A DNA stretch of 64,000 nt from Cellulomonas wangleii (lineage in GTDB: Bacteria; Actinomycetota; Actinomycetes; Actinomycetales; Cellulomonadaceae), in contig NZ_CP074405.1 in NCBI RefSeq assembly GCF_018388445.1, positions 2,046,001 through 2,110,000 of the forward strand, written 5' to 3'. Positions within the stretch are counted from its first letter, which is position 1, and each line of letters opens with the position of its first letter. Below, one piece after another: positions 1 through 64,000 of the stretch. Below the pieces are notes generated by a model. The model did not search any database, was not told where the DNA came from, and saw only the letters and a program-made list of their open reading frames with translations. A program made the translations under genes and the position numbers.

Positions 1-1
1 G

Positions 2-601
2 TCCACGCAGCACGAGCCCGACCTGTACGAGTCGGCCCTCGCCGCGCAGGTGGCCGAGCTCGTCGTGGCACCCGTGCTCGCCGACGCGGGCATCGACACC
101 TCCGGCCACCGCCTGCTGGTGAACCCCACCGGCCAGTTCGTGATCGGCGGCCCGCAGGGCGACGCCGGGCTGACGGGACGCAAGATCATCGTCGACACCT
201 ACGGCGGCATGGCGCGCCACGGCGGTGGTGCGTTCTCCGGCAAGGACCCGTCCAAGGTCGATCGCTCGGCGGCGTACGCCATGCGGTGGGTCGCCAAGAA
301 CGTCGTCGCCGCGGGCCTCGCGCGCCGCTGCGAGGTGCAGGTCGCCTACGCGATCGGCAAGGCGCACCCCGTGGGCCTGTACGTCGAGACGTTCGGGACC
401 GGCACGGTGCCCGAGGACCGGCTGACCGCGGCGATCCGCGAGGTCTTCGACCTGCGCCCCGCGGCGATCATCCGCGACCTCGACCTGCTGCGCCCCGTGT
501 ACCGGCGCACAGCGGCGTACGGCCACTTCGGTCGTGACCTGCCGGAGTTCACCTGGGAGCGCACCGACCGCACGGCCGACCTGCTGTCGGCCGTCGGCTG
601 A
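2..601 (+). CDS. metK: S-adenosylmethionine synthetase, C-terminal part
   Basis: Makes S-adenosylmethionine from methionine and ATP in the cytoplasm. The reading frame is open from base 2 and begins inside the gene at [10 protein letters not shown]; the N-terminal half lies outside the window. Visible are the conserved loop [19 protein letters not shown] and the C-terminal domain with [13 protein letters not shown], both typical of MetK. About 199 residues remain of a protein that is usually near 400. It precedes priA on the same strand with a gap of 67 bases, an order often seen in actinobacteria. Confidence 0.97.
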
Positions 602-668
602 CCGCGCCCGGCCGTCCGACGGCGGTGGCTCGGACGAGCGCCACGCGGACACCCGGCGCCGTGGTGGG

Positions 669-2771
669 ATGGACCGCGTGACCAGCGCGAGCACCCCCGA
701 GCAGCCGGCGCTGGCCGGGCTCGAGGTGCCTGCCGCACCACGCCGGCGCCGCGTCGCCGCGCCGCCCGGGCCGGCCGCCCGGTTGCCCGTGGCGCGGGTC
801 TGCGTCGACCTCGCACCGCCGCACCTCGACCGCCCGTTCGAGTACCTGGTGCCCGAGACGCTCGACGACGCGGCGCGCCCCGGTGTCCGGGTCAAGGTCC
901 GGTTCGCCGGCCAGGACGTCGACGGGTGGCTGCTCGAGCGCGTCGAGCAGGCCGACCATGAGGGACGCCTGCTGCCGCTGCGGCGGGTCGTGTCCTCCGA
1001 GCCCGTCGTCGCGCCCGCGGTCGCGCGGCTGGCGCGCGCGGTCGCCGACCGGTGGGCGGGGAGCCTGGCCGACGTGCTGCGGCTCGCGGTCCCGCCGCGG
1101 CACGCACGCGTGGAGGGCGAGGTCGACGCACCCGACTCCGGCGAGGCCGTCGCCGGGGCGGTCGTGGCCGCACCCGCGCCCGGTGCGCCCGCCTGGGAGG
1201 CCTACCGGGGCGGTCCGGCGTTCCTGCGTCACGTCCTGGCGGGCGGTGCGCCGCGGGCCGTGTGGACGGCGCTGCCCGGCACCGGTGAGCACCGCTGGGC
1301 AGCCGCCGTGGCCCAGGCGGTGGCGACGACCCTGCTGGGGGGCCGTGGCGCGCTCGTCGTGGTGCCCGACGCACGGGACGTCGATCGGGTGTGCACCGCG
1401 CTGCGTGAGACGGGGCTCACGGACGTGTCCGAGGGCGGCCCCGTGACGCGGCTGGTCGCCGAGGACGGCCCCGCCGCCCGGTACCGGTCCTTCCTCGCGA
1501 CCCTGCGGGGACGCGCCCGGGTGGTCGTCGGGACACGGGCGTCGGCGTTCGCGCCCGTGGCGGACCTCGGCCTGGTCGTGTGCTGGGACGACGGCGACCT
1601 GCAGCACGCCGAGCCGCGCGCACCGTACCCGCACGTCCGCGAGGTGCTGGCACTGCGGTCCGAGCTCGAGGGTGCCGCCCTGCTGGTCGGTGGCCACGCC
1701 CGGACCGTCGAGGCGCAGCACCTGGTCGCGACCGGCTGGGCGCACGAGGTGTCCGCCGACCGTGCCGGGGTGCGAGCCCGCACGCCGCGCGTGCGCGCGC
1801 TGACGAGCGTGGAGCTGGCGCGCGAGGGGCCCGCGGCGGCCGCCCGGCTGCCCGCGCCGGCGTGGCGCGTCCTGCGGGACGCCCTCGCCCTCGGCCCCGT
1901 CCTCGTCCAGGTGCCGCGTGCGGGGTACGTCCCCGTCGTCGCGTGCGGCCGGTGCAGGACGCCCGCGCGGTGCGCCACGTGCCACGGACCGCTGGGCCTG
2001 ACGTCGGGCGACGGTCCGCCGTCCTGCGGCTGGTGCGGCCGGCTCGCCACGGGCTGGCGGTGCGACGAGTGCGGTGCCGCTGCCCTGCGGTCGGTCCGCG
2101 TCGGCTCCGAGCGCACCGCCGAGGAGCTCGGCCGGGCGTTCCCCGGCACCACGGTGCGCGTGTCCGGCGCCCGCGCGGCCGGCGGCGTCCTGTCCGAGGT
2201 GCCCGACCGGCCGGCGCTCGTCGTGGCGACGCCGGGTGCCGAGCCGCACGCCCCCGGCGGCTACGCGGCCGCCGTGCTGCTCGACGCCGCCGTGGCCAGC
2301 GCCGGGGAGCGGCTGGGGGCGGAGGTCGACGCGCTGCGCCGCTGGCTGGGCGCGGCCGCGCTCGTGCGCCCCGAGGGGCAGGTGCTCCTCGTCGGGGACG
2401 GTGCCGTGCGCCCCACGCAGGCGCTCGTCCGCTGGGACCCCGCGGGCCTCGCTGAACGCGAGCTCGACGAGCGGGCCGAGCTCCGGCTGCCGCCGGCCGT
2501 CCGGGTCGCCTCGCTGACCGGCACGCGGGACGCGGTCGCCGCGGTCGTCACGCGCGTCGACGTCCCCGTGCTGGAGGTGCTCGGACCCGTGCCGGTGCCG
2601 CAGGACGACCGAGGCGCCGCGTTGGAGCCCGAGGTGCGCACGCTGCTGCGCGTGCCCCCGGCCGACGGGGCGACGCTGGCGGCCGCCGTCGCAGCGTCCG
2701 TCGCGATCCGCAGCGCGCGCCGGGAGGGCGGCACCGTCCGCGTCCAGATGGACCCCGCCGACGTGCTGTGA
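669..2771 (+). CDS. priA: Primosomal protein N' (PriA), helicase motifs lost
   Basis: Replication-restart protein PriA of about 700 residues. The N-terminal 3'-DNA-end-binding domain is recognisable (VCVDLAPPHLDRPFEYLVPE, near residues 45-65), and the paired zinc motifs are intact (CGRCRTPARCATCHG, CGWCG, CDECG, near residues 425-475). The helicase motifs are not: where the Walker A loop should be there is ALPGTGEHRW, and the DEEH box reads DDGD. Actinobacterial PriA proteins as a family lack a working helicase core, so this agrees with the family and is not recent decay. The ATG at 669 is preferred because the longer open frame upstream overlaps metK and has no family similarity. Confidence 0.9.
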   Translation: MDRVTSASTPEQPALAGLEVPAAPRRRRVAAPPGPAARLPVARVCVDLAPPHLDRPFEYLVPETLDDAARPGVRVKVRFAGQDVDGWLLERVEQADHEGRLLPLRRVVSSEPVVAPAVARLARAVADRWAGSLADVLRLAVPPRHARVEGEVDAPDSGEAVAGAVVAAPAPGAPAWEAYRGGPAFLRHVLAGGAPRAVWTALPGTGEHRWAAAVAQAVATTLLGGRGALVVVPDARDVDRVCTALRETGLTDVSEGGPVTRLVAEDGPAARYRSFLATLRGRARVVVGTRASAFAPVADLGLVVCWDDGDLQHAEPRAPYPHVREVLALRSELEGAALLVGGHARTVEAQHLVATGWAHEVSADRAGVRARTPRVRALTSVELAREGPAAAARLPAPAWRVLRDALALGPVLVQVPRAGYVPVVACGRCRTPARCATCHGPLGLTSGDGPPSCGWCGRLATGWRCDECGAAALRSVRVGSERTAEELGRAFPGTTVRVSGARAAGGVLSEVPDRPALVVATPGAEPHAPGGYAAAVLLDAAVASAGERLGAEVDALRRWLGAAALVRPEGQVLLVGDGAVRPTQALVRWDPAGLAERELDERAELRLPPAVRVASLTGTRDAVAAVVTRVDVPVLEVLGPVPVPQDDRGAALEPEVRTLLRVPPADGATLAAAVAASVAIRSARREGGTVRVQMDPADVL

Positions 2772-2810
2772 CGCACGGCGCGTGGGGTGACCCGACCTAG
2801 GATCGAACCC

Positions 2811-3782
2811 ATGCGTCTGCTCTTCGCGGGGAGTCCCGCGGCCGCCGTCCCCTCCCTCGAGGCCCTCCTGGCCTCCCGGCACGAGGTGGTCGCGGTGCTG
2901 ACCCGGCCCGATGCGCGCGTCGGGCGGGGACGCACGCTGCAGCCGTCGCCCGTCGGCGCCCTGGCCCGCGAGCGCGGTCTGCCGGTGCTGACCCCGCGGA
3001 CGTTGCGCGACCCGGAGGTGGTCGCCGAGATCACCGCGCTGGGTGTGGACGCGGCACCGGTGGTGGCCTACGGGGTGCTCGTGCCGCCGACGCTGCTCGA
3101 CGTCCCGCGGCACGGCTGGGTGAACCTGCACTTCTCGGTGCTGCCCGCCTGGCGCGGGGCCGCGCCGGTGCAGCACGCCGTCATGGCGGGTGACGAGGTC
3201 ACAGGGGCCTCGACGTTCCGGCTGGAGGAAGGGCTGGACACGGGGCCGGTGTACGGGACGCTCACCGAGACGATCCGCCCCACCGACACGTCCGGCGACC
3301 TGCTGGGCCGGCTGTCCGTGGCGGGGGCCGAGCTGCTGGTGCGGACCCTGGACGCCCTCGAGGAGGGCGTGCTGGAGCCGGTGCCGCAGCCGGCGGACGG
3401 GGTGAGCCTGGCGCCCAAGCTGACGGTGCAGGACGCGCGGGTGCGCTGGGAGCACCCGTCGACCGCCGTCGACCGGAGGATCCGGGGCTGCACGCCGGCC
3501 CCCGGCGCGTGGACCACCCTGCCGGACGGGCAGCGCCTCGGCGTGGGGCCGGTGCGCCCGGTCCCGGAGGTGACGGACCTGCGCCCGGGGGAGGTGCGTG
3601 CGGACAAGCGGGAGGTGCTCGTCGGCACGGGCGCCGGTGCCGTGCGCCTGGGGGAGGTGACCGCACCGGGCAAGCGTCCGATGCCCGCGGCCGACTGGGC
3701 GCGGGGTGCGCGCCTCGAGGCGGCGACCGTCCTGGGCAGTGTGCCGCAGGAGGCCGCAGTCACCGAGGGGGGTGCCCGATGA
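2811..3782 (+). CDS. fmt: Methionyl-tRNA formyltransferase
   Basis: Transfers a formyl group from 10-formyl-tetrahydrofolate to initiator Met-tRNA. The 323-residue length is normal. The N-terminal formyltransferase domain begins [20 protein letters not shown] and carries the signature [15 protein letters not shown] near residue 105; the C-terminal domain (from about residue 210, [10 protein letters not shown]) binds the tRNA. ATG at 2811 is chosen over the in-frame GTG at 2787 because TAGGAT at 2799-2804 looks like a -10 box seven bases ahead, implying a leaderless message. Its stop overlaps the rsmB start (ATGA), so the two are probably translationally coupled. Confidence 0.95.
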
Positions 3783-5350
3783 CCCGGGAGGACCGTCCGC
3801 GTCGTGACGACCGTGCCGGGCGGGACGACCGCCCGCGGCGCGACGGCAGCGGCCAGGACGCGCGACGCGACGCGCGGGGCCGACAGCGCGGTGAGGCGCG
3901 GGTGCAGGGTCGCGCGGGGCGCACCACGGCCGCGCCGTCGCAGCGTACGCGGCAGGGCGACGCGGCCCGCGGTGCGGCGTACGACACCCTGCGGGCCGTG
4001 GCGGACTCGGACGCGTACGCCAACCTGGTGCTGCCGCCGCTGCTGCGCGAGCGTCGCATCGCCGGGCGTGACGCGGCGTTCGCCACGGAGCTGGCGTACG
4101 GCACCCTGCGGTTGCGGGGCCGGTACGACGCCGTGCTCGAGCAGGCGTCGTCGCGTCCGCTCGCCCAGGTGGACCCGCCGGTGCTCGACGTGCTGCGCAT
4201 GGGTGCGCACCAGCTGCTGGGCATGCGGGTGCCGCCGCACGCGGCGGTCTCCGAGACGGTGGGCCTGGCCCGCGAGCGCGTCGGGGCCGGTGCGGCGCAG
4301 TTCGTCAACGCGGTGCTGCGCCGGGTGGCCGAGCAGCCCCTGGACGTGTGGCTGACGCGGGTCGCGGACGCCGCCGACCCCACGGGTGACGACGTGGTGG
4401 CGCGGCTGGCGGCCGTGGAGAGCCACCCGGCGTGGGTGGTCCGGGCGCTGCGCGAGTCGTTGGTCGGGTCGGGTCGTTCGGCGGACGAGCTGGCGGCGCT
4501 GCTGGAGGCGGACAACGCGTCACCTCGCGTGACCCTGGTGGCGCGTCCCGGGCTGGTGACGCCGGCGGGGCTGGCGGAGCAGGTCGACGCCGTGCCGGCC
4601 GGTCTGGCGCCGACGGCGCTGGTGCTGACCGGCGGAGACCCGGGCGCGGTGCCGGCCGTCCGCGACGGCCTGGCCGGGGTGCAGGACGAGGGGTCGCAGC
4701 TCGTGACGCTGGCGTTCGCCGCGGCTCCCGTCGAGGGGCGCGACGAGCGCTGGCTGGACCTGTGCGCGGGACCCGGCGGCAAGGCGGCGCTGCTGGGTGC
4801 CCTGGCCGCCGAGCGGGGGGCCCGGCTGGTCGCCAACGAGGTGCAGCCGCACCGCGCCCGGCTTGTCGAGCAGGCGCTGCGGGCGGTGCCCCGTGACGCC
4901 GTCGAGGAGGTGCGCACGGGGGACGGGCGCACGGTGGGGGAGCTGGAGCCCGACTCCTACGACCGTGTGCTGCTCGACGCCCCGTGCACCGGCCTGGGTG
5001 CGCTGCGCCGGCGACCGGAGTCGCGCTGGCGGCGCACGCCGGCGGACCTGGCGACGCTCGGTGCCCTGCAGCGCGCGCTGCTGGCGTCGGCGCTGGCCGC
5101 GGTGCGTCCCGGGGGCGTGGTCGCGTACGTGACGTGCTCGCCGCACCTGGCCGAGACGCAGCTGGTGGTGCTCGACGGGCTGCGGGCCGCCGCACGGGCC
5201 GGCACGCCCGCGGAGGTCGTCGACGCCGCGCCCGTCCTGGCCGGTGTCGCGCCGGTGTGGGAGCCGGTGCCGGGGCGCACCGACGTGCAGCTGTGGCCGC
5301 ACGTGCACGGCACGGACGCGATGCACCTGACGCTGCTGCGGCGGCTCTGA
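3779..5350 (+). CDS. rsmB: 16S rRNA (cytosine-967-C5)-methyltransferase
   Basis: SAM-dependent rRNA m5C methyltransferase of the RsmB/Sun family, 523 residues. A basic, disordered extension of about 55 residues (rich in R, D and G) precedes a NusB-like domain (AAYDTLRAV to roughly residue 205) and the Rossmann methyltransferase domain with the SAM loop [13 protein letters not shown]. Both expected cysteines are present: DAPCTGLG near residue 401 and VTCSPH near 451. It starts at an ATGA overlap with fmt. The fmt-rsmB-rpe order is common in actinobacteria. Confidence 0.95.
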
Positions 5351-5385
5351 GCGCGGCGGTCGGCGGGGTCGGTAGCGTGGTGCTC

Positions 5386-6057
5386 GTGCCACCCGTGCTG
5401 ATCAACCCGAGCATCCTGTCCGCCGACTTCGCGAACCTCGAGCGGGACCTGCAGGCGATCGCGTCGGCGGACCACGCGCACGTCGACGTGATGGACCAGC
5501 ACTTCGTGCCGAACCTCACGATCGGCCTGCCGGTGGTGCGGCGGCTGGCGCAGGTCAGCCCGCTGCCGCTGGACGTGCACCTCATGGTGGAGGACGCCGA
5601 CCGGTGGGCCCCGCAGTACGCGGAGGCGGGCGCCGCGTCGGTGACGTTCCACGCCGAGGCGACGCAGGCGCCCGTGCGCCTGGCGCGCGAGCTGCGGGCC
5701 GGCGGCGTGCGCGCCGCGGTGGCGCTGCGCCCCGCGACCCCGGTCGAGCCGTTCCTCGACCTCCTCGCGGAGGTCGACATGATCCTCGTGATGACGGTCG
5801 AGCCGGGCTTCGGGGGGCAGGCGTTCATCGAGGGCACGCTGGCCAAGGTGCGTCGGGCGCGCGCCGCGGTGGACGCGGCCGGGGCGGCCACGTGGATCCA
5901 GGTGGACGGCGGCGTCTCGCGCGACACCATCGGGCGGATCGCGCGCGCCGGGGCGAACGTGTTCGTCGCCGGATCGGCCGTCTACGGGGCGGCGGACCCC
6001 GCACAGGAGATCGCGGCGCTGCGGGCGCTGGCCGAACGCCCCACGACGCAGGCCTGA
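5386..6057 (+). CDS. rpe: Ribulose-phosphate 3-epimerase
   Basis: Interconverts ribulose-5-phosphate and xylulose-5-phosphate in the pentose phosphate pathway. The TIM-barrel motifs are all visible: [12 protein letters not shown] at the start, [40 protein letters not shown] and VDGGVS. The product is 223 residues, a normal length. The GTG at 5386 is chosen because TAGCGT at 5373-5378 is a -10-like box seven bases upstream, so translation is probably leaderless; two further in-frame GTG codons at 5377 and 5380 fall on or next to that box. Ribulose-5-phosphate is also a substrate of the riboflavin genes downstream. Confidence 0.95.
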
Positions 6058-6080
6058 GGTCGCCGGACCGACCTCGCGAC

Positions 6081-6100
6081 GGGCCCTGCGGACCGGGCCC
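6081..6100 (+). terminator. Possible hairpin terminator after rpe
   Basis: GGGCCC at 6081-6086 can pair with GGGCCC at 6095-6100 around an eight-base loop, between rpe and the FMN riboswitch. The stem is short and no U-tract follows, so this is a weak call. Confidence 0.3.
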
Positions 6101-6186
6101 TGCGCGTCCGACGCCGCAGGTCCGGGCGCGGGCGAGCGGCCCGGCGGGAATGCCCCGTGTGGCATCATCGTTGTCGAACACACACG

Positions 6187-6312
6187 TGCTCCGGGGTCGG
6201 TGAAAGTCCGAGCCGGCGGTGACAGTCCGCGACCCGTGATCCCCGCGAGGGGTGAGCGGTTGACCTGGTGGAACTCCGGGACCGACGGTGAAAGTCCGGA
6301 TGGGAGGAGACG
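6187..6312 (+). promoter_or_regulatory. FMN riboswitch (RFN element)
   Basis: The conserved RFN core is directly readable: CCGGGGTCGGTGAAAGTCCG at 6191-6210, the arm GCCGGCGGTGACAGTCCGCGA, and the closing block ending GGTGAAAGTCCGGATGGGAG at 6288-6307. It sits about 90 bases ahead of ribD and senses FMN in known relatives. The sequence CCTCCG at 6353-6358 is complementary to CGGAGG at 6388-6393, which holds the ribD Shine-Dalgarno, so repression is probably by hiding the ribosome site. No U-rich terminator is seen. Confidence 0.96.
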
Positions 6313-6399
6313 CGTGCGCGGTGCGCCCTGGGGCGTGCCGTGACGGTACGGTCCTCCGCCCGTGCTGCCCCGGAGCCCTGACGGCGACGGAGGTGGACG

Positions 6400-7533
6400 G
6401 TGACGCGGACGACGACGCAGGACACCGCGCGCGACCTGACCGTTCCGGGCCCGCAGGACGCGCTCCCGCGCGAGGTCACCGCGATGCGCCGGGCGCTCGA
6501 GCTGGCGCACCGCGGACCGATGGGCCCCAACCCCCGTGTCGGGTGCGTCCTGCTCGACCGCGACGGCGCCGTGCTCGGGGAGGGCTGGCACCGCGGTGCG
6601 GGCACCCCGCACGCGGAGGTCGCGGCGCTGGCCGACGCCCGCGAGCGCGGTGCCGACGTGCACGGCGCCACGGCGGTGGTGACCCTCGAGCCGTGCGACC
6701 ACACCGGGCGCACCGGCCCGTGCTCGACGGTGCTGCTCGCGGCCGGGATCGCGCGGGTCGTGGTGTCCGTGGAGGACCCCAACCCCGTCGCCGCCGGGGG
6801 AGCGCGCCGCCTGCGGGAGGCCGGGGTCGACGTCCTGACGGGCGTCCTGGCCGACGAGGGCCTGGCCGCGCTGGGCGCCTGGCTGCCCGCGGTGCGCCAC
6901 GGTCGCCCCTTCGTGACCCTGAAGACCGCCACCACGCTCGACGGGCGGATCGCGGCCGTCGACGGCACGAGCCGCTGGATCACGTCGGACGTGGCACGCC
7001 GGCACGCCCACGCGCTGCGCGCGGACGTCGGGGCGATCGTCGTGGGCACGGGCACCGCGCTGACCGACGACCCGTCGCTGACGGCGCGGACCGAGGACGG
7101 CTCGCTCGTCGAGCACCAGCCGCTGCGGGTCGTCGTGGGTCATCGCGACGTGCCCGCCGGCAGCCGGTTGCGGGGCCCCGGGGGAGAGCTCGTGACCGTG
7201 CGCACCCACGACCCCGCGCAGGTGCTGGCCGTGCTGCACGAGCGCGAGGTGCGCCACGTGCTGGTCGAGGGCGGCCCGACGCTCGCCGCCGCGTTCCTCG
7301 CGGCCGGCCTGGTCGACGAGGTCCACGCGTACGTCGCCCCGGTGCTGCTGGGCGCCGGCCCGGCCGCGGTCGGCGACCTCGGCATCACCACCATCACGCA
7401 GGCGCTGCGCCTGGAGCCGAGCACGGTGGTCCCGCTGGGGCCCGACGTGCTCGTCGTCGCCACGGTCCGCAACGCCCCGGCCGACGAGGCACCCGCCCCG
7501 GCCGCACGTCCGTCCACCGAGGAGGAGCACTGA
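6400..7533 (+). CDS. ribD: Bifunctional deaminase/reductase of riboflavin synthesis
   Basis: Converts 2,5-diamino-6-ribosylamino-pyrimidinone phosphate to the ribitylamino-uracil phosphate in two steps. The N-terminal cytidine-deaminase-like domain has the zinc motifs HAEV (near residue 71) and PCDHTGRTGPC (near 98-108); the C-terminal reductase domain starts near residue 165 (PFVTLKTATTLDGRIA) and contains LVEGGPTLAAAFL. It is 377 residues long. GTG at 6400 follows GGAGG at 6389-6393 with six bases of spacing. First gene of the rib operon, under the FMN riboswitch; the stop overlaps ribE (TGATG). Confidence 0.96.
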   Translation: MTRTTTQDTARDLTVPGPQDALPREVTAMRRALELAHRGPMGPNPRVGCVLLDRDGAVLGEGWHRGAGTPHAEVAALADARERGADVHGATAVVTLEPCDHTGRTGPCSTVLLAAGIARVVVSVEDPNPVAAGGARRLREAGVDVLTGVLADEGLAALGAWLPAVRHGRPFVTLKTATTLDGRIAAVDGTSRWITSDVARRHAHALRADVGAIVVGTGTALTDDPSLTARTEDGSLVEHQPLRVVVGHRDVPAGSRLRGPGGELVTVRTHDPAQVLAVLHEREVRHVLVEGGPTLAAAFLAAGLVDEVHAYVAPVLLGAGPAAVGDLGITTITQALRLEPSTVVPLGPDVLVVATVRNAPADEAPAPAARPSTEEEH

Positions 7534-8147
7534 TGTTCACCGGGATCGTCGAGGAGCAGGGCACGGTCGTCGCGCTGGAGCACGGGGCCGGGGACGAGGC
7601 GGACGCGCGGCTGCGCGTGCGCGGACCGCTGGTCACGTCCGACGCGCGGCCCGGGGACTCGATCGCGGTCAGCGGCGTGTGCCTGACCGTCGCGGACCTG
7701 CCGGGCGACGGCACGTTCGTCGCCGACGTGATGCCCGAGACGCTGCGTCGCTCCGCGCTGGGCGACCTCGCCCCGGGGGACGCCGTCAACCTCGAGCGGG
7801 CACTGGCCGTCGGCGGCCGGTACGGCGGGCACGTCGTGCAGGGGCACGTCGACGGTGTCGGCGTCGTGCGGTCCCGCCAGCCCGGCCCCCGCTGGGACGA
7901 CGTGGAGATCGGGCTCGAGCCGGCGCTGGCGCGCTACGTGGCGGAGAAGGGCTCCATCACGGTGCAGGGGGTGTCGCTGACGGTGACGCACGTGGGCGAC
8001 GACACGTTCGGCGTGTCGCTGATCCCCACGACCCTGCAGGTCACGACGCTGGGGGCGCTCGCGCCCGGGGCGCGGGTCAACCTGGAGGTCGACGTGCTCG
8101 CGAAGTACACCGAGCGGCTGCTGGCCACGGCGGGAGTGACCCGGTGA
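7533..8147 (+). CDS. ribE: Riboflavin synthase, alpha subunit
   Basis: Dismutates two molecules of 6,7-dimethyl-8-ribityllumazine into riboflavin. The 204-residue protein begins with the family hallmark MFTGIVEEQG and is a tandem of two lumazine-binding barrels; the second begins near residue 100 (GGHVVQGHVDGVG). SVSGVCLTV-like and VQGVSLTV segments mark the paired halves. It starts one base before the end of ribD and its own stop overlaps the ribBA start (GTGA), so the operon is tightly coupled. Confidence 0.95.
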   Translation: MFTGIVEEQGTVVALEHGAGDEADARLRVRGPLVTSDARPGDSIAVSGVCLTVADLPGDGTFVADVMPETLRRSALGDLAPGDAVNLERALAVGGRYGGHVVQGHVDGVGVVRSRQPGPRWDDVEIGLEPALARYVAEKGSITVQGVSLTVTHVGDDTFGVSLIPTTLQVTTLGALAPGARVNLEVDVLAKYTERLLATAGVTR

Positions 8148-9520
8148 GCGCCGACATCCGTCTGGGCACGGTCGAGGAGGCGCTCGCCGCGCTGCGTGCC
8201 GGGCGCCCGGTGCTCGTCTCCGACTCCCAGGACCGTGAGAACGAGGCCGACGTGGTCCTCGCGGCGCAGTCCGCGACGCCGGAGTGGGTCGCCTGGACCA
8301 TCCGGCACTCCTCGGGCTACCTCTGCGCACCGATGACCGGGGAGCGTGCGGACGCGCTGGACCTGCCGCTCATGGTCCCGCACAGCCAGGACCCGCGTCG
8401 CACCGCGTACACGGTCACCGTCGACGCCGCGACGGGGGTCACCACGGGGATCTCCGCCGCCGACCGCGCCCGCACGCTGCGGGTCCTGGCGGACCCCGCC
8501 TCGGGCCGCACCGACCTGATCCGCCCCGGGCACGTGCTGCCGCTGCGCGCCGTGCCCGGTGGGGTGCTGCACCGTGCGGGGCACACCGAGGCCGCGGTGG
8601 ACCTGTGCCGGCTCGCCGGCCTGGAGCCCGTCGCCGCGATCGCCGAGCTCGTGCACGACGACGGCAGCATGATGCGGTTGCCGGACGCGGCCGCGATCGC
8701 CGCCGACGAGGACCTGGTGCTCCTGACGATCGCCGACCTGCGGGCCTGGCGGCTCGCCCACGGCGACACGGAGCCGGAGCCCGTCGAGCCGGCCGCCCTC
8801 GCGCCGCGCGTGCACGCCACCCACACGGCGTACCTGCCCACACGCCACGGCGACTTCCGCATCCACGGGTTCCGCGACCTGCGCACGGGCGACGAGCACG
8901 TCGCGCTCGTCTCGACCTCGGGGCTGGCCGCCGAGCCGACGGTGCGCGTGCACTCCGAGTGCCTCACCGGTGACGCCTTCGGTTCCGCGCGGTGCGACTG
9001 CGGCCCGCAGCTGGACGCGGCGCTGCAGATCGCGGCCGCGGAGGGCGGCGCGGTCGTCTACCTGCGCGGGCACGAGGGCCGCGGGATCGGGCTGCTCGCC
9101 AAGGTCGCCGCGTACGCCCTGCAGGACGAGGGTCGCGACACGATCGAGGCGAACGTCGACCTCGGGTGGCCCGCCGACCGGCGCGAGTACGGCGCGGCGG
9201 CGGCGATCCTCGCCGCGCTCGGCGTGCGGCGCGTCCGCCTGCTGACCAACAACCCGGCCAAGGTCGCCGGGCTGCGCGCCCACGGCATCGAGGTCACCCA
9301 GGTGCGCGGCCTGGAGGTGGGACGCACCCCGCACAACGAGGCGTACCTGCGCACCAAGGCCGTCAGCATGGGCCACGCGCTGCACCTCGACGACCCCACG
9401 ACCGACGGCGCCCCGGCCGTGGCACCCGCCGTGCACGTCGCCCCCGTCCTCGCCGGCCCCGCACCCGCGGGCGCCGACACGACCGACCACACGTTCGAAC
9501 CCCTGGAGGAGCTGGCATGA
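8144..9520 (+). CDS. ribBA: DHBP synthase / GTP cyclohydrolase II fusion
   Basis: Fusion of 458 residues supplying both precursors of riboflavin. The N-terminal RibB domain (to about residue 205) makes dihydroxybutanone phosphate from ribulose-5-phosphate and shows [12 protein letters not shown] and [13 protein letters not shown]. The RibA domain (about 225-400) opens GTP and shows the zinc ligands in [17 protein letters not shown] plus [12 protein letters not shown]. An alanine/proline-rich tail of about 50 residues follows and is not part of either family. The GTG start overlaps the ribE stop. Confidence 0.95.
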
Positions 9521-9990
9521 GCGGCGCAGGCGCACCCACCCTGGACCTGGACGGCCGCGGCCTGAAGGTCGTCGTCGTCGCCGCGAGCTGGCACACCACC
9601 GTCATGGACGGCCTGGTCGCCGGCGCCGAGCGGGCGCTCGCCGAGGCCGGTGTGCAGGACGTCACCACGGTGCGCGTCCCCGGCTCCTTCGAGCTGCCCG
9701 TGGCCGCGCAGCGCGCCGCGGGCACGGCCGACGCGGTCGTCGCCCTCGGGGTCGTCATCCGCGGCGGCACCCCGCACTTCGACTACGTGTGCCAGGCCGC
9801 CACCTGGGGCCTGACGCAGGTCGGCCTGAACACCGGCATCCCCGTCGGGTTCGGGCTGCTCACGTGCGACGACGAGCAGCAGGCGCTCGACCGCGCCGGG
9901 CTGCCCGGCTCGCGGGAGGACAAGGGCGCCGAGGCCGCGCAGGCGGCGGTCGCCACGGCGCTCACGCTGCGTGCGCTGGGCGACGCATGA
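9517..9990 (+). CDS. ribH: 6,7-dimethyl-8-ribityllumazine synthase
   Basis: Condenses dihydroxybutanone phosphate with the ribitylamino-uracil to give the riboflavin precursor; family members form hollow shells of 5 or 60 subunits. The 157-residue protein carries [45 protein letters not shown] and [13 protein letters not shown], all signature segments. The catalytic-loop histidine is in TPHFDYV. Last gene of the rib operon, overlapping ribBA by four bases (ATGA). Confidence 0.96.
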
Positions 9991-10036
9991 CGGACCCGTG
10001 TGCGGCTGGGGCCGGGCGGACGTCTAGGCTCGGCTC

Positions 10037-10300
10037 GTGAAGTCGTTCGAGGACCTGTACGCCGAGTTGTCCCAGAAGGCCGTCACCCGCCCCGAGGGGT
10101 CGGGCACGGTCGCCGAGCTGGACGCCGGTGTGCACGCGATCGGCAAGAAGATCGTCGAGGAGGCGGCCGAGGTCTGGATGGCGGCCGAGCACGAGTCCGA
10201 CGAGCGCGCCGCCGAGGAGATCTCCCAGCTGCTGTACCACCTGCAGGTGCTCATGCTCGCCAAGGGCCTGACGCTGCAGGACGTGTACACGCACCTGTGA
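10037..10300 (+). CDS. hisE: Phosphoribosyl-ATP pyrophosphatase
   Basis: Second step of histidine synthesis: hydrolyses phosphoribosyl-ATP to phosphoribosyl-AMP. The 87-residue all-alpha MazG-like protein has [18 protein letters not shown] with the metal-binding acidic residues and [14 protein letters not shown]. The GTG at 10037 lies six bases after TAGGCT (10025-10030), so the message is probably leaderless and the gene has its own promoter separate from the rib operon. hisG follows, giving the hisE-hisG pair typical of actinobacteria. Confidence 0.95.
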
Positions 10301-10362
10301 GGGGTCCCGGCCGCAGCCGGACGCACCGCCCACCGACACCCACCGAACCACCCGAGGACACC

Positions 10363-11211
10363 GTGCTGAGGATCGCCGTCCCCAACAAGGGCTCCCTGTC
10401 GGAGCCCGCCGTCGACATGCTCCGGGAGGCCGGGTACCGGCAGCGCCGCGACTCGCGCGAGCTGGTCCTGCCGGACCCGGACAACGACGTGGAGTTCTTC
10501 TTCCTGCGCCCGCGCGACGTCGCGGTGTACGTCGGTGCCGGCACCGTCGACGTCGGCATCACCGGCCGCGACCTGCTCATCGACTCCGCCTCGTCCGCGG
10601 TCGAGCACCTGCCGCTCGGCTTCGCCCGCTCCACGTTCCGCTTCGCCGGCACCGCCGGCCGGCTGACCGACGCCCGGCAGATCGCCGGGCTGCGGGTCGC
10701 CACCTCCTACGCCGAGCTCGTGGGCGCCTACCTGCGCGAGCGTGACATCGAGCCCGCCGCGGTCGTGCGGCTCGACGGCGCGGTCGAGTCGGCCATCCGC
10801 CTCGGCGTCGCCGACGTGATCGCCGACGTCGTCGAGACCGGTTCGACGCTGCGCGCCGCCGGCCTCGAGGTCTTCGGGGAGCCGATCCTGCGCTCCGAGG
10901 CCGTCCTGGTCCGGCGTGCCGACGTGGACCAGCCCGCGGGCCTGGACATCCTCACCCGCCGGCTGCAGGGCGTGCTCACCGCCCGCGAGTACGTCCTCAT
11001 GGACTACGACGTGCCGCTGGAGCTGGTGGACCGGGCCGTCGCCATCACCCCCGGCCTGGAGTCGCCCACGGTGTCCCCGCTGCACAACGGCCAGTGGGCC
11101 GCCGTGCGGGCGATGGTGCCGCGCAACCAGACCAACCGCGTCATGGACGCCCTGTACGACGTGGGCGCCCGCGCGATCCTCGTGACGTCGATCCTCGCCT
11201 GCCGGATCTGA
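10363..11211 (+). CDS. hisG: ATP phosphoribosyltransferase, long form
   Basis: First committed step of histidine synthesis, joining ATP and PRPP. The product is 282 residues: a periplasmic-binding-like catalytic domain ([15 protein letters not shown], then [15 protein letters not shown]) followed by the C-terminal regulatory domain (from about residue 210, with [19 protein letters not shown]) that binds histidine in the long-form family, so HisZ is not expected. GTG at 10363 follows a weak CGAGGA. It comes 62 bases after hisE and directly before the small membrane protein. Confidence 0.95.
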
Positions 11212-11212
11212 T

Positions 11213-11659
11213 GTGACGCCCGACGACGACCGGCTCGACGCACCCTTCCGGCCGCGGCTCGCGCGCGCCGTCACGCTGGGCGTCGCGGTGGCCGTGCTCG
11301 CCCTGACGGTCCTGCTCGTCGCCGTCATGCCCGGGCTCTCGCCGCTCGACCAGGTGGCGTTCGTGCTGTTCGCCCTCGCGATCGCGTGGTTCTGCTGGCG
11401 GCAGGCCTCCGTCAGCGCGGTCCCGGACGCGACCGGCCTGCGCGTGCGCAACCTCCTGGTCACCACGCACGTGACCTGGGCGCAGATCGTCTCGGTGCGG
11501 TTCGGCCAGGGCCGGCCCTGGGTGCAGCTCGACCTCGCGGACGGGGACACCCTGGCCGTCATGGGCGTGCAGCGCGCCGACGGCGAGCGTGCCGAGCGGG
11601 AGGCGCGCCGCCTGGCCACGCTGGTCGCACGCCGCAGCGCCACGACCGCCGACGACTGA
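11213..11659 (+). CDS. Small membrane protein with PH-like domain
   Basis: 148 residues with two adjacent hydrophobic segments (about residues 20-40 and 45-62: VAVLALTVLLVAVMP, VAFVLFALAIAWF) followed by a cytoplasmic beta-rich domain (VSAVPDATGLRVRNLLVTTHVTW). This arrangement matches the bacterial PH-domain (DUF2581-like) proteins that commonly follow hisG in actinobacteria. The function is not known. It begins one base after the hisG stop, so it is surely cotranscribed. Confidence 0.8.
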   Translation: MTPDDDRLDAPFRPRLARAVTLGVAVAVLALTVLLVAVMPGLSPLDQVAFVLFALAIAWFCWRQASVSAVPDATGLRVRNLLVTTHVTWAQIVSVRFGQGRPWVQLDLADGDTLAVMGVQRADGERAEREARRLATLVARRSATTADD

Positions 11660-11677
11660 CCCGGCCACGGCCGGGTC
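11658..11677. terminator. Hairpin terminator between convergent genes
   Basis: GACCCGGC (11658-11665) pairs with GCCGGGTC (11670-11677) around a four-base loop. It lies between the PH-like gene on the plus strand and the DUF3866 gene on the minus strand and can serve either direction. No U-tract, as usual in this genome. Confidence 0.6.
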
Positions 11678-11702
11678 GGTCCACCGGGCCGGCGGCGCCG
11701 CG

Positions 11703-12860
11703 TCAGCCCGCGGTCACGGCGTGCGCGCCGGCCACGGCCGCCGCGAGGAACGCGGCCGGGTCGGCGTCCAGGCCCCGACCCATGGTCGACAGCCGCACGG
11801 GGCACGTGCGCAGGGCGTCCAGCAGGGCCGTCCCCGCGCCGACCCGCACCGCGGTGTGCCGCCCCGCCGGGGCCGTGATCCCGTCCGCCTGCGCCGCGAC
11901 GCGCGCCCCGAAGGCGGCCCACGCCGCGGGGTCCGGGTCGGCGGTGAGGTCCTGCGGGGTGCCGGGCAGGTCCGGGGCGAACTCCGGCACGACGACGTCG
12001 GCCGGGAGCAGCGCCACGCGGCCGTACGCCGTCAGCGAGTGGTGGGACACGCCCAGGTGCCGGTCGCGGGCGTCGGCTCCCGACACGCGCAGCGACGCGA
12101 CGGGCCGCCCGCCCAGGACACCGGCCGCGTTGAGCGCCTCCCCGGCGGCGACCCCCGAGAACCCCCAGCGCGTGCCCGTCCCGAGGTTGCCGGGCCCCTG
12201 CGCGACGACCACGAGGTCGGCGCCGACCACGTGCCGCGCGGCCAGCAGCCCCGTGTGGACGGTCACCGCCTCCAGGTCTCCACCGAACGCCTGACCCACC
12301 GTCACGCACGCCTGCAGCCACCCCGCCGAGCGCAGGCCGTCGACCGCGCGGGAGAACCAGGCCGGCAGCGCCCCGCCGTCCGTCATGACGTACGCCACCC
12401 GCGGCGCCGGACGCCCGAGACGGTCGGCCGCGGCGCGGGCACCGGCGACCACCGCCGGCAGCGCCGAGTGCAGGTCGGCCACGACCACCGGCAGCCCGGC
12501 GAGGTCGTCGGCCTCGCGCAGCACCTCGTGGTGCGCGGACTCCTGGTCGTCCACCCCCAGGACCATCGCCTGCAGGGGCGTGTACCGCGCCTTGACCAGG
12601 TGACCGGGACCGGGCAGCGGGTCGGGCACCAACGAGTCGGTGCGGGCGACCACCAGGGCGTACCCGCCGGTACCGAGCCCGCGCAGCAGCGCCGTGGCGT
12701 TGAGCAGCACCCGCGCACCCGGCACGACCTCGCCGACGAGGTGCGGGTAGGACAGCGCCCGCACGGTTCGGTCCTCGCCCTCGATCGCCACCGTCGACTC
12801 GCACGCGCCGTCCCACCGGGCCCGGCACTCCGTCACGACTCCCGCACGCCACGCGATCAC
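11703..12860 (-). CDS. DUF3866 family protein
   Basis: 385 residues resembling DUF3866, a family found mainly in actinobacteria, with no assigned function. Recognisable segments are VIAWRAGVVTECRARW at the start, RYTPLQAMVLGVDDQES near residue 95, and AYVMTDGGALPAWFSRAV near 165. No signal peptide or membrane segment is seen. The GTG at 12860 lies six bases after TAGCGT on the minus strand, suggesting leaderless translation. It is divergent from pafB with only about 70 bases between them, so the two share a promoter region; the same pairing occurs in relatives. Confidence 0.8.
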   Translation of the reverse strand: MIAWRAGVVTECRARWDGACESTVAIEGEDRTVRALSYPHLVGEVVPGARVLLNATALLRGLGTGGYALVVARTDSLVPDPLPGPGHLVKARYTPLQAMVLGVDDQESAHHEVLREADDLAGLPVVVADLHSALPAVVAGARAAADRLGRPAPRVAYVMTDGGALPAWFSRAVDGLRSAGWLQACVTVGQAFGGDLEAVTVHTGLLAARHVVGADLVVVAQGPGNLGTGTRWGFSGVAAGEALNAAGVLGGRPVASLRVSGADARDRHLGVSHHSLTAYGRVALLPADVVVPEFAPDLPGTPQDLTADPDPAAWAAFGARVAAQADGITAPAGRHTAVRVGAGTALLDALRTCPVRLSTMGRGLDADPAAFLAAAVAGAHAVTAG

Positions 12861-12933
12861 GCACCCACGCTACCGGCGCGGCGGGAGCGTCCCGCGCCGC
12901 CCGGGCGCCTCCGGACGACTACCGTGGTGCCCG

Positions 12934-13992
12934 ATGCCCCCCGCGATCCCGCCCGCCGAGCGCCTGCTCAACCTCGTCATCGCTCTGGTGAACACCACCG
13001 GGCGCATGACCAAGGAGCAGGTGCGCGCCTCCGTGGCCGGATACGGCGACGCCCGCTCCGACGACGCGTTCGAGCGGATGTTCGAGCGCGACAAGGACAC
13101 GCTGCGCGAGCTCGGCGTCCCGGTGCTCACCGTGACGCACGCCGGGCACGGCGACGACGTCGGGTACCGCATCGACACCGCCCACTGGTCGCTGCCGCCC
13201 ATCGAGCTGACGGCCGCCGAGCTGGGGGTCCTGGCTCTGGCCGCCCAGGTCTGGCAGGACCAGTCGCTGCGCGCCGACTCGACGCGCGCGCTGACCAAGC
13301 TGCGCGCCGTGGGCACGGCACCCGAGGCCCACGACCTCGTCGCCGGCCTCGCCCCGCGGGTGCGCGCGGGCGGCGAGGCCTTCGCCCCGCTCGTCGACGC
13401 CGTGCAGAACCGCCAGGCCGTGCGGTTCACGTACCACGCGGCCACCACCGGGGAGGTGCGCGAGCGGCGCGTCGAGCCGTGGCGGCTGCTGGCGCGCCGC
13501 GGCGGCTGGGTGCTGCTCGCCCGGGACCTCGACCGCGGCGCCAGCCGCTCGTTCCGCCTGTCCCGCATCCGCGGACCCGTGCGACCGGCGGGAGAGCCCG
13601 GCGGCTTCCCGCCGCCCACCGCCGACGAGCTCGCCGACGCCGCGCGGACGTGGGGTGCCACAGGACCGGAGCAGACGGCCCTGCTCGCGGTCACCCCCGG
13701 GCGGGCCGGTGCGCTGCGGGCGCGGGCCACGCAGGCCCCGACCGACGTCACGCTGCCCACCGGTGCCGACGACGTCCTCGCCGGGCGCGACCTGCTGGCG
13801 GTGCCGTTCCGGGTCGACTGGGAGCTCGCCGAGGAGGTCGTCGGGTACGGCGACGCCGTCGTCGTGCTCGACCCGCCGCAGGTGCGCGACGCCGTGGTCG
13901 GCATGCTGCGCGTCGCCGCGACCCTCGACGCGCGTCCGGCGCACCACGAGGCCCCGCACCGCGCCGACGCCGAGGAGGCACGCGGTGCCTGA
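12934..13992 (+). CDS. pafB: WYL-domain transcription regulator PafB
   Basis: PafB partners PafC to form the PafBC activator, which in mycobacteria controls most of the DNA-damage response independently of LexA. The 352-residue protein has an N-terminal winged helix (AERLLNLVIALVNTTGRMTK), a central helical region and a WYL domain (near residues 150-215, EPWRLLARRGGWVLLARDLD). The ATG at 12934 is eight bases after TACCGT (12920-12925), so it is probably leaderless. It overlaps pafC by eight bases. No proteasome or pafA gene lies in the window. Confidence 0.9.
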   Translation: MPPAIPPAERLLNLVIALVNTTGRMTKEQVRASVAGYGDARSDDAFERMFERDKDTLRELGVPVLTVTHAGHGDDVGYRIDTAHWSLPPIELTAAELGVLALAAQVWQDQSLRADSTRALTKLRAVGTAPEAHDLVAGLAPRVRAGGEAFAPLVDAVQNRQAVRFTYHAATTGEVRERRVEPWRLLARRGGWVLLARDLDRGASRSFRLSRIRGPVRPAGEPGGFPPPTADELADAARTWGATGPEQTALLAVTPGRAGALRARATQAPTDVTLPTGADDVLAGRDLLAVPFRVDWELAEEVVGYGDAVVVLDPPQVRDAVVGMLRVAATLDARPAHHEAPHRADAEEARGA

Positions 13993-14971
13993 GCGCGCGA
14001 GCGACCGCCTGGTGCGGATGCTGGGCATGATCGCCTACCTCGAGCGGCACGAGGACGTGCCCGTGGACCAGGTCGCCGCCCAGTTCGGCGTCACCCCCGA
14101 GCAGGTCATGGCCGACGTCGACACCCTGTGGGTGACCGGCACGCCGGGGTACCTGCCGGACGACCTCATCGACTTCGACGCGTCCTCCTACGAGCAGGGC
14201 GTCGTCCGGCTCACCGAGGGGCGCGGGGTGACGCGACCGCTGCGCCTCGGCCCCCGCGAGGGCGTCGCGCTGCTGGCCGCGCTGCGCTCCCTGGCTGCGC
14301 TGCGGCCCGCGATGGACGCCGAGCGCGCGGCCGTGCTGGACTCCGTGCTCGCCAAGGTGCAGGCCGCCACGGGCGACGCGGCCGCGGGGGTCCCGGTGGA
14401 CGTCGAGCTGCAGGTCGGCGCCGTGCCGGCGGTCGCCGCCGCGGTCGGCGCGGCCCTGTCCGGACGCCGCCGCCTGCGGCTGCGGTACGTGGACGCGTCC
14501 GACGTCGTCACCGAGCGGGACGTGGACCCCGTGCGCCTGGTCAGCGAGGACGAGCACTCCTACCTGCTGGCGTGGTCGCTCGCGGCCGACGCCGAGCGGC
14601 TGTTCCGTGTCGACCGGATCGTCGACGCCGAGGTGCTCGACGTCCCGGCCGAGGAGCACCCGGTCGCCGCCGACGCCGACGTGTTCCAGCCCGACGCGTC
14701 CGGCGAGCTCGTGACCGTCCGCCTGGCGGGCCGGGCGCGGTGGGTCGCCGAGACGGTCCCGGTGGAGCGCACGCGCGAGCTGGCCGACGGGGCGTTCGAG
14801 GTCGAGCTGCGTGTGGTGCAGCCCGCCTGGATCCGCCACCTGCTGCTGCAGGTGGCGGACGACGTCCTCGACGTGCGGCCCGCGCACGTCGCGCACGACG
14901 TGGCCGCGACCGCCCGCGGCGCCCTGGCGGCCTACGCGCCGCTGCTCGAGACGACCGCGGGGGAGTGCTGA
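13985..14971 (+). CDS. pafC: WYL-domain transcription regulator PafC
   Basis: Second half of the PafBC regulator, 328 residues. It shows an N-terminal HTH (RLVRMLGMIAYLERHEDVP, then VAAQFGVTPEQVMADVDTL) and a WYL domain near residues 155-205 (RLRYVDASDVVTERDVDPVR). The GTG at 13985 overlaps the end of pafB, giving 1:1 coupled synthesis of the two subunits. In family members single-stranded DNA is thought to be the signal that activates the complex. Confidence 0.9.
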   Translation: MPERASDRLVRMLGMIAYLERHEDVPVDQVAAQFGVTPEQVMADVDTLWVTGTPGYLPDDLIDFDASSYEQGVVRLTEGRGVTRPLRLGPREGVALLAALRSLAALRPAMDAERAAVLDSVLAKVQAATGDAAAGVPVDVELQVGAVPAVAAAVGAALSGRRRLRLRYVDASDVVTERDVDPVRLVSEDEHSYLLAWSLAADAERLFRVDRIVDAEVLDVPAEEHPVAADADVFQPDASGELVTVRLAGRARWVAETVPVERTRELADGAFEVELRVVQPAWIRHLLLQVADDVLDVRPAHVAHDVAATARGALAAYAPLLETTAGEC

Positions 14972-14973
14972 CG

Positions 14974-15306
14974 GTGTTCTGGTTCACGGTGTGGACGGTC
15001 CTGGTCCTGGCGACGCTGGCCGGCGCGTTCCTGATCGGCCGGCGGCTGTGGCACGCGGCGGTCGCCCTGGGCCACGAGCTCGCGCGGGCGGGCGAGGTGG
15101 CCGACCGCCTCTCCGCCCGCACCGCCGAGCTCGAGGAGCAGGCACGCGCGGCCGGGGTGGAGGTCCGACCGGCCCTCGGGCGTGACCCGCAGGAGCTGCG
15201 TGACCGGGTCGAGCTGTTGCGGGCCGTCCGCCGGGAGCACCGGCTGCGCCGCCGCGAGCGGCACCGCGCCACGGTCGCCGATGCGTCGACCCGCTGGTTC
15301 GGGTGA
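14974..15306 (+). CDS. Small membrane-anchored coiled-coil protein
   Basis: About 110 residues: one N-terminal membrane segment (FWFTVWTVLVLATLAGAFLIG) and then a charged, probably coiled-coil region (LSARTAELEEQARAAG, RVELLRAVRREHRLRRRE). No family was recognised. GTG at 14974 is preferred because GGGGAG at 14959-14964 would be its ribosome site; an earlier GTG at 14965 is possible. It sits between pafC and tatA, overlapping or touching pafC, and could be a membrane partner of the Tat components, but that is only a guess from position. Confidence 0.65.
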   Translation: MFWFTVWTVLVLATLAGAFLIGRRLWHAAVALGHELARAGEVADRLSARTAELEEQARAAGVEVRPALGRDPQELRDRVELLRAVRREHRLRRRERHRATVADASTRWFG

Positions 15307-15332
15307 GGCGAATCGCTCCCGGACGGCGTGCG

Positions 15333-15368
15333 GAAGCGCTTCGACTCCGGAGGCCCACCCCGTAGACT
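15333..15368 (+). promoter_or_regulatory. tatA promoter with overlapping palindrome
   Basis: TTCGAC (15340-15345), 17 bases, then TAGACT (15363-15368) forms a sigma70-type promoter whose start would lie about 27 bases before the tatA ATG. The perfect palindrome GAAGCGCTTC (15333-15342) overlaps the -35 box and could be an operator. The promoter is inferred from spacing alone. Confidence 0.5.
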
Positions 15369-15401
15369 CGCCGCAGGACAACGGACCACAGAGGGGTCGT
15401 C

Positions 15402-15689
15402 ATGCTCAGGAACGTCAGCGCCGTGCACGTGATCATGGTCCTGGTGGTGGTCCTGCTGCTCTTCGGGGCGAACCGGCTCCCGGGACTCGCCAAGAGCATC
15501 GGGCAGTCCATGAAGATCTTCAAGAACGAGGTCAAGGACCTCGCGGACGACGGGCGCCGTGGCACGACGACCCCCGACCCCGTGGTCGACGTCGACCCGG
15601 TGACCGGCACCACCACCGGTACCGCCCCGGCTGCCGGTGACGTGCCCCCACCGCCGCCCGCGGCGCCGGCCGCACCGCCGCGCGCCTGA
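15402..15689 (+). CDS. tatA: Twin-arginine translocase subunit TatA
   Basis: Pore-forming component of the Tat system, which exports folded proteins. The 95-residue protein has one N-terminal membrane helix (VHVIMVLVVVLLLFG), the hinge and amphipathic helix (ANRLPGLAKSIGQSMKIFKNEVKDL), and a disordered proline/alanine-rich tail. GAGGGG about eight bases upstream is a fair ribosome site. It is followed by tatC seven bases after the stop. Confidence 0.93.
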   Translation: MLRNVSAVHVIMVLVVVLLLFGANRLPGLAKSIGQSMKIFKNEVKDLADDGRRGTTTPDPVVDVDPVTGTTTGTAPAAGDVPPPPPAAPAAPPRA

Positions 15690-15696
15690 CCGGCCG

Positions 15697-16581
15697 GTGA
15701 GCCGCAAGCCCCGACGCGCGGCGGACCCCGGAGCCCGCATGCCGCTGCGCGAGCACCTGCGCGAGCTGCGTCGCAGGATCGTGCTGATCGTGCTCGGCCT
15801 GGTGGTCGGCGCGGTCGGGGGATGGTTCCTCTACGAGCCGGTCTTCCACCTGCTCCAGCAGCCGATCCTCGACGCCGCCGACGCCCGCGACGACCGCGTG
15901 TCGCTGAACTTCCAGGGCGTGGCGACGGCGTTCGACGTCCAGGTGAAGGTCTCCCTCTTCCTCGCGGTGCTGTTTACCGCGCCCTGGTGGATGTACCAGC
16001 TGTGGGCCTTCATCACCCCCGGGCTGACGTCCAAGGAGCGCCGCTACGCGGTCGGGTTCATCGCCGTCGGGGTGCCGCTCTTCTTCGCCGGCGCAGGGCT
16101 CGCGTGGTGGGCGCTGCCCAACGCGGTGCGCCTGTTCACCGCCTTCGCGCCCGCGGAGACGACCAACTGGGTCGACGCCCAGCTCTACCTGTCGTTCGTC
16201 ATGCGGATCGTCCTGGCCTTCGGCCTGGGGTTCCTGCTCCCGGTCGTCATGGTGGCCCTGACCTTCGCCGGGCTCGTCCGCGCGCGCACGTGGGCCGCGG
16301 GGTGGCGGTGGGCGATCGTCCTCGCGTTCGTCTTCGCCGCCATCGCGACCCCCACCCCGGACGCCGTCTCCATGCTCGTCGTCGCCGTGCCGATCTGCCT
16401 GCTCTTCCTCGGTGCGCTCGGGGTGTGCCTGCTGCACGACCGCCGGCTGGACCGCGCACTCGTCGCGCAGGGCCTGCCGCGCCTGGACGGCACCGTGCCC
16501 GACGAGACGACTCCTGACGACGCCACCCGGGACGCCACCGGGCCGGGCGCGCGCACCGACGCCACGCCCGGCACCGCATGA
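15697..16581 (+). CDS. tatC: Twin-arginine translocase subunit TatC
   Basis: Receptor component of the Tat exporter, with six membrane helices. The 294-residue protein has the family start MPLREHLRELRRRIVL, the first periplasmic loop, and FGLGFLLPVVMVALTFAGLV. GTG at 15697 gives a 14-residue basic leader before MPLREH, as seen in other actinobacterial TatC; the ATG at 15739 is the alternative. It overlaps the lipid kinase gene by four bases. Confidence 0.94.
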   Translation: MSRKPRRAADPGARMPLREHLRELRRRIVLIVLGLVVGAVGGWFLYEPVFHLLQQPILDAADARDDRVSLNFQGVATAFDVQVKVSLFLAVLFTAPWWMYQLWAFITPGLTSKERRYAVGFIAVGVPLFFAGAGLAWWALPNAVRLFTAFAPAETTNWVDAQLYLSFVMRIVLAFGLGFLLPVVMVALTFAGLVRARTWAAGWRWAIVLAFVFAAIATPTPDAVSMLVVAVPICLLFLGALGVCLLHDRRLDRALVAQGLPRLDGTVPDETTPDDATRDATGPGARTDATPGTA

Positions 16582-17492
16582 GCACGGTCGGGCTGGTCGT
16601 CAACCCCGTCGCCGGCACCGGTCAGGGAACCCGTGTCGGACGACGCGCCCACCGGCTGCTGGAGCGCGCCGGGCACGTGGTCCACGACCTGTCGGCGCCG
16701 ACGCTCGCGCAGGCCACGCACCTGGCTCGGCAGGCAGCCACGGTCGGGCTCGACGCGCTCGTCGTCGTCGGCGGGGACGGGATGGTGCACCTCGGTGTCG
16801 ACGTCGTGGCCGGCACCGACGTGCCGCTGGGCATCGTCGCGGTGGGCACCGGCAACGACGTGGCGCGCGCCCTCGGGCTGCCGCGCGCCGACGTCGACCG
16901 GGCGGTCGCCGTCATCGACCGTGCGCTGCGCGACGCACCGCAGCGGGTCGACGCGCTGCGTGCCGGCCCGCCCGACGGGTCCCGGGGCACCTGGTGCGCC
17001 GGCGTCCTGTCCTGCGGGCTCGACGCGGCCGTCAACGCGCGCGCGAACGCCCTGACGTGGCCGCGGGGCCACGCGCGCTACCTGCGAGCGCTGCCCCCGG
17101 AGCTGGCCGCCTTCCGGCCGTACGGGTACCGCGTGCAGGTCGACGACGTCGTCTGGGAGTCGGCGGGCACGGTCGTGGCGGTGGCCAACACGCCCTGGTT
17201 CGGTGGCGGCCTGCCCATCGCGCCCGACGCGGTCCCGGACGACGGCCTGCTCGACGTCGTGCTCGCGGGACCGCTGACCCGCAGGCAGGCGCTCGGGGTG
17301 TTCCCGCGGATCTACCGCGGCAAGCACGTCGACGACCCGCGGGTGCAGGTGCTCCGGGGGCGGCGCGTGCTGGTCGAGCCGGCCCCCGCGCTCGGCCCGG
17401 CACCGCCGGTCGCGTTCGCGGACGGTGAGCGCGTGGACGCCCTGCCGCTGCTCGTCGAGGTGGTGCCGGGCGCGCTCGGCGTGCTCCGGTAG
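16578..17492 (+). CDS. Diacylglycerol kinase-family lipid kinase
   Basis: 304-residue member of the DAGK catalytic family, which phosphorylates diacylglycerol or related lipids. The nucleotide-binding loop VVGGDGMVHLG and the GTGNDVARALG motif are intact, and WCAGVLSCGLDAAVNARAN and PWFGGGLPIAPDAVPDDGLLD complete the signature. The ATG overlaps tatC (ATGA). The order tatA-tatC-lipid kinase-helicase is conserved in actinobacteria. Which lipid it uses cannot be read from sequence. Confidence 0.9.
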   Translation: MSTVGLVVNPVAGTGQGTRVGRRAHRLLERAGHVVHDLSAPTLAQATHLARQAATVGLDALVVVGGDGMVHLGVDVVAGTDVPLGIVAVGTGNDVARALGLPRADVDRAVAVIDRALRDAPQRVDALRAGPPDGSRGTWCAGVLSCGLDAAVNARANALTWPRGHARYLRALPPELAAFRPYGYRVQVDDVVWESAGTVVAVANTPWFGGGLPIAPDAVPDDGLLDVVLAGPLTRRQALGVFPRIYRGKHVDDPRVQVLRGRRVLVEPAPALGPAPPVAFADGERVDALPLLVEVVPGALGVLR

Positions 17493-17523
17493 CGCACCGC
17501 CGGGGCGTGCCTAGGGTGGGCCC

Positions 17524-20415
17524 GTGCCCCCACGTCGCCGACCGTCCCGTGCCGCGTCCGCCGAGCCCAGCCGGTCCGGCGGCCCGTCCACCGCGCAGCC
17601 CCCGCGGGAGCCCGACCACGAGCCGTCGCCCGCGGAGCGGTACGCGGCCGCGCGTCGCCGGGCCGCCGCGGAGCGTGGCGAGCTCGGCACGTTCCGTGCC
17701 CGCCTGGACTTCCCGCTGGACGACTTCCAGGTCGAGGCGTGCGCGGCCCTGGAGCGCGGTAGCGGTGTCCTCGTCGCGGCGCCGACCGGTGCCGGCAAGA
17801 CGGTGGTCGGAGAGTTCGCCGTCCACCTCGCCCTCGCCTCGGGACGCAAGGCGTTCTACACGACGCCCATCAAGGCGTTGTCGAACCAGAAGTACGCGGA
17901 CCTGGCGCGGGTCCACGGCGCCGAGCGCGTCGGCCTGCTCACGGGGGACACGACCGTCAACGGCGACGCCGACGTCGTGGTGATGACGACCGAGGTGCTG
18001 CGCAACATGCTGTACGCGGGGTCGCCGGCGCTGCAGGGACTCGGCTACGTCGTCATGGACGAGGTGCACTACCTGGCGGACCGGTTCCGCGGTCCGGTCT
18101 GGGAGGAGGTGATCATCCACCTGCCCGACGACGTGCAGCTGGTGTCCCTGTCTGCCACCGTGTCCAACGCCGAGGAGTTCGGCGACTGGCTGGCGACCGT
18201 GCGCGGCGACACCACGGTGGTGGTCAGCGAGCACCGCCCCGTGCCGCTGGGGCAGCACGTGCTGGTGGGCGACCAGCTGCTCGACCTGTACGCCGGGCAC
18301 GTCGACCCGACGGCGCCCGGCGTCGACCCGCCCATCAACCCGGACCTGACGCACCTCCTGCGGCGCCAGCCGGCCGGTGTGCGCGACCAGCGCGGCCCGC
18401 GCGACCGCGGGCACCGGGGACGCGGCGGCCACCGGCCCGGGCCGGGCCTGCGCCCGCCGCCGCGGTTCGTGGTCGTCGACGAGCTCGCCGAGGCCGGTCT
18501 CCTGCCCGCGATCGTCTTCATCTTCTCGCGGGTGGGCTGCGAGTCGGCCGTGCAGCAGTGCCTGTCCGCGGGGGTGCGCCTCACCGACCCGCGGGAGCAG
18601 GCCGAGATCCGTCGCGTCGTCGAGGAGCGGTGCGCCGCGATCCCGCCCGAGGACCTGGGGGTGCTCGGGTACGACGCCTTCGTCGAGGCCCTCGCGCGCG
18701 GCGTCGCCGCGCACCACGCGGGCATGCTCCCGCTGTTCAAGGAGACGGTGGAGCACCTGTTCTCGCGGGGGTGGGTCAAGGTCGTGTTCGCGACCGAGAC
18801 CCTCGCGCTGGGCATCAACATGCCGGCACGCTCCGTGGTCCTCGAGAAGCTGGTCAAGTGGGACGGCAGCGCGCACGTCGACGTGACGCCGGGGGAGTAC
18901 ACCCAGCTCACCGGCCGCGCCGGGCGCCGGGGCATCGACACCGAGGGGCACGCCGTCGTCGTCGCGCACCCCGGGCTGGATCCCGTCCAGCTGGCAGGGC
19001 TGGCGTCGCGGCGGCTCTACCCGCTGCGCTCGTCGTTCCGTCCGACGTACAACATGGCCGTGAACCTCGTGGCGCAGGTGGGCCGGGAGCGGGCGCGCGA
19101 CGTGCTCGAGACGTCGTTCGCCCAGTTCCAGGCCGACCGCGGCGTCGTGGGCCTGGCACGCCAGGCGCAGACGCACGCCGAGGCCCTCGAGGGGTACGCC
19201 GAGGCCATGTCGTGCCACCTGGGGGACTTCGCCGAGTACATGACCCTGCGCCGCGCCATCACCGACCGCGAGCGCGGCATGGCCAAGGCGGCGGCGGCCG
19301 CACGGCGGGCCGACGTCACCCGCACGCTCGAGGGGCTGCACGTGGGCGACGTGGTCGAGATCCCCGTCGGTCGCCGCGCCGAGCACGCGGTCGTCGTGGA
19401 CCCCGGTGGCGGTGGCGGGTTCGACGGCCCGCGCCCGACCGTGCTGACCACGGACCGACGTGTGCGTCGGCTCACCGTCGCCGACGTCGGGACGGGCCTG
19501 CGGACGGTCGGTCGGCTACGGGTACCGGGACGGTTCGAGGTACGGGTGCCCGCCGCGCGGCGTGACCTGGCCGCGCGCCTGCGCGCCCGGCTGGACGAGC
19601 TCGACGTGGTGCCCTCGCCCGCCCGAGGGGGAGGGCGGCGTGCCGAGGCCCGGTCGGCGGCCACGGAGGACGCCGAGCTCGCGTCGCTGCGGCGCCGCCT
19701 GCGCGCGCACCCCTGCCACCGGTGCCCCGACCGCGAGGACCACGCGCGCTGGGCGGAGCGGTGGGAGCGGCTGCGTGACGAGCACGCCGCCCTGGTGCGT
19801 CGCATCTCGGGGCGCACGGGCTCGATCGCGGCGGTGTTCGACCGCATCTGCGACGTGCTGGGCACCCTGGGCTACCTCGCCACGGACGACACCGGGGCGC
19901 TGCGCGTGACCGACGACGGCCGCTGGCTGCGCCGCCTGTACGCGGAGAACGACCTGGTGCTCGCGGAGTGCCTGCGACGTGGCGTGTGGGACGAGCTGGA
20001 CCCACCGGGCCTGGCCGCGGCGGTCTCCACGATCGTCTACCGGTCGCGCCGCGAGGAGGACACCGAGCCTCGCGTGCCCGGGGGCCCGGACAGCCGGCTG
20101 GGCCACGCGCTCGACGCCGCGGTTCGCGCGTGGTCCGAGCTGGAGGACCTGGAGCACGGGGCGCGCCTCGACACCATCCAGCCGCTGGACCTGGGGCTCG
20201 TGGAGCCGATCCACCGGTGGGCCGCCGGGCGCAGCCTGGATGCCGTGCTGCGGGGGACCGACCTGGCTGCCGGCGACTTCGTGCGCTGGTGCAAGCAGGT
20301 CGTCGACGTGCTCGACCAGGTCGCCGGCGCGGCGCCGACGGAGCGGCTGCGCACGACGGCGGGCCGGGCGGTCGCGGCCGTGCGTCGTGGCGTCGTGGCG
20401 TACTCGGCGGTCTGA
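17524..20415 (+). CDS. Ski2/Mtr4-like DEAD/DEAH-box RNA helicase
   Basis: 963 residues, matching the large actinobacterial HelY-type helicases. After a basic N-terminal tail come Walker A APTGAGKT (86-93), the motif II box DEVH, SLSATVSNAEEFGDWL, LFSRGWVKVVFATETLALGINMP and GRAGRRGID; the C-terminal part (from about residue 780) is the helical DSHCT arch-type domain with AVFDRICDVLGTLGYL. In eukaryotes relatives feed RNA to the exosome; the bacterial role is unclear. GTG at 17524 lies six bases after TAGGGT (17512-17517), so it is probably leaderless with its own promoter. Confidence 0.92.
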   Translation: MPPRRRPSRAASAEPSRSGGPSTAQPPREPDHEPSPAERYAAARRRAAAERGELGTFRARLDFPLDDFQVEACAALERGSGVLVAAPTGAGKTVVGEFAVHLALASGRKAFYTTPIKALSNQKYADLARVHGAERVGLLTGDTTVNGDADVVVMTTEVLRNMLYAGSPALQGLGYVVMDEVHYLADRFRGPVWEEVIIHLPDDVQLVSLSATVSNAEEFGDWLATVRGDTTVVVSEHRPVPLGQHVLVGDQLLDLYAGHVDPTAPGVDPPINPDLTHLLRRQPAGVRDQRGPRDRGHRGRGGHRPGPGLRPPPRFVVVDELAEAGLLPAIVFIFSRVGCESAVQQCLSAGVRLTDPREQAEIRRVVEERCAAIPPEDLGVLGYDAFVEALARGVAAHHAGMLPLFKETVEHLFSRGWVKVVFATETLALGINMPARSVVLEKLVKWDGSAHVDVTPGEYTQLTGRAGRRGIDTEGHAVVVAHPGLDPVQLAGLASRRLYPLRSSFRPTYNMAVNLVAQVGRERARDVLETSFAQFQADRGVVGLARQAQTHAEALEGYAEAMSCHLGDFAEYMTLRRAITDRERGMAKAAAAARRADVTRTLEGLHVGDVVEIPVGRRAEHAVVVDPGGGGGFDGPRPTVLTTDRRVRRLTVADVGTGLRTVGRLRVPGRFEVRVPAARRDLAARLRARLDELDVVPSPARGGGRRAEARSAATEDAELASLRRRLRAHPCHRCPDREDHARWAERWERLRDEHAALVRRISGRTGSIAAVFDRICDVLGTLGYLATDDTGALRVTDDGRWLRRLYAENDLVLAECLRRGVWDELDPPGLAAAVSTIVYRSRREEDTEPRVPGGPDSRLGHALDAAVRAWSELEDLEHGARLDTIQPLDLGLVEPIHRWAAGRSLDAVLRGTDLAAGDFVRWCKQVVDVLDQVAGAAPTERLRTTAGRAVAAVRRGVVAYSAV

Positions 20416-20479
20416 GGCCCGCGGCCGTCGCCGGTGTGCGGACCGCAACCGGCCCGCCGTGGCCCTATCGTGTGCTGAT

Positions 20480-22099
20480 GTGAGCTCGACCCTGTACCGG
20501 CACGGCGTCGTGCACTCCCCGGCCGACCCCTTCGCCGAAGCGCTCCTCGTCGAGAACGGGGTCGTCGCCTGGCTCGGCTCCGACGACACGGCCGACGGCC
20601 TGGTCGCCGGCGTCGACGAGGTGGTCGAGCTGGGCGGTGCGCTGGTCGCGCCCGCGTTCGTGGACGCGCACGTCCACCTGCTCGAGACCGCCCTCGCGGC
20701 GGCCGGGCTCGACCTGACCGGCGCCTCCCTGCCCGCCGTGCTGGACGCCGTCGCGGCCGTCGCCGCGCGGCGCGGGGCGGGGGACCGCCGTGTCGTGCAC
20801 GGCACCGGCTGGGACGAGGGCGCGTGGCCCGAGGGTCGGGCGCCGACCCGGGCGGAGCTCGACGCCGCCGGGCAGGGTCTGCCCGTGTACCTCGCCCGCG
20901 TGGACGTGCACTCGGCGGTGGTGTCGAGCGCGCTGGCCGACCTGGCCGGCCTGCGGGACCTGCCCGGGTGGTCCCAGGACGGCCTGGTGGTCGGGGCCGC
21001 GCACCACGCGGCCCGCGATGTTGCTCTCGCGGTCGACGCGCAGGAGCGCACCGCGCTGTACCGCGACGCGCTGAGGCGGGCGGCGGCCGCCGGGATCGTG
21101 GCGGTCCACGAGCAGTCCGCGCCCCACGTCGACACCCGTGACGGCCTGCGTGAGCTGCTGACGACGACCGCGGACGCGGCGTCCGCCCTGCCGCTCGTCG
21201 TGGGCTACCGCGCCGAGGCGTGCGTCACGGTCGACGACGCACGCGCGCTGCTGGCCGACCTGCCCGGCCTGACGGGCATCGGCGGCGACCTCAACGTCGA
21301 CGGCTCCCTGGGCTCGCGCACCGCGGCCCTGCGGCACCCGTACGCCGACGCGCCGGGGACGTCCGGGACCCTGCACCTGACCGCCGAGCAGATCGCGAAC
21401 CACGTCACCGCAGTGACGCGGGCCGGGTCGCAGGCCGGCTTCCACGTCATCGGGGACCGCGCGCTGGACGAGCTGCTGCTGGGGATGCGGGCCGCGGCGG
21501 ACGTCGAGGGCTCGGCGGCGATCGCCGCCGCCGGCCACCGCGTCGAGCACGCCGAGATGGTCGACGCCCACTCGCTCGCGCAGATCCTGCTGCTGGGCCT
21601 GCGGCTGTCGGTGCAGCCGGCGTTCGACGCGACGTGGGGCGGCCCCGGCGGCATGTACGCCGCACGGCTGGGCCAGGGAAGGGCGGCAGCGCTGAACCCG
21701 TTCGCCGACCTCGCGGCCGCCGGCGTGCCGCTCGCCCTGGGATCGGACACACCCGTCACCCCGTTCGACCCCTGGGGTGGTGTGCGGGCCGCATCGGCGC
21801 ACCACCAGGCCGACCAGCGCATCAGCGCGCGGGCGGCGTTCCGGGCCGCGACCCGCGGCGGATGGCGGCTGGCAGGGCTCGACCACAGCGGTGCCGGTGA
21901 GCTGCGGGTCGGTGCGCCCGCGCACCTGGCGGTGTGGCAGGCCGAGCACCTCGTGGTCCAGGCGTCGCGCACGTCGACGTGGAGCGCCGACGCGCGTGCC
22001 GGGAGCCCGTTGCTGCCGGACCTCGGCCCCGACGAGCCGGCGCCGCGCTGCCTGCGCACGGTGCGCGCAGGCGTCGTCCTGCACGACGCGCTGGGCTGA
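20480..22099 (+). CDS. YtcJ-like metal-dependent amidohydrolase
   Basis: 539-residue amidohydrolase of the YtcJ/NfdA group. Metal ligands are seen in PAFVDAHVHLLE (near residue 65) and HVIGDRALDE, with RVEHAEMVDAHS and ALGSDTPVTPFDPWGGVRAA completing the fold. No signal peptide. The substrate is unknown; relatives act on N-substituted formamides and other amides. GTG at 20480 is eight bases after TATCGT (20466-20471). Confidence 0.85.
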   Translation: MSSTLYRHGVVHSPADPFAEALLVENGVVAWLGSDDTADGLVAGVDEVVELGGALVAPAFVDAHVHLLETALAAAGLDLTGASLPAVLDAVAAVAARRGAGDRRVVHGTGWDEGAWPEGRAPTRAELDAAGQGLPVYLARVDVHSAVVSSALADLAGLRDLPGWSQDGLVVGAAHHAARDVALAVDAQERTALYRDALRRAAAAGIVAVHEQSAPHVDTRDGLRELLTTTADAASALPLVVGYRAEACVTVDDARALLADLPGLTGIGGDLNVDGSLGSRTAALRHPYADAPGTSGTLHLTAEQIANHVTAVTRAGSQAGFHVIGDRALDELLLGMRAAADVEGSAAIAAAGHRVEHAEMVDAHSLAQILLLGLRLSVQPAFDATWGGPGGMYAARLGQGRAAALNPFADLAAAGVPLALGSDTPVTPFDPWGGVRAASAHHQADQRISARAAFRAATRGGWRLAGLDHSGAGELRVGAPAHLAVWQAEHLVVQASRTSTWSADARAGSPLLPDLGPDEPAPRCLRTVRAGVVLHDALG

Positions 22100-22104
22100 C
22101 GCGG

Positions 22105-22126
22105 CCGCCGGCCTTCGGTCCGGTGG
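22105..22126 (+). terminator. UUCG-loop hairpin after the amidohydrolase gene
   Basis: CCGCCGGCC (22105-22113) and GTCCGGTGG (22118-22126) pair, with one mismatch and one G-U pair, around a TTCG tetraloop just after the stop. Stable but without U-tract. Confidence 0.5.
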
Positions 22127-22312
22127 GGGTCCGTGAGACACCGCGCCGGCGACGTCCCTGGGTGAAAAACGGCGCCGCTCGCGCAGCCGGTGAACCGTCC
22201 AGATCGCCCGCATGGCCGACACGCGGGCGACACGCCGCGCGGGGGGAGTGCGCGCGGACCCACGGACCCGTGCTGGCCTGCGCCGATCTCGCTGACCTGG
22301 CCGTACGTCCCC

Positions 22313-22340
22313 TTGACAGGGTGGGTCAGACGGGTAGTTT
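22313..22340 (+). promoter_or_regulatory. Strong sigma70-type promoter
   Basis: A perfect -35 TTGACA (22313-22318), 16 bases, then TAGTTT (22335-22340). This is the best promoter match noticed in the window and stands in a gene-free region 226 bases ahead of lnt, whose own start carries a separate leaderless -10 box (TACGCT, 22554-22559). Transcription would begin near 22347. Confidence 0.75.
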
Positions 22341-22346
22341 CGCAGT

Positions 22347-22540
22347 GGCCCGTCGTTGCGGGCACCGGAGGGGGACCCACGAGCCACTGACCGGTGCCGC
22401 ACGGTCCGAGCTCCGACCGGGTCCGCGCGCTCAACAGAAAACGGCAGGACTCGTCCTCGCCGGTACGAAGGGCGCGCGGGCCGGTCGGTCGGGCCGGCCG
22501 TGCGGTCCCCGGTCGTCACCGGGGCCTCGACAGGGCCCCT
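22347..22540 (+). ncRNA. Candidate structured RNA upstream of lnt
   Basis: No convincing protein frame lies here. From the predicted start the transcript can form a long-range helix of about eleven pairs (centred on CCGCACGG 22397-22404 with CCGTGCGG 22498-22505), a GGCACCGG (22361-22368)/CCGGTGCC (22391-22398) stem, and a terminal CCCCGGT/ACCGGGG hairpin at 22507-22524 with a four-base loop. An A-rich unpaired patch (AACAGAAAAC) occupies the interior. Length and shape would suit a small regulatory RNA of about 200 bases or a long leader of lnt. No known family was recognised. Confidence 0.4.
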
Positions 22541-22565
22541 CCGGAGGCTGACGTACGCTGCTGCG

Positions 22566-24134
22566 GTGCCCGTCCCACCGTCCGCCCGCTGGCTGACGCT
22601 CGTCCTGGCCGCCGCGGGCGGCCTGGTCACGCGTCTCGCCTTCCCGGAGCCCGGCCTGTCGCTCCTGGCCCCGGTGGGCATGGCACTGCTGTACCTGGCG
22701 CTGCGCCGCGACTCCGCCGCCTGGAACGCCCTGGTCGGCCTCGTGTGGGGCCTGACGTGCTTCGGGCCCATGATCACGTGGGCGAACGACGCGGTCGGGC
22801 CGGTCCCGTGGCTGGCACTGACGGTGTTCGAGGCAGGCTACGTGGCGCTCTTCGGCGCCGCGTGGGCCTGGGCCAGGCGCGGTCACGCGGTCTGGCGCAG
22901 CGGCGCGTGGCAGCTCGCGGCGTTCGTGGTGCTGTGGGTCGGCGTCGAGGAGCTGCGCTCCGCCTGGCCGTTCGGAGGCTTCCCGTGGGGTCGGCTCGCG
23001 TTCTCGCAGGCCGACTCGTCGCTGTCCGCGTACATGTGGCTCGGCGGCACCCCGGTGCTCAGCGCCGTCGTCGCAGCACTCGGCGTGCTGCTGGCACGGG
23101 CCGTGCTCGCGGCGGGGCAGGTCGCCCTGGGTCGGACCGCCGGTGCCCTGGCCGCCGGCGGTGCCCTGGTCGTCGGGTCGCTGCTCATCCCGCTGGACAC
23201 CGTCGCGCAGCAGGGGACCCTGCGGGTCGGGGCGGTGCAGGGCAACGTGCCGGAGCCCGGCAAGCTCGACGCGTTCGGCGAGCGCCGTCAGGTCCTCGAC
23301 AACCACGTCGCCGGCACCCGGGCGCTGCTCGAGGACGTCCAGCCGGGCGACCTGGACCTCGTGCTCTGGCCGGAGAACGGCACGGACATCGACCCGCAGG
23401 TCGACGCCGAGGCAGCGGGCCTCATCGACGGCGTCGCGCAGGAGGTGGGTGCACCGGTGCTCGTGGGCACCGTGGAGTACCCCGATGCCGGGGGCCGGTA
23501 CAACACGGCGCTGCTGTGGCAGCCGGGGGAGGGGCCGGTGGCCCGCTACTCCAAGCAGCGGCCCGCGCCGTTCGCCGAGTACATCCCGATGCGCTCGTTC
23601 GTGCGGCACTTCTCCGACGCCGTCGACCTGGTGTCGCGCGACATGCTGCCCGGCACCGAGCCCGGCGTCATCCCGGTCGAGTCGTCCCGCCTGGGCCGCA
23701 CCGTGGTCGTGGGTGACGTGATCTGCTTCGAGGTCGCCTACGACGCCATCGTCCGTGACGCGGTCAGCGAGGGTGGCGAGCTGCTCGTGGTGCAGACCAA
23801 CAACGCGTCGTTCGGCTGGTCGGACGAGTCCACGCAGCAGCTGGCGATGTCGCGGCTGCGTGCGATCGAGCACGGACGCGCGACCGTGCAGATCTCGACG
23901 GTCGGCGTGAGCGCGGTCATCGAGCCCAACGGTGTCGTCACGCAGCGCACGGAGCTGTTCACCGACGCCGAGATGATCGCGAACCTGCCGCTGCGCGAGT
24001 CCCTGACGCCCGCGACGCGCGCGGGCGACTGGCCGGCGCTGGTCGCCGACGTGCTCGCCGTGTGGGTGGTCCTGGCGGGCATGGTGGGCGCGGCCAGGCT
24101 GCCGCGGGCCGAGCGGCCCGACGGCCCCGCCTGA
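22566..24134 (+). CDS. lnt: Apolipoprotein N-acyltransferase
   Basis: Adds the third acyl chain to lipoproteins at the membrane. The 522-residue protein has several N-terminal membrane helices followed by a nitrilase domain. The catalytic triad residues are visible: Glu in LWPENG, Lys in YSKQRPAPFAEY and Cys in VICFEVAYD. A further helix ends the protein (VLAVWVVLAGMVGA). GTG at 22566 is six bases after TACGCT (22554-22559), hence probably leaderless. In many actinobacteria a polyprenol-phosphate mannose synthase gene follows; here rbpA comes next on the other strand. Confidence 0.93.
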   Translation: MPVPPSARWLTLVLAAAGGLVTRLAFPEPGLSLLAPVGMALLYLALRRDSAAWNALVGLVWGLTCFGPMITWANDAVGPVPWLALTVFEAGYVALFGAAWAWARRGHAVWRSGAWQLAAFVVLWVGVEELRSAWPFGGFPWGRLAFSQADSSLSAYMWLGGTPVLSAVVAALGVLLARAVLAAGQVALGRTAGALAAGGALVVGSLLIPLDTVAQQGTLRVGAVQGNVPEPGKLDAFGERRQVLDNHVAGTRALLEDVQPGDLDLVLWPENGTDIDPQVDAEAAGLIDGVAQEVGAPVLVGTVEYPDAGGRYNTALLWQPGEGPVARYSKQRPAPFAEYIPMRSFVRHFSDAVDLVSRDMLPGTEPGVIPVESSRLGRTVVVGDVICFEVAYDAIVRDAVSEGGELLVVQTNNASFGWSDESTQQLAMSRLRAIEHGRATVQISTVGVSAVIEPNGVVTQRTELFTDAEMIANLPLRESLTPATRAGDWPALVADVLAVWVVLAGMVGAARLPRAERPDGPA

Positions 24135-24235
24135 GACCTCCGTCGACGCTCCTGGGCACCGCCGGGCGCCGGTGGCCGCATCGCCTCGGAAGAGGCCGTC
24201 ATCGTCGTGGGACCGCACCGCCGGGCCGACGCAGC

Positions 24236-24267
24236 ACGACGCCCCGGTGTCTCCACCGGGGCGTCGT
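24236..24267. terminator. Bidirectional terminator between lnt and rbpA
   Basis: A perfect 14-base stem, ACGACGCCCCGGTG (24236-24249) with CACCGGGGCGTCGT (24254-24267), around a TCTC loop between convergent genes. Confidence 0.8.
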
Positions 24268-24288
24268 CGGGTTGTGCGGTGCGCGTCG

Positions 24289-24633
24289 TCAGGCGCTGCG
24301 GCGCAGCTTGCCCGCGCGCAGCAGGCCGAGGCGCTCGTCGAGCAGCTCCTGCAGCTCGTTCACCGTGCGCCGCTCGAGGAGCATGTCCCAGTGCGTGCGC
24401 GGGGGCTTGCCGGCCTTGGCCTCGGGCTGCGCCGCGTCGCGCAGCAGAGCCTCGGCACCGCAGCGGCACTCCCAGACCACCGGCACGTCCGCCTCGACGG
24501 AGAACGGCAGGATGATGGTGTGGCCGTTGGGGCAGTCGTAGTGCGCCTGGAGCCGAGGGGCGAAGTCGACGCCCTCCTCGGTCTCCATGCTGTGGGACCC
24601 GATGCGCATGCCGCGCAGGGACCTGTTGGCCAT
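24289..24633 (-). CDS. rbpA: RNA polymerase-binding protein RbpA
   Basis: Actinobacterial RNA polymerase partner that stabilises the open complex and contacts the principal sigma factor. The 114-residue protein matches RbpA throughout: N-terminal MANRSLRGMRIGSHSMETE, the core domain with CPNGH and CRCGAEA (the cysteine pairs of the zinc-binding form), the basic linker, and the sigma-interaction helix ERRTVNELQELLDERL. GGAGG sits seven bases before the ATG. A TTGACA on the minus strand (complement of 24719-24724) is a probable -35 element about 90 bases upstream. Confidence 0.95.
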   Translation of the reverse strand: MANRSLRGMRIGSHSMETEEGVDFAPRLQAHYDCPNGHTIILPFSVEADVPVVWECRCGAEALLRDAAQPEAKAGKPPRTHWDMLLERRTVNELQELLDERLGLLRAGKLRRSA

Positions 24634-25005
24634 GTGGACCTCCGTGCCGTGTCGTCCCGGTGGACCCGCTCGTGGTGGGCCCTGCCGGATCGTGAGTCGA
24701 ATCGTTCTGCTACCTGACTGTCAACGCGGCCGGGTACCCCGATGTTCCGGCCGACCGTGAAGGTCTGGTGAACACCCCTCCGTGCGGCGCACGCACGTCG
24801 TGGTGGAGACCCCACCCTGTCAGGAACCGGCGCCCGTCGCGCGTCGGGGGAGCGCCGGACGGGGGACGGCGGCACCCCGGTGGGCGACGTGCCCACCTCG
24901 AGCCGCGCGGCACGCTCGGGCGCTGCGTTGCGTCCTGCGGACCGCTCCCGGGCGGCGAGCCCGTCCCCGCGGCGCGCGGGTCGGGGGGTCCCTAGGGTGG
25001 GCGCC
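24634..25005. promoter_or_regulatory. Divergent control region, rbpA and aldo/keto reductase
   Basis: No gene is seen in these 372 bases. It holds the rbpA leader and -35 candidate (TTGACA, complement of 24719-24724) on one side. On the other, TAGGGT at 24993-24998 is the -10 box for the leaderless aldo/keto reductase message. The middle 200 bases show nothing further. Confidence 0.5.
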
Positions 25006-25959
25006 ATGACGATGACGTACCGCCGGCTGGGCGACAGCGGACTGACGGTCTCCACGGCCGGCCTCGGGTGCAACACGTTCGGCGCGACGCTGGACCCCGA
25101 GGGTGTGGGGGCGGTGGTCGGGGCTGCGCTCGACGCGGGCGTCACCCTGTTCGACACCGCCGACGTGTACGGGGGAGTGCCGGGGCAGAGCGAAGAGCTG
25201 CTGGGCGCCGCGCTGCGGGTCCACCGCGACGACGTCGTCGTGGCGACCAAGTTCGGGATGGACGTGCGCGGCCTGCACGGCGCCGACTGGGGCGCGCGCG
25301 GGTCCCGGCGGTACGTCCGCCGGGCGATCGAGGGTTCGCTGCGCCGGCTGGGCACGGACCACGTCGACCTGTACCAGCTGCACGCACCCGACCCCGGCAC
25401 CCCGGTCGAGGAGACGCTGGCCGCGCTGCACGAGCTCGTCGTCGAGGGCAAGGTCCGGTACCTGGGGTCCTCGAACCTCGCGGCCTGGCAGGTGGTCGAC
25501 GCCGACTGGGTCGCACGGACCGCCGGGACGACTCCGTTCGTCTCCGCCCAGAACCGGTACAACCTGCTGGACCGCGGCGCCGAGGCCGAGCTCGTGCCGG
25601 CCGCCGAGCACGTGGGCGTCGGCATCCTGCCGTACGTCCCGCTCGCATCCGGCCTGCTGACGGGCAAGTACCGCCGCGGTGAGGCGGCGCCGGCGGGCAG
25701 CCGGCTGGCACGTATGCCGCAGCGGCTGGCCGCGGCGGACTTCGACCGCATCGAGGCGCTCGCCGCGCTCGCTGCCGACTGGGGGGTCGACCTACCCACG
25801 GTGGCGCTCGGCGGCCTGGCGGCGCAGCCGGCCGTGGCGTCGATCATCTCGGGTGCCCGCACGCCCGAGCAGGTGCGTGCGAACGTGGCCGCGGCGCTGT
25901 GGGAGCCGACGCTCGAGCAGCTCGCCGCCATCGACGAGGCCGCGCCCGGTCCGGTGTGA
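25006..25959 (+). CDS. Aldo/keto reductase
   Basis: NADPH-dependent oxidoreductase with a TIM barrel, 317 residues. Catalytic residues are in place: Asp/Tyr in FDTADVYGG, Lys in VVATKFGMD and His in YQLHAPDPG. The cofactor segment IISGARTPEQVRAN is near the end. The physiological substrate is not evident. ATG at 25006 is seven bases after TAGGGT (24993-24998), implying a leaderless message. It is a single-gene unit, convergent with the next gene. Confidence 0.9.
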   Translation: MTMTYRRLGDSGLTVSTAGLGCNTFGATLDPEGVGAVVGAALDAGVTLFDTADVYGGVPGQSEELLGAALRVHRDDVVVATKFGMDVRGLHGADWGARGSRRYVRRAIEGSLRRLGTDHVDLYQLHAPDPGTPVEETLAALHELVVEGKVRYLGSSNLAAWQVVDADWVARTAGTTPFVSAQNRYNLLDRGAEAELVPAAEHVGVGILPYVPLASGLLTGKYRRGEAAPAGSRLARMPQRLAAADFDRIEALAALAADWGVDLPTVALGGLAAQPAVASIISGARTPEQVRANVAAALWEPTLEQLAAIDEAAPGPV

Positions 25960-25992
25960 CCTGCGGCCACGAGCAGGCCTCAGGGCACGACC

Positions 25993-26445
25993 TCACGGGC
26001 CGAGCACGCGTGCGCGGTGCTCGCCGATCGCGACCACGGCGCTGAGCCGCACGCCGTGGTCCGCGGTCGTGGTGCGCAGGGCGTGCTCCCACGCGCGCTC
26101 CAACGACCCGCGGTCACCACCGGCCGCCCGCACGACGGCCACGGCCACCGACCCGTCGGGCGCGTCGTGGGTGAGGATGTCCGCCAGTGCGACCACCACC
26201 TGCCGGACCTGCGCCGGGTCGGGGTGCAGGGGGATGCCGACGAGGGGCAGCACGACGGGCAGCATCGTGCCGTCCGCGTCGAGCAGCGCGAGCCACAGCG
26301 CCGGCGGCCCGGCGCGTTCGGGGCCCACGAGCGACAGCATCGCCGCGAGGATGTCGTCGACGTCGCGCAGCGGGTGCGCCGGCAGCACGGGCAGGTCGTC
26401 GTCGGGACCGGGGGCGGCCCAGCCGGCCGCGTCGGGCGTGTCCAT
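25993..26445 (-). CDS. Hypothetical protein
   Basis: 150 residues of unknown function, probably cytoplasmic. No membrane segment or known motif; sequence such as WLALLDADGTMLPVVLPL and GVRLSAVVAIGEHRARVL suggests a compact alpha/beta domain. ATG at 26445 with a GAGG four bases upstream is chosen; the longer open frame reaching 26628 adds only low-complexity residues. Confidence 0.65.
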   Translation of the reverse strand: MDTPDAAGWAAPGPDDDLPVLPAHPLRDVDDILAAMLSLVGPERAGPPALWLALLDADGTMLPVVLPLVGIPLHPDPAQVRQVVVALADILTHDAPDGSVAVAVVRAAGGDRGSLERAWEHALRTTTADHGVRLSAVVAIGEHRARVLGP

Positions 26446-26658
26446 GCCTCGACCCTGGCCGTGCGGCGCGGGGTGCGGGCGCGCCGACGGACCGGCCGTG
26501 GACGCGGCACGGCGGCACCGGGTCTGTGGTCGGTTCGGGGCGCACCCGTGCGGCGTGCCACGGTGCCCGTGCGCGGGACTCGTCACGCGGGGACGATCGG
26601 CACGTCGCGCGCCGCGCTTGACGTCCACGGCGCGCCCGGGTCCGGACGCAGCGGGGGA

Positions 26659-28119
26659 TCAGGCCCCGGCGAGGGGTCGGACCCGGATCCCGAACTCGCG
26701 GCGCAGCGCCCGCCGCGCCGCGAACCACCCGCCCAGGCCGTGCACCCCGGGCCCCGGCGGGGTGGCGGCGGAGCACAGGTAGACCCCGTCGGCACCGGCC
26801 GCGTACGGGTCCGCGGCGGCCGTGGGGCGGGCGATGATCTGCCGCAGGCTCACGGCACCGGCGGCGATGTCCCCGCCGACGTAGTTGGCGTTGTGGTCGG
26901 CCATCCGCGCCGCGGGGACGCACCGGGACGCGACGACGACGTCGCGGAAGCCCGGGGCGTAGCGCTCGATGTGGCGGGTGACCGCCTCCGTCACGTCGAC
27001 GTCGGACCCCGCCGGCACGTGCGCGTACGTCCACAGCGGTCGCAACCCGCCACGCACGCGGCCGGGGTCGACCGTGGCCGGGTCGCTGACCAGGCACATC
27101 GGCAGGTCGGCGTGGCGTCCGGCGTGCACCTCGGCCTCGGCGCGCGCCATCTGCGGGCGTGTACCGCCCACGTGGACGGTGCCGGCCCGGGCCACGTCGG
27201 GATGCTCCCAGGGCACCGGCCCGGACAGGACGAAGTCGACCTTGGCGGCGCCGTCCCCGTGCCGGTACCGCTCCAGCGCGCTGCGCCGCCCCGGTGCCAG
27301 CTCGTCACCGAGCACCTCGAGCAGGGTCCGGGGCGTCGTGTCGAACAGGACGCACCGGGCGTCCGGCAGGTCACGCCGGCTGCGCACCGGATGGTCCGCC
27401 ACGACGGTGCCGCCGTGGGCGAGCAGGTCGTCGACGAGGGCGGCGACGACCGCACCGGACCCGCCGCGGGGGATCGGCCACCCCTGTCCGGCGTGCGCGA
27501 GGGACGCCAGCAGCAGCGCGGTCCCGGCGGCGGCCGGACTGGGCAGGGGAGTGATGGCGTGCGCGGCGACACCGGTCAGCAGCGCGGGCGCGACCTCGTC
27601 GCGGAACCGCAGGCCCCACGCGGCCGAGCCCTGCTCGAGCACCCCGAGGCCGAACCGCGCGGCCGTGGCGACGCCGCGCGGGACCAGTCCCGTCGGGACG
27701 CTGCGCTTGTCACCCAGCGCCACGCGGACGACGTCGGACGCATGCCCGGACAGCGCACCCACGAGCGCACGCCACGCCGGCCCGTCCGCGCCCAGGCCCG
27801 CCACGGTGCGCTCCAGGTCGTGCCACGCCACACCGGCCCGGCCGCCGGGCAGCGGCTGGGCGTACGACGCCTCCGGGACGAGCAGCTCGACACGGCGCTC
27901 CAGGCCGATCGCCTGGAAGAAGGGTGACGCCCAGGCCATCGGGTGCACCGCGGAGCACACGTCGTGCACCAGACCGTCGGCCAGTCCCAGGTCCAGCGTG
28001 CGGGCACCGCCACCGACGGTCGGCTGCGCCTCGAGGACGGTGACGTCCAACCCGGCACGGGCCATCGTGACGGCCGCGGCCAGGCCGTTCGGGCCGGAGC
28101 CGACGACGGCGACATCCAC
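26659..28119 (-). CDS. FAD-dependent oxidoreductase (phytoene desaturase-like)
   Basis: 486 residues with the dinucleotide-binding start VDVAVVGSGPNGLAAAVTMA and the GG doublet VGGGARTLDL, and a C-terminal FAD motif GADGVYLCSAATPPGPGVHG. This matches the NAD(P)/FAD oxidoreductase group that includes carotenoid desaturase-like and PYROXD2-like proteins. The substrate is unknown and no carotenoid genes lie nearby. GTG at 28119 is required to keep the glycine-rich loop at the N-terminus. A palindrome lies about 150 bases upstream. Confidence 0.85.
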   Translation of the reverse strand: MDVAVVGSGPNGLAAAVTMARAGLDVTVLEAQPTVGGGARTLDLGLADGLVHDVCSAVHPMAWASPFFQAIGLERRVELLVPEASYAQPLPGGRAGVAWHDLERTVAGLGADGPAWRALVGALSGHASDVVRVALGDKRSVPTGLVPRGVATAARFGLGVLEQGSAAWGLRFRDEVAPALLTGVAAHAITPLPSPAAAGTALLLASLAHAGQGWPIPRGGSGAVVAALVDDLLAHGGTVVADHPVRSRRDLPDARCVLFDTTPRTLLEVLGDELAPGRRSALERYRHGDGAAKVDFVLSGPVPWEHPDVARAGTVHVGGTRPQMARAEAEVHAGRHADLPMCLVSDPATVDPGRVRGGLRPLWTYAHVPAGSDVDVTEAVTRHIERYAPGFRDVVVASRCVPAARMADHNANYVGGDIAAGAVSLRQIIARPTAAADPYAAGADGVYLCSAATPPGPGVHGLGGWFAARRALRREFGIRVRPLAGA

Positions 28120-28267
28120 GGTGAGCCCCTTCGGGTCGACGTCTGACCTCGCGATTCAACCATCCCGGGCAGCCGGTGCCACCGGAGGTGTCGTGCGGCG
28201 GCGGCGTGCAGACCGCGGCCGCCGCACGGTGTCGAACCGTGCGTGCGGGACGTGCGGGCAAACGCCG

Positions 28268-28281
28268 ATAATGTACATTAT
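28268..28281. promoter_or_regulatory. Perfect AT-rich palindrome, likely operator
   Basis: ATAATGTACATTAT is a perfect 14-base palindrome of twelve A/T and two G/C bases in a region above 70% GC. It lies 149 bases upstream of the FAD oxidoreductase gene and beyond the end of the GNAT gene. Its form suits a dimeric repressor (TetR, MarR or PadR type), none of which is encoded nearby. Confidence 0.5.
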
Positions 28282-28404
28282 GTCAGAACAGCCTGAGCGA
28301 GCGGTTTTCCACACCGCCTGCGCCCGCCGCGACGTCCCCCGCTGTCCGCTCGTCGCGGACCGCTCGGGTCGGCGTGGCCGTGCGTCAGCGCAGACGCTTC
28401 CCGG

Positions 28405-28929
28405 TCAGCGCCCGGCGAGTCCGAGGACGTCCGTGCGGCGGACGTACCGTTCCTCGGTGCGCTGCGGGTCACGCGGCAGCACCTGACGCTCACCCGTGCG
28501 CTCGAAGCCGGCGCGCACGTACAGGTCGACGGCCGACGCGTTGTCGTCCACGACCCACAGCGAGACGGTCCGGGCCGAGTCGGCGGCACCGGCGCGCACC
28601 ACGGCGTCGAGCAACGACCAGCCGATCCCGCGCCGACGCACCTCGGGCGCGACCCACAGCGACACCACGTGCCGGTCGTCGTCCGGTGAGCCCGGCTCCT
28701 GCACCAGCGACACCAGGCCGCGCGGCGTGCCCTGCTCGTCCAGCGCGACCCACGTCGAGCTCGTGCGCAGTCGCATGCGCCAGTGCGACTCGGCGAACAG
28801 CTCCTCGCGGGCCAGCGACGACCCGAACGCGTCGGGCGACTCGCGCAGCGCCCGCAGCCGGATGTCACGCACGGTCGGCCAGTCGTCCTCGTCGACGCGT
28901 CGGATCAGCACGCCGTCAGCATGCCCCAT
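28405..28929 (-). CDS. GNAT-family N-acetyltransferase
   Basis: 174-residue acetyl-CoA-dependent acyltransferase. The fold is clear: N-terminal IRRVDEDDWPTVRDIRLRAL, the strand VVSLWVAPEVRRRGIGWSLL with the acetyl-CoA pyrophosphate loop RRRGIG, and SLWVVDDNASAVDLYVRAGF. The acceptor is unknown. ATG at 28929 is used. It is followed by a gap containing the palindrome, and preceded by a small acidic protein gene on the same strand. Confidence 0.9.
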   Translation of the reverse strand: MGHADGVLIRRVDEDDWPTVRDIRLRALRESPDAFGSSLAREELFAESHWRMRLRTSSTWVALDEQGTPRGLVSLVQEPGSPDDDRHVVSLWVAPEVRRRGIGWSLLDAVVRAGAADSARTVSLWVVDDNASAVDLYVRAGFERTGERQVLPRDPQRTEERYVRRTDVLGLAGR

Positions 28930-28956
28930 CCGCAGGGCACCGGTGTCGAGGCGCGC

Positions 28957-29145
28957 TCAACCGACCTCGCGTGCCGTCGGCTCGTCCGGGTCCGCGGGCA
29001 CCGCCTGGCGTGCCCCGTCTCCCCCGTGGCCGGCCGCGTCCGGGACGGCCCGGGCGGCGTCGGCGACCTCCTCCTCGGGACGCGGCGGGATCGTCTCGTC
29101 GTACTCCAGCTCGGGCACCTGCGTGTCGTCGAACGACTCGGTCAT
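28957..29145 (-). CDS. Small acidic protein
   Basis: 62 residues, very rich in Asp, Glu, Pro and Ala (TESFDDTQVPELEYDETIPP), with no membrane segment; probably disordered. A strong ribosome site AAGGAG lies eight bases before the ATG, which makes it likely to be real despite its size. It ends 27 bases before the GNAT start and may be cotranscribed with it. Function unknown. Confidence 0.65.
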   Translation of the reverse strand: MTESFDDTQVPELEYDETIPPRPEEEVADAARAVPDAAGHGGDGARQAVPADPDEPTAREVG

Positions 29146-29391
29146 GTCGGTCTCCTTCCGGCGGCGCCCACGCTAACCGGGCATGCCCGACCCGGCGAGG
29201 CGAGGGCTCCCCTCCCCTGCCGCCGTACCGCGGGGGAAGCCACCGCGGCGGGGCCGGTCCCCGACGGAACCAGGCATCCGGTGTCAGACCACCGCACAAC
29301 CACCGACCCGGCAGCGTGCGCACCCACCTGCGTGGCCGCGTGTCGGGCAGGGGTTTCGTGACGGGCGACGCGTCCGACTACGGTGGGCGCC

Positions 29392-30156
29392 GTGCTCGTC
29401 CTCGGTGTGTGCAGCCTCAAGGGTGGAGTGGGTAAGACCTCCGTGACGCTGGGGCTCGCCTCGGCGGCTCTCGAACGGGGTCTGCGCACCCTCGTCGTCG
29501 ACCTCGACCCCCAGGGCGACTCCACGATGGCGCTGGGGACGGCGGCCGCACAGGGCGACGTCGCGTCGGTGCTCGACGCACCGTCCGCGCAGACCGTGGC
29601 GGCGGCGACGGCCCCGTCGTCGTGGGCCGACCACGGGCTCGACGTCCTGGTCGGCTCCGAGCGGTCCGTCATGCACGACCGCGTCGACGACGCCGATGCC
29701 GACCGGCTGCGCTACGCGCTGTCCTGGGTCGCCGGGTACGACCTCGTCCTCATCGACTGCCCGCCGTCGCTCGGCGGGCTCACGCGCACCGGCCTGACGG
29801 CGTGCGACCGTGCCGTGGTGGTCACCGAGCCCGGTCTGTTCGCCGTCATGGCGGTCGGCCGCGCGATGCGGACCATCGACGAGCTGCGCCGCGGGCCGGC
29901 GCCGTCGCTGCAGCCGCTCGGCATCGCGGTCAACCGCGTGCGGGCGCGCTCGGTCGAGCAGGCCTACCGCCTGCAGGAGCTCCAGACGCTCTACGGACCG
30001 CTGGTGCTGACACCGAGCATCCCCGAACGCGCTGCGCTGCAGCAGGCACAGGGCGCCGCGCAGCCGGTGCACGTGTGGCCCGGCGCCGCGGCGGCCGAGC
30101 TGGCCGACGTGTTCGACCAGCTCCTCGACCGGGCCCTGCGGGCACCGCGTCGCTGA
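29392..30156 (+). CDS. ParA-family ATPase
   Basis: 254-residue MinD/ParA-type ATPase. The deviant Walker A KGGVGKTS starts near residue 9, the DPQGDST segment follows, and Walker B is LVLIDCPPSLG. No N-terminal DNA-binding extension and no parB next to it, so it is an orphan member; such genes are often near chromosome-organisation genes in actinobacteria. GTG at 29392 is preferred over 29383 because TACGGT (29379-29384) is a -10 box seven bases ahead. Confidence 0.88.
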   Translation: MLVLGVCSLKGGVGKTSVTLGLASAALERGLRTLVVDLDPQGDSTMALGTAAAQGDVASVLDAPSAQTVAAATAPSSWADHGLDVLVGSERSVMHDRVDDADADRLRYALSWVAGYDLVLIDCPPSLGGLTRTGLTACDRAVVVTEPGLFAVMAVGRAMRTIDELRRGPAPSLQPLGIAVNRVRARSVEQAYRLQELQTLYGPLVLTPSIPERAALQQAQGAAQPVHVWPGAAAAELADVFDQLLDRALRAPRR

Positions 30157-30343
30157 CGGGCACGACCGCTCCCCCGCTGCCCGACCCCGCCGGCTCCCCC
30201 GCGGCGACGCCCGGCCCAGCGCACCAGAGGCAGCCATGTGCTGTCGCACGCAGGCCACGCAGCCACCGGACGGTGCCGGCGAGCGACCAGACGCGGACGG
30301 ACCTCCGCGACAACGCGACGGTCCGCGCGGTGCGGCGGACGGG

Positions 30344-30925
30344 TCAGCCGGCGGTGCGGGCCCGGCGACGCTGGGCGAGCTCGTCGTGGCCCGTGGCGGC
30401 GGGGGCGTCGTCGTCCGCGCGCTCACGCGGGAGCTCGGCGAGCGTGCCCTCGACCTCGCGCCAGACACGACCCACGGCGATGCCGAACACGCCCTGACCG
30501 CCCTGGACGAGGTCGATGACCTCGTCGGCCGACGTGCACTCGTACACGCTCGCGCCGTCGGACATCAGGGTGATCTGCGCCAGGTCCTCGACGCCGCGCT
30601 CGCGCAGGTGGCCCACCGCCGCGCGGATCTGCTGCAGGGACACGCCCGTGTCGAGCAGCCGCTTGACGACCTTGAGCACGAGGATGTCGCGGAACGAGTA
30701 GAGCCGCTGCGTGCCGGACCCCGTCGCGGGGCGGACCGACGGCTCCACGAGCCCGGTGCGCGCCCAGTAGTCGAGCTGGCGGTACGTGATGCCGGCGGCA
30801 CGGCAGGCCGTCGGCCCGCGGTACCCGGTCGTCACGTCGAGGTCGGGCAGGTCGTCGTCGAACAGCAGGCCCTGCGCGTGCTGAGGGACAGCGCCGGTGT
30901 CGTCGGCACTCTCGTTGCGGATCAC
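30344..30925 (-). CDS. MerR-family regulator (Rv1830-like)
   Basis: 193 residues with a MerR HTH: GYRGPTACRAAGITYRQLDY, then TQRLYSFRDILVLKVVKRLL and a dimer helix. No cysteine effector motif of metal-sensing MerR proteins is present. The C-terminal part (CTSADEVIDLVQGGQGVFGIAVG) resembles the Mycobacterium Rv1830 type, and the gene order to its right supports that. GTG at 30925 follows GGGAGGG. Targets are unknown. Confidence 0.85.
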   Translation of the reverse strand: MIRNESADDTGAVPQHAQGLLFDDDLPDLDVTTGYRGPTACRAAGITYRQLDYWARTGLVEPSVRPATGSGTQRLYSFRDILVLKVVKRLLDTGVSLQQIRAAVGHLRERGVEDLAQITLMSDGASVYECTSADEVIDLVQGGQGVFGIAVGRVWREVEGTLAELPRERADDDAPAATGHDELAQRRRARTAG

Positions 30926-31081
30926 GGGGCCCTCCCTCGGCGGCGCCCGAGGGCGTCCGCGCTGTACTGGTACGTCGGCAACGCTAGGCCCGGCATGACG
31001 GGGGCGCAACGAACGCCCCCGGCGTGTCGGTGTCGATCGCCTCACCTTCAGGTCGACGTCGAAGGTCACCACCCGGACGGC

Positions 31082-31606
31082 TCAACCGCCCCGCGCCCCG
31101 CCCTCCGGGCCGGGATCAGGGCCGATCTCGAAGTCCTCGGCCGAGACGTGGTCCAGGAACTCCCGGAACTGCGCCATGTCCTCCTCGCTGGCCGCCGGCC
31201 GGATCTCCACGCCGGCCAGGGCGACCACCTCCGCCGAGCACAGCACGTCGCAGCCGAACCGCAGTGCCACCGCGATCGCATCGGACGCACGCGCGTCCAC
31301 GTGCCGACCCGACGACAGCACGAGCGCCGCGTGGAACACGCCGTCCTCGAGCCGGTTGATCTCCACGTGGTCGACCGGGGCACCCGCCGCCACCAGCGCG
31401 TCGCGCAGCAGGTCGTGCGTCATCGGCCGTGGGGGCACGATCCCGGCCTGGGCCGACGCGATCGCCGACGCCTCCGCCGGCCCGATGAGGATGGGGACGA
31501 GCAGCGCGGCGTCGGGGTCCAGGAGCAGCACGACGATCTCGTCGTCGGCCAGGTGCGTACGCACGCCGACGACCTCGACCGGCACCATCTCGGGTTCCAC
31601 GCCCAC
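31082..31606 (-). CDS. DUF151 bifunctional nuclease-like protein
   Basis: 174 residues of the DUF151/BFN family (VEVVGVRTHLADDEIVVLLLD, LVPILIGPAEASAIASAQAG, RPMTHDLLRDAL, DARASDAIAVALRFG). Plant relatives have been reported to have nuclease activity, but the bacterial role is unclear. It matches Rv1829 in position, between two MerR genes. The GTG at 31606 lies seven bases after a minus-strand TAGCGT (complement of 31614-31619), implying a leaderless message. Confidence 0.88.
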   Translation of the reverse strand: MGVEPEMVPVEVVGVRTHLADDEIVVLLLDPDAALLVPILIGPAEASAIASAQAGIVPPRPMTHDLLRDALVAAGAPVDHVEINRLEDGVFHAALVLSSGRHVDARASDAIAVALRFGCDVLCSAEVVALAGVEIRPAASEEDMAQFREFLDHVSAEDFEIGPDPGPEGGARGG

Positions 31607-31693
31607 GACCCCCACGCTACGTCGCGCAGGGCGCGACGTCTGCCCGGGAGCGGAACAGGGGTGGCGCCCGCGGTCACACGGACGCGGGGAGGC

Positions 31694-32467
31694 TCAGGGC
31701 GCCATCTCGTGGACCGAGGAGCGCACCAGGGCGGTGTGCATGCGGGCGCACAGCTCCCCCACCTCGGCGGCGAGCGTGCCCGCCCGCGCGCGCGCCGACA
31801 CGCTGCGCTGACCGCGCCACGGGGCGACGACCTGGTCCACGAGGTCGGCCTGGCGGTCCGCCGCCGCACGGAACGTGCGCAGGTGGCGCGGGTCGATGCC
31901 GTGGTCCGCCAACGCGGCGGCCACCGCGACGACCTCGCGCGCCCACGGGTCGAACACGCCGCGGGGGCCGGGCCGCAGGACGCCCTGGGTGACCAGGTCG
32001 GCGACGAGCTCGGCGTCGACGCCGGCCTCCTGGGCCAGCCGCTCCGCCGTGAGCCGGGTGGTGTCCGGCACGACCCCGTCACGCGTCGCGAGCCGTGCGC
32101 GCGCGGGTGGCTCGGCGTCCTCACCCGCGTCGAGGGCCGCCAGCCGCTCCCCGATGACCTTCAGCGGCATGTACCGGTCGCGCTGCTGACGCAGCACGAA
32201 GCGCAGCCGCTCGACGTCCGCCGGGGAGTACTGCCGGTACCCCGCGGGCGTCCGCACCGGCGCGACCAGTCCCTGCTCCTCGAGGAACCGGAGCTTGGAC
32301 GTGGTGACCGTCGGGAACTCGATGTGCAGCGCGGCCAGGACGTCGGAGATGCGCATCGAGGCACGCCGCGAGATCCCGCGCGGCCACGGCTCGACGGCCA
32401 GGTCCCCGTCCTCGACGTCGCCCTCCTGCTCGAGGGCAGCGCTCACAGCGCGGTCAGGACGCGTCAC
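31694..32467 (-). CDS. MerR-family regulator (Rv1828-like)
   Basis: 257 residues: MerR HTH (ISDVLAALHIEFPTVTTSKLR, then GYRQYSPADVERLRFVLRQQ) and a larger C-terminal helical domain with QEAGVDAELVADLVTQGVL. It corresponds to Mycobacterium Rv1828, whose partner gene is garA. The GTG at 32467 overlaps the garA stop by 14 bases; a GTG at 32446 is an equally possible start and would give 250 residues. Ligand and targets are unknown. Confidence 0.85.
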   Translation of the reverse strand: MTRPDRAVSAALEQEGDVEDGDLAVEPWPRGISRRASMRISDVLAALHIEFPTVTTSKLRFLEEQGLVAPVRTPAGYRQYSPADVERLRFVLRQQRDRYMPLKVIGERLAALDAGEDAEPPARARLATRDGVVPDTTRLTAERLAQEAGVDAELVADLVTQGVLRPGPRGVFDPWAREVVAVAAALADHGIDPRHLRTFRAAADRQADLVDQVVAPWRGQRSVSARARAGTLAAEVGELCARMHTALVRSSVHEMAP

Positions 32468-32924
32468 GATGGGGGCTGGGGTGGAACGTCATCCGGTACT
32501 TGCCGATCTGCACCTCGTCCCCGGGGCGCAGCACGGCCGCGTCGATCCGCTCGCGGTTGACGTACGTGCCGTTCAGGGAGCCGATGTCCCGCACGACGAA
32601 CTGGTTCCCGTCGCGCACGAACTCCGCGTGCTTGCGCGACACCGTCACGTCGTCGAGGAAGATGTCGGCGCTCGTGCTACGGCCGGCGGTGGTCCGCTCG
32701 GCGTCGAGCAGGAACCGTGCACCGGCGCTCGGGCCGCGCTGCATCAGGAGCAGGGCCGAGGTGGGAGGCAGCGCCTGGACCGCCGCGGCCTCGTCGGACG
32801 TCAGCCCGACCGGAGGCGCCTCGGTGTCGGCCGGGTCCAGCGAGCCGAAGCTGACCGTCGTGTCCGGGCCGTCGCCCCGGTAGGCGGGGAGCCCGCCACC
32901 CGGCGCCCGTCGATCGTCGCTCAT
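32454..32924 (-). CDS. garA: FHA-domain regulator GarA (OdhI)
   Basis: FHA-domain protein that in mycobacteria and corynebacteria controls 2-oxoglutarate dehydrogenase and glutamate metabolism, switched by phosphorylation of an N-terminal threonine motif. The 156-residue protein has that motif as PDTTVSFGS near residues 22-30, and a complete FHA domain (ERTTAGRSTSADIFLDDVTV, SRKHAEF, GSLNGTYVNRERID). Ser/Thr kinases PknB/PknG are the known modifiers elsewhere. ATG at 32924 has GGAGG five bases upstream. TAGGGT on the minus strand (near 33002-32997) is a probable -10. Confidence 0.92.
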   Translation of the reverse strand: MSDDRRAPGGGLPAYRGDGPDTTVSFGSLDPADTEAPPVGLTSDEAAAVQALPPTSALLLMQRGPSAGARFLLDAERTTAGRSTSADIFLDDVTVSRKHAEFVRDGNQFVVRDIGSLNGTYVNRERIDAAVLRPGDEVQIGKYRMTFHPSPHRDAS

Positions 32925-33111
32925 GCGCACCTCCCGTGTCGGTCGCGGGCACCCGTGCGAGCGCGCTCGCCGTCGACCCAGCCTTGCCCACTCACCCTAT
33001 GCGGTCACGGCGCGAGTGCGCAGCACACCGGCACCGCCGGTCGGGTGACGATCACCCCCGGGGACGCGGTGGAGGGCGCGACGCACCGCCAGGGGGGGCG
33101 GCGCGCGACCG

Positions 33112-34398
33112 TCATCCCTCGTCGGTGTCCGGCGTGGCGTGGACCGGGTCGGGCAGCTCGCGGACGGCCTCGACGTCCACGCGGTCGGCCTTCTCGACGG
33201 TGCCCCGCCCACCGTCGCTGCGCACCCGCGCCAGCGCGCCACCAGGGATCTCGAGCGCCGGCGCGATCGTGTCCGGATCACCGATCACCGTCCAGCGGAA
33301 CGGCGAGGTGATGACGGTGCCGTCGACCTCGATCGCGCCGCGGACGCCGGTCACCGCGGTGCTCGCCGTGATCCGCTGCCCGTTGAGCTCCATCGCCTCC
33401 GCGCCCGCGTTGCGCAGCTCCTCGAGCACGTGGAGCAGGGTGGTGGGGCGGATCTCGCCGTCCGGCTCCGTCAGCGTGATCCGCACTCCGGGACCCGTGG
33501 CGGGCAGGCGACCCGTGAGGATCCCCTGCATCGCGGCCGTGCGTCGAGCGGCATCCAGCGCGGCCTGCTGGCGGTCCGACCCGGACAGCAGCTCGTCCCG
33601 TTCGCGCTGCAGGTCACGGGACTCCTGCTCGAGCTCGTCGGTGCGGGTGGTGGTCTCGTCGAGCAGCCGCACCAGGTCGTTCTGCCGCAGCGCGCCCAGC
33701 TGCGTGTCCGTGGTCTGGCGCACCTGCACCACGAGCGCGAAGCCCAGCAGGGCGCACAGGCCCGCCGTGATGAGCTGGCCCTGCGTGGTGCGCGGACGCA
33801 TGGCGTGACCGAGGCGAGCCCAGCCCGACCGCGGGGGCCGCGCACCCACGGCTCCCCCGCGCGCGTCGTCGACGGTCGCGCCCGCGGGCGGGGCGGCCGA
33901 CGTGCCGGCGTCGGCGGGGGCAGCGGCCTCCGCTGCCCTGGTCCGGGCGTCCGTCGCGGGTGGCAGGTGCGGGGCGTCGGAGGTCCCGGGCGCACCTTCC
34001 CCGAGTGCGCCCTCCCCCTGCCCGTCGGGACCGTGGCCGTCGGTACCCGGCTCGTCGGGGACGGGCTCGTCGGTACCCGGCTCGTCGGGGACGGGCTCGT
34101 CGGTACCCGGCTCGTCGGGGACGGGCTCGTCGGTACCCGGCTCGTCGAGGACTACCGGATCCTGACCCGAGGCGTCCTGACCCGGCGCGGCCAGCGGCGT
34201 CGGAGCGGCCAGCGGCGGCGGCGTGCCGGTCGCGTCGGACGGACCGAGGTCGCCCAGCCCGAGCGGGTCCCTCGGGTCGATGACGGGACCGTCGTCGCAC
34301 AGGTCGTCGTCACGCGTCCCGCCGTCACGCACCGGGACCTGACCTGCCTCGTCCGCGGACCCGGCGTCCTGCGGCCGGTCGGGCTCGGCGCCGGTCAT
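33112..34398 (-). CDS. DUF881 family protein with repeat-rich N-terminus
   Basis: 428 residues. The first 180 are disordered and acidic, with ten-residue tandem repeats (DEPGTDEPVP, three copies and part of a fourth). A membrane segment follows (QLITAGLCALLGFALVVQV), then a coiled coil (LLDETTTRTDELEQESRDLQ) and the extracytoplasmic DUF881 domain (GVRITLTEPDGEIRPTTLLH to the end). DUF881 proteins are linked by position with DUF1290 and are suspected to act near cell division. Start at 34398 overlaps the DUF1290 stop (ATGA). Confidence 0.85.
   Translation of the reverse strand: MTGAEPDRPQDAGSADEAGQVPVRDGGTRDDDLCDDGPVIDPRDPLGLGDLGPSDATGTPPPLAAPTPLAAPGQDASGQDPVVLDEPGTDEPVPDEPGTDEPVPDEPGTDEPVPDEPGTDGHGPDGQGEGALGEGAPGTSDAPHLPPATDARTRAAEAAAPADAGTSAAPPAGATVDDARGGAVGARPPRSGWARLGHAMRPRTTQGQLITAGLCALLGFALVVQVRQTTDTQLGALRQNDLVRLLDETTTRTDELEQESRDLQRERDELLSGSDRQQAALDAARRTAAMQGILTGRLPATGPGVRITLTEPDGEIRPTTLLHVLEELRNAGAEAMELNGQRITASTAVTGVRGAIEVDGTVITSPFRWTVIGDPDTIAPALEIPGGALARVRSDGGRGTVEKADRVDVEAVRELPDPVHATPDTDEG
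34041..34147. repeat. 30-base tandem repeat inside the DUF881 gene
   Basis: Three exact copies of a 30-base unit beginning CGGTACCCGGCTCGTCGGGG at 34041, 34071 and 34101, plus 17 bases of a fourth. The unit keeps frame and encodes DEPGTDEPVP on the minus strand. Exact copies suggest recent expansion and length variation among strains. Confidence 0.95.
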
Positions 34399-34727
34399 GC
34401 CTTGAACAGGTGCCGGCGGATCGACGCGGCGTTGGAGAAGATGCGGATGCCGAGCACCACGATGACGGCCGTGGTCATCTGCGAGCCCACGCCGAGCTGG
34501 TCACCGAGGAAGACGATGAGTGCGGCCACCACCACGTTCGAGAGGAACGAGGTGAGGAACACCCGCTCGTCGAAGATCCCGTCGAGGTAGGCACGCAGGC
34601 CGCCGAACAGCGCGTCGAGCGCCGCGACGACCGCGATCGGCAGGTACGGCTGGAGGTTCGCCGGCACGGTCGGCTCGATGAGGAGCCCCGCGACGACGCC
34701 GAGCACGAGCCCGATCACCGCGATCAC
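34395..34727 (-). CDS. DUF1290 small membrane protein (Sbp-like)
   Basis: 110 residues with three membrane helices (IAVIGLVLGVVAGLLI, YLPIAVVAALDALFGGL, FLSNVVVAALIVFLGDQL). It matches the DUF1290/small basic protein family (Rv1824, Bacillus Sbp), found next to division genes in Gram-positives. It overlaps the DUF881 genes on both sides by four bases, so all three are translationally coupled and may form a complex; that is inference from order. Confidence 0.9.
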   Translation of the reverse strand: MIAVIGLVLGVVAGLLIEPTVPANLQPYLPIAVVAALDALFGGLRAYLDGIFDERVFLTSFLSNVVVAALIVFLGDQLGVGSQMTTAVIVVLGIRIFSNAASIRRHLFKA

Positions 34728-35671
34728 GGCGCCTCCTCTCCGTCGGGACCCCCCGACCCTGCCACATCGGAAGGCGTCGGCCCAGGGCCTTGCGACGCCG
34801 TCGACGTGGCGCCGCCGGCGTCCGGGTCGCCGCTCTCCAGGACGCGCGCGGAGCGCAGCGTCAGCTGACCGCGTCCGGGCAGCTCGAGGAGACGCTGCGC
34901 GGACACCCGGACGTCGATGCCGTAGCCGGCGAGGGACGCCAGGTGCTGCCCCGTGTACTGCCGCGCCATGCGTGTCTGCATCGTGGCGGCGTCGCCGATC
35001 GCCTCGACGGTGTACGGGCTGCTCAGGGGCGTGCTGTCGATGAGCACGGCGTCCCCGGCGCTGCGGATCGCGGTCGTGGAGATCACCCGCTCACCGTTGA
35101 GCGCGACGGCCTCCGCCCCGGCCGCCCACAGCCCGTTGACGAGGATCTGCAGGTCGACGTCGAGCACGAGGGCGCCGATGTCGTCCGCCACGGTCTCCTC
35201 GTCGCCGTCCGTGACGACGACGCGCAGACCCGGCCCGGACACCGGCACCACCCCGGCCGGGACCGCGTCGTGCTGCAGCTGCGCGAACAGCTCGGGGTCG
35301 TCGGTGGCCGCCGCCCGGCCCTGCAGCTGCGCGATCTGCGCCGACAGGTCGGCGTTGATCAGCCGCAGCTCGTCCGCCTGGGCGGTGCGCTCGCGGATCT
35401 CCGCCTCGAGCAGCGCGCGCGCCTCGAGCGCCGCCGGCGCGGGCCGCCGCAGCGCCGTCGCGGACGTCGTGGCGAACATGCCGAGCGCCACGGCGAGGAC
35501 CAGCAGGGCGATCGCGGACAGGACGGTCCGGCGCGGAGCCGTGCCGGCCGCCCGGCGGTCGGCGGCCTCCTGGTACCCCGGGTCGAGCGGTCGTCGGTCG
35601 ACCTCGGTGAGCAGCGTCATCGACGCGTCGGCCTCGCGCACGGGCCCCGCCTCCGCGTGCCGGGGGCTCAC
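34724..35671 (-). CDS. DUF881 family protein
   Basis: 315 residues: a short cytoplasmic N-terminus, one membrane helix (TVLSAIALLVLAVALGMFA), a coiled coil (RALLEAEIRERTAQADELRL) and an extracytoplasmic DUF881 domain (SGPGLRVVVTDGDEETV, IGALVLDVDLQILVNGLWAAG). Corresponds to Rv1823. The GTG start overlaps the stop of the phosphotransferase gene (GTGA). A second DUF881 copy lies two genes downstream, an arrangement kept across actinobacteria. Confidence 0.88.
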   Translation of the reverse strand: MSPRHAEAGPVREADASMTLLTEVDRRPLDPGYQEAADRRAAGTAPRRTVLSAIALLVLAVALGMFATTSATALRRPAPAALEARALLEAEIRERTAQADELRLINADLSAQIAQLQGRAAATDDPELFAQLQHDAVPAGVVPVSGPGLRVVVTDGDEETVADDIGALVLDVDLQILVNGLWAAGAEAVALNGERVISTTAIRSAGDAVLIDSTPLSSPYTVEAIGDAATMQTRMARQYTGQHLASLAGYGIDVRVSAQRLLELPGRGQLTLRSARVLESGDPDAGGATSTASQGPGPTPSDVAGSGGPDGEEAP

Positions 35672-36270
35672 GTGGTCCTCGCGGCACGCCCGTCACGCGC
35701 GTCCCGGTGCAGGACGGAGCCCGCCTGCGCGAGGTACAGCGCGCCGGCGAACCAGTAGAGGGCGACCCCCCACAGTGCGCACGCCCACCCCAGCACGCCC
35801 GCGACGTCACCGACCGGGGACGGCCACTCCGAGAGCAGCAGCAGCGGGAACGCGTACATGATGGCGAAGGTCCCGGCCTTGCCGGCCAGGTGGACGCGCA
35901 GCGGCGGGTGCCCCGCCCGGGCGAGCACGACCAGCATGACGCCCAGCACCACGTCACGCGCCACGAGCACCACGACGAGCCACACCGGGATCACGTCGCG
36001 CCACGCGAGACCGAGCAGCGTGACGAGGATGAACAGGCGGTCAGCCGCCGGGTCCAGCATCTGCCCCAGCCGCGTGACCTGGTTCATGCGGCGCGCCAGC
36101 ACGCCGTCGAGCCAGTCGCTGGCACCGGAGACGAGCAGCACGGCCAGCGCCCAGGCGTCGTGCCCCTCGACGACCATCCACGCGAAGACGGGCACGAGGA
36201 GCAGCCGCACGAGACTGATCATGTTCGGCACCGTGAGCACACGCGTGCTGACCGGTGGGTCCTGGGTCAC
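35668..36270 (-). CDS. CDP-alcohol phosphatidyltransferase family protein
   Basis: 200-residue membrane enzyme with the full CDP-alcohol motif: SDWLDGVLARRM followed by GQMLDPAADR, giving the DxxDGxxARx8GxxxDxxxD pattern near residues 55-78. About five to six membrane helices. Family members make phosphatidylglycerol phosphate, cardiolipin or phosphatidylinositol precursors. The position equals Rv1822 (pgsA2), but the exact product cannot be read from sequence. First gene of the minus-strand block; GTG at 36270. Confidence 0.88.
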   Translation of the reverse strand: MTQDPPVSTRVLTVPNMISLVRLLLVPVFAWMVVEGHDAWALAVLLVSGASDWLDGVLARRMNQVTRLGQMLDPAADRLFILVTLLGLAWRDVIPVWLVVVLVARDVVLGVMLVVLARAGHPPLRVHLAGKAGTFAIMYAFPLLLLSEWPSPVGDVAGVLGWACALWGVALYWFAGALYLAQAGSVLHRDARDGRAARTT

Positions 36271-36408
36271 CCTCTCCCCCGTCGTCGTCCTGGCGCGATC
36301 CTATGTCCCGAGCCGCGTCGCGCGGCCCGCGAGCATCCGTGCGCACACCCGGCGCGCGCCCGCGCGGGTCCCGGGGCGAGCCCGCCGACGCGGTGGCACG
36401 CTCGGGGG

Positions 36409-36816
36409 ATGGACGACGCCCGCCTGATCGACGACCTGCTGCGCACCCCCGCCACGTGGGCGGTGGTGGGCCTGTCGACCAACCGGGAGCGTGCCGCCTA
36501 CGGCGTGTCCGCGTACCTGCAGCGCCTCGGCCACACGATCGTGCCCGTGCACCCCAGCGCCCCCACCGTCCACGGTGCGCCAGGGGTCCGACGGCTGGCC
36601 GACCTGCCGGAGCCGCCCGACGTCGTCGACGTCTTCGTCAACAGCTCACGCGCGGGGGCGGTGGTCGACGAGGCGGTCGCCGTCGGCGCACGCGCGGTGT
36701 GGCTGCAGCTCGGCGTCCACGCCGACGAGGCCGTCGCGCGCGCCCGCGCCGCGGGCCTGGTCGTCGTCGAGGACGCGTGCCCGGCGATCGAGGGCAGGGC
36801 CCGCGGCCTCGGCTGA
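36409..36816 (+). CDS. CoA-binding domain protein (YccU-like)
   Basis: 135-residue Rossmann-fold protein of the CoA-binding family: TWAVVGLSTNRERAAYGVSAYL, then VPVHPSAPTVHGAPGVR, DVFVNSSRAGAVVDEAVAVG and WLQLGVHADEAVARARAAGL. Small members of this family are widespread and their role is unknown. ATG at 36409 with GGGGG immediately before it. Divergent from the phosphotransferase gene. Confidence 0.88.
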   Translation: MDDARLIDDLLRTPATWAVVGLSTNRERAAYGVSAYLQRLGHTIVPVHPSAPTVHGAPGVRRLADLPEPPDVVDVFVNSSRAGAVVDEAVAVGARAVWLQLGVHADEAVARARAAGLVVVEDACPAIEGRARGLG

Positions 36817-36894
36817 CCTGGTCCTGCGCCGGTGCGTCAGGGGTGCGTGTTCGACGTCACCCGTCCTGACCCCCCGCTTCGCCCACCCTGTGGG

Positions 36895-37089
36895 TAGAGT
36901 GTCCGGGACATCTGGAGTCGTGTCGCATCCCCTCTCGTAGGGCGGTCCGCCGGTCAGCCGGCAGCCACCTCCCGTCTCGTGCACATTGCGTGCGCCGCCC
37001 CTGGCGGTGCGTGGTCTGGTTCGGGGTGAGCGACGTCCGGGTCGTCTGACGACGCCCGGCTCTCCCCCACTGCCACCGAACGGTGATCC
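36895..37089 (+). promoter_or_regulatory. deaD promoter box and long leader
   Basis: TAGAGT at 36895-36900 is the best -10 box before the helicase gene and would give a leader of about 185 bases. The leader is GC-rich with several self-complementary patches (GGCGGTCCGCC at 36941-36951). A minimal frame GTG...TAG at 36920-36940 lies in it, but its ribosome site is too close to be convincing. Long leaders are usual for cold-shock-type helicases. Confidence 0.4.
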
Positions 37090-38850
37090 ATGAGCACCCC
37101 CCTGCCCTCTGCCATGCCCACGACCTCCGAGGCCGACACGAGCACGTTCGCCGAGCTCGGCCTCGCCCCGCAGATCCTCAGCGCCGTGACCCGCCTCGGG
37201 TTCACCGCGCCGACCCCGGTGCAGGCCCGCACCATCCCCGCCCTGCTGTCCGGCCGCGACGTCGTGGGCGTGGCCCAGACCGGCACCGGCAAGACCGCCG
37301 CGTTCGGCCTGCCGCTCCTGCAGGCGGTCGACCCCGAGCTCGCCGCGGTGCAGGTGGTCGTGCTGACCCCCACCCGCGAGCTCGCCATGCAGGTCGCCGA
37401 CGCGCTGACCTCGTTCGCCGCCGACATGCCGGGCCTGCAGGTCGTGCCCGTGTACGGCGGGGCACCGTTCGTCCCGCAGCAGCGGGCCCTTGCCCGCGGT
37501 GCCCAGGTCGTCGTCGGCACCCCGGGTCGCGTCATCGACCACATCGAGCGCCGGACCCTTCGCCTCGAGGACGTGCGCTTCCTCGTGCTCGACGAGGCCG
37601 ACGAGATGCTCCGCATGGGCTTCGCGGAGGACGTCGACAAGGTCCTGTCCGGCACGCCGGCCGGACGGCAGGTCGCCCTGTTCTCGGCGACGATGCCGAC
37701 GCCGATCCGCCGGGTCGCGGACAAGCACCTCAAGGACCCCGTCTCGGTGTCCGTGACGCGGCAGTCGTCCACGGTCGACGCGGTGAAGCAGTCCTTCGCG
37801 GTCGTGCCCTACCGTCACAAGGCCGGTGCGCTGGCCCGCGTGCTCGCGGTCAGCGACGCCGACGCCGCCATCGTCTTCGTGCGCACCCGCGAGGCCGCCG
37901 AGGAGATGGGCAACGCGCTCCTGCAGCGCGGGATCGCCGCCGCGCACATCTCCGGGGACGTCGCCCAGTCGGACCGTGAGCGGATCGTCGAGCGTCTGCG
38001 CTCCGGCGCGCTCGACGTCCTCGTGGCCACCGACGTCGCCGCCCGCGGGCTCGACGTGGAGCGCATCGGTCTGGTCGTGAACCTCGACCTGCCCCGCGAG
38101 GCGGAGTCCTACGTGCACCGCATCGGCCGCACCGGCCGCGCCGGCCGCACCGGTGAGGCGCTGACGTTCATCACCCCTGCCGAGCGGTCCCGCCTGCGGC
38201 AGATCGAGCGGACCATCCGCGTCACCCTCACCGAGATCGCCATCCCGACGCCGGCGGAGGTCAGCGCGCACCGTGCGACCGCGATGCTGGCTCGGACCGC
38301 CGAGCGCCTCGCCGCCGGTCGCCTGGAGGTCGTGCGCCAGGCCGTCGTGGAGCACCTCGCCGCGAACCCCGACCTCGACCCGGTCGACGTGCTGACCGCG
38401 GTCACCGCGCTGGCCGTCGGCGACACCGGGCCCGGTGCTGCGTCCGAGGTCGAGGACCTCGACGACGCGATGCGCCGCGCCCGCGAGGCCCGCACCGACG
38501 AGGTGCGTGGCGGGCACGGGGCCGGCCCGCGTCGGCGTCCCGGGACCACCGGGCCCAGCGGGCGCCCCCGCTACCGCGTCTCGATCGGCGAGCGCGACGG
38601 CCTGCAGCCGGGCGCCCTGGTCGGCGCGCTGACCGGCGAGGGTGGCCTCACCGGCAAGGACGTCGGCAAGATCGACATCTTCGGCAGCTTCGCGCTCGTC
38701 GACATCCCGGACGGGCTGAGCGCCGACGTCGTCGACCGCCTCGGCCGCACGCGGGTCGCCGGACGCCCGCTGCGGATCCGCCTCGACACCGGGCCGCAGG
38801 CGTCGCGCGGCCCGTCGCGCGGCGAGCGGACGCACCGCACGCACGCCTGA
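37090..38850 (+). CDS. deaD: DEAD-box RNA helicase, DeaD/CsdA type
   Basis: 586-residue ATP-dependent RNA helicase, probably for ribosome assembly and RNA unfolding. Motifs in order: FAELGLAPQILSAVTRLGF (Q motif region), AQTGTGKT near residue 60, PTRELAMQ, GTPGRVID, VLDEADEML, FSATMP, and in domain 2 VATDVAARGLDV and HRIGRTGRAGRTG. A DbpA-type RNA-binding domain ends the protein (RYRVSIGERDGLQPGALVG). The ATG at 37090 has no strong Shine-Dalgarno; it is fixed by the Q motif and by the absence of similarity upstream. Confidence 0.93.
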   Translation: MSTPLPSAMPTTSEADTSTFAELGLAPQILSAVTRLGFTAPTPVQARTIPALLSGRDVVGVAQTGTGKTAAFGLPLLQAVDPELAAVQVVVLTPTRELAMQVADALTSFAADMPGLQVVPVYGGAPFVPQQRALARGAQVVVGTPGRVIDHIERRTLRLEDVRFLVLDEADEMLRMGFAEDVDKVLSGTPAGRQVALFSATMPTPIRRVADKHLKDPVSVSVTRQSSTVDAVKQSFAVVPYRHKAGALARVLAVSDADAAIVFVRTREAAEEMGNALLQRGIAAAHISGDVAQSDRERIVERLRSGALDVLVATDVAARGLDVERIGLVVNLDLPREAESYVHRIGRTGRAGRTGEALTFITPAERSRLRQIERTIRVTLTEIAIPTPAEVSAHRATAMLARTAERLAAGRLEVVRQAVVEHLAANPDLDPVDVLTAVTALAVGDTGPGAASEVEDLDDAMRRAREARTDEVRGGHGAGPRRRPGTTGPSGRPRYRVSIGERDGLQPGALVGALTGEGGLTGKDVGKIDIFGSFALVDIPDGLSADVVDRLGRTRVAGRPLRIRLDTGPQASRGPSRGERTHRTHA

Positions 38851-38886
38851 CCCGACCGCCGGCGCACGCCGGCACAAGGTCGTCCG

Positions 38887-38918
38887 GACGGGGCGTCACC
38901 GTGAGGTGACGCCCCGTC
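38887..38918. terminator. Terminator between deaD and the sensor gene
   Basis: Perfect 14-base stem: GACGGGGCGTCACC (38887-38900) with GGTGACGCCCCGTC (38905-38918), loop GTGA. Serves both convergent genes. Confidence 0.85.
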
Positions 38919-38951
38919 CGTCGTCCGTGGTGCGGTGGCCGTGCGGCGGCG

Positions 38952-41666
38952 TCAGCGGACGGCGGTGTTCCGCGGGTCGCTGCGCGCCTGCCCGCGCAGC
39001 AGGACGATGTCGGCCTCGCGCAGCACCTCGGTGACGTCCCGCATGCCGCGCACCGACCCGATGACCCCGATGGCGATGCGCGGGCCGATCTCCCGCCGCA
39101 GCCGCTCGAGCAGCTCGGTGAGCCGGTCCGGCATCCCGCCGGCGCCGACGTCGTCGACCAGGATCGCGAAGTCGTCCTCCCCCGTGCGTGCCGTCGTGTC
39201 GCCCTCCCGCAGGGGACGGCGCAGCTGACGCACCACCTCGCGGTGGACGTCCGGGGCGTGGTCCTCGTCGCGCTGGACCGCGCCGCCGTCCACGACGCGG
39301 ACGAACGCCACGGCACAGTCGTACGCGGCCGACCGCCGGCACCGCAGCAGCGCGGCCCCCAGCCGGTCGAGGAACAGCAGCCGGTTCACCAGGCCCGTCT
39401 CCGGGTCGTGCAGGGCGTCGCGCTGCAGGGCGATCTCGGCCTCCTTGCGCTCGGTCACGTCGACCAGCGTCCCGACGAGCCGCGACGGGCACCCCGCGTC
39501 GTCGAGGACGGTCACCGCGCGGCACATCATCCAGCGGTAGTCCCCCGACTGCGTCCGCACCCGGTGCTCGAGCTCCAGGGGCGTCCCGCACCCGGCGAGC
39601 TGCGCGGCGATCGCGGCGGACAGCTCGTCGCGGTCGGCGGGGTGCACGCGCTCGAGCCACTCCGACGGCTGGTCCCCGATGACGTCCTCGGCGTACCCGA
39701 GCGTCTGCTTCCACCGCGGCGAGTAGTACACCGCGCCCGCCGAGACGTCCCAGTCCCAGGTCCCGTCGTGCGCGGCCATGGACGCCAGCGCGTACCGCTC
39801 CTCGCTCTCGCGGACCGTGTCGGCCAGCGCCCGCTCGCGGGCGGCCGCCTGCTCCAGCGCCTTGCGCTGCTCGCGCAGCGATCCCAGCAGCCGCTCCTGG
39901 TCGAGGGCGACGGCGAGCAGCGCGGCCCAGTGGTTGAACCGGTCCCGCGGCTGCGTCGCCCGCGTCTCGACCGTCCCGTCGATCGCGAGCAGGCCCCAGT
40001 CGCTGCCGCCGAACGTGACCGGCACGACGAACGTCAGCTCGTTGGACCCCACGGTGCCCGCCCGCGTCAGCGCGGGGGGCGGGAACTGGCTCGCGGTGGT
40101 TCGCACCCCGACGAGCCGCGAGAGCGTCCCGCTGGTGTCGTGCACACCGACGATCTCCATCTCCCGGTCCCCGGGGCCGCGGTCCGTGCCGACCCACAGG
40201 CCCAGGCACGCGTGACCGCGCACCCCGCGCGGCAGCCACCCCAGCGCACGCGGGCTGGCGCCGTCGCCCCGCAGCAGGTCCATGTCGACCTCGTACTGGT
40301 CGACGATCGTGCGCTCGAGCTGACCGCTGCGGGCCAGCATCGCGCGGGTGCACCCCTTGGTCACCGCGAGCAGCACGTCGGTGACCGCGCGGCGCACCGC
40401 CGGCTCGTGCCCGGCGCGGGCCTCGTCGAGCGACTCGACGCGACGCCGCTCCACCGTGCGCAGCACCGCCACCATCTGCTCGAGCGCCTCGGGGTGCGGC
40501 TGCAGCGCCGCGGTGAGGTCCGACAGGCGACCGAGCGCGGCCGGCGCCGGTGAGACGCCACGCTCGGCGGCGACCTCGACGGGCTCCTCCACGGCACGCC
40601 ACCACGTCTCGCGGGCGTCGGGGCCGGTGCGCCGCGACACGGCCGAGCCGGCCGGGCCGGCGAACGCGGAGTCGGCCAGCCGGCGCAGCAGCTCGGACCC
40701 GGTGACGTCCCCGCCCTCCTGCCCGGGCGAGGTGACCTCGGTGCACCCGCAGGACTCACGCACCACCAGGGACGACGGCACCCGGTGCTCCCCCGGCACC
40801 ACGTCGTCGCCGCGCATGCGCGCCAGCAGCAGCCCGACGGCGTGCTCCCCGACGCGCCCGAAGTGCGCGTCCACGGTCGACAGCCGCGGGCTCACCCGCG
40901 CACCGGAGTCGGCGTGGTCGAACGCGACGACCGCCTGGTCACGCGGCAGCACGAGCCCGTGCGAGCGCAGCGCGCGCTGGAACCCGACGGCGTTGCGGTC
41001 GGTCGCGGCGATGACGGCGGTGGTGGGTGTCCCGGCCTGCAGCATCCGGGCGGCCGCGTCGACGCCGCCCTGCTCCTGGTTGTCCGACGCCTCGTACCAC
41101 CAGGAGTCGTCGGAGTCGATGCCGTGCTCGGCCAGCGTCGTCCGGTAGGCCGCGAAGCGCTCGCGCATGTCGCGCTGCCCCAGGTTCCCGAGGAACCCGA
41201 TGGCCGTGTGCCCGTGCCAGATCAGGTGCTCGACGGCCGCGCGGACGCCACCGACGTTGTCGGGCACGACCACCGGGTCGTCGGGGTGCGCAGGGTCCTC
41301 GCTGATGAGGACCACCGGGACGCCCCACTCGCGCACGGCCGCGAGCCGCTCCGGGCTCAGCGCCTTGCCGATGACGACGAGCCCGTCGACCGCACCCAGC
41401 GCCACCGGGGTGTCGAGCACCGACTCCTCGGGGTAGCGCTCGCGGTCGAGGCCCGCGGGGTAGGTCTGGACGGCCACCACGCGGTGCCCCACGCCCCGTG
41501 CAGCCCGGGCGACGCCGGCGATCAGTGCGCCGAAGTAGAACCCTCCGACGACCGGCGACAGGACTCCGATCGTCCGACGCACCGTGGCGGGAACCCCGCG
41601 TCGGACCGTCACCATCTGCCACACCTCGCCCACACCGTCGGAGTCGAGCTGATGCTTTTGACCCAC
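38952..41666 (-). CDS. LacI-type sensor domain, PAS and degenerate GGDEF protein
   Basis: 904-residue cytoplasmic protein with no membrane helix or HTH. Residues about 30-300 are a LacI/periplasmic-binding sensor domain (TIGVLSPVVGGFYFGALIAG, VVAFDHADSGARVSPRLSTV). A helical/GAF-like middle leads to a PAS domain near 640-760 (YYSPRWKQTLGYAEDVIGDQ, then GTLVDVTERKEAE). The C-terminal 150 residues follow a GGDEF domain, but the active-site motif is GEDDF and the metal-binding FLDLD segment is replaced by FVRVVDG, so cyclase activity is unlikely. GTG at 41666 gives the longest product; ATG at 41615 is the alternative. Its start lies 17 bases from that of the LacI gene, next to two cellulase genes, which suggests sugar sensing. 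Confidence 0.85.
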   Translation of the reverse strand: MGQKHQLDSDGVGEVWQMVTVRRGVPATVRRTIGVLSPVVGGFYFGALIAGVARAARGVGHRVVAVQTYPAGLDRERYPEESVLDTPVALGAVDGLVVIGKALSPERLAAVREWGVPVVLISEDPAHPDDPVVVPDNVGGVRAAVEHLIWHGHTAIGFLGNLGQRDMRERFAAYRTTLAEHGIDSDDSWWYEASDNQEQGGVDAAARMLQAGTPTTAVIAATDRNAVGFQRALRSHGLVLPRDQAVVAFDHADSGARVSPRLSTVDAHFGRVGEHAVGLLLARMRGDDVVPGEHRVPSSLVVRESCGCTEVTSPGQEGGDVTGSELLRRLADSAFAGPAGSAVSRRTGPDARETWWRAVEEPVEVAAERGVSPAPAALGRLSDLTAALQPHPEALEQMVAVLRTVERRRVESLDEARAGHEPAVRRAVTDVLLAVTKGCTRAMLARSGQLERTIVDQYEVDMDLLRGDGASPRALGWLPRGVRGHACLGLWVGTDRGPGDREMEIVGVHDTSGTLSRLVGVRTTASQFPPPALTRAGTVGSNELTFVVPVTFGGSDWGLLAIDGTVETRATQPRDRFNHWAALLAVALDQERLLGSLREQRKALEQAAARERALADTVRESEERYALASMAAHDGTWDWDVSAGAVYYSPRWKQTLGYAEDVIGDQPSEWLERVHPADRDELSAAIAAQLAGCGTPLELEHRVRTQSGDYRWMMCRAVTVLDDAGCPSRLVGTLVDVTERKEAEIALQRDALHDPETGLVNRLLFLDRLGAALLRCRRSAAYDCAVAFVRVVDGGAVQRDEDHAPDVHREVVRQLRRPLREGDTTARTGEDDFAILVDDVGAGGMPDRLTELLERLRREIGPRIAIGVIGSVRGMRDVTEVLREADIVLLRGQARSDPRNTAVR

Positions 41667-41686
41667 ATCGGGCGCAACACTAGGTG
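41658..41686. promoter_or_regulatory. Overlapping divergent promoters
   Basis: On the plus strand TTGACC (41658-41663), 17 bases, then TAGGTG (41681-41686) faces the LacI gene. On the minus strand TAGTGT (complement of 41678-41683) faces the sensor gene. The -10 boxes share three bases, so polymerase could not occupy both at once. Boxes are inferred from sequence only. Confidence 0.5.
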
Positions 41687-42784
41687 ATCGTGGTCACTCC
41701 TGCACATGACACCGGCAAAGATGCTGTCTCTCCGACGACCGGGGCACAGCCCGTTCTCGGCGGCCCTGGCGCCCGCCGACCGACGATCACCGACGTCGCC
41801 AAGGCCGCGGGGGTGTCCATCGCCGTCGTGTCGTACGCGCTGAACGGACGCCCCGGTGTCTCGGCCGCCACACGAGAACGGGTGCTGCGCGTCGCCGACG
41901 AGTTCGGCTGGCGCCCGAGCGCGGCCGCGCGGTCCATGCGCAGCGGGCCGCGGGCGGTCGGGCTCGTGGTCGACCGGGGCCTCACCGGCGCGGTGGGCTA
42001 CGGCGCGCACGTCCTGGAGTTCGTCGTCGCGCTGCAGGACGTCCTCGCCACGCGTGGGCTGGCCCTGGTCCTCCAGGTGGTCGACGACCTGCCGGCGGCG
42101 GTGGCGCTGTACGGCGAGTGGTGGGCCGAGCGCCGGTTCGACGTCATGGTCGTGACGGACGTGCGGACCGAGGACCCCCGGCTGGACGCGCTGCGCCGGC
42201 TGCGGATCCCCGCCGTGGTGGTCGGCGCGGGCGACGTCCCGGGCGAGGTGGCGAACGTCCGCGTCGAGGAGGAGCAGGCGGCCGAGCGGGTGGGTCGCTA
42301 CCTCATCGAGCTCGGCCACCGCCACGTCGGCGCCGTGACCGGCCCGGCGTCGTTGCACCGCACGCGCTCGCGGGTCGCGGGCCTCGAGCGCGCGCTGGAC
42401 GCGGGCGGCGGCGTGCTCACGCACGAGCCGACGGGCGGCTCCCCCGAGGAGGCGGCGGCCTCCTGCCGGCGCCTGCTGACCGGGGACCGGCCGCCGTCCG
42501 CGGTGGTCTTCGACACCGACCACATGGCGGTGGCGGCGCTCGACGTGGCGCGCCGCACGGGGCTGGCGGTGCCGTGGGACGTCTCGGTCGTCGCGCTGTC
42601 GGACTCCGCGCTGTGCCGGCTGGCGACGCCGTCGATCACGTCGCTGCCGTCCGTCCAGGCGGAGCTCGGCACGGCGGTCGGCGAGGCCGTCCTCACGGTC
42701 CTCGACGCCCAGGGTGCGCCGGTGCGCCTGATCGAGGTCGGCGGTCTGGCCGTGCGAGGCAGCACCGGGCCGCGGTCCCGCTGA
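41684..42784 (+). CDS. LacI-family transcription regulator
   Basis: 366 residues. The LacI HTH begins near residue 35 (ITDVAKAAGVSIAVVSYALN, GRPGVSAATRERVLRVADE) and is followed by a sugar-binding domain (VGLVVDRGLTGAVGYGAHVL, GHRHVGAVTGPASLHRTRSR). Ligand unknown; neighbours suggest a cellulose breakdown product such as cellobiose. The GTG at 41684 overlaps the predicted -10 box, so GTG at 41690 or a later start may be the true one. The GH6 cellulase gene follows 269 bases downstream on the same strand. Confidence 0.88.
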   Translation: MIVVTPAHDTGKDAVSPTTGAQPVLGGPGARRPTITDVAKAAGVSIAVVSYALNGRPGVSAATRERVLRVADEFGWRPSAAARSMRSGPRAVGLVVDRGLTGAVGYGAHVLEFVVALQDVLATRGLALVLQVVDDLPAAVALYGEWWAERRFDVMVVTDVRTEDPRLDALRRLRIPAVVVGAGDVPGEVANVRVEEEQAAERVGRYLIELGHRHVGAVTGPASLHRTRSRVAGLERALDAGGGVLTHEPTGGSPEEAAASCRRLLTGDRPPSAVVFDTDHMAVAALDVARRTGLAVPWDVSVVALSDSALCRLATPSITSLPSVQAELGTAVGEAVLTVLDAQGAPVRLIEVGGLAVRGSTGPRSR

Positions 42785-43053
42785 CCGCGCCGCCCGGTGT
42801 CGGGCCCGCCCGGTACCGGCGCCGCGGGATGTGCACGTTCACCTGGCGCCTGACCTGCGCTTACGCCCGTCTGCGAACCCGCCCAGCAAGGTCACGATCT
42901 GGTAACGGCGACTTCCCTAAACGATTTGCACCCCTACGACCCGTGCCGTCCGCGTGATGGATTCCCCACAGTCGTCGTGGACTGCGTCCGCGGCGGTTCG
43001 CACCCGTCGCCGCCGAGGGCCGGGTGCTCCCGACCACCCCCCGGAGGACCCGC
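42785..43053 (+). promoter_or_regulatory. Upstream region of the GH6 cellulase gene
   Basis: 269 bases without a gene. The patch CCTAAACGATTTGCACCCC (42917-42935) is much richer in A/T than its surroundings and is the likely promoter area, but no clear -35/-10 pair was found. GGAGG at 43043-43047 is a good ribosome site six bases before the GTG start. No copy of the CebR-type box lies here; one is found inside the gene. Confidence 0.4.
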
Positions 43054-44958
43054 GTGTCCACACACGGCAATCGAACGGAACGAGGGCGCTGGCGCGCCGT
43101 CGCGACCGTCGCGACGGCAACGGCGCTCGTCGCGGTGCCCCTGACGCTCAGCAGCACGATGGCGACCGCCGCCGAGGCCCACGTCGACAACCCCTACGCC
43201 GGCGCCAAGCAGTACGTGAACCCCACGTGGGCAGCGACGGTTGAGAGCGCTGCCACACGTGCCGGCGACCCGACGCTCGCGGCCCAGATGCGCACCGTCG
43301 CCAAGCAGCCGACCGCCGTCTGGATGGACCGCATCAGCGCCATCAACGGCAACGCCGACGGCAACGGCCTGAAGTTCCACCTCGACGAGGCCGTCAAGCA
43401 GAAGACCGGCAGCACTCCCCTGGTCTTCAACCTCGTCATCTACAACCTGCCCGGCCGTGACTGCTTCGCGCTGGCGTCGAACGGCGAGCTGCCGGCCAGC
43501 GACGCGGGGCTCGCGCGCTACAAGACCGAGTACATCGACCCCATCGTCGACCTGCTCTCGGACTCCAAGTACGCGGACATCCGGATCGCCGCGACGATCG
43601 AGCCCGACTCGCTGCCGAACCTCGTCACGAACATGTCCGAGGCCACCTGCCAGGCCTCGGCGCCGTACTACCGCGAGGGCGTCAAGTACGCGCTGGACGA
43701 GCTGAAGACGCTCGACAACGTCTACACGTACCTCGATGCCGCCCACTCGGGCTGGCTCGGCTGGGACTCGAACTCGGGCCCGACCGCCAAGCTCTTCGCC
43801 GAGGTCGCCAAGTCCACCAAGAAGGGCTTCGCGTCCATCGACGGCTTCGTGACGAACACGGCCAACAGCACGCCGCTGGCCGAGCCGTTCCTCCCGGACC
43901 CGACGCTGAACGTCGGCGGCAACCCGGTCCGCTCCTCGAAGTTCTACGAGTGGAACTCCGACTTCGGTGAGCACGCGTGGACGGCGCAGCTGCACCGTCT
44001 GCTCGTGGCCGAGGGCTTCCCGTCCTCGACCGGCATGCTCATCGACACGTCCCGCAACGGCTGGGGCGGCCCGGACCGTCCCACGAAGGTCTCGACGAGC
44101 ACGAACCTCGAGACGTACGTGAACGAGTCGCGCATCGACCGCCGCACCCACCGCGGCGCCTGGTGCAACCCGCTCGGTGCCGGCATCGGGGAGCTGCCCG
44201 TGGCCACGCCCTCCAGCGCACCGGCCGCCGCCCACCTCGACGCGTACGTCTGGATCAAGCCCCCGGGCGAGTCCGACGGTGCGTCGAAGGAGATCCCGAA
44301 CGACCAGGGCAAGAGCTTCGACCGCATGTGCGACCCGACCTACGTCGCGTCCAAGCTGGCGAACAACCTGACCGGCGCCACGCCGGACGCCCCGCTGGCC
44401 GGCCAGTGGTTCGAGGCCCAGTTCACGACACTCGTCAAGAACGCCTACCCGGTCATCCCGACGAGCGGCGCCACCCCCGGCCCGACCCCGTCGGTCACGC
44501 CCAGCCCGTCGGTCACCACGCCGCCGCCGCCGGTCACGCCCAGCCCGTCGGTCACCACGCCGCCGCCGCCGGTCACGCCCAGCCCGTCGGTCACCACGCC
44601 GCCGCCGCCGGTCACGCCGTCGCCGACCGCGAACCCGGCCGGCGCCTGCTCCGTGACCTACACGGCCAACAGTTGGAACAACGGCTTCACGGCCTCGGTG
44701 AAGGTCACCAACCGGTCCTCGTCCGCACTCAGCGGCTGGAACCTGAAGTTCACCTTCGCCAACGGCCAGCAGGTCCAGCAGGGCTGGAGCGCGACCTGGT
44801 CGCAGTCCGGCTCGACCGTGACGGCCACCAACGCGGCCTGGAACGGCACGCTGGCCGCCGGCGGCTCGGTGGACATCGGCTTCAACGGCTCGCACTCCGG
44901 CACGAACACCGCGCCGACCGCGTTCACGCTGAACGGCGCCACCTGCACGATCGGCTGA
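43054..44958 (+). CDS. Secreted GH6 cellobiohydrolase with CBM2
   Basis: 634 residues. A signal peptide ([21 protein letters not shown], cut near AEA) leads to a GH6 catalytic domain of about 420 residues: [13 protein letters not shown] holds the first conserved Asp and [10 protein letters not shown] the catalytic acid. The long domain is typical of exo-acting cellobiohydrolases; GH6 endoglucanases are about 290. Then comes a linker with three 13-residue repeats ([13 protein letters not shown]) and a CBM2 cellulose-binding domain ([15 protein letters not shown] to the end, with the aromatic residues WN, GWNLKF and GWSATW). GTG at 43054 follows GGAGG. Confidence 0.93.
43242..43255. promoter_or_regulatory. 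CebR/CelR-like box inside the GH6 gene
   Basis: TGAGAGCGCTGCCA matches 12 of 14 bases of the known LacI-type cellulase operator TGGGAGCGCTCCCA. It lies about 190 bases inside the coding region, at codons VESAA. A chance match of this quality somewhere in the window is possible, so its position beside a LacI gene is the main support. Confidence 0.4.
44497..44613 (+). repeat. 39-base tandem repeat (linker)
   Basis: Three exact copies of a 39-base unit starting ACGCCCAGCCCGTCGGTCAC at 44497, 44536 and 44575, encoding [13 protein letters not shown] in the GH6 linker. Confidence 0.95.
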
Positions 44959-44999
44959 CCGATCGGCTGACGAGCCGGGCGCGCACGCGCCCGACATGA

Positions 45000-45039
45000 C
45001 GAAGGGGCCCTCCCGGACCAGTCCGGGAGGGCCCCTTCG
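45000..45039 (+). terminator. Strong hairpin between GH6 and GH5 genes
   Basis: Perfect 18-base stem, CGAAGGGGCCCTCCCGGA (45000-45017) with its complement at 45022-45039, loop CCAG. It is the strongest hairpin seen in the window. Only 64 bases separate it from the GH5 start. Confidence 0.9.
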
Positions 45040-45103
45040 GCGGCGAGGGGCCACCGCCCCCGCACTCCCGCACCGCTCCCCTCGCGCACTCCCCAGGAGA
45101 ACC

Positions 45104-46912
45104 GTGTCCACCTCCCGCGTGCGCCGCCTGCGCACCGCGCTCGGCAGCCTCGTCGCCGCCGGCGCCCTCACCCTCCCGCTCGCCCTGTCCGCGGCACCGG
45201 CGCAGGCGGCACCGACCGCCGACTGGCTGCACGTGCAGGGCAACACGATCGTCGACGCCTCCGGCAAGGAGGTGTGGCTCACCGGCGTCAACTGGTTCGG
45301 GTTCAACGCCACCGAACGCGTCTTCCACGGACTGTGGTCGGCGAACATGCGGACCCTGACGCGCGACATCGCAGCCCGGGGCCTCAACGTCGTCCGTGTG
45401 CCCATCTCCACCCAGCTGCTGCTGGAGTGGAAGGCCGGCACCTTCACCAAGCCGAACGTCAACGAGTTCGCCAACCCGGAGCTCGCCGGCCTCAACAGCC
45501 TGCAGGTCTTCGAGAAGTGGCTCGACATGTGCGAGGAGTACGGCATCAAGGTCTTCCTCGACGTGCACAGCGCCGAGGCCGACAACTCCGGGCACGTCTA
45601 CCCCACGTGGTGGAAGGGCGACATCACCACCGAGAAGGTGTACGAGGGCTGGGAGTGGGCCGCGACCCGCTGGAACAACGACGACACGATCATCGGTGCG
45701 GACATCAAGAACGAGCCGCACGGCACCCAGGGCGACACCGAGCGCGCCAAGTGGGACGGCTCGACCGACAAGGACAACTTCAAGCACTTCGCCGAGACCG
45801 CGTCGCGCAAGGTGCTCGCGATCAACCCGAACTGGCTGGTCTTCGTCGAGGGGATCGAGATCTACCCCAAGCCCGGGGTGTCCTGGACCTCGAAGGGCCT
45901 GACGGACTACTACGGCACGTGGTGGGGCGGCAACCTGCGCGGCGTGCGCGACTTCCCCATCGACCTGGGCGCGAACCAGGACCAGCTCGTGTACTCCCCG
46001 CACGACTACGGACCGCTCGTGTACGAGCAGCCGTGGTTCACGGGCGACTTCGACCGTGCCAGCCTCGAGCGCGACGTGTGGGACCCCAACTGGCTGTACC
46101 TGCACAAGGAGGACATCGCGCCGCTGCTCATCGGCGAGTGGGGTGGCTTCATGGACGGCGGGAAGAACGAGAAGTGGATGCTCGCGCTGCGTGACCTCAT
46201 CGTGGACCGGCGCCTGAGCCACACCTTCTGGGTGCTGAACCCGAACTCCGGGGACACCGGGGGCCTGCTCGGGTACGACTGGGAGACCTGGGACGAGGAG
46301 AAGTACGCGCTGCTGGAGCCGGCGCTGTGGCAGCAGGACGGCAAGTTCGTCGGGCTCGACCACGACGTCCCGCTCGGCGGCGCCGGCAGCACGACCGGCA
46401 TCTCCCTGTCGCAGGCCACCGGGACCGGGTCGACGCCGGTGATCACGCCCACGTCCACGCCGACGGTCAGCCCCACGCCGACCCCGACGGTCAGCCCGAC
46501 GCCGACCCCGAGCGTCACGCCGACGCCGTCCGCGTCGGTCACCCCCGGTCCGTCGGCCACCCCCGGTCCGTCGGCCACCCCGACGACCCAGCCGACCGGG
46601 GCGTGCACGGTGACCTACAGCGCGAGCTCGTGGAGCACGGGCCTGTCGGGCGCCGTGCGGCTGACCAGCACCGGCAGCACCCTGTCGGGGTGGACGCTGA
46701 CCTTCACCGCCCCGGCGGGCGTGACCGTCACGCAGGGCTGGGGCGGCACCTGGTCGCAGTCGGGCACCACGGTCACGGTGACCAACGCCGCCTGGAACGG
46801 CGCGCTCGCAGCCGGTGGGACGGCGGAGATCGGCTTCAACGCCTCGCACGGCGGCACCCCCGGCACGCCGACGGGCTTCGCGCTGAACGGTGCCCGGTGC
46901 ACGGTCGGCTGA
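45104..46912 (+). CDS. Secreted GH5 endoglucanase with CBM2
   Basis: 602 residues. Signal peptide RTALGSLVAAGALTLPLALS, ending APAQA-AP. The GH5 catalytic domain runs to about residue 430; the acid/base Glu is in GADIKNEPHG and the nucleophile Glu in PLLIGEWGGF, with conserved HDYGP and NVVRVPI segments. A Thr/Pro/Ser linker (TPTPTVSPTPTPSV) joins a C-terminal CBM2 (ACTVTYSASSWSTGL to the end). It complements the exo-acting GH6 enzyme. GTG at 45104 follows AGGAGA. No promoter was seen between the hairpin and this start. Confidence 0.93.
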   Translation: MSTSRVRRLRTALGSLVAAGALTLPLALSAAPAQAAPTADWLHVQGNTIVDASGKEVWLTGVNWFGFNATERVFHGLWSANMRTLTRDIAARGLNVVRVPISTQLLLEWKAGTFTKPNVNEFANPELAGLNSLQVFEKWLDMCEEYGIKVFLDVHSAEADNSGHVYPTWWKGDITTEKVYEGWEWAATRWNNDDTIIGADIKNEPHGTQGDTERAKWDGSTDKDNFKHFAETASRKVLAINPNWLVFVEGIEIYPKPGVSWTSKGLTDYYGTWWGGNLRGVRDFPIDLGANQDQLVYSPHDYGPLVYEQPWFTGDFDRASLERDVWDPNWLYLHKEDIAPLLIGEWGGFMDGGKNEKWMLALRDLIVDRRLSHTFWVLNPNSGDTGGLLGYDWETWDEEKYALLEPALWQQDGKFVGLDHDVPLGGAGSTTGISLSQATGTGSTPVITPTSTPTVSPTPTPTVSPTPTPSVTPTPSASVTPGPSATPGPSATPTTQPTGACTVTYSASSWSTGLSGAVRLTSTGSTLSGWTLTFTAPAGVTVTQGWGGTWSQSGTTVTVTNAAWNGALAAGGTAEIGFNASHGGTPGTPTGFALNGARCTVG

Positions 46913-46954
46913 GCCTGCCCGGCACGTCGGTGCGTCCCGTGCACCGATGACCCC

Positions 46955-46989
46955 GGTCGACTGCCGCACCCCGGGTGCGGCAGCCGACC
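46955..46989. terminator. Terminator after GH5, shared with threonine aldolase
   Basis: CTGCCGCACC (46961-46970) pairs with GGTGCGGCAG (46974-46983); after one mismatch GGTCG/CGACC extends the stem. A smaller hairpin (TCGGTGC/GCACCGA, 46927-46947) precedes it. Lies between convergent genes. Confidence 0.75.
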
Positions 46990-46994
46990 GCGTG

Positions 46995-48053
46995 TCACGA
47001 CGCCGCGGTGCCTCCCAGCGCCTCGCCCAGCGCGGCGAGGAGGTCGTCGACGTCCTGCTCCGTGGTGTCGAACGCGCACATGAGGCGCACCGTGCCGTCG
47101 GCGACGTCCCAGTCGTAGAACCGCCACGTGCGCCGCAGGGCGGCCGCCACCGGCCGCGGCAGCCGCACGAACACCCCGTTGGCCTCGGTCGGCAGGGTGA
47201 TGTCCAGCCCGAGCGCGTCGAGCCCGGCGCGCAGGCGGGCCGCCATCGCGTTGGCACGCTGCGCGGAGCGCAGCCACAGGTCGCCCTCGTAGAGCGCGAC
47301 CAGCTGCGCGGAGACGAACCGCATCTTCGAGGCGAGCTGCATCCCTGCCTTGCGCAGGTACTCCACGCCGTCGACGGCGCCGGGGTCGAGGACGACCACG
47401 GCCTCGCCGAGCAGCAGCCCGTTCTTGGTGCCACCGAGGGACAGCACGTCGACACCGCAGTCGGTGGTCAGAGCACGCAGCGGCAGCCCCAGGTGCGCCG
47501 CCGCGTTGGCGATCCGGGACCCGTCCACGTGCACCCGCATGCCCAGGGCGTGGGCCTGGTCGCACAGCTCACGCACCGCGTCCGGCGTGTACACGGTGCC
47601 CAGCTCGGTGGCCTGCGTGAGGGAGACGACCCCGGGCTGCGCGCGGTGCACGTCGCCGAACCCCCAGGCCTGGCGCGCCACCAGGTCGGGCGTGAGGCGA
47701 CCGTCCGGCGTCGGCACCGTCAGCAGCTTCAGTCCGCCGACACGCTCGGGCGCGCCGTTCTCGTCGGTGTTGACGTGCGCGGTCTCGGCGCACACCACGG
47801 CGCCCCAGCGGGGCAGCATCGCCTGCAGCGCCACCACGTTGGCGCCGGTGCCGTTGAGCACCGGGTAGGCGACGGCCGCGTCGCCGAGGTGCGCGCGCAC
47901 CACCTCCTGCAGGCGCTCGGTCCACGGGTCGTCCCCGTAGGCGGGCGTGTGCCCGACGTTGGCGGCCGCGACGGCCGCCAGCACCTCGGGGTGCACGCCG
48001 GCGTAGTTGTCGGAGGCGAAGTGTCGGGTGCCGGGCGCGTGCGGATCGTTCAC
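46995..48053 (-). CDS. Low-specificity L-threonine aldolase
   Basis: PLP enzyme of 352 residues that splits L-threonine or allo-threonine to glycine and acetaldehyde. The start FASDNYAGVHPEVLAAV, the segment YGDDPWTERLQEVV, HVDGSRIANAAAHLGLPL and the PLP-lysine segment SLGGTKNGLLLGEAVV (Lys near residue 205) are all family signatures. GTG at 48053 is chosen because similarity begins there; the same frame runs open far upstream through other genes, without meaning. Convergent with the GH5 gene. Confidence 0.92.
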   Translation of the reverse strand: MNDPHAPGTRHFASDNYAGVHPEVLAAVAAANVGHTPAYGDDPWTERLQEVVRAHLGDAAVAYPVLNGTGANVVALQAMLPRWGAVVCAETAHVNTDENGAPERVGGLKLLTVPTPDGRLTPDLVARQAWGFGDVHRAQPGVVSLTQATELGTVYTPDAVRELCDQAHALGMRVHVDGSRIANAAAHLGLPLRALTTDCGVDVLSLGGTKNGLLLGEAVVVLDPGAVDGVEYLRKAGMQLASKMRFVSAQLVALYEGDLWLRSAQRANAMAARLRAGLDALGLDITLPTEANGVFVRLPRPVAAALRRTWRFYDWDVADGTVRLMCAFDTTEQDVDDLLAALGEALGGTAAS

Positions 48054-48155
48054 GCCCCCAGTGTCCCCGACTCTCCGGACAGTGCCGCGCCCGGGCGTGC
48101 ACGACCGTCCCCGGACCGGCATGATCCGTGCAGCCCACCCACCAGAGGAGCCCGC

Positions 48156-48704
48156 ATGGCACGCACCGGCAGCGACGCCCGCTCCGCCGACGCCCGAGGC
48201 ACGGACACCGCGGACGACCGCGGCACCGGGCCGGACGGACGCGACGAGACGTACATCGAGCGGATGGACCGCAACTGGGACGAGCTGCTGCAGGAGCTGC
48301 GCGTCACGCAGACCGGTACGCAGATCCTCACGGGGTTCCTGCTGACGCTGCCCTTCCAGTCCCGGTTCGGGGACCTCGACGACTACCAGCGCGACGTCTA
48401 CCTGGTGCTCGTCGTGCTCGCGGCGCTGGCCACCGTGCTGATCGTCGCGCCGGTCAGCCTGCACCGGCTGCTCTTCCGCCGTCGGCTCAAGCCGCAGCTG
48501 GTGGACGCCGCGCACTGGTTCGCCCGGGCCGGGCTGGCGGCGCTCGCACTGGTGCTGTCGGGAGCGACCATGCTGCTGTTCGACGTCGTGCTGTCGCGGA
48601 CGGCGGGGCGGGTCGTCAGCGGCGGGCTGCTGCTCGTCATCGTGCTCGCCTGGCTGGTGCTGCCCCGGCTCATCGCGCGCCGTGCGGAGCCGAGCACGAC
48701 CTGA
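48156..48704 (+). CDS. DUF6328 family membrane protein
   Basis: 182 residues: a charged N-terminus with YIERMDRNWDELLQELRVTQTG, then four membrane helices (QILTGFLLTLPFQ, VYLVLVVLAALATVLIVAP, GLAALALVLSGATMLLFDVV, GLLLVIVLAWLVLP). The ELRVTQTGTQIL segment marks the DUF6328 family, of unknown function, common in actinobacteria. GAGGAG lies about six bases before the ATG. Confidence 0.85.
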   Translation: MARTGSDARSADARGTDTADDRGTGPDGRDETYIERMDRNWDELLQELRVTQTGTQILTGFLLTLPFQSRFGDLDDYQRDVYLVLVVLAALATVLIVAPVSLHRLLFRRRLKPQLVDAAHWFARAGLAALALVLSGATMLLFDVVLSRTAGRVVSGGLLLVIVLAWLVLPRLIARRAEPSTT

Positions 48705-48718
48705 CCGCGGGGACGACG

Positions 48719-48759
48719 ACGGCCCCGGACCGCGCCCGATCGGTGCGGTCCGGGGCCGT
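48719..48759. terminator. Bidirectional terminator, DUF6328 gene and hup
   Basis: ACGGCCCCGGACCGC (48719-48733) pairs perfectly over 15 bases with GCGGTCCGGGGCCGT (48745-48759); eleven-base loop. Between convergent genes. Confidence 0.85.
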
Positions 48760-48766
48760 TCGTCAC

Positions 48767-49048
48767 TCAGTCCTGGACGGCGCGCTTGAGGGCGCTGCCG
48801 GCCGTGATCTTCACGCGGTGGCCCGCCGGGATCTCCAGCTTCTCGCCGGTCTGCGGGTTGACGCCCGTGCGCGCGGCACGGTCGGCGCGCGCGATCGCGA
48901 GGAAGCCCGGGATGGACACGCCGCCGCCGGCGGCGAGCTGCTCGACGACGACCTCCTGCAGGGCCTTGAGCGCCTTGTCGGTGTCGGCGTTGGTGAGCCC
49001 GGCCTTCGCGGCGACGGCCTGGACGAGCTCGGTGCGGTTGACGCTCAC
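48767..49048 (-). CDS. hup: HU-family DNA-binding protein
   Basis: 93-residue nucleoid protein that bends DNA. Sequence fits HU over its length: VNRTELVQAVAAKAGLTNAD, the dimer strand GGGVSIPGFLAIARADRAAR, and the arm NPQTGEKLEIPAGHRVKITA. It lacks the long lysine-rich tail of mycobacterial HupB. GTG at 49048 has GAGGAG about ten bases upstream; the frame extends further but without HU similarity. Confidence 0.93.
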   Translation of the reverse strand: MSVNRTELVQAVAAKAGLTNADTDKALKALQEVVVEQLAAGGGVSIPGFLAIARADRAARTGVNPQTGEKLEIPAGHRVKITAGSALKRAVQD

Positions 49049-49186
49049 GGAGTGTGCTCCTCGGTACTCGGTTCGCTCCCCGGCCGGGTACGGGCCGGGA
49101 CGGTGCGGCACGTCGAGCGTGCGCACGGCCACCGACCCTAGCCGCGTCACCCGTGCACAGCCCGCCGACGCGGCCGGTATCGGCGC

Positions 49187-50224
49187 TCAGCGTCGTGCAC
49201 GCTGCCGCACCTCGTGCGCCGGACGGGTGGTGACGACCCGTTCGGGGCCGATCCCGTGGGCCGCCGCGCGCTCGCAGCCCACCCGCAACCAGTCGAGCTG
49301 GCCGGGCGCGTGCGCGTCGGAGTCGATCGTGACGTCGCACCCGGCGTCGACCGCGACCTGCAGCAGCTCGTGCGGCGGGTCCAGCCGGTCCGGGCGGCAG
49401 TTGATCTCGACCGCCACGCCGTGCTCGGCGCACGCGTCGAAGACGGCGCGGGCGTCGAAGTCGCTCGGCGGCCGGTGCTTGGCACCCACCTGCCGGCCGG
49501 TGCAGTGCCCGAGCACGTCGGTGCGCGGGTCGCGCACCGCGGTGATCATGCGGCGTGTCATCGCCGCCCGGTCCATGCGCAGCTTCGAGTGGACGGACGC
49601 CACGACGACGTCGAGCTCGTCGAGCAGGTCGGGGTCCTGGTCGAGCGTGCCGTCCTCGAGGACGTCCACCTCGATGCCGCTGAGCACCTCGAAGGGGGCG
49701 ACCGCCGGGCGTAGGGCGGCGATCTGGTCCAGCTGGGCGCGCAGCCGCGCGGCGGACAGCCCGTGCGCGACCGTGAGCCGGGGCGAGTGGTCCGTGACGG
49801 CCAGGTAGTCGCGTCCGAGCCCGACGGCAGCCAGCACCATCTCCTGCAGGGGGGCCGACCCGTCGCTGGCGTCCGTGTGGGTGTGCAGGTCGCCACGCAG
49901 CGCGGCGTGCAGGGCTGCGCCCTCCGGCGAGAGGCCCGCGTCCTGCTCGGCCGCGCGGGCCTCCAGCTCGTCGAGCGCTGGCACGGCACGTCCGGCCATC
50001 GCCCGTGACACCACCCCGGCGGTGCTGCTGCCGACGGCGGGCAGGTCCGTGAGGGACCCGGCCGCGGCGAGGGCCGCCAGGCGCGCCGGGTCCTGCCGCT
50101 CCACCGTGCGGGCTGCCGCGCGGTACGCCTCCGACCGGTACCGGCCCGCCTGCTCGCGCTCGAGCAGGAAGGCGATGCGACGCAGCGCCGCGACGGCCCG
50201 ATCCTGGTCGTCCTGCGCGCTCAC
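49187..50224 (-). CDS. PHP-domain phosphoesterase, PolX-like
   Basis: 345 residues. The N-terminal third is a helical region with helix-hairpin-helix character (ALRRIAFLLEREQAGRYRSEA, LTDLPAVGSSTAGVV) as in the DNA-binding part of PolX. A PHP domain follows with its metal ligands in GDLHTHTDASDG, AVTDHSP, GIEVDVLEDG, VASVHSK and TIDSDAHAP. No polymerase domain is seen. Its start overlaps the Ku stop (GTGA), so it belongs to the DNA-repair operon and may be a nuclease or phosphatase for DNA ends. Confidence 0.88.
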   Translation of the reverse strand: MSAQDDQDRAVAALRRIAFLLEREQAGRYRSEAYRAAARTVERQDPARLAALAAAGSLTDLPAVGSSTAGVVSRAMAGRAVPALDELEARAAEQDAGLSPEGAALHAALRGDLHTHTDASDGSAPLQEMVLAAVGLGRDYLAVTDHSPRLTVAHGLSAARLRAQLDQIAALRPAVAPFEVLSGIEVDVLEDGTLDQDPDLLDELDVVVASVHSKLRMDRAAMTRRMITAVRDPRTDVLGHCTGRQVGAKHRPPSDFDARAVFDACAEHGVAVEINCRPDRLDPPHELLQVAVDAGCDVTIDSDAHAPGQLDWLRVGCERAAAHGIGPERVVTTRPAHEVRQRARR

Positions 50225-51291
50225 GAGGCCTTGCTGCGCGCCCGCCGCCGCGGCGCGGCCTGCTCGTCGGCCCCTTCCTTGGTCGCCGCGGACCGGCGCT
50301 TGACGCCCGTGCCGCTCGTCGCCTCGTCACCCTTGCCGCTCGTCGCCGTGCCGCCCTTGCGGCCACGACCCTTCGTGTCCTTGTCCGGGGACGCCTCGCC
50401 GGCGGTGTCCTTCGTCGTGCGCGAGCGCGTGCCGGAGGTCGCGCGCGTGCGGGCCGCGGGCTTCTCCTTCTCGGCGGGGGCGTCGTCGGCGTCCTCGCCC
50501 CGGGCCGCGCGCGCCTTCTGGACGGAGCGCTGCAGGGCCGCGAGCAGGTCGACGACCTCGCCACCGCCCTCGCTCGACTCCTCCTCGGGCGGGGCAGGCC
50601 GGACCTGCGTGTCGCCCGACGACACCTTGGTCGCGATCAGCTGCTCGAGCGCCGCCACGTACGCGTCCTCGTACTGCGAGGGGTCGAAGTCCCCCGCGAG
50701 GGACTCCACCAGCGAGGACGCCATCGTCAGCTCCTGCGGGCGCACCGTGACGTCGTCGTCGAGCACCGGGAAGTCGGCCTCCCGCACCTCGTCGGGCCAC
50801 AGCAGCGTCTGCAGCACGATGACCTTGTCCCGCACCCGCAGCACCGCCATCGACTCCCGCTGCCGGATCGCGACCTTCACCACCGCCACCCGGTCCGTCT
50901 CCTCCAGCGCACCGCGCAGCAGCGCGTACGGCTTGGCGGCCGTGCGGTCCGGCTCCAGGTAGTACGTCTTCTGCAGCATGATCGGGTCGACCTGGTCGGC
51001 CGGCACGAACTCGAGCACCTCGATCTCGCGCTCGGTGGCCAGGGGCAGCTGCTCGAAGTCCTCGTCCGTGAGGACCACGAGCTCACCGTCCTCCGTCTCG
51101 TAGCCCTTCGCGATGTCCGACCACTCCACGGCCTCGCCGTCGACGCTGCAGACCTTGCGGTACCGGATGCGGCCACCGTCCTCGCGGTGCACCTGGTGCA
51201 GCCGGACCTCGTGCTCCCCCGTCGCGGCGTAGAGCCGCACCGGCACGTTCACCAGGCCGAAGGCCACGGCGCCCTTCCAGATCGCCCGCAC
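50221..51291 (-). CDS. ku: Ku protein of bacterial NHEJ
   Basis: Binds DNA double-strand ends and recruits the ligase. The 356-residue protein has the Ku core (VRAIWKGAVAFGLVNVPVRL, YLEPDRTAAKPYALLR, RDKVIVLQTLLWPDEVRE) to about residue 260, followed by a long lysine/alanine/threonine-rich tail likely to bind DNA. GTG at 51291 follows GGAGG by seven bases. It is divergent from the ligase and polymerase genes, which complete the pathway. Confidence 0.94.
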   Translation of the reverse strand: MRAIWKGAVAFGLVNVPVRLYAATGEHEVRLHQVHREDGGRIRYRKVCSVDGEAVEWSDIAKGYETEDGELVVLTDEDFEQLPLATEREIEVLEFVPADQVDPIMLQKTYYLEPDRTAAKPYALLRGALEETDRVAVVKVAIRQRESMAVLRVRDKVIVLQTLLWPDEVREADFPVLDDDVTVRPQELTMASSLVESLAGDFDPSQYEDAYVAALEQLIATKVSSGDTQVRPAPPEEESSEGGGEVVDLLAALQRSVQKARAARGEDADDAPAEKEKPAARTRATSGTRSRTTKDTAGEASPDKDTKGRGRKGGTATSGKGDEATSGTGVKRRSAATKEGADEQAAPRRRARSKAS

Positions 51292-51380
51292 GGCACGTCC
51301 TCCCTCGTCGTGACGACAGCACCGCTCCCCCACGGGCCGCCCCACGCGACCGCTGCGCCGTCCACGGGCAGGATGGACCC

Positions 51381-52316
51381 GTGGAGCCCATGCTCGCCAC
51401 CCCTGCGCCCGCACCGGCCGCCCTGCCGCACGGGCGCGACTGGGTCTACGAGGTCAAGTGGGACGGCGTCCGTGTCCTGGCGGACGTGCGCGACGGCACC
51501 GTGCGGCTGGCCAGCCGCAACGAGCGCGACGTCACCCCGGCGTACCCCGAGCTGCGCGACCTGGCCGACCTGGGCGACGTCCTGCTGGACGGGGAGGTCG
51601 TGCTCATGGACGCGGGCCGGCCGTCGTTCCCGGCGCTCGCCGAGCGCATGCACGTGCGCGACGTCCGGCGCGCCGAGGCCCTGGCCGCGGCCCGGCCCGT
51701 CACCTACCTCGTGTTCGACGTCCTGCGCCACGACGGCCGCGACCTCGCTCCCCTGCCCCTCACCGCGCGGCGCGCCGTCCTCGAGAGCCTGCCCCTGCCG
51801 GAGCACGTCCAGGTCTCCCCCTGGTACGACGACGGGGACGACCTCTGGCAGGTCACCGCCGCCCACGGGCTCGAGGGCGTCGTCGCCAAGCGCACGGGCT
51901 CCACCTACCGACCCGGGCGGCGGTCGCCCGACTGGGTGAAGTCCGCGCACCGGCGCACCCGCACGGCACTCGTCGGCGGCTGGCGCCCGGAGTCGACCGG
52001 GACGGGACGCCTCGGCGCGGTGCTGCTGGGTGCCCCGGACGCCACCGGCGCCCTGCGCTACCTCTGCCGTGCCGGCTCCGGTCTCGCCGGACCCGCCGCG
52101 CGCGCCATGCGCGAGCGGCTCGCCCCCCTCGAACGCGCCACCAGCCCGTTCGCTGACGACGTGCCCGCCGTCGACGCCCGCGGCACGATCTGGTGCGACC
52201 CGGTGGTCGTCACCGACATCCTCTACCTGGGTCGCACGCCGACCGGACGCCTCCGCCAGCCGGTCGTCCGCGGGGTGCGGACCGACACCACGGCCGACCC
52301 GTGGGAGCAGCCCTGA
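51381..52316 (+). CDS. ATP-dependent DNA ligase (LigD ligase-type)
   Basis: 311 residues: nucleotidyltransferase domain plus OB fold. The active-site lysine is in YEVKWDGVRV near residue 26; GEVVLMD, VTYLVFDVLRHDG, EGVVAKR and WVKSAHRR are the other ligase motifs. It is the ligase module of LigD as a stand-alone protein, without polymerase or nuclease domains. GTG at 51381 comes six bases after CAGGAT, so it may be leaderless. The polymerase-type gene follows 34 bases later. Confidence 0.9.
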   Translation: MEPMLATPAPAPAALPHGRDWVYEVKWDGVRVLADVRDGTVRLASRNERDVTPAYPELRDLADLGDVLLDGEVVLMDAGRPSFPALAERMHVRDVRRAEALAAARPVTYLVFDVLRHDGRDLAPLPLTARRAVLESLPLPEHVQVSPWYDDGDDLWQVTAAHGLEGVVAKRTGSTYRPGRRSPDWVKSAHRRTRTALVGGWRPESTGTGRLGAVLLGAPDATGALRYLCRAGSGLAGPAARAMRERLAPLERATSPFADDVPAVDARGTIWCDPVVVTDILYLGRTPTGRLRQPVVRGVRTDTTADPWEQP

Positions 52317-52350
52317 GAACAGCCCCGAGGACCGAGGAGACGCCGACCGC

Positions 52351-53232
52351 ATGAGCGCAGAGCGCCGCACCGTGGACGTCGGCGGCCGACCCGTCCGCCT
52401 GACCCACCTCGACCGGGCCCTCTACCCCGCCACGGGCACCACCAAGGCCGAGGTCATGGACTACCTCGTGCGCGTCGAGGCGGCGATCCTGCGTCAGCTG
52501 CGGGACCGGCCCGTCACGCGCATCCGGTGGCCCGAGGGCGTCGGCGGCGAGAAGTTCTTCGAGAAGAACGTCCCCCGCGGCGCCCCGCCCTGGCTGCGCC
52601 ACCAGCGTCTGCCCGCGTCCCCCGGCACGGACGACGAGGGCACGACCCTCGACCTGCCGTTCATCGACGACCTGGCCGGGCTCATGTGGGCCGCCAACTC
52701 CGGCGCGCTCGAGCTGCACACCCCGCAGTGGACCGTGGGACCGCGCGGGGGCCTGCGGGGCGCCGACCGCCTGGTCGTGGACCTCGACCCCGGCCCCGGA
52801 GCCGGCCTCGACGAGTGCGCCCGCGTCGCGCACCTCGTGGCCGAGCGGCTGCGCACCCAGGGCCTGTCACGCACGGTGCCCGTCACCTCCGGGTCCAAAG
52901 GGCTGCAGCTCTACGCGCCGCTGCCCCGGCCCCGTCCCGCGACCGAGGTGCGCGAGCTCGCGCACGACCTGGCCCACGCGCTCGCGGGCGAGCACCCGGA
53001 CCTCGTGGTGGCGGTGCAGCGCAAGGACCTGCGCGGTGGGAAGGTTCTCCTGGACTGGTCGCAGAACCACCCGGCCAAGACGACGATCACGCCGTGGTCG
53101 CTGCGTGGCCGGGACCGACCCACGGTCGCGGCGCCACGCGACTGGGACGAGATCGGTCCCGGCCTGCGGCAGCTCACGGCCGACGAGGCGGCCGACCGCC
53201 TCGCGCGCGACGGCGACCCCTTCGACCCCTGA
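52351..53232 (+). CDS. LigD polymerase-domain protein (NHEJ primase/polymerase)
   Basis: 293-residue archaeo-eukaryotic primase-type polymerase that fills gaps at broken ends in NHEJ. VRLTHLDRALYPATGTTKAE starts the domain; the metal-binding aspartates are in RLVVDLDPGPG, with VTSGSKGLQLYAPL and GGKVLLDWSQNHPAKTTI following. It is a separate protein here, where many bacteria have it fused to the ligase. ATG at 52351 follows GAGGAGA. Confidence 0.9.
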   Translation: MSAERRTVDVGGRPVRLTHLDRALYPATGTTKAEVMDYLVRVEAAILRQLRDRPVTRIRWPEGVGGEKFFEKNVPRGAPPWLRHQRLPASPGTDDEGTTLDLPFIDDLAGLMWAANSGALELHTPQWTVGPRGGLRGADRLVVDLDPGPGAGLDECARVAHLVAERLRTQGLSRTVPVTSGSKGLQLYAPLPRPRPATEVRELAHDLAHALAGEHPDLVVAVQRKDLRGGKVLLDWSQNHPAKTTITPWSLRGRDRPTVAAPRDWDEIGPGLRQLTADEAADRLARDGDPFDP

Positions 53233-53340
53233 CCAGGACGCACACCCGCCCACCGGCTCCGATGGCGGGGGGTCGCGCGTCCTGGCAGCGTGGACGTCAC
53301 CCCGGGCCGGACGGGCCCGGTGCGTCTGCGAAGGAGTGCC

Positions 53341-53919
53341 ATGTCCCGCGATCTCCCGAAGTACACCGTCCCGTCGCTGACGCCGGAGGACGGCGCGAGG
53401 GTGGCCGCGATCCTGCAGGAACGGCTCCACGCGCTGAACGACCTGGCGCTGACGCTCAAGCACGTCCACTGGAACGTCGTCGGCCCGCACTTCATCGCGG
53501 TGCACGAGATGCTCGACCCCCAGGTCGACGCCGTCCGGCTGATGGTCGACGCGACGGCCGAGCGCATCGCGACGCTCGGCGTGGCGCCTGTCGGCACACC
53601 GGGCGCCCTGGTCGCCGCGCGCACCTGGGACGACTACGCGATCGGCCGTGCGAGCACGACCGAGCACCTCGGCGCGCTGGACGCGGTGTACGTCGGGGTC
53701 ATCACGGACCACCGCAGGGCGGCGGCGGACACCGAGGAGCTGGACACCGTCACCAACGACCTGCTGGTCGGGCACCTGAGCGAGCTCGAGCTGTTCCACT
53801 GGTTCGTCCGCGCCCACCTCGAGTCCTCCGGTGGTGCCCTGTCGACGGCCGGCGCGTCGACCGAGAAGGGCGCCGCCGCGGCCGCGAAGTCCGCCACGAC
53901 CTCCGACAGCGCCCAGTGA
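53341..53919 (+). CDS. dps: Dps-family ferritin-like protein
   Basis: 192 residues; protects DNA by storing iron and using up peroxide. Ferroxidase ligands are present in HVHWNVVGPHFIAVHEMLD. The four-helix core is complete (LQERLHALNDLALTLKHV, LVGHLSELELFHWFVRAHL) and an alanine/threonine-rich tail of about 30 residues follows, which may bind DNA. GAAGGAG lies before the ATG. The next gene overlaps its stop (GTGA). Confidence 0.92.
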   Translation: MSRDLPKYTVPSLTPEDGARVAAILQERLHALNDLALTLKHVHWNVVGPHFIAVHEMLDPQVDAVRLMVDATAERIATLGVAPVGTPGALVAARTWDDYAIGRASTTEHLGALDAVYVGVITDHRRAAADTEELDTVTNDLLVGHLSELELFHWFVRAHLESSGGALSTAGASTEKGAAAAAKSATTSDSAQ

Positions 53920-55109
53920 CGCCCCGGCACGCCGCGGCGTCCGCGCCTGCCGCACCCGCCGGTCCGGGTGGCCAGGAGGACGACGGGCTGCGCGCAGGAC
54001 GCGTGACGCCCCGGCTCGAGAACCCCGACGGCAGCCCGGTCCAGCGGCTGCACGTGGCGGCCCGCTTCGAGGACCGGTTCGACGCCGTGCTCGCCCGCGT
54101 GCTGCGGCGGCGCGGCTGGACGGTCCGCGTCGTCGGGTACGCCGGGTACGGCTCCGGCGGCAAGGTGCGGGTGCTCGCCCGCACCCTGCTGGCCTCCCCC
54201 ACCGTGCGCCAGCGCGACCTGCCGGACGCCGGTGGCGGCGCCCAGACCGGTGAGCGGCCCGCACCGACCGTCCGCGGGTGGCGCTCGTTCTTCACCGCAC
54301 CCGTGGCCGGCGCGCCGGTCGAGGTCGAGGTGGGGGGCCGCAAGCACCGGCTGACCACGGACCGCGGCGGGTACGTCGACGCCATGGTCGACGCCGACCT
54401 CCCGCCCGGCTGGCACGACATCACGCTCACGTCGGTGGACGACGCCCGGACCACGGCGCGCGTCGTGGTGGTGGGCCCGGAGCCGACGGTCGGCATCGTC
54501 AGCGACATCGACGACACCGTCATGGTCACGCGCCTGCCGCGTCCCCTGGTCGCCGCGTGGAACGTCTTCGTGCGGCACGAGAACGCGCGCGAGGCCGTCC
54601 CCGGCATGTCACGCCTGTACCACGCCCTGCGGGCCGACCACCCCGGGGCCCCTGTCGTGTACCTGTCCACCGGGGCGTGGAACGCGGCACCGGCGATCGG
54701 CCGGTTCCTGCGGCGCCACGACTACCCGGCCGGGCCGCTGCTGCTGACGGACTGGGGACCGACCAACACCGGGCTCTTCCGCAGCGGCCCGCGGCACAAG
54801 GTGGCCGAGCTGCGCCGCCTGTTCACCGACCTGCCGCAGGTGCGGTGGGTGCTCGTCGGCGACGACGGGCAGCACGACCCGCAGATCTACGCCGGGGCCG
54901 TGGAGCACCACCCGGACCGGGTCGAGGCCGTCCTCATCCGCCAGCTGACGCCCGGTGAGCACGTGCTCTCGCACGGCATGCCCGTCGCAACCCCCGAGCA
55001 GGAGGAGTCCGAGGAGCGGGCGGACGAGGAACCCGGTCTCGACGTCCTCACGGGCGAGGACGGGGAGCAGCTGCTGCAGCGGGCGCGCGAGGCCGGGCTC
55101 GCGCGCTGA
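53916..55109 (+). CDS. App1/DUF2183-family phosphatase-like protein
   Basis: 397 residues. The C-terminal half is the DUF2183 domain related to yeast App1 phosphatidate phosphatase, with the HAD-type motif SDIDDTVMVTRLPR near residue 198, PVVYLSTGAWNAAP and RWVLVGDDGQHDP. The N-terminal half (VEVEVGGRKHRLTTDRGGYV) looks like a beta-rich accessory domain. No signal peptide. Bacterial substrate unknown. The GTG at 53916 overlaps dps; a later GTG near 54003 is possible. Confidence 0.85.
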   Translation: MTPRHAAASAPAAPAGPGGQEDDGLRAGRVTPRLENPDGSPVQRLHVAARFEDRFDAVLARVLRRRGWTVRVVGYAGYGSGGKVRVLARTLLASPTVRQRDLPDAGGGAQTGERPAPTVRGWRSFFTAPVAGAPVEVEVGGRKHRLTTDRGGYVDAMVDADLPPGWHDITLTSVDDARTTARVVVVGPEPTVGIVSDIDDTVMVTRLPRPLVAAWNVFVRHENAREAVPGMSRLYHALRADHPGAPVVYLSTGAWNAAPAIGRFLRRHDYPAGPLLLTDWGPTNTGLFRSGPRHKVAELRRLFTDLPQVRWVLVGDDGQHDPQIYAGAVEHHPDRVEAVLIRQLTPGEHVLSHGMPVATPEQEESEERADEEPGLDVLTGEDGEQLLQRAREAGLAR

Positions 55110-55112
55110 CCT

Positions 55113-55153
55113 CCGCCGGGATCGCCGGCGCCTGCCGCCGGCGATCCCGGCGG
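55113..55153. terminator. Terminator after the App1-like gene
   Basis: Perfect 18-base stem, CCGCCGGGATCGCCGGCG (55113-55130) with its complement at 55136-55153, loop CCTGC. Between convergent genes. Confidence 0.88.
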
Positions 55154-55189
55154 GGACGCCGGCGGTCGATGCCGGCGCCGGCGCGGACC

Positions 55190-55402
55190 TCAGAGCCGCT
55201 CGGGGTCGTCCCAGTCGTCGCTCGAGGCGATCGCCTCGTCGTCGGGCTCGAGCTCGGCGGCGCGCAGCGAGCGCGGGGCCCGCGCGGGGTCGCCCCCCGT
55301 GCGGGCGTCGGCCGCGTCCAGGTCCGCCTGGGTGAGGGGCTGGTCGGCCAGGCCGTGGGCTGCGGGGTCGGACGTCAGGTCGCGCGCGCGGTTCGAGCTC
55401 AT
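55190..55402 (-). CDS. Small acidic protein
   Basis: 70 residues, hydrophilic and acidic (ELEPDDEAIASSDDWDDPER at the end), with LADQPLTQADLDAADARTGG in the middle. No known domain or membrane segment. ATG at 55402 is close to the likely promoter, with no Shine-Dalgarno, so possibly leaderless. Function unknown. Confidence 0.55.
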   Translation of the reverse strand: MSSNRARDLTSDPAAHGLADQPLTQADLDAADARTGGDPARAPRSLRAAELEPDDEAIASSDDWDDPERL

Positions 55403-55639
55403 GCACCGGTTCTACCGCGCGCCGGGCGGGTCGCGCACCCGCTCGGCGCGCGGCGTGCGCGTGTCGGGCGTCCGCGCGGCGTGTCGCCCTCGTCGGGCAC
55501 GACCGGGGTCGGGGCGTCGCGTCCGACGTCCCCGTGTCGGCCGACAGCGACTGCGCCGCAGGTCAGCGGCGCGCATGTGACGAAAGTCCCACGAGACAAA
55601 CATCACATGACTTGTGCTGGGAGGTCTCTCGACGTCGAC

Positions 55640-55645
55640 CTAGCA
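55640..55645 (+). promoter_or_regulatory. -10 box of mqo
   Basis: TAGCAT seven bases before the GTG start. The 60 bases ahead are unusually A/T-rich for this genome and hold GTGACGAAAGT and ACATCACATGACTTG, but no clear -35 was seen. Confidence 0.5.
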
Positions 55646-55652
55646 TCGCGGC

Positions 55653-57140
55653 GTGGCACCTGGAGAGCACGAGACCGCGGCCGACGTCGACGTCCTGCTG
55701 GTGGGCGGCGGCATCATGAGCGCGACGCTCGCGTCGCTGCTGAGCACGCTGGAGCCCGGCTGGCGCATCGAGGTGCACGAGCGGCTGGACTCCCCCGCGC
55801 TCGAGAGCTCGAACGCGTGGAACAACGCGGGCACCGGCCACGCCGCGCTGTGCGAGCTGAACTACACGCCCCAGCGCGCCGACGGCACGGTCGACGTGAC
55901 CAAGGCCGTCACGATCAACGAGCAGTACGAGCTGTCGCGCGAGCTGTGGCACCACCTGGCCGCCGCGGGCCGGCTGCCCGGCGGCGAGGACGCCGTCACC
56001 ACGACCCCGCACCTGACGTTCGTCCGCGGGGCGCAGGACGTCGAGTTCCTGCGCCGCCGCTGGGAGGCGCTGCGCGCGCACCGGCTGTTCGCCGACCTGG
56101 AGTTCACGACCGACCCGGCCGTCATCGCCCGGTGGGCGCCCCTGCTGATGGCCGACCGGGCGGACGACGAGCCCGTCGCCGCCACGCGCGCCGCCTGGGG
56201 CACGGACGTCGACTTCGGGTCGCTGACGCGCGCCATGCTCGCCGACGCGGTCCGGCGCGGGGCCACCCTGCACACGAGCAGCGAGGTCACGCGGCTCAAG
56301 CGCCTGCGCGACGGGCGCTGGCGGGTCACCGTGGCGGACCGGCGCTGGAACGGTCGTCCGCCGCGCACGCTCACCGCCCGGTTCGTCTTCGTCGGCGCGG
56401 GCGGCGGTGCGCTGCACCTGCTGCAGCGCAGCCGCATCAAGGAGATCCGCGGGTACGCGGGCTTCCCGATCAGCGGGCAGTTCCTGCGGACCACCGCACC
56501 GCACGTGGTGGACCAGCACCGCGCGAAGGTCTACGGCAAGGCCGCGATCGGTGCGCCGCCCATGTCGGTCCCGCACCTGGACGCGCGCGTCGTCGACGGG
56601 CGCCGCGCGCTGATGTTCGGCCCGTACGCCGGCTGGAGCATGAAGTTCCTCAAGCGCGGCTCCTGGACCGACCTGCTGCGCTCGGTGCGACCCACCAACC
56701 TGGTGCCGATGATCGCTGTCGGCCTGCGCAACGTCGACCTGCTCACGTACCTGATCCGCGAGGTCACCGCCGGCGACACCGCGCGGCTGCGCACGCTGCG
56801 CGCGTACATGCCGACCGCCGACCCGCGGGACTGGGAGCTGGTGACGGCGGGCCAGCGCGTCCAGGTCATCAAGCGCGGCAAGGGCGGTGGTGTGCTGGAG
56901 TTCGGGACCGAGCTCGTGGCGTCGGCCGACGGCTCGATCGCCGGTCTGCTGGGCGCGTCCCCCGGCGCGTCGACCGCGGTGGCGACCATGCTGGACCTGC
57001 TCGACCGGTGCTTCCCCGAGCGTGCCGACGCCTGGCGTCCGCAGCTGCAGCAGCTGATGCCCAGCCTGGGCGGCGGCGAGTGGGACGCGGCGATGGAGCG
57101 TCAGCTCGTGGACGACGGGACGCTCACGGGCGGACACTGA
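55653..57140 (+). CDS. mqo: Malate:quinone oxidoreductase
   Basis: Membrane-associated FAD enzyme oxidising malate to oxaloacetate and passing electrons to quinone. At 495 residues it is full length. FAD loop DVLLVGGGIMSATLASLLS, the Mqo signature SSNAWNNAGTGHAALCELNY, TPHLTFVRG, and KVYGKAAIGAPPMSVPHLD are all present. GTG at 55653 is leaderless by its -10 box. A small gene follows after four bases. Confidence 0.95.
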   Translation: MAPGEHETAADVDVLLVGGGIMSATLASLLSTLEPGWRIEVHERLDSPALESSNAWNNAGTGHAALCELNYTPQRADGTVDVTKAVTINEQYELSRELWHHLAAAGRLPGGEDAVTTTPHLTFVRGAQDVEFLRRRWEALRAHRLFADLEFTTDPAVIARWAPLLMADRADDEPVAATRAAWGTDVDFGSLTRAMLADAVRRGATLHTSSEVTRLKRLRDGRWRVTVADRRWNGRPPRTLTARFVFVGAGGGALHLLQRSRIKEIRGYAGFPISGQFLRTTAPHVVDQHRAKVYGKAAIGAPPMSVPHLDARVVDGRRALMFGPYAGWSMKFLKRGSWTDLLRSVRPTNLVPMIAVGLRNVDLLTYLIREVTAGDTARLRTLRAYMPTADPRDWELVTAGQRVQVIKRGKGGGVLEFGTELVASADGSIAGLLGASPGASTAVATMLDLLDRCFPERADAWRPQLQQLMPSLGGGEWDAAMERQLVDDGTLTGGH

Positions 57141-57144
57141 GTCC

Positions 57145-57510
57145 GTGCCCGACCACGCCCTTCCCGGCCCCGACGTTCCCGACCTCGGTCGTCCCGCCGA
57201 CGACCTGACCGACGGCGAGCGGACGACCGACCCGCAGGAGACGCTGCCGGAGCCCGTCAGCGCGCCGATGCGCCACGCCAAGGTGCGGGCGTTCACCGAC
57301 CACACGACGGTGGGTCAGGTCGTCGTGGACGAGGACGGCGCCGTGACCATCGGGTGCGCCTGCGGCATGACGCTGACGAACGGTCCCGGGTGGTCGCTCG
57401 ACGAGCACATCCGCCTGCACCGCGCCGAGGCGCGGTTCCTCGCCCTGTCCGCCGTCGCCCCGGCGGGCATCCCCCGCCTGGTGCCGACGCCGGGCAGCAC
57501 GGACGACTGA
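57145..57510 (+). CDS. Hypothetical protein with possible zinc motif
   Basis: 121 residues of unknown family. The N-terminal 45 residues are acidic and disordered; a compact domain follows with VGQVVVDEDGAVTIGCACGM and SLDEHIRLHRAEARFL. The pattern C-x-C followed by H-x3-H could bind zinc like a short C2H2 finger. Four bases after mqo, so cotranscribed. Confidence 0.7.
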   Translation: MPDHALPGPDVPDLGRPADDLTDGERTTDPQETLPEPVSAPMRHAKVRAFTDHTTVGQVVVDEDGAVTIGCACGMTLTNGPGWSLDEHIRLHRAEARFLALSAVAPAGIPRLVPTPGSTDD

Positions 57511-57551
57511 CCGGCGCACCCTGCGGCCTCGTGCGGACGTCGCGGCCGGCC

Positions 57552-57827
57552 TCAGCCCCCCTGGCGCGCCGCGATGCGCGCCTGCACCTCGGGGCGGCGC
57601 AGCGGCGGCACCGTCGCCGGAGGCCGGCGGCGCTCGGGCAGCTCGTCGAGCAGGTGGGCGGTGATGTGCGCGATCTGCGCGACCGCCGCCTCGACCGGCC
57701 CGCGGGTGGCGTCGGAGAGCTGCTGCACGCCGGTCACCTTCCGCACGTACTGCAGGGCGGCCGCCTCGATCTCCGCGTCCGTGGCGTGCGGCTCCAGGCC
57801 GCGCAACGTCGTGATGTTCCGGCACAT
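57552..57827 (-). CDS. DUF2277 family protein
   Basis: 91 residues beginning MCRNITTLRGLEPHATDAEI and continuing AAALQYVRKVTGVQQLSDAT, the hallmark of DUF2277, a small family of unknown function in diverse bacteria. ATG at 57827 is eight bases after a minus-strand TAGGTT, suggesting a leaderless message. It lies after the MGMT gene on the same strand. Confidence 0.88.
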   Translation of the reverse strand: MCRNITTLRGLEPHATDAEIEAAALQYVRKVTGVQQLSDATRGPVEAAVAQIAHITAHLLDELPERRRPPATVPPLRRPEVQARIAARQGG

Positions 57828-57838
57828 GCCTGCCGAAC

Positions 57839-58468
57839 CTACGCCTCGGCGGGTCCCGTGGCGAGAGGGTCGGCGCCCGCCCGCTCCAGGCCGATCAGCG
57901 TGCGCTTGGCCGCCTCGCCCCCGGCGTAGCGGCCGGGCGACCCGTCGGAGCGCACCACCCGGTGGCACGGCAGCAGCAGCGGCACCGGGTTGAGCGCGCA
58001 CGCCGTACCGACCGCGCGCACCGCGGCGGGCCGGCCCGTCGCCGTGGCGACCTGCCGGTAGGACGCGGTCGCGCCGTACGGCACGGCGGTCAGAGCCGCC
58101 ACGACGTCACGGCGGAACCCCCGCGTGAGCCGCAGGTCCACCGGCACGTCGAACGTGCGACGCCGGCCGGCGAAGTACTCGTCGAGCTCGCGCAGCACCG
58201 GGTCCAGCCGGGCGCCGCCCTCCAGGACCCGCGGGCCCACGCGGGCGGCCAGGTCGTCGAGCGCCGCGGCGTGGCCCTGCACCTCGAACGCGACCCGGAG
58301 CACCCCGGTCTCCCCCGCCGCGACCAGCAGGCGGCCCACCGGCGAGTCCACCACGCGGTAGGTGACGTCGAGCAACCCGTCGGCCTGCGCCTCGGCGACG
58401 AGTCGGGCGTGCAGGCGGCGCAGCGTGGCCTGCTCCTCACCGGCGCGTGTCGTCCGGTCGGTCGTCAT
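57839..58468 (-). CDS. ogt: O6-alkylguanine-DNA alkyltransferase
   Basis: Suicide DNA-repair protein that removes alkyl groups from O6-guanine. 209 residues, with the acceptor cysteine in LLLPCHRVVRSDGSPGRYAG and the helix-turn-helix GFRRDVVAALTAVPYG, ATASYRQVATATGRPAAVRA. The N-terminal domain is longer than in Ogt. Its ATG overlaps the sigma-factor stop (ATGA), so the two genes form an operon. Confidence 0.93.
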   Translation of the reverse strand: MTTDRTTRAGEEQATLRRLHARLVAEAQADGLLDVTYRVVDSPVGRLLVAAGETGVLRVAFEVQGHAAALDDLAARVGPRVLEGGARLDPVLRELDEYFAGRRRTFDVPVDLRLTRGFRRDVVAALTAVPYGATASYRQVATATGRPAAVRAVGTACALNPVPLLLPCHRVVRSDGSPGRYAGGEAAKRTLIGLERAGADPLATGPAEA

Positions 58469-58971
58469 GGCTGGCCCCCGTCGTCGATGGTCGTGCCGTA
58501 CGTGCGGCGCAACGCGGCCACGCCGTCGGCGCCGGCACGCCGGGCCGCGGCGGCGCTGCCACCCACGAGCGCCGCGACGTCGGCGTACGGGAGCCCGCCC
58601 AGGTGGTGCAGCACCACGGCGCGCCGCTGCTTGGCGGGCAGCGCGCCGACCGCGCGCCACAGGTCGAGGTCACGGTCGCCGGGCAGCGGCGTGGGTGCGA
58701 CCAGCGGGTCGCCGCCCAGCGCGCCCGGTTCGGCGGCGGGCGTCGCGTGCCGGGCACGGCGGCGCAGCTCGTCGATCGCCTTGCGCCGCGCCACCGTCAC
58801 GAGCCACGCCTCGGCGTTCGCGTCGGGTGGGAGGGCCGGCCAGGCGCGCAGCGCGGAGAGGAACGTCTCGGACCACGCGTCGTCGGCGTCGCCAGGCCCG
58901 AGCACCGCGCGGCACACGCGCAGCACGGTGCCCCCGTGCGCGCGCACCACGTCCTCGAACGGTCCGGTCAT
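58465..58971 (-). CDS. ECF-type sigma factor
   Basis: 168 residues with sigma region 2 (FEDVVRAHGGTVLRVCRAVL, DADDAWSETFLSALRAW) and region 4 (LPAKQRRAVVLHHLGGLPYA, DVAALVGGSAAAARRAG). The region-4 recognition helix is alanine-rich and atypical. No anti-sigma gene is adjacent. ATG at 58971 is preferred; a GTG at 58977 is possible. Operon with ogt suggests a role in the response to alkylation, by position only. Confidence 0.85.
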   Translation of the reverse strand: MTGPFEDVVRAHGGTVLRVCRAVLGPGDADDAWSETFLSALRAWPALPPDANAEAWLVTVARRKAIDELRRRARHATPAAEPGALGGDPLVAPTPLPGDRDLDLWRAVGALPAKQRRAVVLHHLGGLPYADVAALVGGSAAAARRAGADGVAALRRTYGTTIDDGGQP

Positions 58972-58990
58972 CCCCACAGTGTGCAGACGC

Positions 58991-59026
58991 CGCGCCCCGC
59001 CGTGACGTGAGGTCCGGCGGGGCGCG
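58991..59026 (-). terminator. Terminator of the MFS-aldo/keto reductase operon
   Basis: CGCGCCCCGCCG (58991-59002) pairs with CGGCGGGGCGCG (59015-59026), twelve-base loop, just after the aldo/keto reductase stop on the minus strand. Confidence 0.75.
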
Positions 59027-59042
59027 GGTCAGCGCGTGCAGG

Positions 59043-59879
59043 TCAGCGCATCTGGGTGAAGGCGGCGGTGGCCGGGTCGGCGCCGATGCGCTCCTCGCTG
59101 TCCAGCGCGTCGATGGCCGCGACGTCCTCGTCCGTGAGGTCGAAGGAGAACAGGTCGAGGTTGGAGCGGATCCGCTCGGGCGTGACCGACTTGGGGATGA
59201 CGATGCGTCCTGCCTGCACGTGCCAGCGCAGGGCCACCTGGCCCGTGGTGACGCCGAGCCGCTCCGCCACCGACGTCACGGCGTCGGCCTGGAGGTCCTT
59301 GCCCTGTCCCAGCGGCGAGTACGCCTCGACGGCGACGCCGTGCTGCGTGGAGGCGTCCTGCGTCGCGCGCTGCTGGAAGGTCGGATGCACCTCCACCTGG
59401 TTGACGGCGGGCACGACGTCCGTCTCGCGCAGCAGCCGCTCGAGGTGCTCGGGCAGGAAGTTCGAGACGCCGATCGCCCGGACGGCACCGTCCGCGAGCA
59501 GCTTCTCGAAGGCCCGCCACGTCTCGACGTACAGGTCCTTGCTGGGCACCGGCCAGTGGATGAGGTACAGGTCGACGACGTCCAGGCCGAGCGCACGGCG
59601 GCTGTCCTCGAACGCGCGCAGGGCCTGCTCGTAGCCCTGGTCGCCGTTGCGCAGCTTCGTCGTCACGAACACCTCGTCGCGCGGCAGGCCGCACGCCCGC
59701 ACCGCGGCGCCGACGCCCGCCTCGTTGTAGTAGCCGGCCGCCGTGTCGATGTGGCGGTACCCGGCCTCGAGCGCGTCCTCGACGGTGCGCTGCGTCTCCT
59801 CGGCCTTGACCTGGAAGGTGCCGAAACCGACCTGCGGGATCGCGATGCCGTTGTTCAGGGGGATGGTGGGAGAGGTCAT
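59043..59879 (-). CDS. Aldo/keto reductase, 2,5-diketogluconate reductase-like
   Basis: 278-residue AKR. Catalytic residues: Asp/Tyr in HIDTAAGYYNE, Lys in VTTKLRNGDQ, His in YLIHWPVPSK. GVSNFLPEHLERLL and the NADPH segment VIPKSVTPERIRSNLDLF are intact. The substrate is unknown. ATG at 59879 overlaps the MFS stop (ATGA), so the reductase is coupled to the transporter reading frame. Confidence 0.92.
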   Translation of the reverse strand: MTSPTIPLNNGIAIPQVGFGTFQVKAEETQRTVEDALEAGYRHIDTAAGYYNEAGVGAAVRACGLPRDEVFVTTKLRNGDQGYEQALRAFEDSRRALGLDVVDLYLIHWPVPSKDLYVETWRAFEKLLADGAVRAIGVSNFLPEHLERLLRETDVVPAVNQVEVHPTFQQRATQDASTQHGVAVEAYSPLGQGKDLQADAVTSVAERLGVTTGQVALRWHVQAGRIVIPKSVTPERIRSNLDLFSFDLTDEDVAAIDALDSEERIGADPATAAFTQMR

Positions 59880-61197
59880 GGGGTCACCCTCGCACCGGTG
59901 TCCGCATCCGCGCGCGGGGACCGCCCGCCACGGTGCGGGGCGAGCACCACGAGCACGCCGAACGTCGCGACGACCCCCGACACCGCGCTCAGCCCGCCGT
60001 ACCCGACCAGGTCCAGCCACACACCGGCGAGGGCACCGCCGACGGCTCCGGCGAACGACATGGCGGCGTCGGACAGCCCCTGGACGGCGACGCGCTCGAC
60101 GCCCGTCACGTCCGCGGCGACCGCCGCCGAGCCCGCCACCGTCGCGGCCGACCAGCCCAGGCCGAGCAGCACGAGCCCGACCGTCACGCCCAGGGCGTCC
60201 CCTCCCGCCAGGCCGCAGACCGCCGTGGCCACCACGAGGACCACCAGACCGGCGAGGAGCACGGGCTGCGCACCGGCACGGTCGACCAGCGTGCCCATGA
60301 CCGGCGCGAGCGCGAACATCGCGGCCAGGTGCAGGCTCACCGTCAGGCCGACGAGCTCGACCGACCCGCCGTGCTCCGCGAGGTGGACGGGCGTCATCGA
60401 CATCACCGCGACCATCACGGCGTGGGCGACGACCACGCCCAGGACGCCGGCGAGGGCCCGGGGGTGGCGGCGCAGCGTGGCACCGGCGACCCGCACCGGC
60501 ACGTGCCGGCGCACCGTCCCCTCGGCCCGCCCCGCGACGTCCAGCGGGTCGGGCCGCATCCCCACCTGGACGACGAGCAGCGCGACGAGCATGCCGAGCC
60601 CGGCCAGCACGAAGACACCGGTCAGCGGCGGCAGCCGGTGAGCCGACCGACGGCACCGTCGAGGTGCACGAGGTTGGGGCCCACGACCGCGCCGACCGTG
60701 CTGGTCCACACGACCAGCGACAGGTCGCGGCCGCGCGTCGCGGGCGTCGAGAGGTCCGTCGCCGCGAAGCGCGACTGCAGGTTCACGGCGGCCCCGACCC
60801 CCAGCAGGACGCTGCCCACCAGCAGGAGCGCGAACGCGGACAGGACGACGGACACGACGACGAGCGTCGCCCCGAGCGCCGCCAGCGCCAGGCCGGTCGA
60901 CAGCGCCGCACGCCGCCCCCGGGCCGTCGCCAGGCGCGCGAGGCCCAGCGACGCGAGCGCCGCGCCGAGCGTCGTCGCGGTCGTCACCCCGCCCGCCCAC
61001 GTCGACGACCCCGACAGCGCGACCGCGAGCAACGAGCCGACCGACACGGCCGACCCGGCGGCGAGCCCGCCGCAGACCTGCGCGGCCACCAGGACGGTCA
61101 GGGTGCGCCGACGCAGGCGCGGCACGTCGACGAGGTCACCACCGCCCGGACCGGGCCGCGCGGTGCTGGGCGCCGGCGGGCCGTCGGACGGGGTCAC
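59876..61197 (-). pseudogene. MFS transporter split by a one-base frameshift
   Basis: Two frames together make one 12-helix major facilitator of about 440 residues. The first, from GTG 61197 to a stop at 60622, carries helices 1-5 and ends GRLTGCRR. The second, open through to 59876, resumes at LPPLTGVFVLAGLGMLVALL. Adding one C in GGCTGCCG (minus strand, near 60636-60632) restores GRLTG-LPPLTG without a gap. Either a real mutation or a sequencing error. TAGTGT (complement of 61204-61209) is a -10 box six bases before the GTG. Confidence 0.85.
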
Positions 61198-61248
61198 GGC
61201 ACGACACTAGCGGCGCCGTGCTGCCACGCCGAGCGCACTCCCCCGGTC

Positions 61249-61998
61249 TCAGGTCGCGCGACCCCGCAGGAACGCCCGCATCCGCTCCTTGCCCACCGCC
61301 GCGATCGCGCTCAGCGGGATGCCCGCCGGGCAGACCAGCGCGCACTCGCCGTACGTCGAGCACGGCCCGAAGTCGTGCTCCATCTGGTCCACCATCGCCA
61401 CGGCCCGGCGACCCCGCTCGGCACGCGTCTGCGGCAGGGCTGCCAGGTGGGTGAGCTTGGCGCCGGTGAACAGGGACGCGGAGCCGTTGGGGCAGGCCGC
61501 GACGCACGCCCCGCACCCGATGCACGCGGCGAAGTCCAGTGCCATCTCCGCGGTCTGGTGGTCGATGGTGGTCGCGTCCGCGTCCGGTGCGGTACCCGCG
61601 TCCACCGCGACGTGGCCGCCCGCCTGGATCACCCGGTCCAGCGCCGACCGGTCGACCACGAGGTCCTTGACGACCGGGAACGCGGCCGAGCGCAACGGCT
61701 CGATCACGACGCGGTCGCCGTCCGCGAAGGACCGCACGTGCTGCTCGCAGGACGGCGTGTTGCCCTCCGGGCCGTGCGGCCGGCCGTCCACGTTCACGCC
61801 GCAGCACCCGCAGATGCCCTCGCGGCAGTCGGACTCGAACGCGACCGGCTCGCGGCCCTCGACCACGAGCTGGTCGTTCAGCCGGTCCAGCAGCTCGAGC
61901 AGGGTCATCTCGGGGGTCGCGTCGGTGACGACGTAGGTCTCGAACGCACCGGGCGATGCCGCGTCGGGCTGGCGCCAGACGTCCAGGGTGAGCTTCAC
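61249..61998 (-). CDS. sdhB: Succinate dehydrogenase/fumarate reductase iron-sulfur subunit
   Basis: 249 residues. Ligands of the 2Fe-2S cluster are in CREGICGCCG and NTPSC; the 4Fe-4S and 3Fe-4S clusters use CIGCGACVAACPNG and CSTYGECALVCP. Length and motifs fit the B subunit of the three-gene succinate dehydrogenase (menaquinone type) of actinobacteria. The GTG overlaps the sdhA stop (GTGA). Last gene of the operon on the minus strand. Confidence 0.94.
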   Translation of the reverse strand: MKLTLDVWRQPDAASPGAFETYVVTDATPEMTLLELLDRLNDQLVVEGREPVAFESDCREGICGCCGVNVDGRPHGPEGNTPSCEQHVRSFADGDRVVIEPLRSAAFPVVKDLVVDRSALDRVIQAGGHVAVDAGTAPDADATTIDHQTAEMALDFAACIGCGACVAACPNGSASLFTGAKLTHLAALPQTRAERGRRAVAMVDQMEHDFGPCSTYGECALVCPAGIPLSAIAAVGKERMRAFLRGRAT

Positions 61999-63986
61999 GC
62001 GTAGTTCCTCGTCTGCAGCGGCACGGCCTGGAACGTCAGTGGTTCGTCGTGCCGCACGAACCGCTGGTCGGGGGCGTCGGTGGCCGGGGACTCCCACGCG
62101 GAGACCCGGCACCACGTGGTGTCGTCGCGCAGCGCCTCGCCGTCGGGCGTCTGGTGGTCGGCGCGGAAGTGGGCGCCGCAGCTCTCGTCACGGTCCAGCC
62201 CGTCGACGCACAGCAGCTCGGCCATCTCCAGGTAGTCCGCGACGCGCCCCGCGCGCTCGAGCTCCTGGTTGAGGGCCGACCCCTCGCCGAGCACGCGGAC
62301 GTCGCGCCAGAACTCCTCGCGCAGCGCCCGGATCTCGGCGATGCCCTGGGCCAGACCCTCGGGGGTCCGGGTGACCCCGGCACAGCGGTAGAGGATCTCC
62401 CCCAGACGGCGGTGGAACCGGTCGGGACCCTGCGTGCCGTCGTTCTTCAGCAGCCGCTGCGTCCGGGCGCGCACCGCCTCGAGCGCGTTCACGACCGCCT
62501 CGTGGTCCGGCGCCAGCACGTCCGACCCCAGCAGGGGCGCCAGGTAGCCCGGCACCGCGTACGGCAGGGTGAACCAGCCGTCGACGCACGCCGAGAGCAG
62601 CGAGTTGGCGCCCAGCCGGTTGGCGCCGTGGTAGCCCCAGCCGACCTCACCCCCGACGAACAGCCCGGGGACCGACGTCATCAGGTCGTAGTCCGACCAC
62701 AGCCCGCCCATCGCGAAGTGCGCACCCGGCGCGATCCGCATCGGTGTGCGCAGCGGGTCGTCGCCCGTGGCCTGCTCGTACATGTGGAAGAGGTTCGAGT
62801 ACCGCGACACCACGGTGTCGCGCCCGAGCCGTGCCACGGCGTCCGCGAAGTCGAGGTACACCGCGTTCCTCAGCGGCCCCACGCCGTGGCCCGCGTCGAT
62901 CCGCTCACGGGCTGCACGCGACGCGACGTCCCGGGGCGTGAGGTTCCCGTACGTGGGGTAGCGCCGCTCGAGGTAGTAGTCCCGCTCGTCCTCGGGGATG
63001 TCCGCCGGGGCGCGGTCGTCGCCCGCGCGTGCGGGCACCCAGATCCGCCCGTCGTTGCGCAGCGACTCCGACATCAGGATCGTCTTGGACTGCCACTCGC
63101 TCATCAGCGGCAGGGCGGTGGGGTGGAACTGGATGAAGGCGGGGTTCGCGAAGTGGGCGCCGCGTCGGTGGGCGCGCCAGGCGGCCGTGGCGTTCGAGTT
63201 CTTGGCGAGCGTCGACTTGCAGTAGATGTTGCCGTAGCCACCGGTCGCCAGGACGACCGCGTGCGCGGTCACGGCCCGCACCTCCCCCGTGACGAGGTCC
63301 CGGACGACGATGCCCTGGGCGCGCCCGTCGGCGACGATCAGGTCGAGCATCTCCTGGCGTGTGTGGAGGGTGACGGTCCCCCGGGCCACCTGACGCAGGA
63401 GCGCGTTGGCGCCGGCCACCTGCAGCTGCTGGCCGGTCTGGCCACGGGTGTAGTAGGTCCGGGAGACCTGCACGCCGCCGAACGACCGCGTCGCCAGCCG
63501 GCCGCCGTACTCGCGGGCGAACGGCGCACCGATCGCGTTCATGTGGTCGATGACGCGGACCGACTCCTGCGCGAGCCGGTACGCGTCCGCCTCGCGGCCG
63601 CGGAAGTCGCCGCCCTTGACGGTGTCCTTGACGAACCGGTGCACCGAGTCGTTGTCGACCTTGCGCGCGCGGGCGGCGTTGATGCCCCCCTGCGCGGCGA
63701 CGGAGTGCGCACGCCGTGGTGCGTCGTGGATCGTGAAGCACTCCACCTGGTACCCGAGCTCGCCGAGCGCGGCCGCCGCGCCCGAGCCGGCGAGGCCCGT
63801 GCCGACGACGATCACCGTGAACTTGCGGCGGTTGGCGGGCGCGACGAGGTCGTAGCGCAGCCGGCGGTCGTCCCACGCCTGCTCGGCCGGCACCTCGGGC
63901 ACGCGGCCGTCGAGCTGCCCACCGACCCGGCGCACGTCCTCGGGGGTGAGCGTCGGTGCCGCACCGTCCGTGGCCTGGCCGGTCAT
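61995..63986 (-). CDS. sdhA: Succinate dehydrogenase/fumarate reductase flavoprotein subunit
   Basis: 663 residues. FAD-binding VIVVGTGLAGSGAAAALGEL near residue 58, the flavin-linking histidine in RRAHSVAAQGGINAARA, and the active-site segments QFHPTALP and SRYSNLFHMYEQATGDDPLR are clear. It oxidises succinate in the citric acid cycle with SdhB and a membrane anchor. ATG at 63986. The expected sdhC should lie just beyond the window; the last bases (TCA, 63998-64000) could be its stop codon, but too little is visible. Confidence 0.95.
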   Translation of the reverse strand: MTGQATDGAAPTLTPEDVRRVGGQLDGRVPEVPAEQAWDDRRLRYDLVAPANRRKFTVIVVGTGLAGSGAAAALGELGYQVECFTIHDAPRRAHSVAAQGGINAARARKVDNDSVHRFVKDTVKGGDFRGREADAYRLAQESVRVIDHMNAIGAPFAREYGGRLATRSFGGVQVSRTYYTRGQTGQQLQVAGANALLRQVARGTVTLHTRQEMLDLIVADGRAQGIVVRDLVTGEVRAVTAHAVVLATGGYGNIYCKSTLAKNSNATAAWRAHRRGAHFANPAFIQFHPTALPLMSEWQSKTILMSESLRNDGRIWVPARAGDDRAPADIPEDERDYYLERRYPTYGNLTPRDVASRAARERIDAGHGVGPLRNAVYLDFADAVARLGRDTVVSRYSNLFHMYEQATGDDPLRTPMRIAPGAHFAMGGLWSDYDLMTSVPGLFVGGEVGWGYHGANRLGANSLLSACVDGWFTLPYAVPGYLAPLLGSDVLAPDHEAVVNALEAVRARTQRLLKNDGTQGPDRFHRRLGEILYRCAGVTRTPEGLAQGIAEIRALREEFWRDVRVLGEGSALNQELERAGRVADYLEMAELLCVDGLDRDESCGAHFRADHQTPDGEALRDDTTWCRVSAWESPATDAPDQRFVRHDEPLTFQAVPLQTRNYA

Positions 63987-64000
63987 GTCGCTGCCGGTCA

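Follow-up and report, generated by a model that had tools for sequence, protein, structure and literature searches.

Why does a protein with a LacI-type sugar-binding domain, a PAS domain and a degenerate GGDEF domain, and devoid of a helix-turn-helix (HTH) of its own, stand next to a genuine LacI gene and two cellulase genes? The locus lies in the window, i.e. the whole 64-kb stretch of DNA that was analysed, from a soil-dwelling species of Cellulomonas, a genus of classic cellulose degraders. The protein, referred to as the sensor, probably helps the cell to time its production of cellulose-degrading enzymes, and the simplest account of the observations is a LacI-type switch that is divided over two proteins. 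That the sensor is the sugar-sensing half of such a two-protein switch for the cellulase regulon is given a probability of about 0.5. The features on which this reading is based are collected in Table 1.

Table 1. Features of the sensor locus (window coordinates; residue numbers are those of the sensor protein).
Feature	Coordinates	Strand	Basis
HTH-less LacI-type sensor ORF, 904 aa	38952..41666	-	ORF list and Pfam
LacI/PBP-type sugar-binding domain (SBD), residues 30-306	40749..41579	-	Pfam, PDB matches
Helical segment without Pfam family, residues about 323-465	40272..40700	-	AlphaFold model
GAF-fold domain, residues about 448-592, with a long helix leading on to PAS	39891..40325	-	
PAS domain, residues about 620-742	39441..39809	-	Pfam
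Degenerate GGDEF domain, residues 746-894	38985..39431	-	Pfam
GEDDF replacing GG(D/E)EF, residues 829-833	39168..39182	-	
Divergent LacI-family regulator with conserved HTH and eroded ligand pocket	41684..42784	+	Pfam, alignment
Candidate operator CCTAAACGATTTG in the LacI-GH6 spacer	42916..42928	.	
GH6-CBM2, exo-type cellulase with C-terminal CBM2	43024..44958	+	
GH5-CBM2 cellulase, next gene	44996..46912	+	Pfam

The real start of the sensor is likelier to be the ATG at 41615 than position 41666, because this codon (methionine 18, giving a protein of 887 aa) has a GAGG-like ribosome site and is matched in those sequences of Cellulomonas and Kribbella that were inspected. The original prediction of a LacI-like ligand domain joined to PAS and a GGDEF-fold domain is confirmed by Pfam matches to Peripla_BP_3 (residues 145-306, 6e-31), PAS_3 (residues 646-733, 8e-18) and, weakly, GGDEF (residues 751-891, 2e-9). 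The sugar-binding domain is of the Peripla_BP_3 type, and LacI and CcpA structures in the PDB match it. The LacI HTH (PF00356) gave no Pfam match in the sensor, and there is no room for one, because the divergent LacI reading frame starts 18 bp upstream of the sensor frame; the sugar-binding domain begins at residue 30, and only nine further codons of open frame lie beyond. Residues 300-622 were modelled by AlphaFold with a mean pLDDT of 91 and include a GAF fold at residues 448-592, the mid segment being uncovered among the best 60 of 170 and of 227 matches of the PDB sequence searches. A membrane helix was neither expected nor found, the highest 19-residue Kyte-Doolittle mean (1.82) lying within the sugar-binding domain. 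The features of a diguanylate cyclase are missing from the sensor, as had also been predicted: the GG(D/E)EF loop reads GEDDF, and the metal- and substrate-binding strand (LDLDGFKLVNDSLGH in relatives) is swapped for a linker of variable length. Pfam detects no EAL domain in the window protein.

The loss of the cyclase can be placed by comparison with relatives, which at an E-value of 1e-60 or better were found by whole-genome scans in 59/121 genomes of the family, 18/248 of the order and 6/394 of the class. A protein search, in which the 8000 candidates sharing most words were scored, yielded 244 relatives, of which the best 120 were listed; a search of 396 genomes of the phylum with the relative P0095 listed mainly matches to its GGDEF-EAL half and was left unused. 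The sensor belongs to a family with the architecture SBD-GAF-PAS-GGDEF(-EAL), as is evident from a collinear SBD, mid segment and PAS domain and from a CGC motif directly after the SBD (C306, G307 and C308), which is invariant in a 68-sequence alignment. In a quick tree of 107 sensors, calculated from residues 30-600 only and leaving out L006 and L011, a branch with an SH-aLRT support of 100 separates 62 rows from the rest, and it is these 62 that have the LacI/GH6 neighbourhood. The GGDEF and D.D.FK strand motifs are each present in 44 of the 45 rows outside this clade and in none of the 62 rows within it, and an intact cyclase site is present in no clade row; outside the clade, the match extends into an EAL domain in 37/45 rows. 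Among the 61 clade rows in which the state of the cyclase was judged (L031 was left unscored), 46 retain a remnant of the dead GGDEF domain, whereas the other 15 stop after the PAS domain; the tree implies at least five transitions between these states. Short forms of 513-573 aa (C. soli, C. timonensis) are excluded from this count of domain losses, because the C. timonensis gene is split into two overlapping reading frames. The latter gene (L031, 9998-13392), with frames of 573 and 770 aa, carries either a frameshift or a sequencing error. As judged from the alignment and the tree, the cyclase output has decayed in the clade that adjoins LacI and the exo-type GH6; linkage and cyclase death map to the same branch, so that their association amounts to one event and cannot be treated as a sample in the statistical sense.

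Several relatives deserve separate mention. P0074 (887 aa, 46% identical, outside the tree) appears intermediate: it keeps NDTYGH, the NDxxGH part, with the metal Asp changed, and its box, shorter by one Gly, reads GDEF. Four genomes of the genus g91 (L190, L191, L193 and L197) have tandem arrays of two or three intact SBD-GAF-PAS-GGDEF-EAL genes, which suggests that the active branch has expanded there. In five genomes (G260, G275, G289, G320 and G301) an intact GGDEF-EAL relative (L203, L201, L204, L206 and L207) is present in addition to the dead-cyclase sensor.

It is very improbable that the sensor has kept a weak activity in c-di-GMP synthesis or breakdown. Such activity would befit its relatives, which are of the cyclase/phosphodiesterase type, and the partly preserved motifs of P0074, but it is contradicted by the complete absence of both cyclase motifs from the clade, compared with their near-universal presence in the other rows, and by the lack of an EAL domain in the window protein.

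The dead domain has nevertheless not been left to drift. Over 15 Cellulomonas pairs, the median dN/dS is 0.04 for the SBD, 0.063 for the mid segment, 0.014 for the PAS domain (the lowest of the sensor protein) and 0.067 for the dead GGDEF domain, and it amounts to 0.197 for the linker that replaces the active strand. Purifying selection thus continues to act on the dead GGDEF domain in Cellulomonas, and the idea of a neutral decaying tail is rejected for this genus on account of the low dN/dS. The very strong conservation of the PAS domain suggests a ligand or partner beyond the explanation proposed here. The selection on the dead domain also fits an alternative, in our view improbable, in which this domain is a c-di-GMP receptor with a retained I-site, and the protein integrates c-di-GMP with the sugar state. 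The window genome has other GGDEF genes, and the RxxD motif is kept in 28 of the 46 dead domains, including that of the window (REGD); it is, however, absent from 18/46, and the whole domain is absent from 15/61 rows. Because of these gaps, c-di-GMP binding is, on the motif evidence, probably not a conserved feature of the linked sensors, and the suggestion that the protein acts by binding c-di-GMP or GTP lacks support as far as a conserved function is concerned.

The association of the sensor with LacI and cellulase genes, by comparison, is conserved throughout the clade. The divergent neighbour is a true LacI protein, with both a HTH (PF00356, 1.3e-14) and a sugar-binding domain (PF13377, 3.6e-24), and the two cellulase genes are found where they had been predicted; a DEAD-box helicase gene lies downstream of the sensor. 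A C-terminal CBM2, as in the GH6 protein, is the arrangement of Cellulomonas-type exocellulases according to the excerpted text of PMC3377646. From 70 sensor-linked loci, five probable duplicates (L022, L091, L152, L155 and L159), one locus cut by a contig end (L171) and one broken locus (L180) were dropped. Besides the window, LacI is divergent and adjacent to the sensor in all 62 clade loci that hold upstream DNA (L011 has none), including three (L157, L170 and L182) whose reading frames run on upstream and in which the position was measured from the sugar-binding domain. In all 60 further loci that extend far enough (L006 and L160 stop short of GH6), the GH6 gene comes after LacI on its strand, at a distance of at most 1.5 kb in 59 loci and of 1.8 kb in C. 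bogoriensis (L027). Clade homologues adjoin carbohydrate genes wherever the DNA reaches. In the 45 non-clade rows, a few of which have little upstream DNA, a divergent LacI was flagged in none, and GH6 is nearby in only one, L086, a GGDEF-EAL relative whose GH6 gene lies 1.4 kb away in the same orientation. Two further GGDEF-EAL relatives stand near cellulose genes: L078 has a GH5-like gene about 4-5 kb off, and L087 has a CBM2 match just upstream. Judging by L086, L078 and L087, the link to cellulose may predate cyclase loss.

At the level of genomes, 59 genomes of the family have a match to the sensor, and in 41 of them it was classed as linked; of the remaining 18, 14 were read as loci, while G261, G270, G330 and G348 were judged unlinked from score and frame length. 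Exactly the 41 of 121 genomes judged to carry a linked sensor have an exo-type GH6, against none of the other 80. The GH6 matches in these carriers have E-values of 2.6e-94 or better, and the next GH6 follows at 1.9e-66. The sensor-LacI-GH6 trio is also present in two genomes of Kribbella, a member of the Propionibacteriales as opposed to the Micrococcales. In the sensor, LacI and GH6 trees the Kribbella rows group with the C. cellasea group, and so are nested in Cellulomonas; for the sensor and GH6 they are sister within this grouping, the placement of LacI inside the group not being settled. The flanking DEAD, CoA-binding and DUF881 genes were found at neither Kribbella locus. The congruent gene trees establish that the trio was transferred to Kribbella.

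A comparison of the two sugar-binding domains reveals a division of labour. Over the 62 clade loci, columns that are at least 95% conserved make up 33/54 of the LacI HTH and 30/277 of the LacI SBD, versus 88/277 of the sensor SBD, although the LacI SBD aligns less well, which may exaggerate its erosion. Sensor residues D136, N137, R170, D223 and D250 are invariant in 62/62 clade rows. The Asp of the [FY]D[DN] motif, which we take to be the equivalent of the sugar-contacting D274 of E. coli LacI, is present in all 62 sensors and in none of the 62 readable LacI partners. Among the other LacI-type proteins of the window genome (26 examined of 27 other Peripla_BP_3 matches), 25/26 have this FD[DN]-motif Asp. 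The LacI partner has kept its HTH and lost conserved residues of its sugar pocket, whereas the pocket of the sensor is invariant. Most Cellulomonas LacI partners do retain an Arg at the expected pocket site (RxxG region), and those that keep it could bind a ligand of their own, which counts against a switch divided over two proteins.

The main competitor is accordingly a LacI that acts alone: it would sense the inducer through a non-canonical pocket and run the regulon, while the sensor is kept alongside and acts elsewhere, e.g. by contact with active GGDEF/EAL enzymes or with a PAS partner. This is unlikely, though it deserves to be taken more seriously than the two c-di-GMP alternatives. The LacI SBD still matches PF13377, the window genome has five other GGDEF genes (102-175 bits), and the PAS domain is the most constrained domain of the sensor. 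A LacI acting alone does not, however, fit with the opposite fates of the two pockets at the same loci, with the exact coincidence of sensor and exo-GH6 (41/41 vs 0/80), or with the passage of the sensor to Kribbella together with LacI and GH6.

Returning to the divided switch, a candidate operator with the consensus CCTAAACGWTTYR is located in the LacI-GH6 spacers. The exact core AAWCGNTT occurs at a similar place in 54/61 of these spacers, against a background expectation of 0.04 per 300 bp, and the other seven have a one-mismatch form by eye. The core is found in 0/62 sensor-LacI spacers, so that neither the sensor gene nor LacI appears to be controlled by the operator from this spacer. Near-palindromes of 14-20 bases common to the sensor-LacI spacers of 15 of the 61 loci were not found either, by a scan so insensitive that it missed the real operator in the LacI-GH6 spacers. 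Just before the operator, many Cellulomonas spacers contain a second conserved element, GATnnGGTAACG (window 42896-42907), possibly a promoter element or a second site. In four genomes of one genus, g2, a further operator match lies within about 15-50 bp past the sensor stop codon (G008:C1:1339482, G186:C4:18418, G345:C1:1465047 and G332:C14:49297).

Across the 121 genomes, the pattern CYTAAWCGNTTNR was counted as matches on both strands, so that a fully palindromic site can count twice. It gives 185 matches in the 41 carriers (11 with the reversed pattern as a control) and 29 in the 80 non-carriers (control 25). Every carrier has at least one match, and 39 have two or more; the 40 non-carriers with some GH6 have a mean of 0.125 matches, compared with 3.5 beyond the first in carriers. 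Rank tests reach significance, with p-values of about 1e-17 and 2e-14, uncorrected for phylogeny. The operator exceeds background only in sensor-bearing genomes.

The genes next to these sites are mainly those of polysaccharide degradation. Nine of the 13 YTAAWCGNTT sites of the window genome (reversed-pattern control: 1) are found at GH9-CBM3, GH11 (two), GDSL-ricin, GH6 (two), GH10-CBM2, GH62 and GH9 genes; four matches fall at unrelated genes, being at or in a GNAT gene, an AAA-type ORF and an unscanned ORF, or in the gap between a HIT-family gene and an unmatched ORF. For three other genomes (G130, G264 and G320), 20 further sites were considered, being those listed minus each GH6-spacer site and G320 C9:244484. 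Seventeen of these stand at clear polysaccharide-degradation genes, i.e. GH5-CBM2 (five), GH6, GH48 (two), GH9-CBM3 (two), LPMO10, GH12, GDSL/CE2 esterase (three), pectate lyase and Cip1-CBM2, while one is at a BNR-repeat protein gene and two (L291 and L299) are at unrelated genes.

These observations can be combined into a mechanism. Operator conservation, gene context and genome co-occurrence suggest that the neighbouring LacI would bind CCTAAACGWTTYR before the GH6 gene, and likewise elsewhere before GH48, GH9, GH5, GH10, GH11 and LPMO genes. A cytoplasmic cello-oligosaccharide, probably cellobiose, would bind to the sensor, whose GAF-PAS part would then alter the grip of LacI on the DNA through direct physical contact. 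The ancestor of the sensor would have been an SBD-GAF-PAS-GGDEF(-EAL) protein with an intact cyclase motif, whose output decayed beside LacI and the exo-GH6. In its fullest form the proposal is a split LacI repressor: LacI gave up inducer sensing; the cellulose breakdown product is sensed instead by a second protein, which lacks an HTH, stems from a family of c-di-GMP enzymes, no longer has catalytic output and controls LacI; the pair supplies the master switch that had been missing for the cellulase regulon of Cellulomonas; and sensor, LacI and exo-GH6 pass together from one order to another. This fullest form is put forward tentatively, with odds slightly below even. What the analysis shows is the architecture, the dead cyclase, the clade-wide synteny, the congruent gene trees with the Kribbella transfer, the co-occurrence, the operator, and the eroded versus invariant pockets. 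The operator and co-occurrence tests, which are uncorrected for phylogeny, point to LacI and not directly to the sensor. The original idea of a cytoplasmic sugar sensor acting through protein contact has gained from the synteny, co-transfer, co-occurrence and operator data, the contact itself being what we infer. If the proposal is true, a second-messenger enzyme has lost its chemistry and joined a transcription switch, and a LacI repressor has handed sensing over to another protein.

Relatives of the sensor carry the database name 'substrate-binding domain-containing protein', and the architecture has already been recorded. In open-licence PMC text on LacI/GGDEF architecture, degenerate GGDEF proteins, Cellulomonas regulation and c-di-GMP, and HTH-less LacI proteins, no title or abstract start among those listed dealt with the sensor or with a regulator for the orphan motif described below; within this literature the module, the cyclase decay and the link to the regulon are new. 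Like the sensor, PopA and PelD have retained a dead GGDEF fold, and act by contact or as receptors; we know of no protein of this type that is fused to a LacI-type domain. The same-family SBD-GAF-PAS-GGDEF-EAL branches of actinobacteria (e.g. L081, L190-L208 and P0095) share the HTH-less LacI-type domain, the mid segment with the invariant CGC and, in many cases, the PAS domain, but differ in their GGDEF and EAL domains and in their neighbourhoods, as detailed above. The AmlR-AmlE-ACSP50_2473 locus of Actinoplanes similarly combines a LacI-type regulator, a glycoside hydrolase and a GGDEF-family protein; there, according to the excerpted text of PMC6828939, the GGDEF-EAL protein has an N-terminal membrane domain, belongs to the same operon and has a presumed role in c-di-GMP metabolism. 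Another actinobacterium, Thermobifida fusca, also has its cellulase genes under LacI-type control, through CelR, a repressor which is released by cellobiose (PMC3377646, in part). CelR, however, unites DNA binding and the cellobiose response in one protein, whereas here the canonical pocket resides in a separate protein and the operator is CCTAAACGWTTYR; the CelR site TGGGAGCGCTCCCA has no exact copy in the 64-kb window, and two sites with two mismatches are present at 554 and 43242, the latter inside the GH6 ORF. A further parallel is the orphan motif of Cellulomonas flavigena, CNAA(T/A)CGNTTANNNA / CNAA(T/A)CGNTTCNNNG, which stands before almost all of its cellulases and is unrelated to the CelR site, and for which the excerpted text of the 2012 comparison names no regulator (PMC3377646). 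The window operator matches the first form of this motif (on the minus strand), and both stand before cellulases. For this orphan motif, the LacI-sensor pair, its operator and its predicted regulon now constitute a concrete proposal.
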